The position numbers were made by a program, and so were the translations under genes. This document shows positions 1-39,926 of a stretch of DNA of 39,926 bases, one piece after another. Source of the DNA: Planctomycetia bacterium. GTDB lineage: Bacteria; Planctomycetota; Planctomycetia; Gemmatales; Gemmataceae. The notes below the pieces were generated by a model. It was given only the letters and a program-made list of their open reading frames with translations, searched no databases and was not told the DNA's origin. How positions within the stretch are numbered: position 1 is the first letter of the stretch; every line of letters begins with the position of its first letter. Location: the NCBI GenBank assembly GCA_005772955.1, contig SXID01000226.1:1-39926 (forward strand), in the 5' to 3' direction.

Positions 1-142
1 ATGGGTTCGCGGAAGGTCTCTTGGATTGATTGAGCCTTCTTCACCAGCCCGTAGCGCCAGCAAGGGCCGACGTCGGCCCTTGCTGGCGCTACGGGCTGGT
101 GAAGAAGGCTCAATCAATCCAAGAGACCTTCCGCGAACCCAT
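1..142. repeat. Perfect 142-bp palindrome at the window edge
   Basis: Bases 1-71 are the exact reverse complement of bases 72-142, with no spacer; the centre is CCGAC/GTCGG. The right arm contains the helicase stop codon (114-116) and its last codons, so the left arm is an inverted copy of that gene end. The core (about 48-95, CGTAGCGCCAGCAAGGGCC and its complement) looks like a natural intergenic hairpin, but the extension of both arms into coding sequence does not. Because it ends exactly at base 1, the fold-back may be an assembly or library artefact, or the visible half of a longer inverted duplication. Confidence 0.95.
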
Positions 143-2576
143 CGACCTCTTCACCAGGTTCGGGCACCTCCGGGGTCGTCGCAATGATCACCTTCGCGTG
201 TCCTTCGCCTTCGACAACGTCCGCGCCGTGAGAACGTTTGATCGCTACTTCCGTGCTGGTCGGATCAACGGCACGACAAATGTCCGTGAGACGGTCGGAC
301 ATCTCCGATAGCTCTTTCTTCCACTCCTCTTGTGTCAGACCTGGCGGGGTGAGTTGCTCGAACTCCTGCGTCAACAGGATGAGCCGCAACAGGTGCCGGA
401 ATATCAAGCCTTCCTGCTTCGTGAGGTCTTTGGTCGTCACGTAAGTGTTGAAGTTGCCGTAATTGATGACTTCGGCCGCGGCCCACACCGGCGTTGTGAC
501 GAAGTCGCCGACTTCGGGATACTTCGCATCGAAGAGCAGTCTCGCCTTGTCCGCGAGCACCGGCGGGCGCTCGTCCCACGGCACCCACTCCTCTTCCTCT
601 TCTTCCGCGCCTTCCACCTTCGGCACCTTCGCCACGATCAAGCCCTTCGCGATCAACTCGGGGTCGAGTTTCTCCGTTTGGAGCGGCCCCGGCGACAGCT
701 CCCACGGAACGCGCACAAACTTGAGTAACGGTCGCGGAAGCTCGAGAACGCTTTCAAGAAGTTGAAGCCGCTCCTCGCGGTTTGCGACGCCGAGCAAGTC
801 GGTGAGGAACGCCCCGTACAGCGGGTGGCAGGCGCGGAACACGAGTAGTTTGTCGAGTTCCGGTGTGGGTGTCGCGGTGACGGGGGCGTAAAGCGGTTCG
901 GAAGAACCTACCCCCCCGGCCCCCCTCCCTTCAGGGAGGGGGGAGACGGAACGGCTTTGCGCCGCGAGCGCCTCCTCAAGTGGAGTGAGCTTTCGTGATT
1001 GGTCTATCTCCCCCTTCCCTTCCGGGAGGGGGGCCGGGGGGGTAGGTTCTTCCACTGGAGGCGGAGGATCGAGAACCAGAAACCCATTCGCGTGCAACGT
1101 GACCAGCATCCGCGTGAGCTGCTTCATCCCGGCTTCGATGCGCGGCTGGTCGAGCAATCGCTTGCGGACCACGCTCCGAATCTTCTCCACGTCCGGTGAA
1201 ACTTTCAGCAAGTACGCGAGCAATCGCCACGGGAGCGGACCTTTGCTGTAAAGCCGACCTGCGGGCGCGTTCTTCAGTCGCTCGAAGTCCGCTTCGGTCC
1301 AGTACTTCTTCTGACTGTTGCGCGTCGGCTTCTTCTTGAGCAACGACTTCTTCGCCTTGAGCAAGCCAGGGTCTTTCGTGTTCTCCGGTATCTGGTCGAA
1401 CTGTTGCTTCCAGCGGAGGATGCGAACGTCGTCTTCCTCTGGGTACGCGAACACGTAGCCTTCGGTGTCGTACTGCGGGCGCCCGGCGCGCCCGAAGATC
1501 TGGTGCGCGGTACTCGCCTCTATCAGCTTCTCCTTGCCGAACGGCCCCTTCACGAGCGACGTGAGTACCACCGAGCGCGCCGGAAGATTGATCCCGGCCG
1601 CAAGCGTTTCGGTACACAGCGCGACGCTGAGCAGTTTCTTCTCGAATAGCTCCTCAACGGCACGGCGGTATTTCGGCAGCAATCCGGCATGGTGAACACC
1701 GACCCCGCGGCGGAGCATCTGCTTCAACTTCGGCCCGACGCCGTTGGGCCATTCGAGTTTGTCGCACTCCTTGTTGAGCGCGGCTTTCTGCGCCGCGTTC
1801 ATTAGCTCGAGTCCCTTCAGTTGCTCGGCGACGTTCCAGCACTCGTCGCGATTGAACGCAAACACCAGTGCCGGGGTCTTGCGGGTCGCGTCGTCGCCTT
1901 TCGCGATCTCCACAAGCAACTCGTTCAGGAACTGATCCGGCACCCAGCGATAAGTGAGTGGAATCTTCCGCTCCTTGCCCTCTACGAGTTCGATCTGCCG
2001 CCCGTGTTGGCGGTCGAGCCAGTTCGTGAACTCCACCGCGTTCCCGACAGTCGCCGACAGCAGCAGCAACCGGATATGTTTGGGAAGCATGTTGAGCGAC
2101 AGTTCCCACACGATCCCCCGTTCGGGGTCCGCGAAGCTGTGGAACTCGTCCATAACTACCGCGCTGGTGTGCGTGAAGTCGTAGCCGTCCGCGTGGAGCA
2201 GCCGATTCAGCAGGATCTCCGCGACGACGATCAGCACACGTGCGTTCGGGTTCACTCGCCGGTTGCCGGTCACTAACCCCACGTCCTCCGCTTTGAAGCC
2301 CCACCGGACCGCAGCGGCTTGCATCTCGCTGAACTTCTGCTCGGTGAGCGCGATGAGCGGCGTCGTGTAGTACGCGACGGTGTTCGTGTGGAGCGCCTCG
2401 AACAGCGCCGCGTGCGCGATGAGTGTTTTGCCGGTGCCGGTCGGCGCGCAGACCATCACGCCTTGCTCCGCTGTGAACCATGCCAGCAACGCCTCTTCCT
2501 GCACCGGGTACGGCGGATACGGGAGTTGGTCGATGTACTTCGACGCGAGTTCGGACCGGTTGTCGGATGCGCTCAT
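114..2576 (-). CDS. Ski2-like DExH-box superfamily 2 helicase
   Basis: ATP-dependent nucleic-acid helicase of 820 residues, presumably cytoplasmic. The motifs are all visible: Walker A APTGTGKT at residues 44-51, TTPLIALTEQKF at 71-82, DEFH (motif II) at 143-146, SAT at 174-176, TETLAAGIN (motif V) at 322-330 and GRAGRP (motif VI) at 362-367. This order and spacing fit the Ski2/Brr2/Mtr4-like group; substrate (RNA or DNA) cannot be told from sequence. The C-terminal half holds a proline- and glycine-rich segment at about 508-561 encoded by an inserted palindromic repeat, and an acidic run near 660. No Shine-Dalgarno sequence precedes the ATG; a TAAACT box lies 6 nt upstream, so the message may be leaderless. 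It is divergent from the oxidoreductase gene. Confidence 0.92.
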   Translation of the reverse strand: MSASDNRSELASKYIDQLPYPPYPVQEEALLAWFTAEQGVMVCAPTGTGKTLIAHAALFEALHTNTVAYYTTPLIALTEQKFSEMQAAAVRWGFKAEDVGLVTGNRRVNPNARVLIVVAEILLNRLLHADGYDFTHTSAVVMDEFHSFADPERGIVWELSLNMLPKHIRLLLLSATVGNAVEFTNWLDRQHGRQIELVEGKERKIPLTYRWVPDQFLNELLVEIAKGDDATRKTPALVFAFNRDECWNVAEQLKGLELMNAAQKAALNKECDKLEWPNGVGPKLKQMLRRGVGVHHAGLLPKYRRAVEELFEKKLLSVALCTETLAAGINLPARSVVLTSLVKGPFGKEKLIEASTAHQIFGRAGRPQYDTEGYVFAYPEEDDVRILRWKQQFDQIPENTKDPGLLKAKKSLLKKKPTRNSQKKYWTEADFERLKNAPAGRLYSKGPLPWRLLAYLLKVSPDVEKIRSVVRKRLLDQPRIEAGMKQLTRMLVTLHANGFLVLDPPPPVEEPTPPAPLPEGKGEIDQSRKLTPLEEALAAQSRSVSPLPEGRGAGGVGSSEPLYAPVTATPTPELDKLLVFRACHPLYGAFLTDLLGVANREERLQLLESVLELPRPLLKFVRVPWELSPGPLQTEKLDPELIAKGLIVAKVPKVEGAEEEEEEWVPWDERPPVLADKARLLFDAKYPEVGDFVTTPVWAAAEVINYGNFNTYVTTKDLTKQEGLIFRHLLRLILLTQEFEQLTPPGLTQEEWKKELSEMSDRLTDICRAVDPTSTEVAIKRSHGADVVEGEGHAKVIIATTPEVPEPGEEVDGFAEGLLD
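900..1053. repeat. REPIN-like double-hairpin element inside the helicase gene
   Basis: Two 30-bp arms (900-929 and 1024-1053) are exact reverse complements. Each is followed inward by its own small hairpin (CCCTCCC TTCA GGGAGGG on the left, CCTTCCC TTCC GGGAGGG-type on the right). Two REP-like units in inverted orientation around a spacer of about 90 bp is the layout of a REPIN. The element is in frame with the helicase and encodes PLPEGKGE and PLPEGRGAGG segments. The arms contain runs of six and seven guanines on one strand and could form G-quadruplex structure. A related 12-bp stem occurs at 39571-39599. Confidence 0.85.
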
Positions 2577-2582
2577 GCGTGC

Positions 2583-2588
2583 AGTTTA
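2583..2588 (-). promoter_or_regulatory. -10-like TAAACT directly before the helicase ATG
   Basis: On the minus strand TAAACT is followed by six bases and then the ATG at 2576, so transcription would begin at or next to the start codon. No ribosome-binding site is visible between them. This is a candidate leaderless promoter; no clear -35 was recognised. Confidence 0.35.
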
Positions 2589-2592
2589 GCAG

Positions 2593-2682
2593 AAACGTGA
2601 TTTGTCGAACCGCCCGCGGCAGCGGGCTGGGTACGTCGCGCAACCCAGCTCGCTGACGCGGGCGGTTCGACAAATCACGTTT
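2593..2682. repeat. Long intergenic hairpin between divergent genes
   Basis: A perfect 26-bp stem (2593-2618 with 2657-2682) continues inward as a 14-bp stem with two mismatches (2619-2632 with 2643-2656) around a 10-base loop. It sits between two genes that diverge, so it cannot serve as their terminator. One arm is inside the upstream region of the helicase and the other abuts the putative promoter of the oxidoreductase. It resembles a single mobile palindromic repeat unit. Confidence 0.85.
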
Positions 2683-2703
2683 GCTCGGCGCGCCGCGGGC
2701 GGG

Positions 2704-2709
2704 TATCGT
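2704..2709 (+). promoter_or_regulatory. -10-like TATCGT upstream of the oxidoreductase
   Basis: TATCGT follows GGGCGGG and lies 45 nt before the ATG at 2755. TTGCTC ends 17 nt upstream and could be a -35. It matches the TANNNT pattern seen before many other starts in this window. Confidence 0.35.
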
Positions 2710-2754
2710 TCAAGGCGTCCACCTCTTCCCTCTTACGCTGCCCGGAGTTCCACC

Positions 2755-4206
2755 ATGAGTCGCGTTTCACGCCGTATGTTCCTGCAAACATCGCTCGCCG
2801 CTGCCGCGACCGTCACCATCGGCGGCACGAAGTCATCTGCACGCGTCATGGGCGCGAACGACCGTATCCGCATCGCGGTCGCCGGCCTGAACGGTCGCGG
2901 AAGCGCACACGTCGGCGCGTACCTCGGCATGAAGAACGTCGAGATCGCGTACCTCGTGGACCCGGACAAGCGCACGTACAAGAAGCACGCGGACAGCATC
3001 GCCAAGAAGGAACTGCCCGCCGCGACCAACCTTACCGACATCCGCAAGGCGCTCGAAGACAAGCAACTCAACGCGGTGTCGATCGCGACCCCGAACCACT
3101 GGCACTCGCTCATGACCATCTGGGCGTGCGAAGCTGGCAAGGACGTGTACGTCGAAAAGCCGATGTCGCACAACATCCACGAAGGCCGGATCGCGGTGCA
3201 GATGGCCCACAAGCACAAGCGGGTCGTGCAGCACGGCACGCAGAGCCGCAGTTCGCAATCGTGGGAAGACCTCGCGGCGCTCGTGAAGAGCAAGAAACTC
3301 GGCAAACTGCTCGTGTCGCGCGGCCTGTGCTACAAGGACGGCGGCACCGGCGGCAGCACCCGCGGCGACATCGGAACCAAGCCCACGAAGGCTCCGCCCG
3401 CGGACCTCGACTTCAACATCTGGCTCGGGCCGGCGCAAGAACAAGCCTTCCACGAGAACCTGGTTCATTACCGCTGGCACTGGTTCTGGGACTTCGGCAA
3501 CGGCGACATGGGCAACCAGGGCGTCCACCAGATGGACATCGCCCGCTGGCTGATCCCCGGCGCGACGTGGCCCAAGAGCGTCATCAGTTTCGGCGGGCGC
3601 TACGCGAACGGCGACCAGGGCGAGACGCCGAACACCCAGGTCACCGTGATGGACTTCGGCGAAACGCAACTGATCTTCGAGACCCGTGGGCTGAAGTCGG
3701 CCGCGTATCGAGGCCAGGGAGTCGGAAACATCCTGCACTTCGAGGAAGGCGTGGTCGCGGGCGGCAAGTTCTATCCGAAGGGCAAGGGCGACGGCGAGGC
3801 GATTCCGAAGGTCGCGGCCGAGAAGAAGATCGGTGGCGACCACTTCGCCAACTTCATCGACTGCGTCCGTAGCCGCGACACCACGAAGTTGCACGCGGAG
3901 ATCGAACTCGGGCACGTGTCCAGCGGTCTGTGCCACCTCGGGCACATTAGCCACAAGCTTGGGAAGGACGAAGCCTACGATCCGAAACTCGGCAAACTCA
4001 GCGGCAACGAATTCGGCACCGAGGCGCTGGAGCGGATGGGGGCGCACCTCAAGGACAGCGGCATCAAGTTCGACGGCAAGAACCTGCGCGTTGGGCGGAA
4101 GCTCGACTTCGACGTGAAGACCGAACGGTTCATCAAGGACGACGAAGCCAACACGCTGTTGACGCGCAAGTACCGCGCCCCGTTCACCGTGCCGGACAAG
4201 GTGTAA
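2755..4206 (+). CDS. TAT-exported Gfo/Idh/MocA family oxidoreductase
   Basis: NAD(P)-dependent sugar or polyol dehydrogenase-like protein, 483 residues, exported in folded form. The N-terminus SRRMFLQTSLAAAATV is a twin-arginine leader. The Rossmann loop AVAGLNGRGSA is at 41-51, ATPNHWH at 111-117 and the family EKP motif at 134-136. The longer open frame from 2602 runs through the intergenic hairpin and is not the real start. ATG 2755 is preceded by GGAG seven bases upstream in GGAGTTCCACC, almost the same leader as at 9565. Secreted Gfo/Idh/MocA proteins are abundant in planctomycetes and usually linked to carbohydrate use. The exact substrate is unknown. Confidence 0.93.
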   Translation: MSRVSRRMFLQTSLAAAATVTIGGTKSSARVMGANDRIRIAVAGLNGRGSAHVGAYLGMKNVEIAYLVDPDKRTYKKHADSIAKKELPAATNLTDIRKALEDKQLNAVSIATPNHWHSLMTIWACEAGKDVYVEKPMSHNIHEGRIAVQMAHKHKRVVQHGTQSRSSQSWEDLAALVKSKKLGKLLVSRGLCYKDGGTGGSTRGDIGTKPTKAPPADLDFNIWLGPAQEQAFHENLVHYRWHWFWDFGNGDMGNQGVHQMDIARWLIPGATWPKSVISFGGRYANGDQGETPNTQVTVMDFGETQLIFETRGLKSAAYRGQGVGNILHFEEGVVAGGKFYPKGKGDGEAIPKVAAEKKIGGDHFANFIDCVRSRDTTKLHAEIELGHVSSGLCHLGHISHKLGKDEAYDPKLGKLSGNEFGTEALERMGAHLKDSGIKFDGKNLRVGRKLDFDVKTERFIKDDEANTLLTRKYRAPFTVPDKV

Positions 4207-4256
4207 CGCGACGAGAAGCCGAGCCTCGGATGAATGCAGACCACGCAGATAGCAGC

Positions 4257-4305
4257 AACGCAGTTGCGTACCTGTGGCTCACGCCCACAGGCACGTAACT
4301 GCGTT
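4257..4305. terminator. Hairpin between convergent genes
   Basis: Arms 4257-4277 and 4285-4305 pair over 21 bp with two mismatches around a seven-base loop. It lies between the ends of the oxidoreductase and epimerase-like genes, which converge, so a bidirectional terminator role is reasonable. There is no T tract on either side, so it may equally be an intergenic palindromic repeat. Confidence 0.5.
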
Positions 4306-4320
4306 ACTCCCAACCTCTTC

Positions 4321-5217
4321 TCATTTCCAGGTGCGGTACTTTGGCTTCGGCCCTGGTTCCTTCCCCGCGAGTTGCGGGAGCAGCCACTTCAGCCCGTCGA
4401 GGTTGTCCGCGAGCCGTTCGGCTGCGTCGTCCTGCGTGTGCCCCAGAATGCCGATCGGGCCCGCGTAGCCGCTCTTGAGCACATCGTTGAGTAGTTGCAC
4501 GTCGAGTTCACCTACGCCAAGGGGCACGATCTTCTTCCCGGTTTTATCGCCGTTCTTCACGCTGCCATTGATGTTCAGCGCCAGCAGGTGGGGCTTCATC
4601 AGTTTGAGCAACTCCGGGAACTTGTCGAAATGGTCATGCCCGTGATGTTGGTTGTAAACGATCCCGACGTTCTTGAGCTTCATCGCCTCTATGATCGCGA
4701 CCTGGTTCTCAGGCTCACCGAACCAGCCGCCGTGGTTGTAAAGAGCAACCGTGCAACCATGCCTCGCGGCCTCCTCCGCGATCGGCTTCAGCACCTTCGC
4801 AGCGCTCTCGACTTTCGCGACTTGATTGGCACCGGCGGGCACGCCCATTGTCACCCAGAGTTGCGTTTTGATCCCGTGCTTTTCGATGACCGCCAGGAGC
4901 TTCTTTGCGTCCTCACCGAGGTTGGCAGGGAACCACACTGCGGTTAGTTCGATATTCGCCTTCTCGAGCAGAGCGACTTCGTCGTCGAACGTCGCGAGGT
5001 GTTCGGCGCGCCAGTCGTAAGCGTACTTCTTGAAGCCGAGTTTCTGGAGCATCTCCACTCGCGCGGCCGGGCCGCGTTTCTTCGCATCAAAGGGAACGAT
5101 GCACCACGCGACGAGATTGTCTTGTGCGAACCGATCCGCGGGTTTCGCGGGGTCGGCTGCGTGCGTGATTGATGGGAGACACGCGACGAGCGTGACGAGG
5201 AGAACAACTCGTATCAT
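4321..5217 (-). CDS. Secreted sugar phosphate isomerase/epimerase-like TIM-barrel protein
   Basis: 298 residues with a Sec signal peptide (MIRVVLLVTLVACLPSITHA, cut before ADPA) followed by a TIM barrel of the xylose isomerase-like/AP-endonuclease 2 family. Visible motifs include YDWRAEH near 67-73, LYNHGGW at 159-165, YNQHHGHDHF at 188-197 and LGVGELD at 233-239; the His, Glu and Asp residues are likely metal ligands. The open frame continues upstream to 5583 without a stop, but that extension is a WD40 fragment, and the signal peptide marks ATG 5217 as the start. No strong ribosome-binding site is seen. A role in periplasmic sugar conversion is inferred from the fold and from the neighbouring oxidoreductase; the reaction is unknown. 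Confidence 0.85.
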   Translation of the reverse strand: MIRVVLLVTLVACLPSITHAADPAKPADRFAQDNLVAWCIVPFDAKKRGPAARVEMLQKLGFKKYAYDWRAEHLATFDDEVALLEKANIELTAVWFPANLGEDAKKLLAVIEKHGIKTQLWVTMGVPAGANQVAKVESAAKVLKPIAEEAARHGCTVALYNHGGWFGEPENQVAIIEAMKLKNVGIVYNQHHGHDHFDKFPELLKLMKPHLLALNINGSVKNGDKTGKKIVPLGVGELDVQLLNDVLKSGYAGPIGILGHTQDDAAERLADNLDGLKWLLPQLAGKEPGPKPKYRTWK

Positions 5218-5343
5218 GGTAGTTCGCTGTAGGAGAAAGTGCCGCTTGCCGAACGGCACGCGATAGCCCGCGTTCGCGCGAGACGAACGTACGTGAAATG
5301 ATACGAGTTGTGCAATTGTGCCGCTCGGCTCGCGGCACATACT

Positions 5344-5583
5344 GAGTTTCGCAGGGGGAATCGCTTCGTACACGTCCCAGACCGCGAACGGTACGCCTTT
5401 GGCCACCGTAACGAATTGCTTCCCGTTCGGGTGGAACGCGATCGAGCGGACCGACCTCCCGCCCGTCTCGAGCTGTTGCGTCTGGGCACCAGTGGTGGTG
5501 TGCCACAGCCGAACGTGCGACTCCTGAGTGCCCGCCGCAATCAGAATCTCATCCCACGGAGTTATTAGACACGACCGTGCCAA
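5344..5583 (-). pseudogene. WD40-repeat gene remnant
   Basis: About 80 codons read as WD40 blades: ESHVRLWHTTTGAQTQQLE, then SVRSIAFHPNGKQFVTVAKG and FAVWDVYEA. The fragment has no ATG (TTG at 5583 is the only possible start), no signal peptide and far fewer repeats than a propeller needs. It runs in the same frame into the epimerase-like gene without a stop. The best reading is the leftover 3' part of a longer WD40 gene, now in the upstream region of its neighbour. A translated fusion is less likely because the internal signal peptide would then lie mid-protein. Confidence 0.65.
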
Positions 5584-5630
5584 ATCTCAGATATCATTCA
5601 TACACTTCGCAACACGATGGAGGATTTCTC

Positions 5631-6188
5631 GTGAACGATCCGCAACGCGAAACCGCGGTTCTCGGCGGCGGTTGCTTCTGGTGCCTCGAAGCCGTGTTCG
5701 AGCAATTGAAGGGTGTGGAATCCGTCGAATCGGGCTACACTGGCGGCACTGCCCCGCATCCGACCTACGAGGCCGTGTGCGGAGGACGCACCGGGCACGC
5801 AGAGGTGATTCGCGTTACTTTCGATCCGAGTCTGATCGGCTTCCGCGATTTGTTGGAGGTGTTCTTCGCGGTCCACGACCCAACCACGCTCAACCGGCAG
5901 GGGAATGATGTCGGTACGCAGTACCGCTCGGCGATTTTCTACCTTTCATCCGAACAGAACACTACTGCCGGAGCAGTGATGGCGGAGCTTTCAGCGGCGC
6001 GGGTGTTCGCGAATCCGATCGTGACTAAAGTCGAACTCTTGAACGAGTTCTTCAAAGCTGAGGACTACCACCAGGGCTACTACCGCGCAAACCCCGACCG
6101 CGGGTACTGCCAACTCGTCGTCGGGCCTAAGGTTGCGAAGGCGCAAAGGGCATTCACAGCGAAATGGAATCGCCCCACACACAGCTAA
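5631..6188 (+). CDS. msrA: Peptide-methionine (S)-S-oxide reductase MsrA
   Basis: Reduces methionine-S-sulfoxide in proteins and free methionine, repairing oxidative damage in the cytoplasm. 185 residues. The active-site GGCFWCLE motif is at 13-20 with catalytic Cys15; GYTGG, YEAVCGGRTGHAEV, HDPTTLNRQGNDVGTQYRS and YHQGYY are all family signatures. The start is GTG 5631 because GGAGG (5619-5623) lies seven bases before it; an earlier in-frame GTG at 5577 lacks a ribosome-binding site. TATCAT at 5592-5597 may be the -10. It appears to be a single-gene unit. Confidence 0.96.
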   Translation: MNDPQRETAVLGGGCFWCLEAVFEQLKGVESVESGYTGGTAPHPTYEAVCGGRTGHAEVIRVTFDPSLIGFRDLLEVFFAVHDPTTLNRQGNDVGTQYRSAIFYLSSEQNTTAGAVMAELSAARVFANPIVTKVELLNEFFKAEDYHQGYYRANPDRGYCQLVVGPKVAKAQRAFTAKWNRPTHS

Positions 6189-6278
6189 CTGTAAGGCACG
6201 GAGCAGTCGAGAATCACTCTTCTGCCAGTCCCGAAAGACCTGACTGATAAGGCGGGAACGTACACGCGACGGGGGTGT

Positions 6279-7083
6279 CTGAAAAGCACTAACCCGTTCC
6301 TGAATCGCGCCACCGGGGCGTTCATGGCTGCAACCGGAGGAGCTGTGCGGTGGACAATCGACTGGTGGGCGGTCTATTCCGATCCCACCACCGACACCAT
6401 TCACCCGTGCCACGAAGGCCGTCTCATTTGCCTCGTCTGGCACGAATACCTGCTCAAGCCCGTCGTCCGTTGCGGTTCGCGACGGATGTTGGCGCTCGCG
6501 AGTGGGCACCGCGACGGGGAACTGATCGCCAGGCGCATGCGGCATCTCGGCTGGTCTGTGACCCACGGCTCCACGTCGAACGGCTGTACGGGCGATTTGC
6601 TCCGGTTGCCGCGCGACGACACGCGGCACCTCGACCTGACTCCAGATGGGCAATGGGGCCCGCGTCGTACAATGGCCTAAGTCGCTATGTTCCTCGCCTC
6701 GCGATTGGGGCTTCCGATCGTGTGTCGGGTACGGTTACAAGCGTCCATGGCGGGCGCGTAGCTGGGACTGGTTCGCGGTTCCGCGGCCCTTCTCACGTGG
6801 CCGCGCGGTATTCGGCCCCCCGCTCCGAATACCAAGTGGCGTTGCTCGCGGCGACCTGGAACTGTACCGTCTGTAGTTCGAGGATCTCTTGAACAGGTTG
6901 ACGGAGGAAGCCGAGTGTTGGGCGGAGGCCGGCCGGCGCTGGCCTGGCGAGGCGGTCATGCGACCGCGGTACGTGCCCGATACACTCCACCGCCCACCGG
7001 AATCCACCGCCCCCGCTCTGCGCCCCGGACTCGCGGCGGAATGGAACGCGCTCCCGGGCGTGAAACGAGGGATCGCAGTTTGA
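6279..7083 (+). pseudogene. DUF374-family lysophospholipid acyltransferase, decayed
   Basis: The family is recognised from HEGRLICLVWHEYLLKPVV, SGHRDGELIARRMRHLGWSV, HGST and HLDLTPDGQWGPRR, then FLASRLGLPIVC and CVGYGYKRPWRARSWDWFAV, then FEDLLNRLTEEAE. These blocks are in order but broken by three lesions: an in-frame TAA at 6678-6680, a two-base deletion in a GT run at 6720-6725 that moves the reading from frame 3 to frame 1, and a TAG at 6874-6876 where a Gln codon would fit. No credible start codon precedes the first block (LKSTNPFLNRATGAF is readable from 6279). The original enzyme would have acylated a lipid precursor at the inner membrane. Three separate lesions argue against sequencing error. 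Confidence 0.8.
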
Positions 7084-7114
7084 CGCCTCCTGACGCCCCT
7101 ACCTGGAGAGCCAC

Positions 7115-7909
7115 TTGCTCGCACAACTGGAGAACCAGTTTCACGACCTCTACCTGGAGTACTTCCACAAAGCGGAAGCACACCGCCGCTGGAACGTCCT
7201 CAACGACGTTCCCTGGGCCGATATCACAACCACCCCAAACGAAGAAATCGCGCGCGTCGTCCAGACGTTCATGGCCGTGGAGATGTACCTCCCGGACTAC
7301 ACCTCGAAGATCATGCACCTCGTCCGGTCGAGCCGTGGGCGCGCATGGTTCCAGGCGAATTGGGGGTATGAGGAGTCCAAGCACTCGCTCGTTCTGGAAC
7401 TGTGGATCACCAAATCCGGCGCGCGCTCCGTGGACCAGATCCGCGCGTTCCAGGATGACATCCTGAGCCGCGAATGGAACCTCCACTACGAGACGCCGCT
7501 TGAGATGATCATCTACACGACGTTCCAGGAGTTCGCGACGTCGGTGAACTATCGGGGGCTGCGCCGGGTGGCCATGCAACAGAGCGCCGACCCGGCGCTT
7601 GACAAAGCACTGACGCTCCTCGCGCGCGACGAAACCGGTCACTTCGAATTCTTCAAGAACGGCGTGAAGCTCTTCATGGATGTCGATCGCGACCGCGTCC
7701 TCGAAGCGCTGAACAAGGTGATCCACACGTTCCGGATGCCCGCGCAAACGCTGATCCCGGACTTCGGCGCACACGGGAAGTTATTGAAGGAACTTGGCAT
7801 CTTCGACGACCGCATCTTCCTCCGCGACGTGGTCCGTCCGGTACTCAAGGCGCTAGGCGTCCAGTCGGAAGAGCTGCGTGAGGCCCGGCACCGGTTGGGG
7901 GCCGCGTAG
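7115..7909 (+). CDS. Acyl-ACP desaturase (soluble di-iron)
   Basis: Introduces a double bond into acyl chains carried on acyl carrier protein, using O2 and a di-iron centre. 264 residues, similar to shorter bacterial members and shorter than the plant stearoyl-ACP enzyme. Predicted ligands are Glu56 (AVEMYLPDY), EESKH at 86-90, Glu139 (FQEFAT) and DETGH at 172-176, where plant enzymes have DEKRH. The likely start is TTG 7115 with GGAGAG five to ten bases upstream. It follows the DUF374 pseudogene by 31 bp, so a former lipid-modification pair is plausible. Its stop is one base from the stop of the convergent lipoprotein gene. Confidence 0.88.
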   Translation: MLAQLENQFHDLYLEYFHKAEAHRRWNVLNDVPWADITTTPNEEIARVVQTFMAVEMYLPDYTSKIMHLVRSSRGRAWFQANWGYEESKHSLVLELWITKSGARSVDQIRAFQDDILSREWNLHYETPLEMIIYTTFQEFATSVNYRGLRRVAMQQSADPALDKALTLLARDETGHFEFFKNGVKLFMDVDRDRVLEALNKVIHTFRMPAQTLIPDFGAHGKLLKELGIFDDRIFLRDVVRPVLKALGVQSEELREARHRLGAA

Positions 7910-7910
7910 G

Positions 7911-8318
7911 CTACTTGATCTGAACGTCGAACCGTTTTTCCTGTCGGCCCGGTCGCACGGTCATTGTCAGTGTGCTCTGGGTGTTGAACCGGGCCGGGAG
8001 CAACTCCGAAATCTCGTCCACCTCGGGGCTGTCCGGGGTGTCATACATCTTCCTCTTGCCCGTCACCTTCGGCGCGGAGATCTCTACCCGGCACTCACCA
8101 GGCGACACACGCGACTCGAACTTCCCGTCCACGATCTGCGCGTCCGCAGGCCGCAGTTTCCCGTCGGTCGGGATGAACCGGACAGTGCCCTTCGTGAGCG
8201 GTGCATTGTCGATTAACACCTCTCCGACAACGACTGCGTCCGTTGGGGTTTGCGAACACCCGAACACAAAAAAACTCAGGGACAGTCCGACGAAAATCGG
8301 GCGCGAAATGGCGCGCAT
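7911..8318 (-). CDS. Small transthyretin/carboxypeptidase-regulatory-like lipoprotein
   Basis: 135 residues. The leader MRAISRPIFVGLSLSFFVFGC has a lipobox (VFGC, lipid-modified Cys21). The mature part begins with VVVGEVLIDNAPLTKGTVRFIP, the small beta-sandwich seen in many planctomycete lipoproteins that accompany DUF1559 genes. The open frame extends to 8642 but only as an antisense shadow of the DUF1559 gene; the lipobox fixes ATG 8318. It lies 62 bp downstream of the DUF1559 gene and is probably co-transcribed. Function is unknown; an envelope location is inferred from the lipobox. Confidence 0.82.
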   Translation of the reverse strand: MRAISRPIFVGLSLSFFVFGCSQTPTDAVVVGEVLIDNAPLTKGTVRFIPTDGKLRPADAQIVDGKFESRVSPGECRVEISAPKVTGKRKMYDTPDSPEVDEISELLPARFNTQSTLTMTVRPGRQEKRFDVQIK

Positions 8319-8380
8319 AGTTGCACCGCAAGTTGGTGAGGGACCGCGCCCCGAAGGACGCGGAGAATGACGAGAGCCGC

Positions 8381-9325
8381 TTAAAAGTTGGTGATGACTT
8401 CCCCGCCGTTGATGGTCCCCAGCGCGCGCCACGTGGTGGTTGTGATCGAGTTTGAAACGAACCGGACCGAGCCATCGCCCATCAGCACGTTCACGCCACC
8501 CGTGTGCTTGCTCCGGGCCGCCTTGTGCGAGTTCCCAGACCCCGTGGTCGTGCAGGGTGGGTTGACCCCGTTGTTGAGGCAGTAGGGCGTCACGTCGGCG
8601 GTCGTAGTGTTCGGGAGGTTGATCGTCATGAACTGCGTGCACGGCCGGTCGTCGTTGAGGAAGTCGCCCCGGATGTCGAAGTCCGTATCGGCCCGGGCCA
8701 TGATGATCTCCGACATGAACAGCGTGTTCGATGTGCCGTCGGTTATCTGAGCGAATTTGACAGTCCGCGGCAGGGTGCTGCTCGCGTTGTCGGTGTACCC
8801 GAACGGGGCGATACCCAGGGTTGGGTTCTGGTTCGCGTCGCCCGCGTTGAACGGCACGGCCTGGTTACCCCAGTTGATGACGTAGCTCCCACGGGCGCGC
8901 CAGTAGATGTCGCCCTGCCACACCGCGCCGACGCGGTCACTCGGACAGTAGTAGAGCGGAGCAGTCTGAGCGTAGATGCCGGTCAACGAGCTGGTGACCG
9001 TGTTCGGCGGTTGGTAGAAGTGAAGCGTCTGGTTGAACTTGTCTTGGAAATTCCCCTGCTCCACAAACGGCCAAACGTACACCACCCACACACGCCGCGG
9101 GTTGCCCCGGTTGCCTTCGGGTATCGCGCCGGTCGCGTCGTGCATCCCGTGCATCGCCAGTCCCCACTGTTTGAGGTTGTTCTGGCACTTCATGCGTGCG
9201 GCGGCCTCGCGCACCTTTTGCACCGCGGGGAGTAACAGCCCGATCAAGATCGCGATTATCGCGATCACCACCAGCAACTCGATCAGTGTGAAACCACGCC
9301 TCGAAACGAGCCGGAGATTGAACAT
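8381..9325 (-). CDS. DUF1559 protein with prepilin-type N-terminus
   Basis: 314 residues. The type IV pilin-like leader has [18 protein letters not shown] at 9-23: prepilin peptidase would cut after Gly11, leaving Phe at +1 and Glu at +5. The helix continues into [20 protein letters not shown]. The C-terminal DUF1559 body has [16 protein letters not shown] and [15 protein letters not shown], both family signatures. These proteins are expanded to dozens of copies in planctomycetes; a pseudopilin-like surface role is suspected but not shown. ATG 9325 is chosen because the leader begins there; GAGGG lies eight bases upstream. It precedes the lipoprotein in a two-gene set. Confidence 0.92.
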
Positions 9326-9388
9326 GCCAGACCCTCGAAGCAATTGAGACGGGCGACAATCGCCACGAGCAAACGAATCGACTTCCTG

Positions 9389-9394
9389 AGCGTA
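9389..9394 (-). promoter_or_regulatory. -10-like TACGCT upstream of the DUF1559 gene
   Basis: Minus-strand TACGCT preceded by GGGG, 63 nt before ATG 9325. It matches the TANNNT pattern found before other starts here. Confidence 0.3.
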
Positions 9395-9505
9395 CCCCAC
9401 GGCCGAACCACGTTCCAGTCGTAATTCGCAGGGTGTTTCAAAGTAATGCATTGCGATACCCGAGACGTGTTCCGCACGGTCGTGGACGGGATCGACCGTC
9501 GCGGG

Positions 9506-9511
9506 TACTAT
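9506..9511 (+). promoter_or_regulatory. -10-like TACTAT upstream of the 605-residue protein
   Basis: TACTAT preceded by GCGGG, 53 nt before ATG 9565. A perfect ten-base palindrome CGCGATCGCG (9512-9521) follows at once and would overlap the transcription start, so it is a possible operator. Confidence 0.35.
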
Positions 9512-9564
9512 CGCGATCGCGGAACTGACCACCGCCCTTACTCTCCCAACCGCGGAGTTCCAAC

Positions 9565-11382
9565 ATGTCTCGACTGCATCTCTGCATCGCGTTCGCGTGC
9601 GCGATGGGCTGTTCTGGGTCGGCGAGCGCGCAAGAGAAGCAAGAGAAGAAGGCGCTGAAGGTCACCGCACCAATGACCCCGCCAACGTGGGCGCTCCTCG
9701 AACGCGAAGTCCTGAACGCCAGTTCTGATGCGTGCCGCAAATTCTACGACCGGTACTTCGACGAGAAGGGCTGGCTGTTGTGCGTCGAACGGTGGGGCGG
9801 CGACGACGGCCCGGACGACGCCATCGAAAACTGCAACGACTGGCCCATCCTGCACGCGCTCGGCGGATCGGACGAAGTGCGCAAACTCTACAAGAAGGCG
9901 TGGGAAGGACACCTCCGGCAGTACACGCTTGCGAAGACCACGCAAGTGCCGTTCGCGAAGGACGGCATGTACTACAAAGAGTTCCCGGTGATGTTCGACT
10001 GGCTCCACAACGCCGAAGGGTTGACCGTTTTCCAAATGCAAGGGCTGTCGGACCCGCGCGACGCGAAGTTCGCGCCGCGCGCCCGGCGCTTCGCGGGATT
10101 CTACTTGAACGAAGACCCCGGCGCGCTCAACTACGATCCGAAGCACAAGATCATCCGCAGCATGTTCAACGGGAGTCGCGGGCCGTTGTTGCGGAAGGCG
10201 ACGGCGCTCGACTGGGCCGGCGACCCAATCGAAGTGAAGAACCGCTTCAGGCCCGGTCACGGGGAGACGAGCTATGAAGAGATGCTCGCGCACTTCAAGG
10301 ACTACAACGACATCATCGGCGACCACCCGCAGAACCTGATGGCAACCTCACTCGCGCTCACCGCCTACATGAACACTGGTGAGTCGAAATACAAGGACTG
10401 GATTATCGAATACGTCGGGGCATGGCGCCAGCGCATCCTCGACAACGAAGGCATCATCCCGACGAACGTGGGTCTGGACGGGAACACCGGGTCGAACGCG
10501 GGCGGAAAGTGGTACGGCGGCGTATATGGTTGGGGATTCACCGTCGAAGTGCCGCAGACCAAATTGCTCGCGCATCGCAATACTCACCACCTCGGATTGA
10601 ACGGGTTCGGGAACGCGTACCTTCTCACCGGCGACGACCGTTGGCTCGACCCGTGGCGCAGGATGATCGACAAGGTTAACTCCCAGGGGAAGAAGTCCGC
10701 GTCCGGCGCGATGACGTACCCGCATATGTACGGCGACAAGGGCTGGTACGACTTCTCCGCCGAGAAGTACAAGCATGGTGCCGAAGAAATCTGGTACTGG
10801 TCGATGAAGGATACAGACCTCGCGCGATTGCCGGACGGCGGGTGGCCGGCGTTCCTCCAGGGGAAGAGTCCGAACTACGCGGAACAGGTGTTGCGCCAGG
10901 ATCTGGACGCGATCCGCAAGAAGGGCGCCGCGATGCGCGCAGACGAGAGCACCCCCGACACGCGACTCGCGGACGACTCCATGCGGTTCAACCCAGCGAC
11001 CGTGGCGAACCTCGTCAGGCTCATGCTCGGCGGGTTGCACCACGGGAACCGCACGCTGGTGTTGCACAGTCGCGTGCGTTACTTCGACCCCGTAAAGCGC
11101 CGTCCCGGTGTCCCCGCGGACGTGGCCGCGCTGGTCGAAAAGATGACCGCTGATGTGACGGTGCTAACGCTCGTGAACGTCAGCCCGGTCCACTCACGTC
11201 GCGTGATCATTCAAGCGGGCGCGTACGGCGAACACCAGTTCACGACCGCGACCACGGACGGGACCACGATGACCGTGAACGGCCCACACCTCGAAGTCGA
11301 ACTGGACCCCGGAGCCGGTGCACAGATCAAACTTGGCACGAAGCGCTACGCCCACCCGCCGACACTGGACTGGCCGTGGTGA
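9565..11382 (+). CDS. Secreted protein of unknown function, alpha-barrel-like
   Basis: 605 residues with a signal peptide ([22 protein letters not shown], then QEKQEKK). I do not recognise the family. The middle is rich in Trp, Tyr and Gly motifs spaced like the helical hairpins of (alpha/alpha) barrel enzymes: [85 protein letters not shown]. The last 100 residues look like a beta-rich cap ([22 protein letters not shown]). A polysaccharide-active or isomerase-type barrel is a guess from this pattern only. GGAG sits in GGAGTTCCAACATG, nearly the same leader as at 2755. Confidence 0.75.
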
Positions 11383-11399
11383 AATCTCTTGCCCGGCGG

Positions 11400-11405
11400 T
11401 AGTAT
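11400..11405 (+). promoter_or_regulatory. -10-like TAGTAT upstream of the LCCL gene
   Basis: TAGTAT after GGCGG, 57 nt before ATG 11463 and 18 nt after the preceding stop codon. Confidence 0.35.
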
Positions 11406-11424
11406 CATTTTGATTCCCGATCCA

Positions 11425-11440
11425 GGGCGAGTACTCGCCC
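11425..11440. promoter_or_regulatory. 16-bp perfect palindrome in a 5' leader
   Basis: GGGCGAGTACTCGCCC reads the same on both strands. It lies 20 nt downstream of the TAGTAT box and 22 nt before the LCCL gene start, inside the predicted leader. It may be an operator for a dimeric repressor or a small hairpin that affects translation. Confidence 0.35.
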
Positions 11441-11462
11441 ACCACCCACCGAGGGTACGCAC

Positions 11463-12398
11463 ATGCCCGTCACCCGGCTTCTCGTTGGCGTCGCGCTGGT
11501 CGTCGCGTTCCTGGCGGTACCGGCCGGCGCTGCAGGTCCGCTGCCGGCGCAACCGCCGGAGTCCAGCAAGCCGATTTCCGGTGCTGATGTGGAAGTTAAG
11601 TGCGTCGATAACAGCGTCCTGAACTTGAAGGTGATTGACGAGAAACTCGAACTCGTCACCCGGCACGGCGTTCTTCAGATCGCGGTGGCCGACATCCGGC
11701 GCATCGAATTCGCCACTCGCATCCCGACCGCCGTGGCTGAGAAAGTCGCCGTCGCGATTTCCAAACTCGATCACGCGGACTTCAAGGTGCGCGAAGCGGC
11801 GACGGAGGAATTGAAGGGCTACCGCGCGCGGGCCTACCCGCAGTTGCTCAAGGCGCAAAAGAGCGAAGACCCGGAGGTGATGCGCCGTGCCCAGGAGATC
11901 GTGGCGTTCATCAAGAACAAGGTGCCGGCCGCGGAGTTGGAGCTGCGAGAGTTCGATGTGGTCGAGACAAACGACTCGAAGAACGCGGGGCGGCTGACCG
12001 CGGAAACGATGCGCGTCAATACGCTGCAGTTCGGCGAGCAGCGGCTCAAGTTGGTCGATGTCCGCACGCTACGCGGCGGAACGGGCGCAGAGGCGGAAGT
12101 GGTCAACGCGGTCCCCGCTCCGGCGAGTCTCGTCACTTACCAGAACCAGGTCGGTAAGGAATACGCGTTCAGCGTGACTGGTTCGGCGCAAGGCGGCGTG
12201 TACGGCACCGATGTGTACACGCTCGACTCCAGCCTGGCGACGGCAGTCGTTCACGCGGGACTGGCGAAGGCCGGTGAGACAGTGACAGTGACGGTGCGCA
12301 TCCTCGCGTCCCCACCGCAGTTCAACGCGAGCACCCGCAACGGCATCTCCTCGAACGCATACGGCCCGTACCCGGCGTTCGAGTTCGTGCGGAAGTGA
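11463..12398 (+). CDS. Secreted LCCL-domain protein with HEAT-like segment
   Basis: 311 residues. A signal peptide (about 1-24) is followed by a beta-rich block at 42-83 (VKCVDNSVLNLKVIDEKLEL, DIRRIEF), a helical HEAT-like stretch at 99-150 (DFKVREAATEELKGY), a second block like the first at 164-205, and an LCCL domain at about 220-310. The LCCL part is recognised from GGVYGTDVYTLDSSLATAVV, AGLAKAGETVTVTV and ISSNAYGPYPAFEF. LCCL domains are better known from eukaryotic secreted proteins (Limulus factor C, cochlin) and also occur in planctomycetes. Ligand and function are unknown. It ends 15 bp from the convergent metallohydrolase gene. Confidence 0.82.
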   Translation: MPVTRLLVGVALVVAFLAVPAGAAGPLPAQPPESSKPISGADVEVKCVDNSVLNLKVIDEKLELVTRHGVLQIAVADIRRIEFATRIPTAVAEKVAVAISKLDHADFKVREAATEELKGYRARAYPQLLKAQKSEDPEVMRRAQEIVAFIKNKVPAAELELREFDVVETNDSKNAGRLTAETMRVNTLQFGEQRLKLVDVRTLRGGTGAEAEVVNAVPAPASLVTYQNQVGKEYAFSVTGSAQGGVYGTDVYTLDSSLATAVVHAGLAKAGETVTVTVRILASPPQFNASTRNGISSNAYGPYPAFEFVRK

Positions 12399-12413
12399 CG
12401 CCTGTGCATCGCG

Positions 12414-13991
12414 CTACTTGCCGCGCTGACTGATCCGCTTCGTCAAGTCCTTGCTCGCCTCGTCGTAAAGGGCAAGGATCTTGTCGCGTGCCGCGTCGTC
12501 GCCGAACTTCCCACGCGAGCGAATCTCTTCTTGCGCCTCCTCCAAGCGGCGCAGCAGTTGGCGTCCGACATCGACATCGAAGACTCGCTTGCCACCGAAA
12601 TCGACGTAGACCGGTGACGTGTGAGCGTAGAGTTGCGCGTCGAGTTCGTTCTTGGCGGTTGACTCGATCCGGGCCGCGAACCACGCCGGGCTATCGAGCC
12701 GCACCTCCTGCACGAACTTCGCGCTGAAGACACCGTCTTTCAACTCGCCTGCTTCACTCTTCACCACCTTGCCGTTTTGCACGAGCTGAAGCTTTTGGAA
12801 ATCGTGCCGGCCGGTCGCGGTCACTTCGACACGCACGGTCTTTTCCCTGTCGAGGTTAAGCGCGTCGCCAATCTCCTTGCCGTCCACGGTGAGCGTCAGC
12901 AACGGACTGTTCGTTGCCTGACAGCGGCCCGCCTTCACCGCGTCCAACCACTTCGGGACGGTGAGCGCGCCAGGCACCTTCGCGTAGACGCGCGAGAAGT
13001 CGTAAAGGAACCAATCCGTTCCGGTGCTTATCGGGAACCGCAGCCCGACATTCAGATAGCGGTAGTAGCCGGCCTCGAACGTGCCGCCGCGGGAGCCATC
13101 GAACACGTTGAGCGCATCGACGCGTCCCGCCAGAATGTGCGGCAGAGCCTCGAAGCCGTTGGTGTTGTGGCACCAGATGATCGTGCCGCCCTGCTTGCGC
13201 GCGTCTTCGATGCCGGAGCGCAGCGCACGGTCATCGTTCCCGGTGCCGGTGATCCCTTCCCCTAGGCTCACGGGCTTCACCAGTTCGTTGATGTTCAGAA
13301 ACATGACGTGCCCGTAGCCCTCGCCACCCGCGCCGAAGTTGTGCCGATGTTCCTCGCCGTTGTTGAACACCACCCCGGTCGCGTTGAACTGCTTCAGTTC
13401 GCCGATCGCGTAACGGTTAGTGATGTAAGTGGCGTCAACCTTGACCCGTTCGAGATACGAGATGAACATCACCTTCAGCCTGTCCGCGGCCGGCAGTTGC
13501 TTGAGGTAATCCTCCGCGTCGGCTGCGGTCAGGTTCATCAGGTGTAGGTGCGTATTACCCGCGACCAGATCGGATTGCTCCGGCCGGAAGGTCGGCTTGA
13601 GCTTCACCACGACCTCTTCGGGCGGCTTCTTTGTGAGGTCGATCTCTTCAATCGCGACGACCGTCTCCAATCCAGAAACCGCCTCGATGCGTAGCTTGGC
13701 ACGCGGCAATGTTGTGTCCCCGCCCGCTGCGGGCACGACACACCAGCCCGCGAGGGTAGCGGTCGTCTTAAGCCCGCGAAGCCGGTCGTAGAGGCCGGGG
13801 AGCGCGAGTGGTTTCTCCACGCCAGAGGGGAACACGCGAATCATGCCAGGAATGTTCTTCCCGGTGCCCGCGTCCATCAGGCGCACCCGAAGTTTGACGG
13901 TGTCATCCTCTTTCTTGGGCGGCTCGGCCTGGAGGTAAACACACAGACCGAGAACGCTCACGCAGAACCCCAACGCCAAAGTTTTTCGCAT
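12414..13991 (-). CDS. CehA/McbA-like PHP-type metallohydrolase, exported
   Basis: 525 residues with a signal peptide (MRKTLALGFCVSVLGLCVYLQA). Residues 31-135 are beta-rich. A PHP-like metal site then follows: GNTHLHL (His148, His150), NGEEHRHNFG (Glu214, His215, His217), GHVMF (His228) and IIWCHNTNG (His275). CehA/McbA relatives hydrolyse carbamate or ester bonds in known cases, but the substrate here is not inferable. The C-terminus (about 480-525) is a charged helix, probably a coiled coil. The open frame reaches 14123, but the signal peptide fixes ATG 13991. It is divergent from the first PVC cytochrome gene with 154 bp between starts. Confidence 0.8.
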   Translation of the reverse strand: MRKTLALGFCVSVLGLCVYLQAEPPKKEDDTVKLRVRLMDAGTGKNIPGMIRVFPSGVEKPLALPGLYDRLRGLKTTATLAGWCVVPAAGGDTTLPRAKLRIEAVSGLETVVAIEEIDLTKKPPEEVVVKLKPTFRPEQSDLVAGNTHLHLMNLTAADAEDYLKQLPAADRLKVMFISYLERVKVDATYITNRYAIGELKQFNATGVVFNNGEEHRHNFGAGGEGYGHVMFLNINELVKPVSLGEGITGTGNDDRALRSGIEDARKQGGTIIWCHNTNGFEALPHILAGRVDALNVFDGSRGGTFEAGYYRYLNVGLRFPISTGTDWFLYDFSRVYAKVPGALTVPKWLDAVKAGRCQATNSPLLTLTVDGKEIGDALNLDREKTVRVEVTATGRHDFQKLQLVQNGKVVKSEAGELKDGVFSAKFVQEVRLDSPAWFAARIESTAKNELDAQLYAHTSPVYVDFGGKRVFDVDVGRQLLRRLEEAQEEIRSRGKFGDDAARDKILALYDEASKDLTKRISQRGK

Positions 13992-14031
13992 GGTCGACTC
14001 TCGCAATAGTCGTGAAGCGACCCAATGGATG

Positions 14032-14037
14032 AGTATA
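14032..14037 (-). promoter_or_regulatory. -10-like TATACT upstream of the metallohydrolase
   Basis: Minus-strand TATACT after GTACGG, 40 nt before ATG 13991. Only 67 bp separate it from the opposite-strand TACCGT box, so the two promoters would share one short control region. Confidence 0.4.
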
Positions 14038-14104
14038 CCGTACACGCGATTCGGTACTGCGTTGAAACGCGCCGAAGACGCGTGACTCCGGCGCGCCGGC
14101 GGGC

Positions 14105-14110
14105 TACCGT
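14105..14110 (+). promoter_or_regulatory. -10-like TACCGT upstream of the first PVC cytochrome gene
   Basis: TACCGT after GGCGGGC, 35 nt before ATG 14146. TGACTC lies 16 nt upstream and could be a -35. Confidence 0.3.
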
Positions 14111-14145
14111 GGGAAGCATTCACCGTGAATCATCAGGAGCCGGGC

Positions 14146-17106
14146 ATGCGAACGTGGGCCATTCTGCTGGGATTGATCACGCCATGCGCCGCTCTCACGG
14201 CGGATCGGACGCCGGCCCCGCTACCGGCCGAGAAGGCCGCGAAGACATCGGTTCTGCCCGACGGCTTCAAGATGACCGTGTTCGCCGCCGAGCCTGACGT
14301 GATTCAGCCCATCTCGTTCTGCACCGATGCACGCGGCAGATTGTGGGTCGCGGAGGCGCTCAACTACGGCGCCTGGCAGGCAACGGGCAAGGACCGCATC
14401 GTGATCCTTGAGGAGAAGGACGGGAAGATGAATCGCACCGTGTTCCACGAAGGATTCAACTACATCACCGGCATCGAAGTCGGGTTCGGCGGCGTGTGGG
14501 TGATGTCCCCGCCCTGCCTTTACTTCGTGCCTGACAAGAACTCTGACGACAAGCCTGACGGCCCACCGGAAGTACTCTTCGATGGCTTCGGATACAAGGA
14601 GTCGCGGCACAATCTCGCGAACGGCTTCACGTGGGGACCGGACGGCTGGCTCTACGGCGGTCACGGCCGCACCAGCCCGTCGGAAGTGGGGCGCCCCGGC
14701 ACGCCCGCGAACAAACGCATCCACTGCGACGGCGGCGTGTACCGTATTCATCCGAGTCGACTCGTGTTCGAGAACTTCGCGGATGGTACCACCAACCCAT
14801 GGGGCGTGGACTTCGACGATTCCGGAGCGTGTTTCGTTTCCAACTGCGTGAACCCGCACCTGTTTCACGTGGTACAAGGCGGACACTTTGAGCCGTGGCG
14901 GAACCGGCCGTCGAGCCTGCACGCCTACGAGCGCCTGCCGACAATCGCGGACCACTTGCACTACCCCGGTGGGAACTGGCAAGCGGCCCGCGGCGAAACG
15001 CCCGAAGTACTCGCGATGGGCGGCGGGCACGCGCACTGCGGCACCCTTGTGTACCTCGGCGATTCGTTCCCGAAGGAGTACCGCAACACGGTATTCATGT
15101 GCAACGTCCACGGGCGCCGGATCAACAACGACATCCTGAAGCGGAAGGATTCGGGCTACATCGCGAGCCACGGCAAAGACTTCATGATCTCCGCGGACCC
15201 GTGGTTCATGGGCGTGACGCTGCGCACCGGTCCCGACGGCAGCGTGTACGTTTCGGACTGGTCCGACACCGGCGAGTGCCACACGCTCAAGCCCGACAAG
15301 AACACCGGTCGCATTTACAAGATCAGCCACGGCGAACCGAAGAAACCAAAGCCGGTCGATCTGTACAAACTCACCGACGCGGAGTTGGTGGAACTTCAAG
15401 GGCACGCGAACGACTGGTTCGTGCGCCACGCGCGGTGCATTCTGCAAGAACGCTCCCTGAAGTGGGATGCGAAGGCGAGCGCGGCGGTGTACGCCAAACT
15501 ACGTGCGTTAGTCGAAGCACCGGACGTTGACGTGCGCGGACGGCTTCGCGGGCTGTGGGCGCTTCACGTCACCGGCGGTCTGAATCCGGAGGCGCTCATT
15601 GAGTTGCTCAAGGACAAGCGCCCACACATGCGCGCGTGGGCGGTTCAACTGCTCTGCGAGCGCGACACGCCACACGCCGCGGCACTCACGGAGTTCGCGC
15701 GCCTGGCAAAATCCGACCCTTCGCCCGTTGTGCGGTTGTACCTCGCGTGCGCGCTCCAACGCCTTCCGTTGGAGAAGCGGTGGACCGTCGCGGAGGAACT
15801 GGCACGGCGCGCGGAGGACGCCACCGATGTGAACCTTCCGCTGATGCTCTGGTACGCGATCGAACCGCTTGTGCCGGCCGACCCGTCGCGTGCGTTCGTG
15901 CTGGCGCTGGCGTCGGAACTGCCGCTGGTGCGGCAGTTCGTCGCGCGCCGCGCGGTGGACGCCGCACTTGCGAAGGGCGCTCAGGGTGATCTCGGGCCAC
16001 TTGTTGCGGCCCTCTCGCTCGCGGAGGAGAAGGGGCAACTCAATCTGCTGACCGGCGCACGCGAGGCGCTTCGCGGGCGCAAGAGCTTCAAGATGCCCGA
16101 TGGCTGGCCGACCGCATACGCGCGACTCGGTAAAAGCACGAACCTGACGGTGCGCGAACACGCGGTCGCACTCGCACTGCTGTTCGGCGACCCGCAGGCG
16201 CTCGCCAATCTGCGCAAGATCGCGACGACTGTGTCCGCGCCGGCCGCAGAGCGCGTGAAGGCAATCGAGGCGCTCGCCGACAATCGCGCCGCCGAACTCG
16301 CGCCGCTCCTTCACGACCAACTCGCGGACAAGGCGACCCGGCGCGCGGCGATTCGCGCGCTGGCCGCGTACGCACACATGGACACACCGAAGAAGGTGTT
16401 TGCGGTTTACGCGGGGCTGACGACCGACGAGAAGTTCGACGCGGTCGCGACGCTCGCGGTTCGCACGGAATACGCGCTCGCACTGCTCGACGCGGTGGAA
16501 GCCAAGACGGTACCACGCGGTGATGTCTCGGCGTTTGTCGCCCGGCAGATGTTCGCGCTGAACGACACGAAGGTGACGGCGCGCCTGAAAGCGGTGTGGG
16601 GCGAGGTGCGCGAGACGGCCGCTGATAAGCAGAAGCAGATGGCGAAGTACAAGGCGCAGCTCACGCCCGCGGCGATCAAGTCGGCGGATCTCTCGAACGG
16701 CCGGGCGGTGTTCGCGAAGACGTGTCAACAGTGCCACAAGCTCTTCGGCGAGGGCGGCACGATCGGACCGGACCTCACCGGCGGAAACCGTTCCGACCTC
16801 GAGTACTTGCTTTCCAATGTCATCGATCCCAGTGCCGAGGTGGGGCGTGACTTTCGCATGTCCGTGGTTCGCACCTCCGATTCGCGCGTCGTCACCGGCA
16901 TTGTCACCGAGCGCACACCGGCCAGGCTCGTGGTTCAAACCGCGACGGCGAAAACGATCCTGGCACTTGAAGACGTGGAGAGCGTCAAGGACTCGGCGCT
17001 ATCGATCATGCCGGAGGGGCAACTCGACGCGCTGACAAAAGAGCAGGTTCGCGACCTGATCGCGTACATCGGGAGTAAGGGGCAGGTGCCGCCAGCACCG
17101 AAGTAG
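14146..17106 (+). CDS. PVC-type heme-binding beta-propeller/HEAT/cytochrome c protein
   Basis: 986 residues, exported (signal MRTWAILLGLITPCAALTA). From the N-terminus: a six-bladed propeller of the soluble glucose/sorbosone dehydrogenase type (about 35-410; LPDGFKMTVFAAEPDVIQPI, GFTWGPDGWLYGGHG, MGVTLRTGPDGSVYVSDWSD), a long helical-repeat region with HEAT-like units (about 420-800), and a cytochrome c domain with CQQCH at 860-864 and the late MPEGQ region that can supply the Met ligand. The layout predicts an electron-transferring periplasmic dehydrogenase-like protein; substrate unknown. ATG 14146 is preferred over GTG 14125 because GGAG lies seven bases upstream and the signal peptide begins there. 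Confidence 0.9.
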   Translation: MRTWAILLGLITPCAALTADRTPAPLPAEKAAKTSVLPDGFKMTVFAAEPDVIQPISFCTDARGRLWVAEALNYGAWQATGKDRIVILEEKDGKMNRTVFHEGFNYITGIEVGFGGVWVMSPPCLYFVPDKNSDDKPDGPPEVLFDGFGYKESRHNLANGFTWGPDGWLYGGHGRTSPSEVGRPGTPANKRIHCDGGVYRIHPSRLVFENFADGTTNPWGVDFDDSGACFVSNCVNPHLFHVVQGGHFEPWRNRPSSLHAYERLPTIADHLHYPGGNWQAARGETPEVLAMGGGHAHCGTLVYLGDSFPKEYRNTVFMCNVHGRRINNDILKRKDSGYIASHGKDFMISADPWFMGVTLRTGPDGSVYVSDWSDTGECHTLKPDKNTGRIYKISHGEPKKPKPVDLYKLTDAELVELQGHANDWFVRHARCILQERSLKWDAKASAAVYAKLRALVEAPDVDVRGRLRGLWALHVTGGLNPEALIELLKDKRPHMRAWAVQLLCERDTPHAAALTEFARLAKSDPSPVVRLYLACALQRLPLEKRWTVAEELARRAEDATDVNLPLMLWYAIEPLVPADPSRAFVLALASELPLVRQFVARRAVDAALAKGAQGDLGPLVAALSLAEEKGQLNLLTGAREALRGRKSFKMPDGWPTAYARLGKSTNLTVREHAVALALLFGDPQALANLRKIATTVSAPAAERVKAIEALADNRAAELAPLLHDQLADKATRRAAIRALAAYAHMDTPKKVFAVYAGLTTDEKFDAVATLAVRTEYALALLDAVEAKTVPRGDVSAFVARQMFALNDTKVTARLKAVWGEVRETAADKQKQMAKYKAQLTPAAIKSADLSNGRAVFAKTCQQCHKLFGEGGTIGPDLTGGNRSDLEYLLSNVIDPSAEVGRDFRMSVVRTSDSRVVTGIVTERTPARLVVQTATAKTILALEDVESVKDSALSIMPEGQLDALTKEQVRDLIAYIGSKGQVPPAPK

Positions 17107-17119
17107 GTAGTTCGGTTGG

Positions 17120-17178
17120 GACGAGCCGGAAGCGTTAGCGACTGATAGCTTGTCAGTCGCGGACACTTCCGGCTCGTC
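17120..17178. terminator. Two-part hairpin between convergent genes
   Basis: Outer arms 17120-17132 and 17166-17178 pair perfectly over 13 bp; inner arms 17138-17145 and 17153-17160 pair over 8 bp. It fills the space between the convergent ends of the PVC cytochrome and propeller genes. There is no T tract; a repeat-derived terminator is likely. Confidence 0.55.
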
Positions 17179-17187
17179 AACATGACA

Positions 17188-18174
17188 TCACTTCTTCGGC
17201 GGTTGCGGTACGTTTGGCGGTTCGCCGCCGGCCAACACGCCGAACGTGTACGCTTTGGCTTGCCACTCCTTCTCGTTTGGAATGGCGTCCCACCTCTCTC
17301 CGTCCTGACTCCGACTGAACTTGCTCGGCGAACCGTACCCGTACAGCCACCCGTTCACGCGGCGCACCTGACGCGGAACCGTGCCTTCGACCTTCGTCCA
17401 CATCTTGCCGTCCTTGGAACGCAGGCTCCCTTTCGGGAACGTCACGAGAAACTCCGTGCCCGTGAACTCGACACACGACACATCCCCGCGATCGGCGTTG
17501 GTCGCGTTGTTCGTCCAATCCTTGCCATCCTTGCTCACGGCCAACAGACCCGACTGACCGCCCACCACGAAGACGCCGTTCCCGAACGCAACACGGCGGA
17601 TGCCGGGGTTCTTGTCCACCTGTCCCGCCATCTGTGTGACTGCGATCTTGCCGGTTTTCGGATCGAACACGGTCACCGGGCCGAAGTCGCCGGACCCGAC
17701 GATTAACCCGTTCCCCTGTGCGGTGCCGCGAATCCAGTGTGTCTTGCTCGGCATCTCCGCGCGCGCCACGAGTTCCCATTTCTCGCCGTCAACAGTCTTG
17801 AACACCGCGCCGCGAAGGTCGACCGCGTACAGCACGCTGTCCAACACTTCGAGACCAAAAATAGGGGAACTCGCAGGGAGCACGCCGTCCGACCACTTCT
17901 CGCCGTCGCGCGTCGCCGTGAGCCGACCACTGAAGTATCCGCCGCCCGCGTAGAACGCGCCCTTGAAGTTCGCGGCAACGTTGAGGTCGTTCTGGTCGTG
18001 CTTCGGTTCGCCCCAGGAGGCGTGTTTTTCCCACGCCTTGCCGTCACGCGACAACATCCGGTGCCCGCCGTGCCCGACTGCGAGGTACCATTCGTTCTTC
18101 TTGGGCGCGGGGTCGGCCGCGGGTGCGACGAGCGCGCAGACAAGTAGCGCGAGCGAGAGCCAGAGGTAGCGCAT
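17188..18174 (-). CDS. Secreted Asp-box (BNR-like) beta-propeller protein
   Basis: 328 residues with a signal peptide (MRYLWLSLALLVCALVAPAA). Six copies of a [S/T]-x-D-G-x-x-W motif recur: SRDGKAW, TRDGEKW, TVDGEKW, SKDGKDW, SKDGKMW and SQDGERW. This is the Asp-box that marks each blade of sialidase-like propellers, so a six-bladed propeller is predicted. The sialidase catalytic arginines and FRIP motif are not seen, so hydrolase activity is doubtful and a binding role is more likely. It is third in the minus-strand order DUF1592, DUF1552, propeller, 69 bp after DUF1552, with a hairpin repeat between. No ribosome-binding site is obvious. Confidence 0.8.
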   Translation of the reverse strand: MRYLWLSLALLVCALVAPAADPAPKKNEWYLAVGHGGHRMLSRDGKAWEKHASWGEPKHDQNDLNVAANFKGAFYAGGGYFSGRLTATRDGEKWSDGVLPASSPIFGLEVLDSVLYAVDLRGAVFKTVDGEKWELVARAEMPSKTHWIRGTAQGNGLIVGSGDFGPVTVFDPKTGKIAVTQMAGQVDKNPGIRRVAFGNGVFVVGGQSGLLAVSKDGKDWTNNATNADRGDVSCVEFTGTEFLVTFPKGSLRSKDGKMWTKVEGTVPRQVRRVNGWLYGYGSPSKFSRSQDGERWDAIPNEKEWQAKAYTFGVLAGGEPPNVPQPPKK

Positions 18175-18205
18175 AGGGAAGCTCTGTGGTGGTGACGAAA
18201 TCCTT

Positions 18206-18240
18206 GTTTAGCGTTCGCCTCGCCGGGACGAGCGCTAAAC
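18206..18240. repeat. GTTTAGCG hairpin repeat, copy 1
   Basis: GTTTAGCG (18206-18213) pairs with CGCTAAAC (18233-18240), and the stem goes on a few bases with a G-T pair. It shares GTTTAGCGTTCGCC with the copy at 19560-19621. It lies between the DUF1552 stop and the propeller gene. Confidence 0.7.
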
Positions 18241-18243
18241 GAC

Positions 18244-19497
18244 TTACACCTCGCTCACGGCGCCGGTGCTGGCGCCGAACGACTTCGCCTCGATGCCCAT
18301 CTGGTGCAGCATGCGCAGGTACAAGTTCGCGAGCAGCGTGTTGTTCTTGCGGTCGAACGCGACGTGACCCTGGTGCTTGAACCCGCCGCCGGCGAGCAGG
18401 ATCGGCAGGTTGGTGTTGTCGTGCGACGACGAGTTGCCGAGGTTGCTCGCGTAGAAGATCGCGGTGCGGCCGAGCAGCGTCCCTTCGCCCTCGGCGCTTG
18501 TTTTCATCTTCTCGAGGAATTCGCCGAACACCTTCAGTTCGGCCTCTTCGATGAGAGCGAGTTGTTCGAGCTTGCTCGGTTCCTGGCCATGGTGTGACGC
18601 GTCGTGGTGCGGGATCGTGACACCATCGATCTCGGGGCGCTCCTGCGAGCCGAGGTGGAGCGAAATCACGCGCGTCGAATCGGTCTTCAACGCGAGTTGC
18701 ACAAGGTCGAACCACTGTCTGCTGCGCTGGAGAAGTTGTGGACCGCTGAAGTCCGCGACCGGCGTCGCGACCTTCACTTCGGGCTTCGGCGACTTGCTCC
18801 ACTTCTCGTCCTGCTGCAACCGCTGTTCGGCCTCGCGCACAGACGAAAGGTAGAGATCGAGTTTGGCGCGGTCCGCGTCGCTAAGCTTCGTGTTGAGTGT
18901 CTTCACTTGCTCGCGCACGTCATCGAGGATGCTCTGCCCGTCGCGGAGGCGGCGCATCTCGCGTGCTTCCTCTTCGGGTGTGCCCTTGATGAAGAGCTGC
19001 TTGAACACCTGCGTCGCGCGCTGCTGAGACGGGACGCGCACGCCGCGCCGGTTCCAGGCCGCGTCGCCGCCGCCAAGAACGAGCGACGCGAACCGCGTCT
19101 GCCCGCCGACGTGTGAGGCGACCTCCTGATCGAGCGAGATGCCGTTGCGGATTTCGTTCGGGCGGATGTGGTCCGGGTGAACGCCGGTAAACAGCCCGAC
19201 TTCGGCGAAGTGCCCGGCCGGGTAGCGGTGCGACATGCCCGAGAACACCGTGAAGTGGTCGCGGTGCGCTTTGAGAACCTTCAGATAGCGGCTCGGCTCG
19301 TAGTCCTTGCCGGCCTTCTCCGGGAAGAAGAACGGCGTGTACATGCCGAGCGGTCGGCCAACGAGCAGCATCCGCTGCGGGGCCTGCGCCTTCTTCGCGT
19401 CCGCCGCGGCATGGCGCATCGCGTCGAGGAACGGCAGCCCGATGGCCACCCCCGCGGAGCGGAGGAGAGTTCGTCGGTCGAGTGGCTTGTGTGGCAT
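18244..19497 (-). CDS. DUF1552 protein, TAT-exported
   Basis: 417 residues. The leader MPHKPLDRRTLLRSAGVAIGL is a twin-arginine-type signal. The body matches the DUF1552 family (LVGRPLGMYTPFFFPEKAG, SGMSHRYPAGHFAEVGLFTG, GISLDQEVASHVG, ISLHLGSQERPEIDGV, NLGNSSSHDNTNLPILLAGG). The family is related in pattern to DUF1501 and the alkaline phosphatase/sulfatase superfamily, but its activity has not been established to my knowledge. It is always expected next to a DUF1592 gene, as here. ATG 19497 has AGGAG five bases upstream; the ATG at 19515 has not. Hairpin repeats flank the gene on both sides. Confidence 0.92.
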   Translation of the reverse strand: MPHKPLDRRTLLRSAGVAIGLPFLDAMRHAAADAKKAQAPQRMLLVGRPLGMYTPFFFPEKAGKDYEPSRYLKVLKAHRDHFTVFSGMSHRYPAGHFAEVGLFTGVHPDHIRPNEIRNGISLDQEVASHVGGQTRFASLVLGGGDAAWNRRGVRVPSQQRATQVFKQLFIKGTPEEEAREMRRLRDGQSILDDVREQVKTLNTKLSDADRAKLDLYLSSVREAEQRLQQDEKWSKSPKPEVKVATPVADFSGPQLLQRSRQWFDLVQLALKTDSTRVISLHLGSQERPEIDGVTIPHHDASHHGQEPSKLEQLALIEEAELKVFGEFLEKMKTSAEGEGTLLGRTAIFYASNLGNSSSHDNTNLPILLAGGGFKHQGHVAFDRKNNTLLANLYLRMLHQMGIEAKSFGASTGAVSEV

Positions 19498-19559
19498 ATC
19501 AACTCCTGTTGGCATTTCGGCGCCAGACGGATGTGTTGCGCGCCTGTTGTTCAGAGCTT

Positions 19560-19621
19560 CTGTTTAGCGTTCGCCCTGGAGGGGCGTAGCGCCTCGCCCC
19601 GCCGGGGCGAACGCTAAACAG
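19560..19621. repeat. GTTTAGCG hairpin repeat, copy 2
   Basis: A perfect 17-bp stem (19560-19576 with 19605-19621) encloses a GC-rich loop that can form a second small stem (GGGGCG with CGCCCC). It lies between the DUF1592 stop and the DUF1552 start, inside a presumed operon, so it may act as partial terminator or mRNA-stabilising element. Confidence 0.8.
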
Positions 19622-19631
19622 ATAAGCCAAG

Positions 19632-22112
19632 TTACTTGTTCAGAAACACGCGGCTCTGCACCACCTCGTGAACCAAGGTGCGGAAGCCGTAATTCTTGCC
19701 TCGAAGCGTCGTCACAAGTTGTTCAACGACCTCGCGGTCAGCGAACTGGATGTCGGCTCCGGTCGAGTACACCAATAGCTTCTGCGTGAGGTTGCGCGCG
19801 ATCTGATCCTTGTCCGCGAGCAGGATTTTCTTGTAGTCGTCGATGTTCTTGAATTTCTGCCCGTCGTGCGTTTCGCCTCCGATCTCGACGTCCGGCCCGC
19901 GGAAGAACGCGCGCCCGGTGTAGCCCGGCAAGTTCACGATGCCTTTCGGTGTGCGCGTGGAGGCGCGGTAGAAGTCGCGCCAGCCGCCGATGGGATCGAA
20001 GTTCTCCAGCGCGAACCCCGGTGGGTCGATGTGAACGTGACACGACGCACACGCCGCCGTGTTGCGGTGCTTGTCGAGTTGCTGACGAATGGTCGTGGCG
20101 CCGCGAATGTCCGGTTCGATGCTCGGCACGTCGGGCGGTGGCGGTGCGGGCGGCTTACCGATGATTTGGTCCAGTACCCACTTGCCGCGAAGCACCGGTG
20201 ACGTGCGCGTGCCGTCGGCGGTAACTTTCAACACGCTCGCGTGTGTCATTACGCCACCGCGATGGCTGTCGGCCGGTAGCGTCACCTTGCGGAACTCGTT
20301 ACCATTCACGCCGGGGATGCCGTAGTGCTTCGCCAGCCGCGCGTTTAACATCGTCCAGTCGGAATCGACGAACTCCAACAGACTCCGGTCGTTGGTCAGC
20401 ACTTCCTCGAAGAAGAGCTTCGTTTCGCGCGGCATCGCCCAGAGCAACGTGCCGTCGAAGTCGCCGTAGAGGTGCGGGTCGGGGATGGTCGCGTCGATCT
20501 TGCGCAGGTCGAGCCACTGCCCCGTAAAGTTGTCAGTGAACCGCGCCGCGCGCGGCGACTTTAGCATCCGTTCTACTTGAGCGCGCAGGGTCGCGGGCTT
20601 CGAGAGTTCCGATTTCTTCGCGAGCGCGAGCAACTCTTCGTCGGGTAGCGTGCTCCACAGGAAATACGACAGGCGCGACGCGAGCGCGTACTCATCGAGC
20701 TTCGACGCGGCCCCACTCGATTCCATCAGAAGCAGGAGGTGCGGCGAAGTCAGGATCGACTTGTAGCCGTAGGTCATCGCGTCGAAGAACGTGTAGCCGT
20801 TGTCGAGCTTGCCGTGAACGCGCGACACGAAGTGCTTCTGCATCTCCTCGCTCACCGGACGGCGGAACGCTTTCGGCAGGAACGCGCGGATGAGGCGGTC
20901 GGCATCTTCCTTTGGCTTTGCGCTCGCGGGCACGAGTGGGTCGTTCGCCCACGCGGACTCGTTGCGCACTGCGGGGATCTTCGGCGGAACCTTGCCTTCG
21001 CTTTCGGCTTTCGCGACCGAACGCGGCTTCAGCGGCACGTCGGCGAAGAGGCTTTCATAGCTCGGCGGTGGGAACTTCCCGATTGGCCCTTCGATCTTGA
21101 TCCACTCGATCAAGAGGCCCGGCCCGGTGTGTTCCTCGATCGGCTTCTTGAACGCGCGGATGTCCCAGTTCGCGAGCAGATTCACCACGAATGCTTGTCG
21201 GCGTTCGAGGTCGATTTCCACTTCGATGATCGTGGGCTTGCCGTGCGGAATGTCGCGCATGTCGCGCAGCACCGCGTCTTCGCGACCCTGACCGATGACC
21301 ATGAGTGCCGCCGGGACCGCCCTGCCGTCCGTGCCCACAGCACCTATCGACATTTGCACTTTGTAACGCCCCGTCGCGGGCACCGGAGCCGTGCTGCACA
21401 GCCCGTATCGTGGCAACTTGCTGTAGACGATGAGCGCGTCGTCCTTGAGTAGACAGCTACGGGTCAGCGTCTGCCGGAAGTTCGGCCCCTTCTCGGACAT
21501 CTCCTTACCCGTCCGCTTGTCGCTGAATGGGATAGGCGGGTGCGGTGGCACGACCGACATCACCGCCCTTTCCGCGGCCTCCTGGTACAGCAGTTGGTGT
21601 GTGGCCGACACCTCGAGCACAGCCCCGACGTTGTCGAACCCCGCGACCGAGTTGTCTTCGGGAAGCAGTTCCTTGAGATTGACGTTGGTGCCGAGGAGGT
21701 CGCGAATCGTGTTCTCGTATTCGGTGCCGTTGAGCCGCCGGACGACAACCCGGCCGTTTTTCTGTTGGCGGTCCAGTGAAGCCGCGTGTAATTCCTTCCG
21801 CAACCAACCGGTCGCGGCTTCGAGTGCGGCTTTCTCCGGCCGCTCGCGCTTCTTCGGCGGCATCGCGCCGCTCGAGAGCTTGTCGTACACGGTCGCCCAG
21901 GTTGCCAGCGTGCGTTGGTCGCGAAGATCGGGCGGTAAGTTGTCCAGCCGCAGGTTCGCCTTCTGCACGTCTGGACCGTGGCACTCGACGCAGTGCGCCG
22001 CAATCAGCGGCGTGACCTTCACTTTGAACGAGGTGGGGAGGTCTTGCCCTGACGCGTTTTGCGAAACGAGAAGAAAAGCTACGACAAGGAGAGTGGAAAC
22101 GATTCGAGTCAT
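19632..22112 (-). CDS. DUF1592 family planctomycete cytochrome-type protein
   Basis: 826 residues with a signal peptide (MTRIVSTLLVVAFLLVSQNASG). The order follows the multi-DUF family: an N-terminal cytochrome-like segment with CVECH at 41-45, then DUF1587 (VVRRLNGTEYENTIRDLLG), DUF1595, DUF1592 (YFLWSTLPDEELLALA), DUF1588 with CASCH at 688-692 (HIDPPGFALENFDPIGGWRD) and DUF1585 at the end (IQFADREVVEQLV). The two CxxCH sites predict c-type heme attachment in the periplasm. Biochemical function is not established. It is first in the minus-strand set with DUF1552 and the Asp-box propeller. The signal peptide fixes ATG 22112 although the frame is open to 22178. Confidence 0.92.
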   Translation of the reverse strand: MTRIVSTLLVVAFLLVSQNASGQDLPTSFKVKVTPLIAAHCVECHGPDVQKANLRLDNLPPDLRDQRTLATWATVYDKLSSGAMPPKKRERPEKAALEAATGWLRKELHAASLDRQQKNGRVVVRRLNGTEYENTIRDLLGTNVNLKELLPEDNSVAGFDNVGAVLEVSATHQLLYQEAAERAVMSVVPPHPPIPFSDKRTGKEMSEKGPNFRQTLTRSCLLKDDALIVYSKLPRYGLCSTAPVPATGRYKVQMSIGAVGTDGRAVPAALMVIGQGREDAVLRDMRDIPHGKPTIIEVEIDLERRQAFVVNLLANWDIRAFKKPIEEHTGPGLLIEWIKIEGPIGKFPPPSYESLFADVPLKPRSVAKAESEGKVPPKIPAVRNESAWANDPLVPASAKPKEDADRLIRAFLPKAFRRPVSEEMQKHFVSRVHGKLDNGYTFFDAMTYGYKSILTSPHLLLLMESSGAASKLDEYALASRLSYFLWSTLPDEELLALAKKSELSKPATLRAQVERMLKSPRAARFTDNFTGQWLDLRKIDATIPDPHLYGDFDGTLLWAMPRETKLFFEEVLTNDRSLLEFVDSDWTMLNARLAKHYGIPGVNGNEFRKVTLPADSHRGGVMTHASVLKVTADGTRTSPVLRGKWVLDQIIGKPPAPPPPDVPSIEPDIRGATTIRQQLDKHRNTAACASCHVHIDPPGFALENFDPIGGWRDFYRASTRTPKGIVNLPGYTGRAFFRGPDVEIGGETHDGQKFKNIDDYKKILLADKDQIARNLTQKLLVYSTGADIQFADREVVEQLVTTLRGKNYGFRTLVHEVVQSRVFLNK

Positions 22113-22441
22113 CGTGGGTCGGGCTGTTGGGAGGGATGGATCACACGCGGACATCTCACGAATAACATTACCGTCCACGACGAACCGCGTGTCGCTGATT
22201 GTACGGATTGCGTGTCCGGGGTCTGTTGCTTGACAGATCCTCCGCGGCAGTCACGTTCCCGCTGCTCTCAAGCGATCTTGCTCGGTCCACGATTAGCAGT
22301 TGCAGTGCGCCACGCGAAGCGGAAGATGATCCTGCTCGCGCCGTCGAGCATCTTCTCGCGGTTCACCCCGGAAGAGGAGTCGTTCGCCACCGCACTCCTG
22401 GGCACCCACTGCACCTGCCGAATCCAGAGAGGACCGACACG
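22113..22441. other. Divergent intergenic region
   Basis: This 329-bp stretch separates the DUF1592 gene (-) from the serine hydrolase gene (+) and should hold both promoters. A -10-like TAATGT for the minus strand is at 22165-22170. A 39-codon frame from ATG 22326 ends at 22445 and overlaps the hydrolase start as ATGA; its product resembles nothing I know and it may be chance. No repeat or RNA gene is seen. Confidence 0.5.
22165..22170 (-). promoter_or_regulatory. -10-like TAATGT upstream of the DUF1592 gene
   Basis: Minus-strand TAATGT after GGACGG, 52 nt before ATG 22112. It would drive the DUF1592-DUF1552-propeller set. Confidence 0.3.
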
Positions 22442-23680
22442 ATGAACGATCGAACGGACCCGAACCGTCGCGAACTGCTAGGGACCGCTGCCGTCGCTGC
22501 TGGCGCAATGATAACTCACAACGTTTCGGCTGCAGCGGACGCGCCAGGTGCGAAGGTGGTCTTGCCCCAAGTGAAACCCGAGGACATCGGCCTTGACCCT
22601 AAGCAACTCAAGGTCGCCTACGACCTGATGGAGAAGTGGACCACGGGTAGGGACGCCCCGGTGCCAGGTGGGGCGATCCTCGTCGGCCGCAACGGCAAGA
22701 CGGTCGCCCCGCGGTTCTTCGGCCGGCAGGGGCCGGAGAAAGATGCCGAACCGATCCGCAAGGACGCGATGTTCTACCTCGCGTCGGTCACAAAGCCAGT
22801 CATCTGCATGGGGGCGATGCTCCTTGTCGAGCGTGGGCAACTCAACCTCAGCGACAAAGTCACACGATACATCCCCGAGTTCACCGGCGGGGGCAAAGAA
22901 GACGCGCAGGTCGTACACCTGCTCACGCACACGTCGGGGCTGCCAGACGAGTTGCCTAACAACTCAGAACTGCGGCAACAACAGTCCCCTCTGAAGAAGT
23001 TCATCGAGGGGTCGATCAAGGCCGAACTGTCGTTCAAGCCGGGCACCAAGTTCAGTTACGCCAGCGCGGGCACGCTTCTCGTCGCCGAGATTATCCAGCG
23101 TCTGTCGGGACGGTCGGTCCGCGAGTTCGTACATCGCGAAATCATCGACACCCTGGGGTTGAGGTCCACCGGGCTAGGCTCGCAGGGGTTCACCCGTGAA
23201 CGACTAGTGCGCGCGACGGTGCCCGATTACCAGAAAGACAAGGAAGGCGGCTGGAACAGTACCTACTGGCAGGAATTCGGGTCGCCAGCGGGCGGGATGT
23301 TCAGCACTCCCGAGGATGTCGCCGTGATCTGCGCCATGATGCTTGCCGGTGGCAAGGTGAACGGCGTGCGGTTGCTGTCCCCAGCCACGGTTCGCGCGAT
23401 GACGAGTAACCGGTTGGACGACATGCCCGACATGCCGGAAACGGTGCGCCGTACTCAGCCGTGGAGCCTCGGCTGGCGGCTCAACCATCAGGGGATGCCG
23501 GACAGTTGGAGCGACCTTCTGGACCGACGGGTGTTCGGCCACACTGGCTCTGCGGGCAACGTGGTGTGGATGGACCCGCAGACGCAGGGCTTCTGCATCC
23601 TACTCACGAACTACTTGCGTTCGAGGGCACCCTGGCGACTCGTCCACCTGTCGAACGCGATCGCGGCGGCCTTCGATTGA
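22442..23680 (+). CDS. Beta-lactamase-related serine hydrolase, TAT-exported
   Basis: 412 residues of the class C beta-lactamase/D-alanyl-D-alanine carboxypeptidase-like family. The leader NRRELLGTAAVAAGAM is twin-arginine-like. The catalytic SVTK is at 115-118, YAS at 206-208 (in place of Y-x-N) and HTG at 367-369 (in place of K-T-G). These variants are typical of the broad serine hydrolase and esterase branch rather than of true resistance enzymes, so an esterase or peptidase role is likelier than antibiotic resistance. The frame is open upstream to 22199, but ATG 22442 is followed directly by the leader. It appears to be transcribed alone. Confidence 0.88.
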   Translation: MNDRTDPNRRELLGTAAVAAGAMITHNVSAAADAPGAKVVLPQVKPEDIGLDPKQLKVAYDLMEKWTTGRDAPVPGGAILVGRNGKTVAPRFFGRQGPEKDAEPIRKDAMFYLASVTKPVICMGAMLLVERGQLNLSDKVTRYIPEFTGGGKEDAQVVHLLTHTSGLPDELPNNSELRQQQSPLKKFIEGSIKAELSFKPGTKFSYASAGTLLVAEIIQRLSGRSVREFVHREIIDTLGLRSTGLGSQGFTRERLVRATVPDYQKDKEGGWNSTYWQEFGSPAGGMFSTPEDVAVICAMMLAGGKVNGVRLLSPATVRAMTSNRLDDMPDMPETVRRTQPWSLGWRLNHQGMPDSWSDLLDRRVFGHTGSAGNVVWMDPQTQGFCILLTNYLRSRAPWRLVHLSNAIAAAFD

Positions 23681-23726
23681 TGCGGACCAAAGCGAACGGT
23701 GGCACGCGGTCGACGTGTAACAGCCG

Positions 23727-23763
23727 CCCGTGAACCCCGTTCCCATGAGGATCAGTTCACGGG
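23727..23763. terminator. Hairpin after the serine hydrolase
   Basis: CCCGTGAAC (23727-23735) pairs with GTTCACGGG (23755-23763) around a 19-base loop, 47 bp after the stop codon. The right arm runs straight into the TATGAT box of the next gene. There is no T tract. Confidence 0.4.
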
Positions 23764-23769
23764 TATGAT
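23764..23769 (+). promoter_or_regulatory. -10-like TATGAT upstream of the DUF4139 gene
   Basis: TATGAT after ACGGG, 71 nt before ATG 23841. It is the closest match to the standard -10 among the boxes found here. Confidence 0.4.
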
Positions 23770-23840
23770 CGCGCATGTCGCGCGAACACCGTTCGACCTT
23801 CACTCCCCCATCTGGGGCACTCCTAACTTGAGGACGAATC

Positions 23841-26027
23841 ATGGCAAGCAAGTGGCTGCTGGTGGCTCCGGTCGCGGGCGCGCTGGGCGTCGTGGCAGGT
23901 GCCGGTGCGGACAAGTTCCTGGGCGCGGCGGGCGAAGCGAAACAAGACCTGAAGCCCACGACCACGCTCCCGCTGACCCGCGTCGTGCTGTTCAACTCAG
24001 GCGTCGGGTACTTCTCACGCTCTGGCGAAGTCGATGGCGAGGCTCGTGTCGATCTGACGTTCCCGGAATCGGACATCAACGACCTGCTCAAGAGCATGGT
24101 TCTCGAAGACTTCAGCAAGACCGGGCGCATCAGCGCCGTGAGCTACGACTCGCGCGAGCCGATCGCACGCACTCTGTCCTCCTTCGCGATTAACCTGAAC
24201 GGCAACCCGACGTTCGCGGGGATCGTCTCGCAGATGCGTGGAGAGCGCATCGAAGTCGCGATCAGCGCGACCGCGGCGAACCAACCCGGCAAACTCACTG
24301 GCACCATCGTCGGCGTCGAACACCAGAGGGTTCCCGCTGGCGCGCAGACCGTCGAAGTGGAAGTGCTGAACATGTGGTGCGCGGAAGGCGTGCGCGCCGT
24401 CAAGATGACCGACATCCAGAGCCTCCGGTTTAGCAACCCGATCATCGAGAGCGAATTCCGTCGCGCGCTCGAAGTTCTGGCACTGTCGCACGATTCACAG
24501 AAGAAGGCGGTACAGTTACACTTCGCGGGCGAAGGCAAACGCAAGGTTCAGGTCGGTTACGTCATCGAGGCACCCATCTGGAAGACCTCCTATCGGTTGC
24601 TGATGGCTGAGAAGGACAAGCCGTACCTGCAAGGCTGGGCGATGGTCGAGAATCCCACCGATGAAGACTGGAACGGGGTGAAGATGGCGCTTGTCAGCGG
24701 GCGGCCCATCTCCTTCAAGATGGACCTCTATAACCCGCTCTACATCAACCGGCCGACTGTGGAACCGGAGGTGTTCGCGTCGCTGCGGCCGGTGACGTAC
24801 CGCGGCGGCTTCGGCACAGACACCGAGTTAGCCTTGCAGAACCAGAGCGAGGCCGTCGAGGAGAAGCAGAAGGCTCTCAAGGATACAGACGGGACGCGTC
24901 TCCGTGCCGGCGCGGCGCAGGGGTTCGCGCCCCAGGCTCGTGAATTTGGGAGGGGATTCGGGGTCAAGCCCAATGACCCGAACGCCGAGTTCGCCAAGAG
25001 GAACGCGGCGGAACTGGCGCAGCGCATGGGCACGGGCAGCGTGGGCAACGCGGCGACCGCCGGCGCACTGGGCGACTTCTACCAGTACACCATCGACCAC
25101 CCCGTTACGCTGCCGCGTCAGAAGAGCGCGCTGCTACCGATCGTGGGCAAGGACATCGAAGGCACGCGCGTTTCGATCTACAACGCGAACGTACAGGCCA
25201 AGCACCCGCTGTTGGGCTTGCGCTTCAAGAACACGAGTGGCGCACATCTCAATCAAGGCCCGATCACGGTGTTCGAGGGGAGCGTCTACGCAGGCGACAC
25301 CCGCGTACTCGACGTGCAGCCAAACGAAGAGCGACTGCTCTCCTACGCCATCGACCTCGGCACCGAAGTCGACCCGAAGGCCGGCGCCGGCACGCAGAAG
25401 ATCACTTCAATCAAGGCGGTGAGGGGCATCGTGACAACAGTGACGAAGGTGACCGAAGAGACGACTTACAAGGTCGTGAACCGTTCGCAGACGGACCGCA
25501 CGCTGTTGCTCGAGCATCCGAACCGCACCACACAACAGTTCAAGTTCGTGGACACCCCGAAGCCGGTCGAGGACACGCCCGAGGTCTTCCGCTTCCAGCA
25601 CGCGATCAAGGCCGGGGAGACCAAGTCCTTCACTGTCAAGGAAGAGAAGGACGTTAGCCAGACGGTGAGCCTGACCAACGGGGCCGAAAACCAGATCCGC
25701 TACTTCATCTCACTTAGTGAGGCCAGCCCCGCCCTCAAGCAGAAGCTGAACGATGCGCTGAAGATCAAGGGTGAGTGGGACGTGACTCTGCGCGAACTCA
25801 ATCAGGTCAGCGCGGACCTGCAGCGGCTCAGCATCGACCAGGACCGCATCCGCAAGAACCTTCGGGAGACGCCGAAGGAAGCCGAGGTGTACGCGACCTA
25901 CCTCAAGAAGCTCTCCGATCAGGAGAAGGAGATCGACACGCTCACCGCGAAGCAGAAGACCCTGATGGTCGATGAGTTTTCAGCACGCAAGAAGTACGAG
26001 TACTACCTCGCGAACATCTCCGAGTAA
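23841..26027 (+). CDS. DUF4139 domain protein
   Basis: 728 residues. The first 30 residues (MASKWLLVAPVAGALGVVAGAGA) form a signal or anchor. LPLTRVVLFNSGVGYFSRSGEV begins the region seen in DUF4139 proteins, and the diagnostic VIEAPIWKTSYRLL segment is near 235-250. A Gln-, Ala- and Gly-rich linker (about 335-405) splits the body. The C-terminal 100 residues (SADLQRLSIDQDRIRKNLRE, LSDQEKEIDTLTAKQ) form a predicted coiled coil. Family members are surface or periplasmic beta-rich proteins of unknown function. GAGG lies eight bases before the ATG. The following PVC cytochrome gene starts 85 bp later and may be co-transcribed. Confidence 0.83.
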   Translation: MASKWLLVAPVAGALGVVAGAGADKFLGAAGEAKQDLKPTTTLPLTRVVLFNSGVGYFSRSGEVDGEARVDLTFPESDINDLLKSMVLEDFSKTGRISAVSYDSREPIARTLSSFAINLNGNPTFAGIVSQMRGERIEVAISATAANQPGKLTGTIVGVEHQRVPAGAQTVEVEVLNMWCAEGVRAVKMTDIQSLRFSNPIIESEFRRALEVLALSHDSQKKAVQLHFAGEGKRKVQVGYVIEAPIWKTSYRLLMAEKDKPYLQGWAMVENPTDEDWNGVKMALVSGRPISFKMDLYNPLYINRPTVEPEVFASLRPVTYRGGFGTDTELALQNQSEAVEEKQKALKDTDGTRLRAGAAQGFAPQAREFGRGFGVKPNDPNAEFAKRNAAELAQRMGTGSVGNAATAGALGDFYQYTIDHPVTLPRQKSALLPIVGKDIEGTRVSIYNANVQAKHPLLGLRFKNTSGAHLNQGPITVFEGSVYAGDTRVLDVQPNEERLLSYAIDLGTEVDPKAGAGTQKITSIKAVRGIVTTVTKVTEETTYKVVNRSQTDRTLLLEHPNRTTQQFKFVDTPKPVEDTPEVFRFQHAIKAGETKSFTVKEEKDVSQTVSLTNGAENQIRYFISLSEASPALKQKLNDALKIKGEWDVTLRELNQVSADLQRLSIDQDRIRKNLRETPKEAEVYATYLKKLSDQEKEIDTLTAKQKTLMVDEFSARKKYEYYLANISE

Positions 26028-26111
26028 CCGCCGAGGAAACGCGCCGGTGCCGATTCTTCGCAACGGCGCGTCTCCGCGCAGTGCCACGTGTTCTTCTCGG
26101 AGGCGACTGCC

Positions 26112-29100
26112 GTGACCTCTCTCCGTATCGGCGTGGCACTCGGTTGTTTCGTCGCGGCTTACGCCGGCCACGGTGGACGCGGTGACGAACTGCCGCGCAC
26201 CGGGCCGCAGACCGAGAAACGGTTCCCGCCGCTCAAGGTGCCAGCCGGATTCAAGGCGACGCTGTTCGCCTGCGATCCACTCATCGAGTACCCGTCGGGG
26301 ATCGCGGCCGGGCCGAAGGCGAACCAGTTGTTCGTCGCGGTGGATTACGTGACCGGGTTGGGCGAAGAGATCATTCGTCGCGACGAGATCCGACTCATCG
26401 AAGACACCGACGGCGACGGCTACGCGGACAGGTCCACGGTGTACGCGAAAGGGTTCAACTCCATCCAGGGGATCGCGTACCACGGCGGAAGCGTGTACGT
26501 CATGCACGCCCCATTCCTCACGTCGCTTCGCGACAACAGAGGCACCGGTGTCGCTGATTTTCGACAGGACTTGCTCAAGGGTTTGGGGCTGACACCGGAA
26601 GAGAACAAGACACGACTGCACTGCGCGAACGGCGTCACCGTCGGCCATGACGGGTGGCTGTACCTCGCGATGGGCGACAACGGCACCGACGTGAAGCGAC
26701 CGGAAGGCGACCGACTCATCCTCAACGGCGGCGGGATTCTTCGCTGCCGACCCGACGGACGCGACCTGCACATCTTCGCCACCGGTCTGCGGAACATCTA
26801 CGACGTGGCGCTCGACGCGGAGCTGAACGTCTTCGTTCGCGACAACGAGAACGACGGCGGCACGTACAGGATTCGCGTCTGTCACAGCTTCTTCGGTGCG
26901 GATCACGGCTACCCGTACCTCTACGCCGACCGCCCCGGCGAAACGCTGCCGCCGATTGCCGACCTCGGCCTCGGCTCCTCCGCTGGCGGCGTGTGCTACC
27001 TCGAACGCGCATTCGCGAAGGAGTATCGCGGCGACCTGTTCTTCTGCGAGTGGGGTCGGTCCATCGTGCGGTACAGCCCGCTGCCCGCGGGCAGCGGCTT
27101 CGGTCCCGTGAAAGAAGTCGAGTTCGCGGTCGCCGCCGAGAACGACCCCTACGGGTTCAAGCCGACGGACATCGTCGTTCAGCGCGACGGTGCCCTGATG
27201 ATTTCCGACTGGGCGGACGGCCAGCGCCCGAAACGCGGGCGCGGGCGCATCTACCGCGTCGCTCCAACGGAGAAGCCGAAGGACGAGCCGAAACTGCCCG
27301 CCGCGAACGACCCCGTCGCACGGCTCGATTCGGACAGTTACTACGCGCGAACCGACGCGCAACTGGAGTTGGAGGGAGACGGCGAAGCCGGATTGAAGAC
27401 GATGCGGGCGGGGGTCGCCAACGGCAAACTCGGGCCGCGTGCCCGCGCGCACGCGATCTGGTTCCTCGCCCGCTGGGACAACACCAACGCCGCGGAACCG
27501 CTGTTGACGCTAGCGAAATCCGACCCCGACCCGTCAGTTCGGATTCAGGCGATTCGCGCTCTCGGTGACGTCGGTGATCCGGTTCTCGTTAAACACCGAC
27601 TCGACGCGGGACCGGGGGACACCGGACTCGCGGTGAAACTTGCCGCACTGGGGGAAGGAGCCGACGCACGCACGCAGCGCGAGGTGATTATCGCGCTCAC
27701 GCGGTTGAAGTGGACTGGCGCACCAAACTGGATTGCCAAACACGTGACGAAGCCCGACGCGGCACTCGCGCACGCGGCGATGCAGGCGTTCCGCCACGCC
27801 GGGAACTGGCCCACCGTTCTGAAGTTCCTCGACCGGCCCACCGACGATGCGTTGCGAGCGATCGCGCTCCGCGCAGTGATGGAGCAACACGACGACGCCG
27901 TGATAGATGGGTTGATCGAGCGGTTGAAGTCCGACACGGACGCGGCGCGTCGCCTGGGCTACGCGGACGCGCTGAGCCGCGTTCACCGCAAACCGGGACC
28001 GTGGGTGTACTGGGGCTACCGCCCTGGACCGCGACCAGCGAACGCCGTCGATTGGGATCGCACGACCGCCATCGCGGGCGCACTCAACGGAGCGCTCGCT
28101 GACACCGACCGCACCGTGCGGCTCGCGATACTGAAACGGATGCAGCGTGAGAAGGTGCCGTTCCACGCGGCGACGCTCAAGAATTGGTTAGGCGAGGAAC
28201 GCGGCGAAGAAGTCGTCGCAGTGCTACTGGAGTCACTCCGCGACTTGCCCGCATCTGAGAGCGCGAGCGCGCTTCAAACGGTGGTCGGCGCAAAGGCGCA
28301 CAGCAACGCGAACCGGCTTCGCGCGCTCGCGATCTTGTCCGCCGGCTTCGACGCGAACAGTGCCGGTCTGTTGCTTCCTCTGGCGCGCGGTCTGGAAGAC
28401 GGACCAGTGCTGGCCGAAGTGTTTCGGCATGTCGGGCGATACCCCAAGCTCGATGGAGTCGCCGCGTTGCTCGCTCCACACACCGCATCGAAGTCGGCCG
28501 AGATTCGCGCCGCGGCAATCGAGGCGCTCGGGGAAATCGGCGCGGCCGAAGGGAAGGAACCGGCGCTCAAACTTCTCGGGGACAACGAACCGCTCGTCCG
28601 CCGCGCCGCGGCCAGCGCCGCGGGCAAGTTGCTGGTCAAGACCGCGGTCGAGCCGCTTCTGAAGTTGGCCGCTGAACCCGACAGGGGCGTGCGCGCTGCC
28701 AGCCTCGACGCCCTGCGACGATCTCGCGAACCGCGCGCTTTGACGTTGGCCGTTGCTGCCATTAGTGATCGTGTTACGCAACTCGCCGCGCTGGATTACC
28801 TCGGAGAACTCGGCGGCCCGGAACAAGCTACCGCTGTAGGCGCGCTCGCCCGACGCGCGCCTCCGGCCGATGCCCTCGCGGCGGCGGTGCGTGTGCTTCA
28901 CACTTGGGCCGATAGCAGGAACCTTCCCGCCGAAAAGCGGCGTGAAGTGCGCCAAATCATCGCCGAAGTTCACGGCTCAAGTAGCACACTGATTCACTGG
29001 CAAGTTAGCGGGGCGGTCCTGGCCAAGAACGCCGTGTCTCTGGGGCAACTCGTCGCGATCCCGGAGGCAGTGATCGACCCGAAGTCATCACCCATCACCG

Positions 29101-29906
29101 GCTGGCGATCCGTACTTGCCCCCGCTCCCGATTGGCGCGTGAAGCTCGCCCTGACCGAAGGAGAACCTGCCGATGGAGTCTGGGTCGGCTTCGCGGATGT
29201 CGCGATGCCCGAAGCAACCGCTGTCGAGTTCCTACTGGACGGTGCCGCTGTGCTGGATGTATGGCTCAACGGCAAGTCGATTCATCGCCGCGCCGACAAA
29301 CCCACTGCCTCGACCCGGTTTGCAGGCGAGTTGGCGAAGGGGCCGAACCGGTTGCTTGTTCAGGTGGCCGCGAAGCCGCAAGCGGTGGCCGACTTTCATC
29401 TGAGCTTCCGCCGAAAGAGCGGAACCGACGTGCACGAGAAACTCACGCAGGCGGCGCTCGCGCGAGCGGGCGACGCCGAACGCGGGCGCAAGGTCTTCTT
29501 CGACACCGAAAAGTCACTCTGCGTCAAGTGCCATCGCGTCGGCGACAAGGGCGAAGCGATCGGCCCGGAGTTGACCGGCATCGGCGCCCGCTTCGGACGC
29601 GTCTACCTCGTTGAGTCGATTCTGGAACCGAACCGGGCCGTGGTGCCAGGCTTCGCCACGCTCCGAGTAGAAACGAATGACGACCGCGTGCTGACAGGCG
29701 TCAAGGTGATGGAAACCGACACCACGCTGACGCTCGCCGATGCCGAAGGGAAGAAGCACGAAGTGAAAAAGGCCAACATCGCCGCCCAGCGAACGATACC
29801 GCTGAGTACGATGCCGGAAGCTGTGGAAAAGCGGTTGACTGAGCAGGAGTTCGTGGACCTGATCGCGTACCTTGTGAGCCTCAAGGACCGCGGCGGCAAA
29901 CCGTGA
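26112..29906 (+). CDS. Large PVC-type heme-binding propeller/HEAT/cytochrome c protein
   Basis: 1264 residues. A signal peptide (MTSLRIGVALGCFVAAYAG) is followed by a propeller (about 35-400; VPAGFKATLFACDPLIEYPS, GVTVGHDGWLYLAMGDNG, DIVVQRDGALMISDWADG), a very long HEAT-repeat region (about 430-950), a beta-sandwich of PA14 or carbohydrate-binding type (about 990-1110; AAVLDVWLNGKSIHRRADKP) and a terminal cytochrome c domain with CVKCH at 1137-1141 and a late STMPEA Met. It shares plan but little close identity with the protein at 14146-17106, and has the extra sandwich domain. GTG 26112 is preferred over GTG 26088: GGAG lies ten bases before it and the hydrophobic leader follows. Substrate unknown. 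Confidence 0.88.
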   Translation: MTSLRIGVALGCFVAAYAGHGGRGDELPRTGPQTEKRFPPLKVPAGFKATLFACDPLIEYPSGIAAGPKANQLFVAVDYVTGLGEEIIRRDEIRLIEDTDGDGYADRSTVYAKGFNSIQGIAYHGGSVYVMHAPFLTSLRDNRGTGVADFRQDLLKGLGLTPEENKTRLHCANGVTVGHDGWLYLAMGDNGTDVKRPEGDRLILNGGGILRCRPDGRDLHIFATGLRNIYDVALDAELNVFVRDNENDGGTYRIRVCHSFFGADHGYPYLYADRPGETLPPIADLGLGSSAGGVCYLERAFAKEYRGDLFFCEWGRSIVRYSPLPAGSGFGPVKEVEFAVAAENDPYGFKPTDIVVQRDGALMISDWADGQRPKRGRGRIYRVAPTEKPKDEPKLPAANDPVARLDSDSYYARTDAQLELEGDGEAGLKTMRAGVANGKLGPRARAHAIWFLARWDNTNAAEPLLTLAKSDPDPSVRIQAIRALGDVGDPVLVKHRLDAGPGDTGLAVKLAALGEGADARTQREVIIALTRLKWTGAPNWIAKHVTKPDAALAHAAMQAFRHAGNWPTVLKFLDRPTDDALRAIALRAVMEQHDDAVIDGLIERLKSDTDAARRLGYADALSRVHRKPGPWVYWGYRPGPRPANAVDWDRTTAIAGALNGALADTDRTVRLAILKRMQREKVPFHAATLKNWLGEERGEEVVAVLLESLRDLPASESASALQTVVGAKAHSNANRLRALAILSAGFDANSAGLLLPLARGLEDGPVLAEVFRHVGRYPKLDGVAALLAPHTASKSAEIRAAAIEALGEIGAAEGKEPALKLLGDNEPLVRRAAASAAGKLLVKTAVEPLLKLAAEPDRGVRAASLDALRRSREPRALTLAVAAISDRVTQLAALDYLGELGGPEQATAVGALARRAPPADALAAAVRVLHTWADSRNLPAEKRREVRQIIAEVHGSSSTLIHWQVSGAVLAKNAVSLGQLVAIPEAVIDPKSSPITGWRSVLAPAPDWRVKLALTEGEPADGVWVGFADVAMPEATAVEFLLDGAAVLDVWLNGKSIHRRADKPTASTRFAGELAKGPNRLLVQVAAKPQAVADFHLSFRRKSGTDVHEKLTQAALARAGDAERGRKVFFDTEKSLCVKCHRVGDKGEAIGPELTGIGARFGRVYLVESILEPNRAVVPGFATLRVETNDDRVLTGVKVMETDTTLTLADAEGKKHEVKKANIAAQRTIPLSTMPEAVEKRLTEQEFVDLIAYLVSLKDRGGKP

Positions 29907-29923
29907 CCCGTCGCGCCTCGCGC

Positions 29924-31147
29924 TTACTTGCCAACGGCGATCAGGCTCTTGTCGGTACGGAACACGATCTTGCCGCCGGCGATGGCCGGGGTCGCCTGGG
30001 ACGGACCCCCGAGCGGGACTCGTGCGAGTTGCTCGAACGAGTCCTTCGCGGCCAGCACGAAAACGTCGCCCTTGTCCGAGACGCAGTAGATATTGTTCCC
30101 CGCACACACTGGGGACGCCGAGAACGTGCCTGCCAGACGTTCCTGCCAGAGTTCCTTGCCGGTCGCGAGTTCCAGGCACGTCGCGAATCCCTGCTCGCTG
30201 CACAGGTAAACGCGCTCGCCCTTCACCAGCGGCGTCGGCATGTAGGCCACCTCGCGAGTCCGTCGCCAGACCTCCTTGGCACTGTCTGGCCCGACCCGTA
30301 GCGCCACGAACTCCTTCTTCCCGGTAACGAACCCGCTCGTCACCAATACCAGATCTCCGGCCGCGATCGGGGATGCGATGGCACGCTCTTGGGTGGCGAC
30401 GTCGAACACCGCGGCCGACCAGTTCTGCTTCCCGGTTTTTGGGTCGAGTGACGTGACGCCGAGTGTCCAGTTCGTCAGTACAACCTCGGCGGGGCGGCCC
30501 TTCGCCTCGAATACACACGGGGTCGAGTACGTCGCGTTCTTTCCCTTGCGTGGAACGTTCCAGAGTTCTTTACCGGTCTTCGCGTCGAGTCCGATCACCG
30601 ATCCGCCGTTGTCCTGGTCGTTGGCGACAATCAACACACCGCCGACGAGAATCGGCGAGACGCCTCCTCCGTGGTTCCCCTTGTACGCTCCGAGATCCAC
30701 TTCCCAGGCCAGTTCCCCAATGTGAGTGTACGCGACAACGACCACCTTCTCCGGTGTAGTCCACAGGCAGTACACCCGCTCCGCGTCGGCGGTCGGAGTC
30801 GAGGTCGCGAAGCTGTTGCGGGCGTGGGACGGGTACTTCTTCGCGTCTACTTTCTTCGTCCACGCGGTCTTGCCGTCCGCGAGCGTCATGCACACCACGA
30901 ACCGCGTACCCGTCTTCGCGTCCGCTGCCGTCACGAAGACTCTCCCGCCCGCGATGACGGGACTGGAGTGCCCTGACCCCGGCAGGTCGGTCTTCCAGGC
31001 GATATCTTTGTCGGTCCACGTAGCGGGCAGTTTAGCCTCGGAGACACCGGTTCCGTTAGGGCCACGGAACCGGGGCCAGTCGTCGGCCGATGCTGAAAGT
31101 GAGGCCAGCAGGAGCGTGACAATGGTAACCATTGCCGAACGGGTCAT
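29924..31147 (-). CDS. Secreted PQQ-binding-like beta-propeller protein
   Basis: 407 residues with a signal peptide (MTRSAMVTIVTLLLASLSASA, then DDWPRFRGPNG). The DWPRFRGPNG opening and repeated blades (AWKTDLPGSGHSSPVIAGGR, GLDAKTGKELWNVPRKGK, SLDPKTGKQNWSAAVFDV, LELATGKELWQE) identify the planctomycete outer-membrane-BamB/PQQ-propeller type. Conserved Trp-docking motifs (TGKELW) are present. No separate catalytic or heme domain is seen, so either PQQ is bound without a known dehydrogenase site or the domain is a scaffold. ATG 31147 has GGAG seven bases upstream. It is third in the minus-strand order DUF1549/1553, DUF1501, propeller; it may also have its own -10 (31189-31194). It converges with the large PVC cytochrome gene, with 17 bp between them. 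Confidence 0.87.
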   Translation of the reverse strand: MTRSAMVTIVTLLLASLSASADDWPRFRGPNGTGVSEAKLPATWTDKDIAWKTDLPGSGHSSPVIAGGRVFVTAADAKTGTRFVVCMTLADGKTAWTKKVDAKKYPSHARNSFATSTPTADAERVYCLWTTPEKVVVVAYTHIGELAWEVDLGAYKGNHGGGVSPILVGGVLIVANDQDNGGSVIGLDAKTGKELWNVPRKGKNATYSTPCVFEAKGRPAEVVLTNWTLGVTSLDPKTGKQNWSAAVFDVATQERAIASPIAAGDLVLVTSGFVTGKKEFVALRVGPDSAKEVWRRTREVAYMPTPLVKGERVYLCSEQGFATCLELATGKELWQERLAGTFSASPVCAGNNIYCVSDKGDVFVLAAKDSFEQLARVPLGGPSQATPAIAGGKIVFRTDKSLIAVGK

Positions 31148-31188
31148 GTCCATTCTCCGGTGTGGTCCGCCACCATCCCACCAAAACG

Positions 31189-31194
31189 AGGGTA
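31189..31194 (-). promoter_or_regulatory. -10-like TACCCT upstream of the PQQ-like propeller
   Basis: Minus-strand TACCCT after GAGTC, 41 nt before ATG 31147, in the 77-bp gap behind DUF1501. It could give the propeller gene its own promoter inside the set. Confidence 0.25.
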
Positions 31195-31224
31195 GACTCT
31201 CCCCAACATCGACGACGCCTCCGC

Positions 31225-32625
31225 TCATGCGAACAGGTCTTTGACCACCTGTCCGTGAACGTCGGTGAGGCGGAAGTCTCGGCCCGCGTGCCGGTGCGTG
31301 AGTCTCAGGTGATCGAGACCGAGCAGGTGAAGGATCGTGGCATGCAGGTCGTGGACGTGAACCTTGTCCTCCGCCGCGAAGTAGCCGTAGTCGTCGGTCG
31401 CACCGTGAGAGTACCCGGCCTTCACCCCACCGCCGGCCAGGAACATCGTGAACGCGTGCGGGTTATGGTCGCGCCCGTCCTTTCCCTGCGCCACCGGCGT
31501 GCGACCGAACTCGCCGCCCCAGATTACAAGCGTGTCCTTCAACAGTCCGCGGTGCTTGAGATCGCTGAGTAGCCCCGCGATCGGCTTGTCCACTTCGCGA
31601 GCGTTGTTCGTGTGGTCCTTCTTGAGGTTGTCGTGCTGGTCCCACTTGTAACTGTGAGTGCACTGCACGAACCGCACGCCCGCCTCCGCGAACCGGCGGG
31701 CCATGAGGCACTGCCGGCCGAAGTTCTCCGTCGCCTTCTCGTCGATCCCGTAGAGCTTGTGCGTCTCCGCGGTCTCCTTCGAAAGGTCTTGCACGGCCGG
31801 CACCGCGTTCTGCATGCGGAACGCCATCTCGAACGATTGGATGCGCCCCTCGGTAGCCGCGTCGGACGCGGTGGTGCGCTCGCGGTCGAGGTCGGCGAGC
31901 AGGTCAAGTTCCAACCGCTGTTGCGCCGCGGTCGTAGTTCCCTTCACGAAGGGAACCGTCGCCAGACTCGACGCAGTGCCGGCATTTCCGAGCGGCGTCG
32001 CCTGGTACATTGCCGGTAGGAACGCGGACGAGTAGTTGTTCACGCCGCCGTGTGTGAGCGTCGGACAGATCGTGACGTAACCCGGCAAGTCACGGTTCTC
32101 TGTACCAAGACCGTAGGTGACCCACGAACCCATGCTCGGCCGCACGAACGTGTCCGAACCGGTGTGCAGTTCGAGCAGCGCGCCGCCGTGCCGCGAGTTC
32201 GACCCGTGCATCGACTTGATGAAACACAGGTCGTCCACGCCCTTCGCGATGTGCGGGAACAACTCCGACACCCAGGCGCCGCTCTGACCGTGCTGCTTGA
32301 ACGCGAACGGCGATCTCAGCAGGTTCCCGGTGGCGCTCGACACGACCCGGGGCTTGGCGAACGGGAGCGGTTTGCCGTCGTCGGCGATCAGTTTCGGCTT
32401 GTAGTCGAAGGTGTCCACCTGCGACGGCCCGCCGTGCATGAACAGGAAGATCACACGCTTCGCCCGCGCCGGAAAGTGCGGTGCGCGCGGCGAGAGTGGG
32501 TCGCGTGCCCCGACCAGGCGCGGCGCGGGCGCGGGTTCCGCCGCCGCGAGCAGGTCGGCCAGCGCCAGCCCGCCGAAGCCCAGCGCGCTGGTACGGAGCA
32601 TTTCTCGGCGATTGTGTAGCAACAT
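31225..32625 (-). CDS. DUF1501 protein, TAT-exported
   Basis: 466 residues. The leader NRREMLRTSALGFGGLALADL is twin-arginine-like. DUF1501 signatures include RVIFLFMHGGPSQVDTFDYK, CFIKSMHGSNSRHGGALLEL, VQCTHSYKWDQHDN, DTLVIWGGEFGRTPVAQGKD and NPHAFTMFLAGGGVKAG. The family has the alkaline phosphatase/sulfatase-like fold, with conserved His and Asp that could bind metal; no activity is established to my knowledge. ATG 32625 lies five bases after the stop of the DUF1549/1553 gene, and GGAG overlaps that stop, so translation is probably coupled. The frame is open upstream inside the neighbour and the longer start is rejected. Confidence 0.94.
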   Translation of the reverse strand: MLLHNRREMLRTSALGFGGLALADLLAAAEPAPAPRLVGARDPLSPRAPHFPARAKRVIFLFMHGGPSQVDTFDYKPKLIADDGKPLPFAKPRVVSSATGNLLRSPFAFKQHGQSGAWVSELFPHIAKGVDDLCFIKSMHGSNSRHGGALLELHTGSDTFVRPSMGSWVTYGLGTENRDLPGYVTICPTLTHGGVNNYSSAFLPAMYQATPLGNAGTASSLATVPFVKGTTTAAQQRLELDLLADLDRERTTASDAATEGRIQSFEMAFRMQNAVPAVQDLSKETAETHKLYGIDEKATENFGRQCLMARRFAEAGVRFVQCTHSYKWDQHDNLKKDHTNNAREVDKPIAGLLSDLKHRGLLKDTLVIWGGEFGRTPVAQGKDGRDHNPHAFTMFLAGGGVKAGYSHGATDDYGYFAAEDKVHVHDLHATILHLLGLDHLRLTHRHAGRDFRLTDVHGQVVKDLFA

Positions 32626-32630
32626 CACAC

Positions 32631-35024
32631 TCACTCCACGAAAACAAACTCGTTCGATGCGAGCAGAACCCGGCACAGCCCGCGCCACACCCGCAGTCGG
32701 TTCCCCTCGGCCGTCAGTTTCGGATCGGCGGCCTCTTCTGAATTCCGCAGGTACGCGAGTACCCTGGCCTCTTCCCGTGCCGTCGGGGAACGACCGAACG
32801 CCCGGCGGTAGGCACCACGCACGCGATCCGTGTCGTCGCCCTTCACCAACAGAATCGACTTCGCGAACGCCTCTGCGGTCTGGTCCGCCAGCGAGCTGTT
32901 GAGCATGAAGAGCGATTGCGTGGGGATCGTGGTCGCAGTCCGCTGACCGTTCGTGACGGACGGGTCGGGGAAGTCGAGTGTCTGGAACACGTCGTAGACG
33001 GCACTGCGAATCACCGGCAGGTACACCGAGCGGCGGTTGTGGGCGTAGCTGTCGTAGTTGCGGCTACCCGTACCGGTGACGTACTGCCGCGGGTTCGCCT
33101 TGAGCAGCGACCCACCCGCCGTGGGGTCGAGCAGCCCGGACACGGCGAGCATCCCGTCGCGGATCTCTTCTGCGTCGAGCCGGCGCCGACTGAAATGCGA
33201 AAGCAACCGGTTGTCCGGGTCTTTCAGGAGCGCCGCGGGTTCCGTCGTCGAACTCATCTGGTAGGCCGCCGACGTGACGATCAGTCGGTGCATGTGCTTG
33301 ACGGACCACTTCACGCTCACGAATTCCGACGCAAGCCAATCGAGTAGTTCGGGGTGCGTGGGCCGCTCACCGAGCCGGCCGAAGTTATCCACGGAGCGCA
33401 CCAGTCCCGCGCCGAAGTGCCCGGCCCAGATGCGGTTCACCATGACTCGGGCCGTGAGCGGATGTTCCGGGCGCGTGAGCCACTCCGCGAACTCGCGGCG
33501 TCCGCTGCGGTCCGAACCGAGTGACAGTTGGGTGCCGCTGGCAAAGATGCGCGGAAACGCTCGCGGTGCTTCCACGCCGAGTGTGAGATGGTTTCCGCGA
33601 AGATGCACGCGCAGGTTCTCCCCTTTCGCGTCTTCGACCGCCATCGACTCAGCCGCTGGCGGCCTCGCCTTCTCGATCGCCGCGAGTTTTTCGCGAAGGT
33701 TCGCGACAAGCGGGGCCACCGCGAACCCCGCGACGGCCGCAGCGGCGGGGCTTCGTGCAGTCGCGAGTGTGGCCTTCGCCACGGTCACTTTCTTCTCGTA
33801 CTCGGCCAGGCCCGCGGCTGACTGCGGGGTGCCGATCGGACGCTCGTTCCACGAAGCCACGACCGTGTGGTTCCGCATCGTCTTGGTCGAGTAGAAGATG
33901 CCTGCGAGCGCGTAATAGTCCTTCGCGGTGATCGGGTCGAACTTGTGGTCGTGGCACCGGGCGCAGCCGAGCGTGAGGCCCATGAACGCCTGACCGAGCG
34001 TATCGAGTTGCTCATCGAGGATGTCCATCCGCATCTTCACCGGGTCGTCCTCGGCGAGCATCTTCGGCCCGATCACGAGAAACCCGGTCGCGGTCAACCG
34101 GTCGGCACGCTCCGCGCCAGTGCTGTCGGGAAGCAGGTCGCCGGCGATCTGTTCACGAACGAACTGGTCGTACGGCTTGTCCACGTTGAAGCTCTTGATG
34201 ACGTAGTCGCGGTATCGCCAGGCATTCACGTACGCGAGGTTCTCGTCCATGCCGTTGCTGTCGGCGTAGCGGGCCACGTCGAGCCACCGGCGACCCCACT
34301 TCTCACCGTAGGCGGGGGAAGCAAGCAGGCGCTCGACAACCTTCTCGTAAGCCTTCGGCGTCTCGTCCGCGAGGAACGACTCCACTTCGGCCGACGTCGG
34401 TGGTAGGCCAGTGAGGTCGAAGGTGAGCCGACGGAGGAGCGTGCGTCTGTCCGCTGGCGCTGCGAGTGACAACCCGGTGCCACTCAACTTCGCCAGCAGG
34501 AACGCATCGATCGGATTCGCGACTCGCGATCCGGGGTCGGCAACCTTCGGCACGGGCGGGCGCTTCCCCGGTTGGAACGCCCAGAACGCTTTCTCCTCGG
34601 GCGTGAACACACGCTCGCCGCTTTTCGGGGGCGAAGTCGTTGCCCCCGAGTCCGGCCAGGGGGCGCCCGACTGCACCCACTCCTTGATCGCCGCAATCTC
34701 CGCAGCCGGGAGTTTGTTCTTCGGCGGCATCTTCAGTTCGCCGTCATGTGCGAGCGCGTGGAGCAATAGACTCTCAGCTGGCTTACGGGGTACAAGAGCC
34801 GCACCGCGTTCACCTCCAGCGAGCAGCGCCGCGCGCGAATCGACACGCAGCCCGCCCTTCTGCTTATCGGGGCCGTGACACGAGACGCACTTCTCGACCA
34901 ACACCGGCCGCACCTTCTTCTCGAAGTGCGCGGTCGCATCTGGGGGCGCTGCGGACGCGACGGGTGTGTTGGCACAGGTGACCCAGAAAAGCATCAGAAC
35001 CGCAGAGAGGAAACCGATGCGCAT
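32631..35024 (-). CDS. PSD1-type planctomycete cytochrome protein (DUF1549/DUF1553)
   Basis: 797 residues with a signal peptide (MRIGFLSAVLMLFWVTCANTPVASA). A cytochrome-like PSCyt1 segment with CVSCH at 46-50 (GPDKQKGGLRVDSRAALLAGG) is followed by DUF1549 (about 170-380; RLTFDLTGLPPT, RRWLDVARYADSNG, a second heme-type motif CARCH at 354-358) and DUF1553 (about 510-770; TARVMVNRIWAGHFGAGLV, SRRRLDAEEIRDGML). The two CxxCH sites predict c-type heme. Function is not established; association with DUF1501 is standard. The signal peptide supports ATG 35024. It is the first gene of the minus-strand set. Confidence 0.94.
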   Translation of the reverse strand: MRIGFLSAVLMLFWVTCANTPVASAAPPDATAHFEKKVRPVLVEKCVSCHGPDKQKGGLRVDSRAALLAGGERGAALVPRKPAESLLLHALAHDGELKMPPKNKLPAAEIAAIKEWVQSGAPWPDSGATTSPPKSGERVFTPEEKAFWAFQPGKRPPVPKVADPGSRVANPIDAFLLAKLSGTGLSLAAPADRRTLLRRLTFDLTGLPPTSAEVESFLADETPKAYEKVVERLLASPAYGEKWGRRWLDVARYADSNGMDENLAYVNAWRYRDYVIKSFNVDKPYDQFVREQIAGDLLPDSTGAERADRLTATGFLVIGPKMLAEDDPVKMRMDILDEQLDTLGQAFMGLTLGCARCHDHKFDPITAKDYYALAGIFYSTKTMRNHTVVASWNERPIGTPQSAAGLAEYEKKVTVAKATLATARSPAAAAVAGFAVAPLVANLREKLAAIEKARPPAAESMAVEDAKGENLRVHLRGNHLTLGVEAPRAFPRIFASGTQLSLGSDRSGRREFAEWLTRPEHPLTARVMVNRIWAGHFGAGLVRSVDNFGRLGERPTHPELLDWLASEFVSVKWSVKHMHRLIVTSAAYQMSSTTEPAALLKDPDNRLLSHFSRRRLDAEEIRDGMLAVSGLLDPTAGGSLLKANPRQYVTGTGSRNYDSYAHNRRSVYLPVIRSAVYDVFQTLDFPDPSVTNGQRTATTIPTQSLFMLNSSLADQTAEAFAKSILLVKGDDTDRVRGAYRRAFGRSPTAREEARVLAYLRNSEEAADPKLTAEGNRLRVWRGLCRVLLASNEFVFVE

Positions 35025-35073
35025 GGGGATGAGCCGTGGTCAGGCGGGACGGTTGGAAAGTCGGAAGAAATCA

Positions 35074-35079
35074 AGCGTA
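35074..35079 (-). promoter_or_regulatory. -10-like TACGCT upstream of the DUF1549/1553 gene
   Basis: Minus-strand TACGCT after GCGG, 49 nt before ATG 35024. The same hexamer occurs before the DUF1559 gene. Confidence 0.3.
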
Positions 35080-35121
35080 CCGCGCACGGCGCGCCGAGTC
35101 CAGATCGTGGTTCACCGTGCA

Positions 35122-35240
35122 GGGGTAGCAAAGGTTCCTGGGGTTCCTTCTCCATGCAACACCGATGCTGAAGAGAGTTTCTCCAAGTTCACCAGTTCAC
35201 CAGGGCCAAGAGGAATATCACCGGGAATCGTTGCTACCCC
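35122..35240. repeat. Inverted repeat in the porin leader region
   Basis: GGGGTAGCAA (35122-35131) and TTGCTACCCC (35231-35240) are exact reverse complements 99 bp apart. The enclosed stretch is less GC-rich than the genes around it and holds a direct GTTCACCA repeat. It lies just upstream of the porin gene. It could be a small mobile element or a structured leader RNA; I cannot match it to a known riboswitch. Confidence 0.45.
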
Positions 35241-35288
35241 CGCGCAGTAACGTTGACCTTTTGCGAAGTACCTGTTAATCAGCGGCAA

Positions 35289-36674
35289 ATGTTCCTCGGA
35301 AGCCAACAATTACCACAGGGACGCGGGTTGTTTCTGCCCACGGTCGCGTTCATGCTTTGCGTGCTGACCGCGAGCGCGGGTGTCGCCCAGGAACCGCCAG
35401 CGATCTCGTCGTCCGTGGGAGCCAGCGAACTGGCGCCCCACGCGCCCCCCGACCCGCTTACCGATCTCATGCGGCGAGTCACGGACCTCGAAGGAGAATT
35501 GAAGAAGGCCAAGCAGAAGGCTGCGGATGCCGCGATGAAGCCGAGCATCAACTGGACGTTCCAGATTCAGGCGGATTCCATCTGGTCCGATCAGGACGCC
35601 GCGAATCGCGCCGCGGTCGGCAGCATTCCAGACGGCGCCGTGTTCCGTCGCGCCCGATTAGGCGTGTTCGGCGACTACGGGCCCATCGAGTACCGGCTCG
35701 CGTTGGACTTCGCGCTCAGCGGGCGACCATCGTTCCTCGACGCCTTCGTGGGGTTGAATGATGTGCCGGGCTTGGGTCGCGCGCGTGTCGGGTACTTCTT
35801 CGAGCCATTCGGTTTGGAACAGTACAGTCAGAACCGGTTCCTCACTTTCCTGGAACGCTCGCTGACGAGCGATCCGATCTCGCCGGGTCGCAACCTCGGC
35901 ACGATGGCGAACAACACGTTCGCCGACCAGCGCGGAACCTGGGCAATCGGCGCGTTCCACACTGATAGCGACGTATTCGGTGACTCCAGCGGCAACGACT
36001 TCCGTGCCGCGGTTACCGGGCGCGTGACGTACCTCGCGTGGTACGACGAGGAGAGCGCGGGCCGCGACCTGTTCCACCTCGGCGTGGCATATTCCGCGCG
36101 AGCCACGAAAAACGATGAAGTGCAGTTCGCGGTCCGCCCGGAAGTGCGACTGGGCGCCGCCGTCCCTAACGTCCCGAACTTCGTGGACACGAGCCTCATC
36201 GCGGCGAGTTTCTACCAACTCGTCGGGGTCGAAGCATTGCTCGTTCGCGGTCGGTTCTCGGCACAGTCGGAATACGTCGTCGTGCCAGTGGACACGAAGG
36301 CCGCCGGCGCGGTTTGCTTCCACTCGTGGTACGCGATGGGAAGCGTGTTCCTCACCGGCGAGAACCGCGCCTATCGTCGCCGTACGGGCACGCTCGAGCG
36401 CATTTCCCCGCTCCGGGATTTCATCCGGCAGGACACGCGCGGCTTCGGCAGCGGACCGGGTGCGTGGGAACTGGCCGTCCGCCTCTCGCACCTCGATCTC
36501 AGCAACGGTGTCGTTCGCGGCGGTCGTCTCACCGACTTGACCGTCGGCGTGAACTGGTATCTCAACCCGTACACACGGCTCACGGCAAACTACATTCGCG
36601 CGTTCCACACACCTCAAGCCGGGCGCGAGGGTGCTGCGGACTTCTACGGAATTCGCGCCAACTTCGATTTCTAA
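35289..36674 (+). CDS. OprO/OprP-like outer-membrane porin
   Basis: 461 residues. A signal peptide (about 1-34, FLPTVAFMLCVLTASAGVAQ) is followed by a short coiled-coil stretch (LMRRVTDLEGELKKAKQKAA) and a beta-barrel with alternating strands (FRRARLGVFGDYGPIEYRLA, LDFALSGRPSFLDAFVGLND, RVGYFFEPFGLEQYSQNRF, FLERSL). These match the phosphate-selective porin O/P family. The protein ends in NFDF, the terminal Phe expected for insertion by the BAM machinery, so the cell has a diderm envelope. The family often carries anions, but specificity cannot be read here. The start is uncertain: ATG 35289 is chosen, while TTG 35253 and ATG 35352 are possible. Confidence 0.82.
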   Translation: MFLGSQQLPQGRGLFLPTVAFMLCVLTASAGVAQEPPAISSSVGASELAPHAPPDPLTDLMRRVTDLEGELKKAKQKAADAAMKPSINWTFQIQADSIWSDQDAANRAAVGSIPDGAVFRRARLGVFGDYGPIEYRLALDFALSGRPSFLDAFVGLNDVPGLGRARVGYFFEPFGLEQYSQNRFLTFLERSLTSDPISPGRNLGTMANNTFADQRGTWAIGAFHTDSDVFGDSSGNDFRAAVTGRVTYLAWYDEESAGRDLFHLGVAYSARATKNDEVQFAVRPEVRLGAAVPNVPNFVDTSLIAASFYQLVGVEALLVRGRFSAQSEYVVVPVDTKAAGAVCFHSWYAMGSVFLTGENRAYRRRTGTLERISPLRDFIRQDTRGFGSGPGAWELAVRLSHLDLSNGVVRGGRLTDLTVGVNWYLNPYTRLTANYIRAFHTPQAGREGAADFYGIRANFDF

Positions 36675-36707
36675 TCATATCCCCACCCAGTCTCGAAGAA
36701 TGTGGTG

Positions 36708-36713
36708 TACTCT
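36708..36713 (+). promoter_or_regulatory. -10-like TACTCT upstream of the sulfatase
   Basis: TACTCT after GTGGTG, 49 nt before ATG 36763, in the 88-bp gap behind the porin gene. Confidence 0.3.
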
Positions 36714-36762
36714 TGCCACTCCCGCCACGCACAACGCGGGCGCCGAAGCGGAGGTTTTCACC

Positions 36763-38091
36763 ATGATTCGGTTCACGCTCGTGATCGGCTTGCTGGTGTC
36801 CGGCTCCACTACGCTGTTCTCGGCGGAGAAGCCGAATGTCATCGTCATCGTCGGTGACGACATGGGCTACGCGGACGTGGGCGCGCACGGCTGCAAGGAC
36901 ATCCCAACCCCGAACCTAGACGCCCTCGCGAAAGCCGGCGTGCGATTCACGAACGGTTACGTCTCCGGCCCATACTGCTCGCCTACGCGCGCCGGGCTGC
37001 TCACCGGGCGCTACCAGACTCGGTTCGGGCATGAGTTCAACCCGGCCGGGGGAACCGCGGGACTGCCGCTCACCGAGACGACGCTCGCGGACCGCATGAA
37101 ATCTGCGGGCTACGCGACAGGTTGGGTGGGAAAGTGGCACCTCGGCGCGAACGAGAAGCACCCGCAAAAGCGCGGGTTTGACGACGCCTTCGGATTCCTC
37201 GGCGGCGCGCACTCGTACTTCCCCGACAAGGGTAAGGGCGAAACCATCCTCCGGGGAACCAAGGACGCGAACGAGACTGAGTACCTCACCGATGCGTTCG
37301 GCCGTGAGGCGGTTGCGTTCGTGGAGAAGAACAAGGCGAAGCCGTTCTTCCTCTACCTCGCGTTCAACGCGGTTCACACGCCGATGCACGCCACCGACGC
37401 GCGAGTGAAGAAATTCGAGGGCATCAAGGACAACCAGCGCCGCACCTACGCCGCGATGATGTTCGCGATGGACGAAGCCATCGGCAAGCTGCTCGCGAAG
37501 TTGAAGGACGAGAAGCTAGAGCAGAACACGCTGATCTTCTTCTTCAGCGACAATGGCGGGCCGACGATGCAAGGTACTACCATCAACGGTTCGGTGAACG
37601 CACCCCTCCGCGGGTCGAAGCGGACCACGCTCGAAGGGGGCATTCGCGTGCCATTCTTCGTGAAGTGGCCCGCGAAGATTCTCGCCGACAAGGTGTACGA
37701 CGACCCCGTGATTCAACTCGACGTTCTCCCCACGGTACTCGCCGCAGGCGGAGTGGAACCGAAAGCCGACTGGAAACTCGATGGCGTAAACCTACTCCCT
37801 CACCTGACCGGCGACGCGAAGGCCGCACCGCACGACGCGCTCTATTGGCGGTTCGGCGCGCAGATGGCAATCCGCAGAGGCGACTGGAAACTTGTGAAGT
37901 ACGACGCGGTCGCCGACGGCGGAAAGGGCACATCCCCGGCGCACCTCTATCATCTCGCGGATGACATCGGTGAGAAGACCGATTTGGCCGCGAAGCGACC
38001 GGAAAAAGTGAAAGAGCTTCAGACAGCGTGGGACAAGTGGAACGAAGGGAACGTTGCGCCGCTCTGGGGTGGCGGGAAGCAGAAGGACTGA
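36763..38091 (+). CDS. Secreted sulfatase (arylsulfatase family)
   Basis: 442 residues with a signal peptide (MIRFTLVIGLLVSGSTTLFS). Hydrolyses sulfate esters, probably on polysaccharides, in the periplasm or outside. The family start KPNVIVIVGDDMGYADVG gives metal ligands Asp32 and Asp33; the active site CSPTRAGLLTGR begins at Cys72, which must be converted to formylglycine; Arg76 follows in the C-x-P-x-R motif; GKWHLG and FFFSDNGG supply the remaining conserved residues. No formylglycine-generating enzyme gene is in the window. ATG 36763 lies in GAGGTTTTCACCATG, with GAGG eight bases upstream. Sulfatases are greatly expanded in planctomycetes. The natural substrate is unknown. Confidence 0.95.
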   Translation: MIRFTLVIGLLVSGSTTLFSAEKPNVIVIVGDDMGYADVGAHGCKDIPTPNLDALAKAGVRFTNGYVSGPYCSPTRAGLLTGRYQTRFGHEFNPAGGTAGLPLTETTLADRMKSAGYATGWVGKWHLGANEKHPQKRGFDDAFGFLGGAHSYFPDKGKGETILRGTKDANETEYLTDAFGREAVAFVEKNKAKPFFLYLAFNAVHTPMHATDARVKKFEGIKDNQRRTYAAMMFAMDEAIGKLLAKLKDEKLEQNTLIFFFSDNGGPTMQGTTINGSVNAPLRGSKRTTLEGGIRVPFFVKWPAKILADKVYDDPVIQLDVLPTVLAAGGVEPKADWKLDGVNLLPHLTGDAKAAPHDALYWRFGAQMAIRRGDWKLVKYDAVADGGKGTSPAHLYHLADDIGEKTDLAAKRPEKVKELQTAWDKWNEGNVAPLWGGGKQKD

Positions 38092-38125
38092 GTGTGTTCC
38101 GCCGCTTGTTGCGTTGCGATTCTCG

Positions 38126-38165
38126 TGTATCGCTCGTCTGAGACGATCACCTCACGAGCAATACA
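38126..38165. terminator. Hairpin after the sulfatase
   Basis: TGTATCGCTCGT (38126-38137) pairs with ACGAGCAATACA (38154-38165) with one mismatch. It lies 35 bp after the sulfatase stop and upstream of the RND adaptor. Without a T tract, terminator function is uncertain. Confidence 0.4.
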
Positions 38166-38196
38166 AGTACATCAGGCGCGATTCGCACGGCGTGCC

Positions 38197-38202
38197 TAAT
38201 GT
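38197..38202 (+). promoter_or_regulatory. -10-like TAATGT upstream of the RND adaptor
   Basis: TAATGT after GTGCC, 34 nt before ATG 38237. The same hexamer occurs before the DUF1592 gene. Confidence 0.25.
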
Positions 38203-38236
38203 GCTATTGCCCCGCTCCTCGCCGAGGGACTTCACG

Positions 38237-39556
38237 ATGCGCCGAGTCTGGATCGGGATCGTCGTGCTGGTCGCCGCGAGCGCCGTCGTCGGCTGCCGCG
38301 TGCAGAAGCCCGCGCCACCGGCACCAACCCCGCTGCTTGTCACCGTCATCAAGCCCGCGACCACACCAGTGCGCGAATACTGGGTCTACAACGGATATCT
38401 CGACACCACCAAGTCCGTAGAGGTGAAGTCGAAAATCCGCGGGTTCCTCACCGCGGTGAAGTTCGTCGAGGGAACTGAGGTCGCGTTCGACGCCCCGCTC
38501 TACACGATCGACAAACTCGAATACGAGACCGCAGTGAAGCGGGCGACAGCGGAGTTGATGAAGAGCGAGGCACAGATCAAGAGTTGGGACGCGCAAATCA
38601 TTCAGGCGCGTGCCGACCTGGACCGTGTCACCAAATCGGTCGCGGGCGGAGCGGAATCGAAGACTGAGCAAGACAAGGCCCAGGCCACACTCGACGTGCG
38701 CATCGCCGAGTTGAAGGCAGCCGAGGCCACCCGCGACGCAGCGCAAGCCACGCTCAAGACCGCCACCATCCAACTCAGCTACACCGACATCAAGGCGAAG
38801 ATCGCGGGTCGCATCAGTCGCACATTGGTGGACGATGGCAACCTCGTGCTAGCCGATACGACGATGCTCACCACGATCGTGCGGGTGGACGAACTGTTCA
38901 TCTACTACGACGCGCCAGAGGCCGACTTCCTCGCGTACCAGAAGGCACTTATCAAGTCGTCGCACCCGGACCCGAGCGGTCAGCAGATCGGATTGGAGGT
39001 CGGGGTCGGCGACGAAATCGGGTTCCCGCACCCAGGCATCATCGATTTCCGTGAGAACCGCGTTGAGACTGCGACCGGTACGATCCGCGTCCGTGGGCGA
39101 ATCGACAACCCGCTGTTCGCGAACAAGGTGCGATTGCTCTACCCTGGCATGTTCGCCCGTGTGCGTGTGCCGAAGAGCGACCCGGTGCCACGGACCGTTC
39201 TGCCCGAAGACTGTCTCGTCAGCGGTCAGGAGGGGCGGTTCCTGTTCGTCGTGAACGCGAGCGGCGTGGTGGAGAAGCGCATCGTCACAGTCGGCGCGAC
39301 CGTATGGAAGGCGCCAGCCCCTGAGCCGGGCAAGACGCCTCCAAGTTGGGTCGCCGTGAACCCAACTCCGGCGGCACCAGTCGAAGGGCAACCGCTGCTC
39401 CCGACGCGCCGGCCGATCAAGTCTGTGGTCGCTATCACTGCCGGGTTGCAGCCCGATGATCGCGTCATCCTCGACGGGTTACAACAGGCACGCCCCGGTG
39501 CGTCCGTCAAACCGGAAGAGTGGGTGATGACCCCGCCAGTCGAGGCAAAGAAGTAG
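38237..39556 (+). CDS. RND efflux periplasmic adaptor (membrane fusion) lipoprotein
   Basis: 439 residues. Links an inner-membrane RND pump to an outer-membrane channel. The leader ends in a lipobox (VVGC, Cys20), so it should be lipid-anchored like AcrA/MexA. Lipoyl halves ([40 protein letters not shown]) bracket a coiled-coil hairpin (about 95-180), and a beta-barrel domain follows ([33 protein letters not shown]). The C-terminal membrane-proximal domain has a proline-rich insertion ([20 protein letters not shown]). GAGGG lies nine bases before ATG 38237. The pump gene begins 91 bp downstream but is cut short. Confidence 0.92.
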
Positions 39557-39570
39557 GCTCTGGCTGCTCT

Positions 39571-39599
39571 TTGCCCTCTCCCCTTGCGGGAGAGGGCAA
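39571..39599. repeat. CCCTCTCCC hairpin repeat between adaptor and pump genes
   Basis: TTGCCCTCTCCC (39571-39582) pairs perfectly with GGGAGAGGGCAA (39588-39599) around five bases. It resembles the small stems of the double-hairpin element in the helicase gene and is probably from a related repeat family. Confidence 0.7.
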
Positions 39600-39647
39600 G
39601 AACAACGCTGCCCTCGCGACTCGCCCTCACTCCCACGCGGTCCCTGC

Positions 39648-39797
39648 ATGATCTCGCGTTTCTTCATCGACCGGCCCATCTTTGCGAACGTCCTCGCCAT
39701 CATCACGATGCTGTTCGGGGCGATGGCACTGTACCGGTTGCCGGTGGAGCGCTACCCACCGATCACGCCTCCCACGGTGCAGGTAAACGCGAACTAG
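39648..39797 (+). pseudogene. RND efflux permease, truncated after 49 codons
   Basis: The product begins [20 protein letters not shown], the N-terminal helix of HAE1/AcrB-type pumps, and goes on through [20 protein letters not shown] to NAN. Intact proteins continue with a sequence like YPGA for about 1000 more residues. Here similarity stops at AAC TA and the frame ends at TAG 39795-39797. The first 49 codons look undamaged, so the break is probably a recent insertion at or near a TA dinucleotide, or a wrong join in assembly. With the preceding adaptor gene it would have formed a two-component pump. Confidence 0.78.
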
Positions 39798-39926
39798 TGA
39801 GGGGCCGCGATGTCGAATATCTCGTCCCATTGCTGATCGAGGGTCATCGTGGCGTCGCGCTGCTTCATTGTAGACCGCATCCACGACCGGACGATCGCCG
39901 GCTTGTCGAGCGAAGTCCCCGCGCTG
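39794..39926 (-). CDS. Unidentified partial reading frame in the inserted sequence
   Basis: The minus strand is open from the window edge to a TAG at 39796-39794, giving about 43 C-terminal residues ending [18 protein letters not shown]. The stop codon overlaps the point where the permease similarity ends. A transposase end reaching almost to the tip of an insertion sequence would look like this, and a TA target would fit IS630-type elements. However, I cannot recognise the family from so short a piece. Confidence 0.3.

Follow-up and report, generated by a model that had tools for sequence, protein, structure and literature searches.

C-rich palindromic repeats lie in frame in a helicase linker and other protein loops of a planctomycete genus and may derive from a DUF559 nuclease element

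REP sequences are very common bacterial repeats. As REPINs they form dispersed inverted pairs with a low-copy RAYT gene adjoining the repeats, and to our knowledge the RAYTs are the known partner of REP sequences. Rickettsia palindromic elements (RPE) are translated in frame in many unrelated proteins.

Di Nocera et al. 2013 (PMC3733652) name RPE-1, RPE-4 and RPE-6 and state that RPE-1 proteins are expressed. They further describe GTAG and CGTC REPs inside open reading frames of several species, most REPs being intergenic, and the authors suggest that REPs are tolerated in linkers or loops. In recB of two Xanthomonas different REPs stand at about the same site, and in the GTAG superfamily the GTAG adjoins the stem at one end. 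Intragenic REPs, linker tolerance and different REPs at one recB site are thus already known from this source. Concerning the nuclease discussed below, published work assigns a DUF559 gene to the EDxHD homing endonucleases (PMC9403480, citing Taylor 2011), links DUF559 with the PD-(D/E)XK/Vsr-like group (PMC12907096), and describes for Legionella recombination between repeated segments which hold a transposase and DUF559 (PMC12308824).

We analyzed a contig of 39,926 nucleotides from a planctomycete draft genome; the window denotes this whole stretch. Near its start it carries a helicase gene with a pair of inverted arms:

114..2576, minus strand: Ski2/Mtr4-like helicase gene, 820 aa, with the element in frame (open reading frame, Pfam, Foldseek); Pfam domains DEAD at residues 23-180 and Helicase_C at residues 289-367
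1007..1053, minus strand: arm 1, N-terminal in the protein, residues 508-524, read as ..EEPTPPAPLPEGKGE (inverted repeat, translation)
900..946, minus strand: arm 2, C-terminal in the protein, residues 544-559, read as SPLPEGRGAGGVGSS (inverted repeat, translation)
920..943, no strand assigned: inner hairpin of arm 2, perfect 11-bp stem (920-930/933-943) with a 2-nt loop
1010..1033, no strand assigned: inner hairpin of arm 1, stem imperfect
947..1006, minus strand: inter-arm segment, host linker motif LTPLEEALAAQ, no repeat DNA (motif common to the arm-free helicases L083 and L084)

A preliminary description of this DNA had noted two inverted in-frame arms of 30 bp with inner hairpins. The arms and both hairpins are there, but the inverted-repeat search of the window makes each arm 47 nt long, 91% complementary and separated by 60 nt, and only the hairpin of arm 2 is perfect. 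A chance hairpin at 900-1053 is ruled out: the net inverted-repeat score is 35, and 1000 mononucleotide shuffles reached at most 11. The coding-strand RNA of the element is predicted to fold with -124.2 kcal/mol (z -12.0 versus dinucleotide shuffles). Arm-encoded peptides are of the type EPTPPAPLPEGK or SPLPEGR.

By sequence and fold searches the helicase appears to be of the Ski2/Mtr4/Hel308 type; NCBIfam matches stay below their cut-offs, and the top Foldseek match is Mtr4 (6c90_A, E 2.3e-27, TM 0.57). The element takes up residues 508-559, C-terminal to the helicase core. The AlphaFold model, built with 23 sequences, has a mean pLDDT of 79.7, falling below 50 at residues 510-560, where a helix at 532-538 is modelled with low confidence. 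According to this model the segment holding the arms is a flexible interdomain linker, predicted disordered. The earlier view that the in-frame copy leaves the helicase gene open agrees with the intact reading frame.

The window holds further inverted repeats. At the start of the contig, positions 1-142 fold back perfectly over 71 bp (score 71); this stretch contains the palindrome CCCGTAGCGCCAGCAAGGGCCGAC, its complement and the helicase stop, and is probably an assembly fold-back at a repeat. A 90-bp inverted repeat (2593-2682, score 34) stands directly upstream of the helicase start codon. The palindrome at 17120-17178 (score 17), starting GACGAGCCGGAAGCGTTAGCGACTGA, resembles the family that L082 and L093 carry in their helicase linker, and another inverted repeat, starting TCTGTTTAGCGTTCGCCCTGGAGGGGCG, is found at 19559-19622 (score 22). 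The open reading frame at 4321-5583 matches WD40-type profiles (below the cut-off) and xylose-isomerase-like TIM barrel profiles.

We compared the helicase linker in 24 of 30 loci, the remaining six being without anchors; the relatives identified by name include records labelled Gemmata, Gemmataceae and Singulisphaera. By the orthologue alignment which the preliminary description had proposed, the arms are absent from several orthologues. Between the same anchors the linker measures 84 aa in L083 and L084, which come from genomes without arm matches, and 87 aa in the window helicase. The statement that the element adds about 50 residues was therefore too strong: a linker difference of up to 45 aa is seen only against distant relatives (L101: 42 aa). 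In L083 and L084 the central linker motif reads KPTLLEEALALQ; in the window the corresponding motif stands between the arms. Because the inter-arm motif is also present in these arm-free helicases, the spacer is host protein flanked by arms, and a single REPIN unit, as first described, is not supported.

The helicase of the related genome G001 has in-frame arms at the same two positions. Arm identity is 91-92% within the genome of the window and within G001 and 67-75% between the two species. To judge from these identities, the pattern fits arm replacement or concerted change in place, and two independent double insertions would be less economical. In G013 and G014 the same linker holds an unrelated palindrome.

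The element is dispersed. A BLAST search against its own genome gave 88 match rows, window included, many of which represent one place on both strands. This agrees with the first classification as a REP-type dispersed palindrome; the contrary outcome, a segment conserved in distant orthologues with no DNA copies elsewhere, is not what we find. With a profile we catalogued at least 52 elements of at least 20 bits in the window and 42 fetched regions of the same genome. A genic copy served as seed for this catalogue, which is not complete, and the copy numbers are lower bounds, with 40 of 111 and 40 of 89 candidates scored in the initial searches. The elements include spaced pairs as well as collapsed palindromes of about 55 bp, and inverted pairs are common. 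Arm matches were obtained in 13 of 18 same-genus relatives and in three of 40 other genomes, with at most 15 candidates scored per genome. Four elements are located at contig edges of the draft genome (L036, L042, L049, L133); the C-rich repeat may break the assembly there.

The helicase copy had been regarded as exceptional, palindromes being usually intergenic. Instead, 17 of the 52 catalogued elements are strictly genic, that is, with a codon score on both sides, and five more are genic by orthologue alignment, so that at least 22 of 52 lie in open reading frames; 26 are without genic support and four are those at contig edges. Gene calling was crude, and the orthologue comparison is the stronger evidence for genic copies. 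The host genes encode a CCA-adding-like enzyme, polyprenyl synthetase, Lnt, a RarA-like ATPase, type III polyketide synthase, U32 peptidase, class V aminotransferase, 2-oxoacid dehydrogenase E2 and a MobA-like protein.

We then compared 20 sites covering 21 of the 22 genic elements (L052 was left out): the helicase, MobA with two elements, and 18 others. Four to six same-genus relatives were used per site and nine, of 29, for the palindrome count at the helicase site. The comparison drew on 99 gene-relative regions; matched pairs outside it include L035 and L046 for both G009 and G010, and L038 for G009, and the second batch was without G009. An inverted repeat was taken as significant at a score of at least 12 and p of at most 0.01 by mononucleotide shuffling. 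At 18 of the 20 sites at least one relative has a significant inverted repeat; counted by relative cells, 43 of 108 have a significant palindrome and 65 do not. The genome of the window itself passes this test at 15 of 19 scored sites. At the two sites where no relative passes (L039:5921 and L045:5221), it has a single weak arm.

At 13 of 20 sites there is a relative shorter by 9 aa or more. Judged by alignment, the element lies in frame in genes which have element-free orthologues, as is the case for RPE-like elements. At several sites the palindrome of the relative is of another subfamily; outside the helicase such differences were judged by eye from the peptides. The site in the CCA-adding-like enzyme illustrates this turnover, with 68 aa in the genome of the window, 20 in G002 and 18 in G010, and with other palindromes in G001 and G012. 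Long and collapsed forms occur at one and the same site at L045:2990 and at L046 (59 aa in the genome of the window, 34 aa collapsed in G001). In G009 the frame is interrupted by stops in four of eight regions, at or near the palindromic sites (L179, L191, L203, L219); these stops reflect either misread C-runs or genes that are truly disrupted. Six other relative rows have one stop each, outside the compared linkers.

One of the host genes contains a nuclease domain:

L136:2172-3341: MobA-like gene which includes, in frame and flanked by C-rich arms, a DUF559 nuclease domain

This is the only DUF559 match in the genome of the window. Arms and DUF559 are shared with G001, and the site is short in G002 and G010. 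G007 and G012 have the REP-like peptide only, with a significant palindrome in G007 only.

In the genus we counted 19 strong DUF559 copies in 15 of 19 genomes, strong meaning more than 100 bits, a cut set after the match list had been viewed. Arms of the window family are found at 11 of these 19 copies. A palindrome adjoins all 19 if two criteria are admitted, inverted repeat or arm match: 15 copies by the inverted-repeat rule, which 236 of 2000 random placements in the window also pass, L352 by an inverted repeat at its true position, and L340, L342 and L344 by arm matches, those of L342 being weak (15-20 bits). Across the 19 genomes, 12 have both arms and strong DUF559, two arms only, three strong DUF559 only and two neither. 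By presence the link is thus loose. In 11 of the 12 genomes with both, a DUF559 copy adjoins the arms; the exception is G012, whose strong DUF559 has a palindrome of another kind beside it. In G010 and G015 arms occur together with only a weak DUF559 match. Inverted repeats bracket only six of the 19 genus loci.

Outside the genus we looked at 25 DUF559 loci from other genera of the class and at 12 plasmid loci from Cyanobacteria, Deinococcus, Alphaproteobacteria and Photobacterium. The latter were hand-picked out of 38 records for spread over phyla, leaving out clinical isolates and most other Azospirillum, Sinorhizobium and Sphingomonas hits. The first palindrome scan (260-bp span) found palindromes near nine of the 25 class loci and at 48 of 440 control placements (p 0.0014). 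With a bracketing test, whose threshold (score of at least 14) is post hoc since it was designed after the plasmid sequences had been examined, inverted repeats bracket DUF559 at 21 of 25 class loci and at seven of 12 plasmid loci. The corresponding controls are one of 264 random placements and none of 11 weak DUF559 domains, with 20 of 21 RAYT loci as positive control (of 28 RAYT loci, 21 were long enough). The 11 weak loci are a subset of the weak matches and still rank above random in bracketing score (rank test, p 0.0035).

A count of C/G-run hairpins was likewise made afterwards; it differs from the bracketing test and has its own controls. Such hairpins stand on both sides of DUF559 at 17 of 25 class loci, four of 12 plasmid loci and only three of 19 genus loci, some of those counted being generic G+C hairpins (e.g. 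upstream in L351 and L365). They occur in one of 264 random placements, none of 11 weak DUF559 loci, two of 174 gene edges, two of 21 RAYT loci and none of nine neighbouring plasmid genes. Searched against plasmids, the window element itself has no match. On the plasmids DUF559 stands between conserved operon genes, for example as sufB-DUF559-sufC, and in three Deinococcus plasmids (L389, L391, L396) it is found at differing positions of the 4-hydroxyphenylacetate (hpa) gene region.

Taken together, the repeats occur dispersed through the genome and keep the reading frame open; some relatives lack them or have shorter forms, and at certain sites the gene of a relative holds another palindrome. 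We suggest that the helicase linker carries a pair of C-rich REP arms, that palindromes of this kind lie in frame in protein loops throughout the genus and that they are non-autonomous derivatives of a DUF559 element, a reading to which we give a probability of roughly 55%. The autonomous element would consist of a DUF559 (EDxHD/Vsr-like) nuclease gene between two C-rich arms, and the C-rich elements would be MITE-like derivatives of it. Spread would proceed via nuclease-induced DNA repair, in the manner of homing endonucleases, and not via a RAYT transposase; DUF559 would thereby mobilise the repeats, including cutting, copying and insertion. Insertions which keep the frame in tolerant loops would survive purifying selection. 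The elements at a site could then expand, collapse to a short palindrome or be overwritten by another subfamily. Tentatively, this could be extended: stand-alone DUF559 proteins might be the mobility proteins of C-rich hairpin repeats in several phyla, with the C-rich REPINs as their non-autonomous copies, and the Gemmata-like planctomycetes might be a case in which insertions continuously enter genes in frame.

A different explanation does without a dedicated enzyme: the arms would spread by recombination, gene conversion and template switching at palindromes, and DUF559 would merely land in or near C-rich repeats. The helicases speak for it, as the arms of the window and of G001 occupy the same positions and belong to different subfamilies, which suggests overwriting in place; the long and collapsed forms at L046 and L045:2990 point the same way. 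Yet outside the genus, in other genera as well as on plasmids from other phyla, DUF559 is in part bracketed symmetrically by inverted arms, and such an arrangement looks more like an element with ends than like chance landing. In our view spread without an enzyme is rather unlikely.

Another reading takes the palindromes for typical REPINs that a RAYT (Y1 HUH) transposase mobilises, as in Pseudomonas; the preliminary description had suggested a search for such a partner, and RAYT-like matches do exist. The genome of the window has eight Y1 matches, six over the cut-off (PF01797 was searched in this genome only), and seven NF047646 (RAYT) matches, none over the cut-off; RAYT-like matches occur in 16 of 19 genus genomes, in 10 of them over the cut-off. 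However, the arm family is found at none of the own Y1 loci and at one of 28 RAYT loci of the genus, and in G007, a single contig, there are 54 arm match rows but no match to NF047646. The RAYT loci carry inverted repeats of their own, as the positive control shows, and only two of the 21 loci have C/G-run hairpins on both sides. GTAG is visible in four of the 20 RAYT loci having an inverted repeat. It does not adjoin the stem of the window arm, where CTAC at 908-911 lies 8 nt from the stem start at 920 and on the opposite side; at the position of this CTAC the arms of G001 and of MobA read CCCCTC or CCTCTC. We have set the RAYT aside as partner of the C-rich arms and regard this explanation as improbable.

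Slightly more improbable still is that the in-frame arms have been selected for protein function, for example as proline/glycine linkers. The arm hits do prefer one codon phase, which holds 18 of 21 forward and 20 of 22 reverse hits in the own genes and 50 of 57 forward and 38 of 45 reverse hits in the relatives, the hits being non-independent. But of the six frames of the arm consensus one forward and one reverse frame contain a stop, and part of the phase bias is due to this. Moreover, the same loops are short or have other peptides in relatives, and many unrelated enzymes carry arms. An assembly artefact that spliced a repeat into the helicase contig, to which the four elements at contig edges and the fold-back at the window start might point, is hardly credible given the in-frame palindrome of G001 at the same two helicase positions and in-frame palindromes at several of the sites in the single-contig genomes G002 and G007.

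If the DUF559 reading is true, a second, nuclease-based partner would provide the C-rich repeats of several phyla with a mobility protein open to testing, and DUF559 beside the repeats points to a possible new way for palindromic repeats to spread. The in-frame population further amounts to series of natural insertions in the same enzymes of different species, which can be used to study how protein loops are gained from mobile DNA.

As far as we found in the literature searched, which left most subscription papers outside, the turnover at shared sites across a genus and the pairing with DUF559 are new. With the EDxHD/Vsr-like homing endonucleases the system shares the protein family and the small stand-alone genes between conserved operon genes; it differs by the C-rich inverted hairpin arms and the population of short copies, and a link of DUF559 with REP sequences did not appear in that literature. 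Like the RPE, the planctomycete elements are palindromic and lie in frame inside many unrelated genes, but they belong to another phylum, have C-rich double-hairpin arms and are associated with DUF559; this comparison is one of features. In common with the GTAG and CGTC REPs they are found inside open reading frames, with differing repeats at a shared site, whereas here at least 22 of 52 are genic and the arm is without GTAG beside its stem. REPINs with their RAYT are similar in that inverted REP pairs are dispersed and an enzyme gene adjoins the repeats. Here, however, the neighbouring gene is DUF559 and not a Y1 transposase, and in the helicase copy host sequence stands between the arms.
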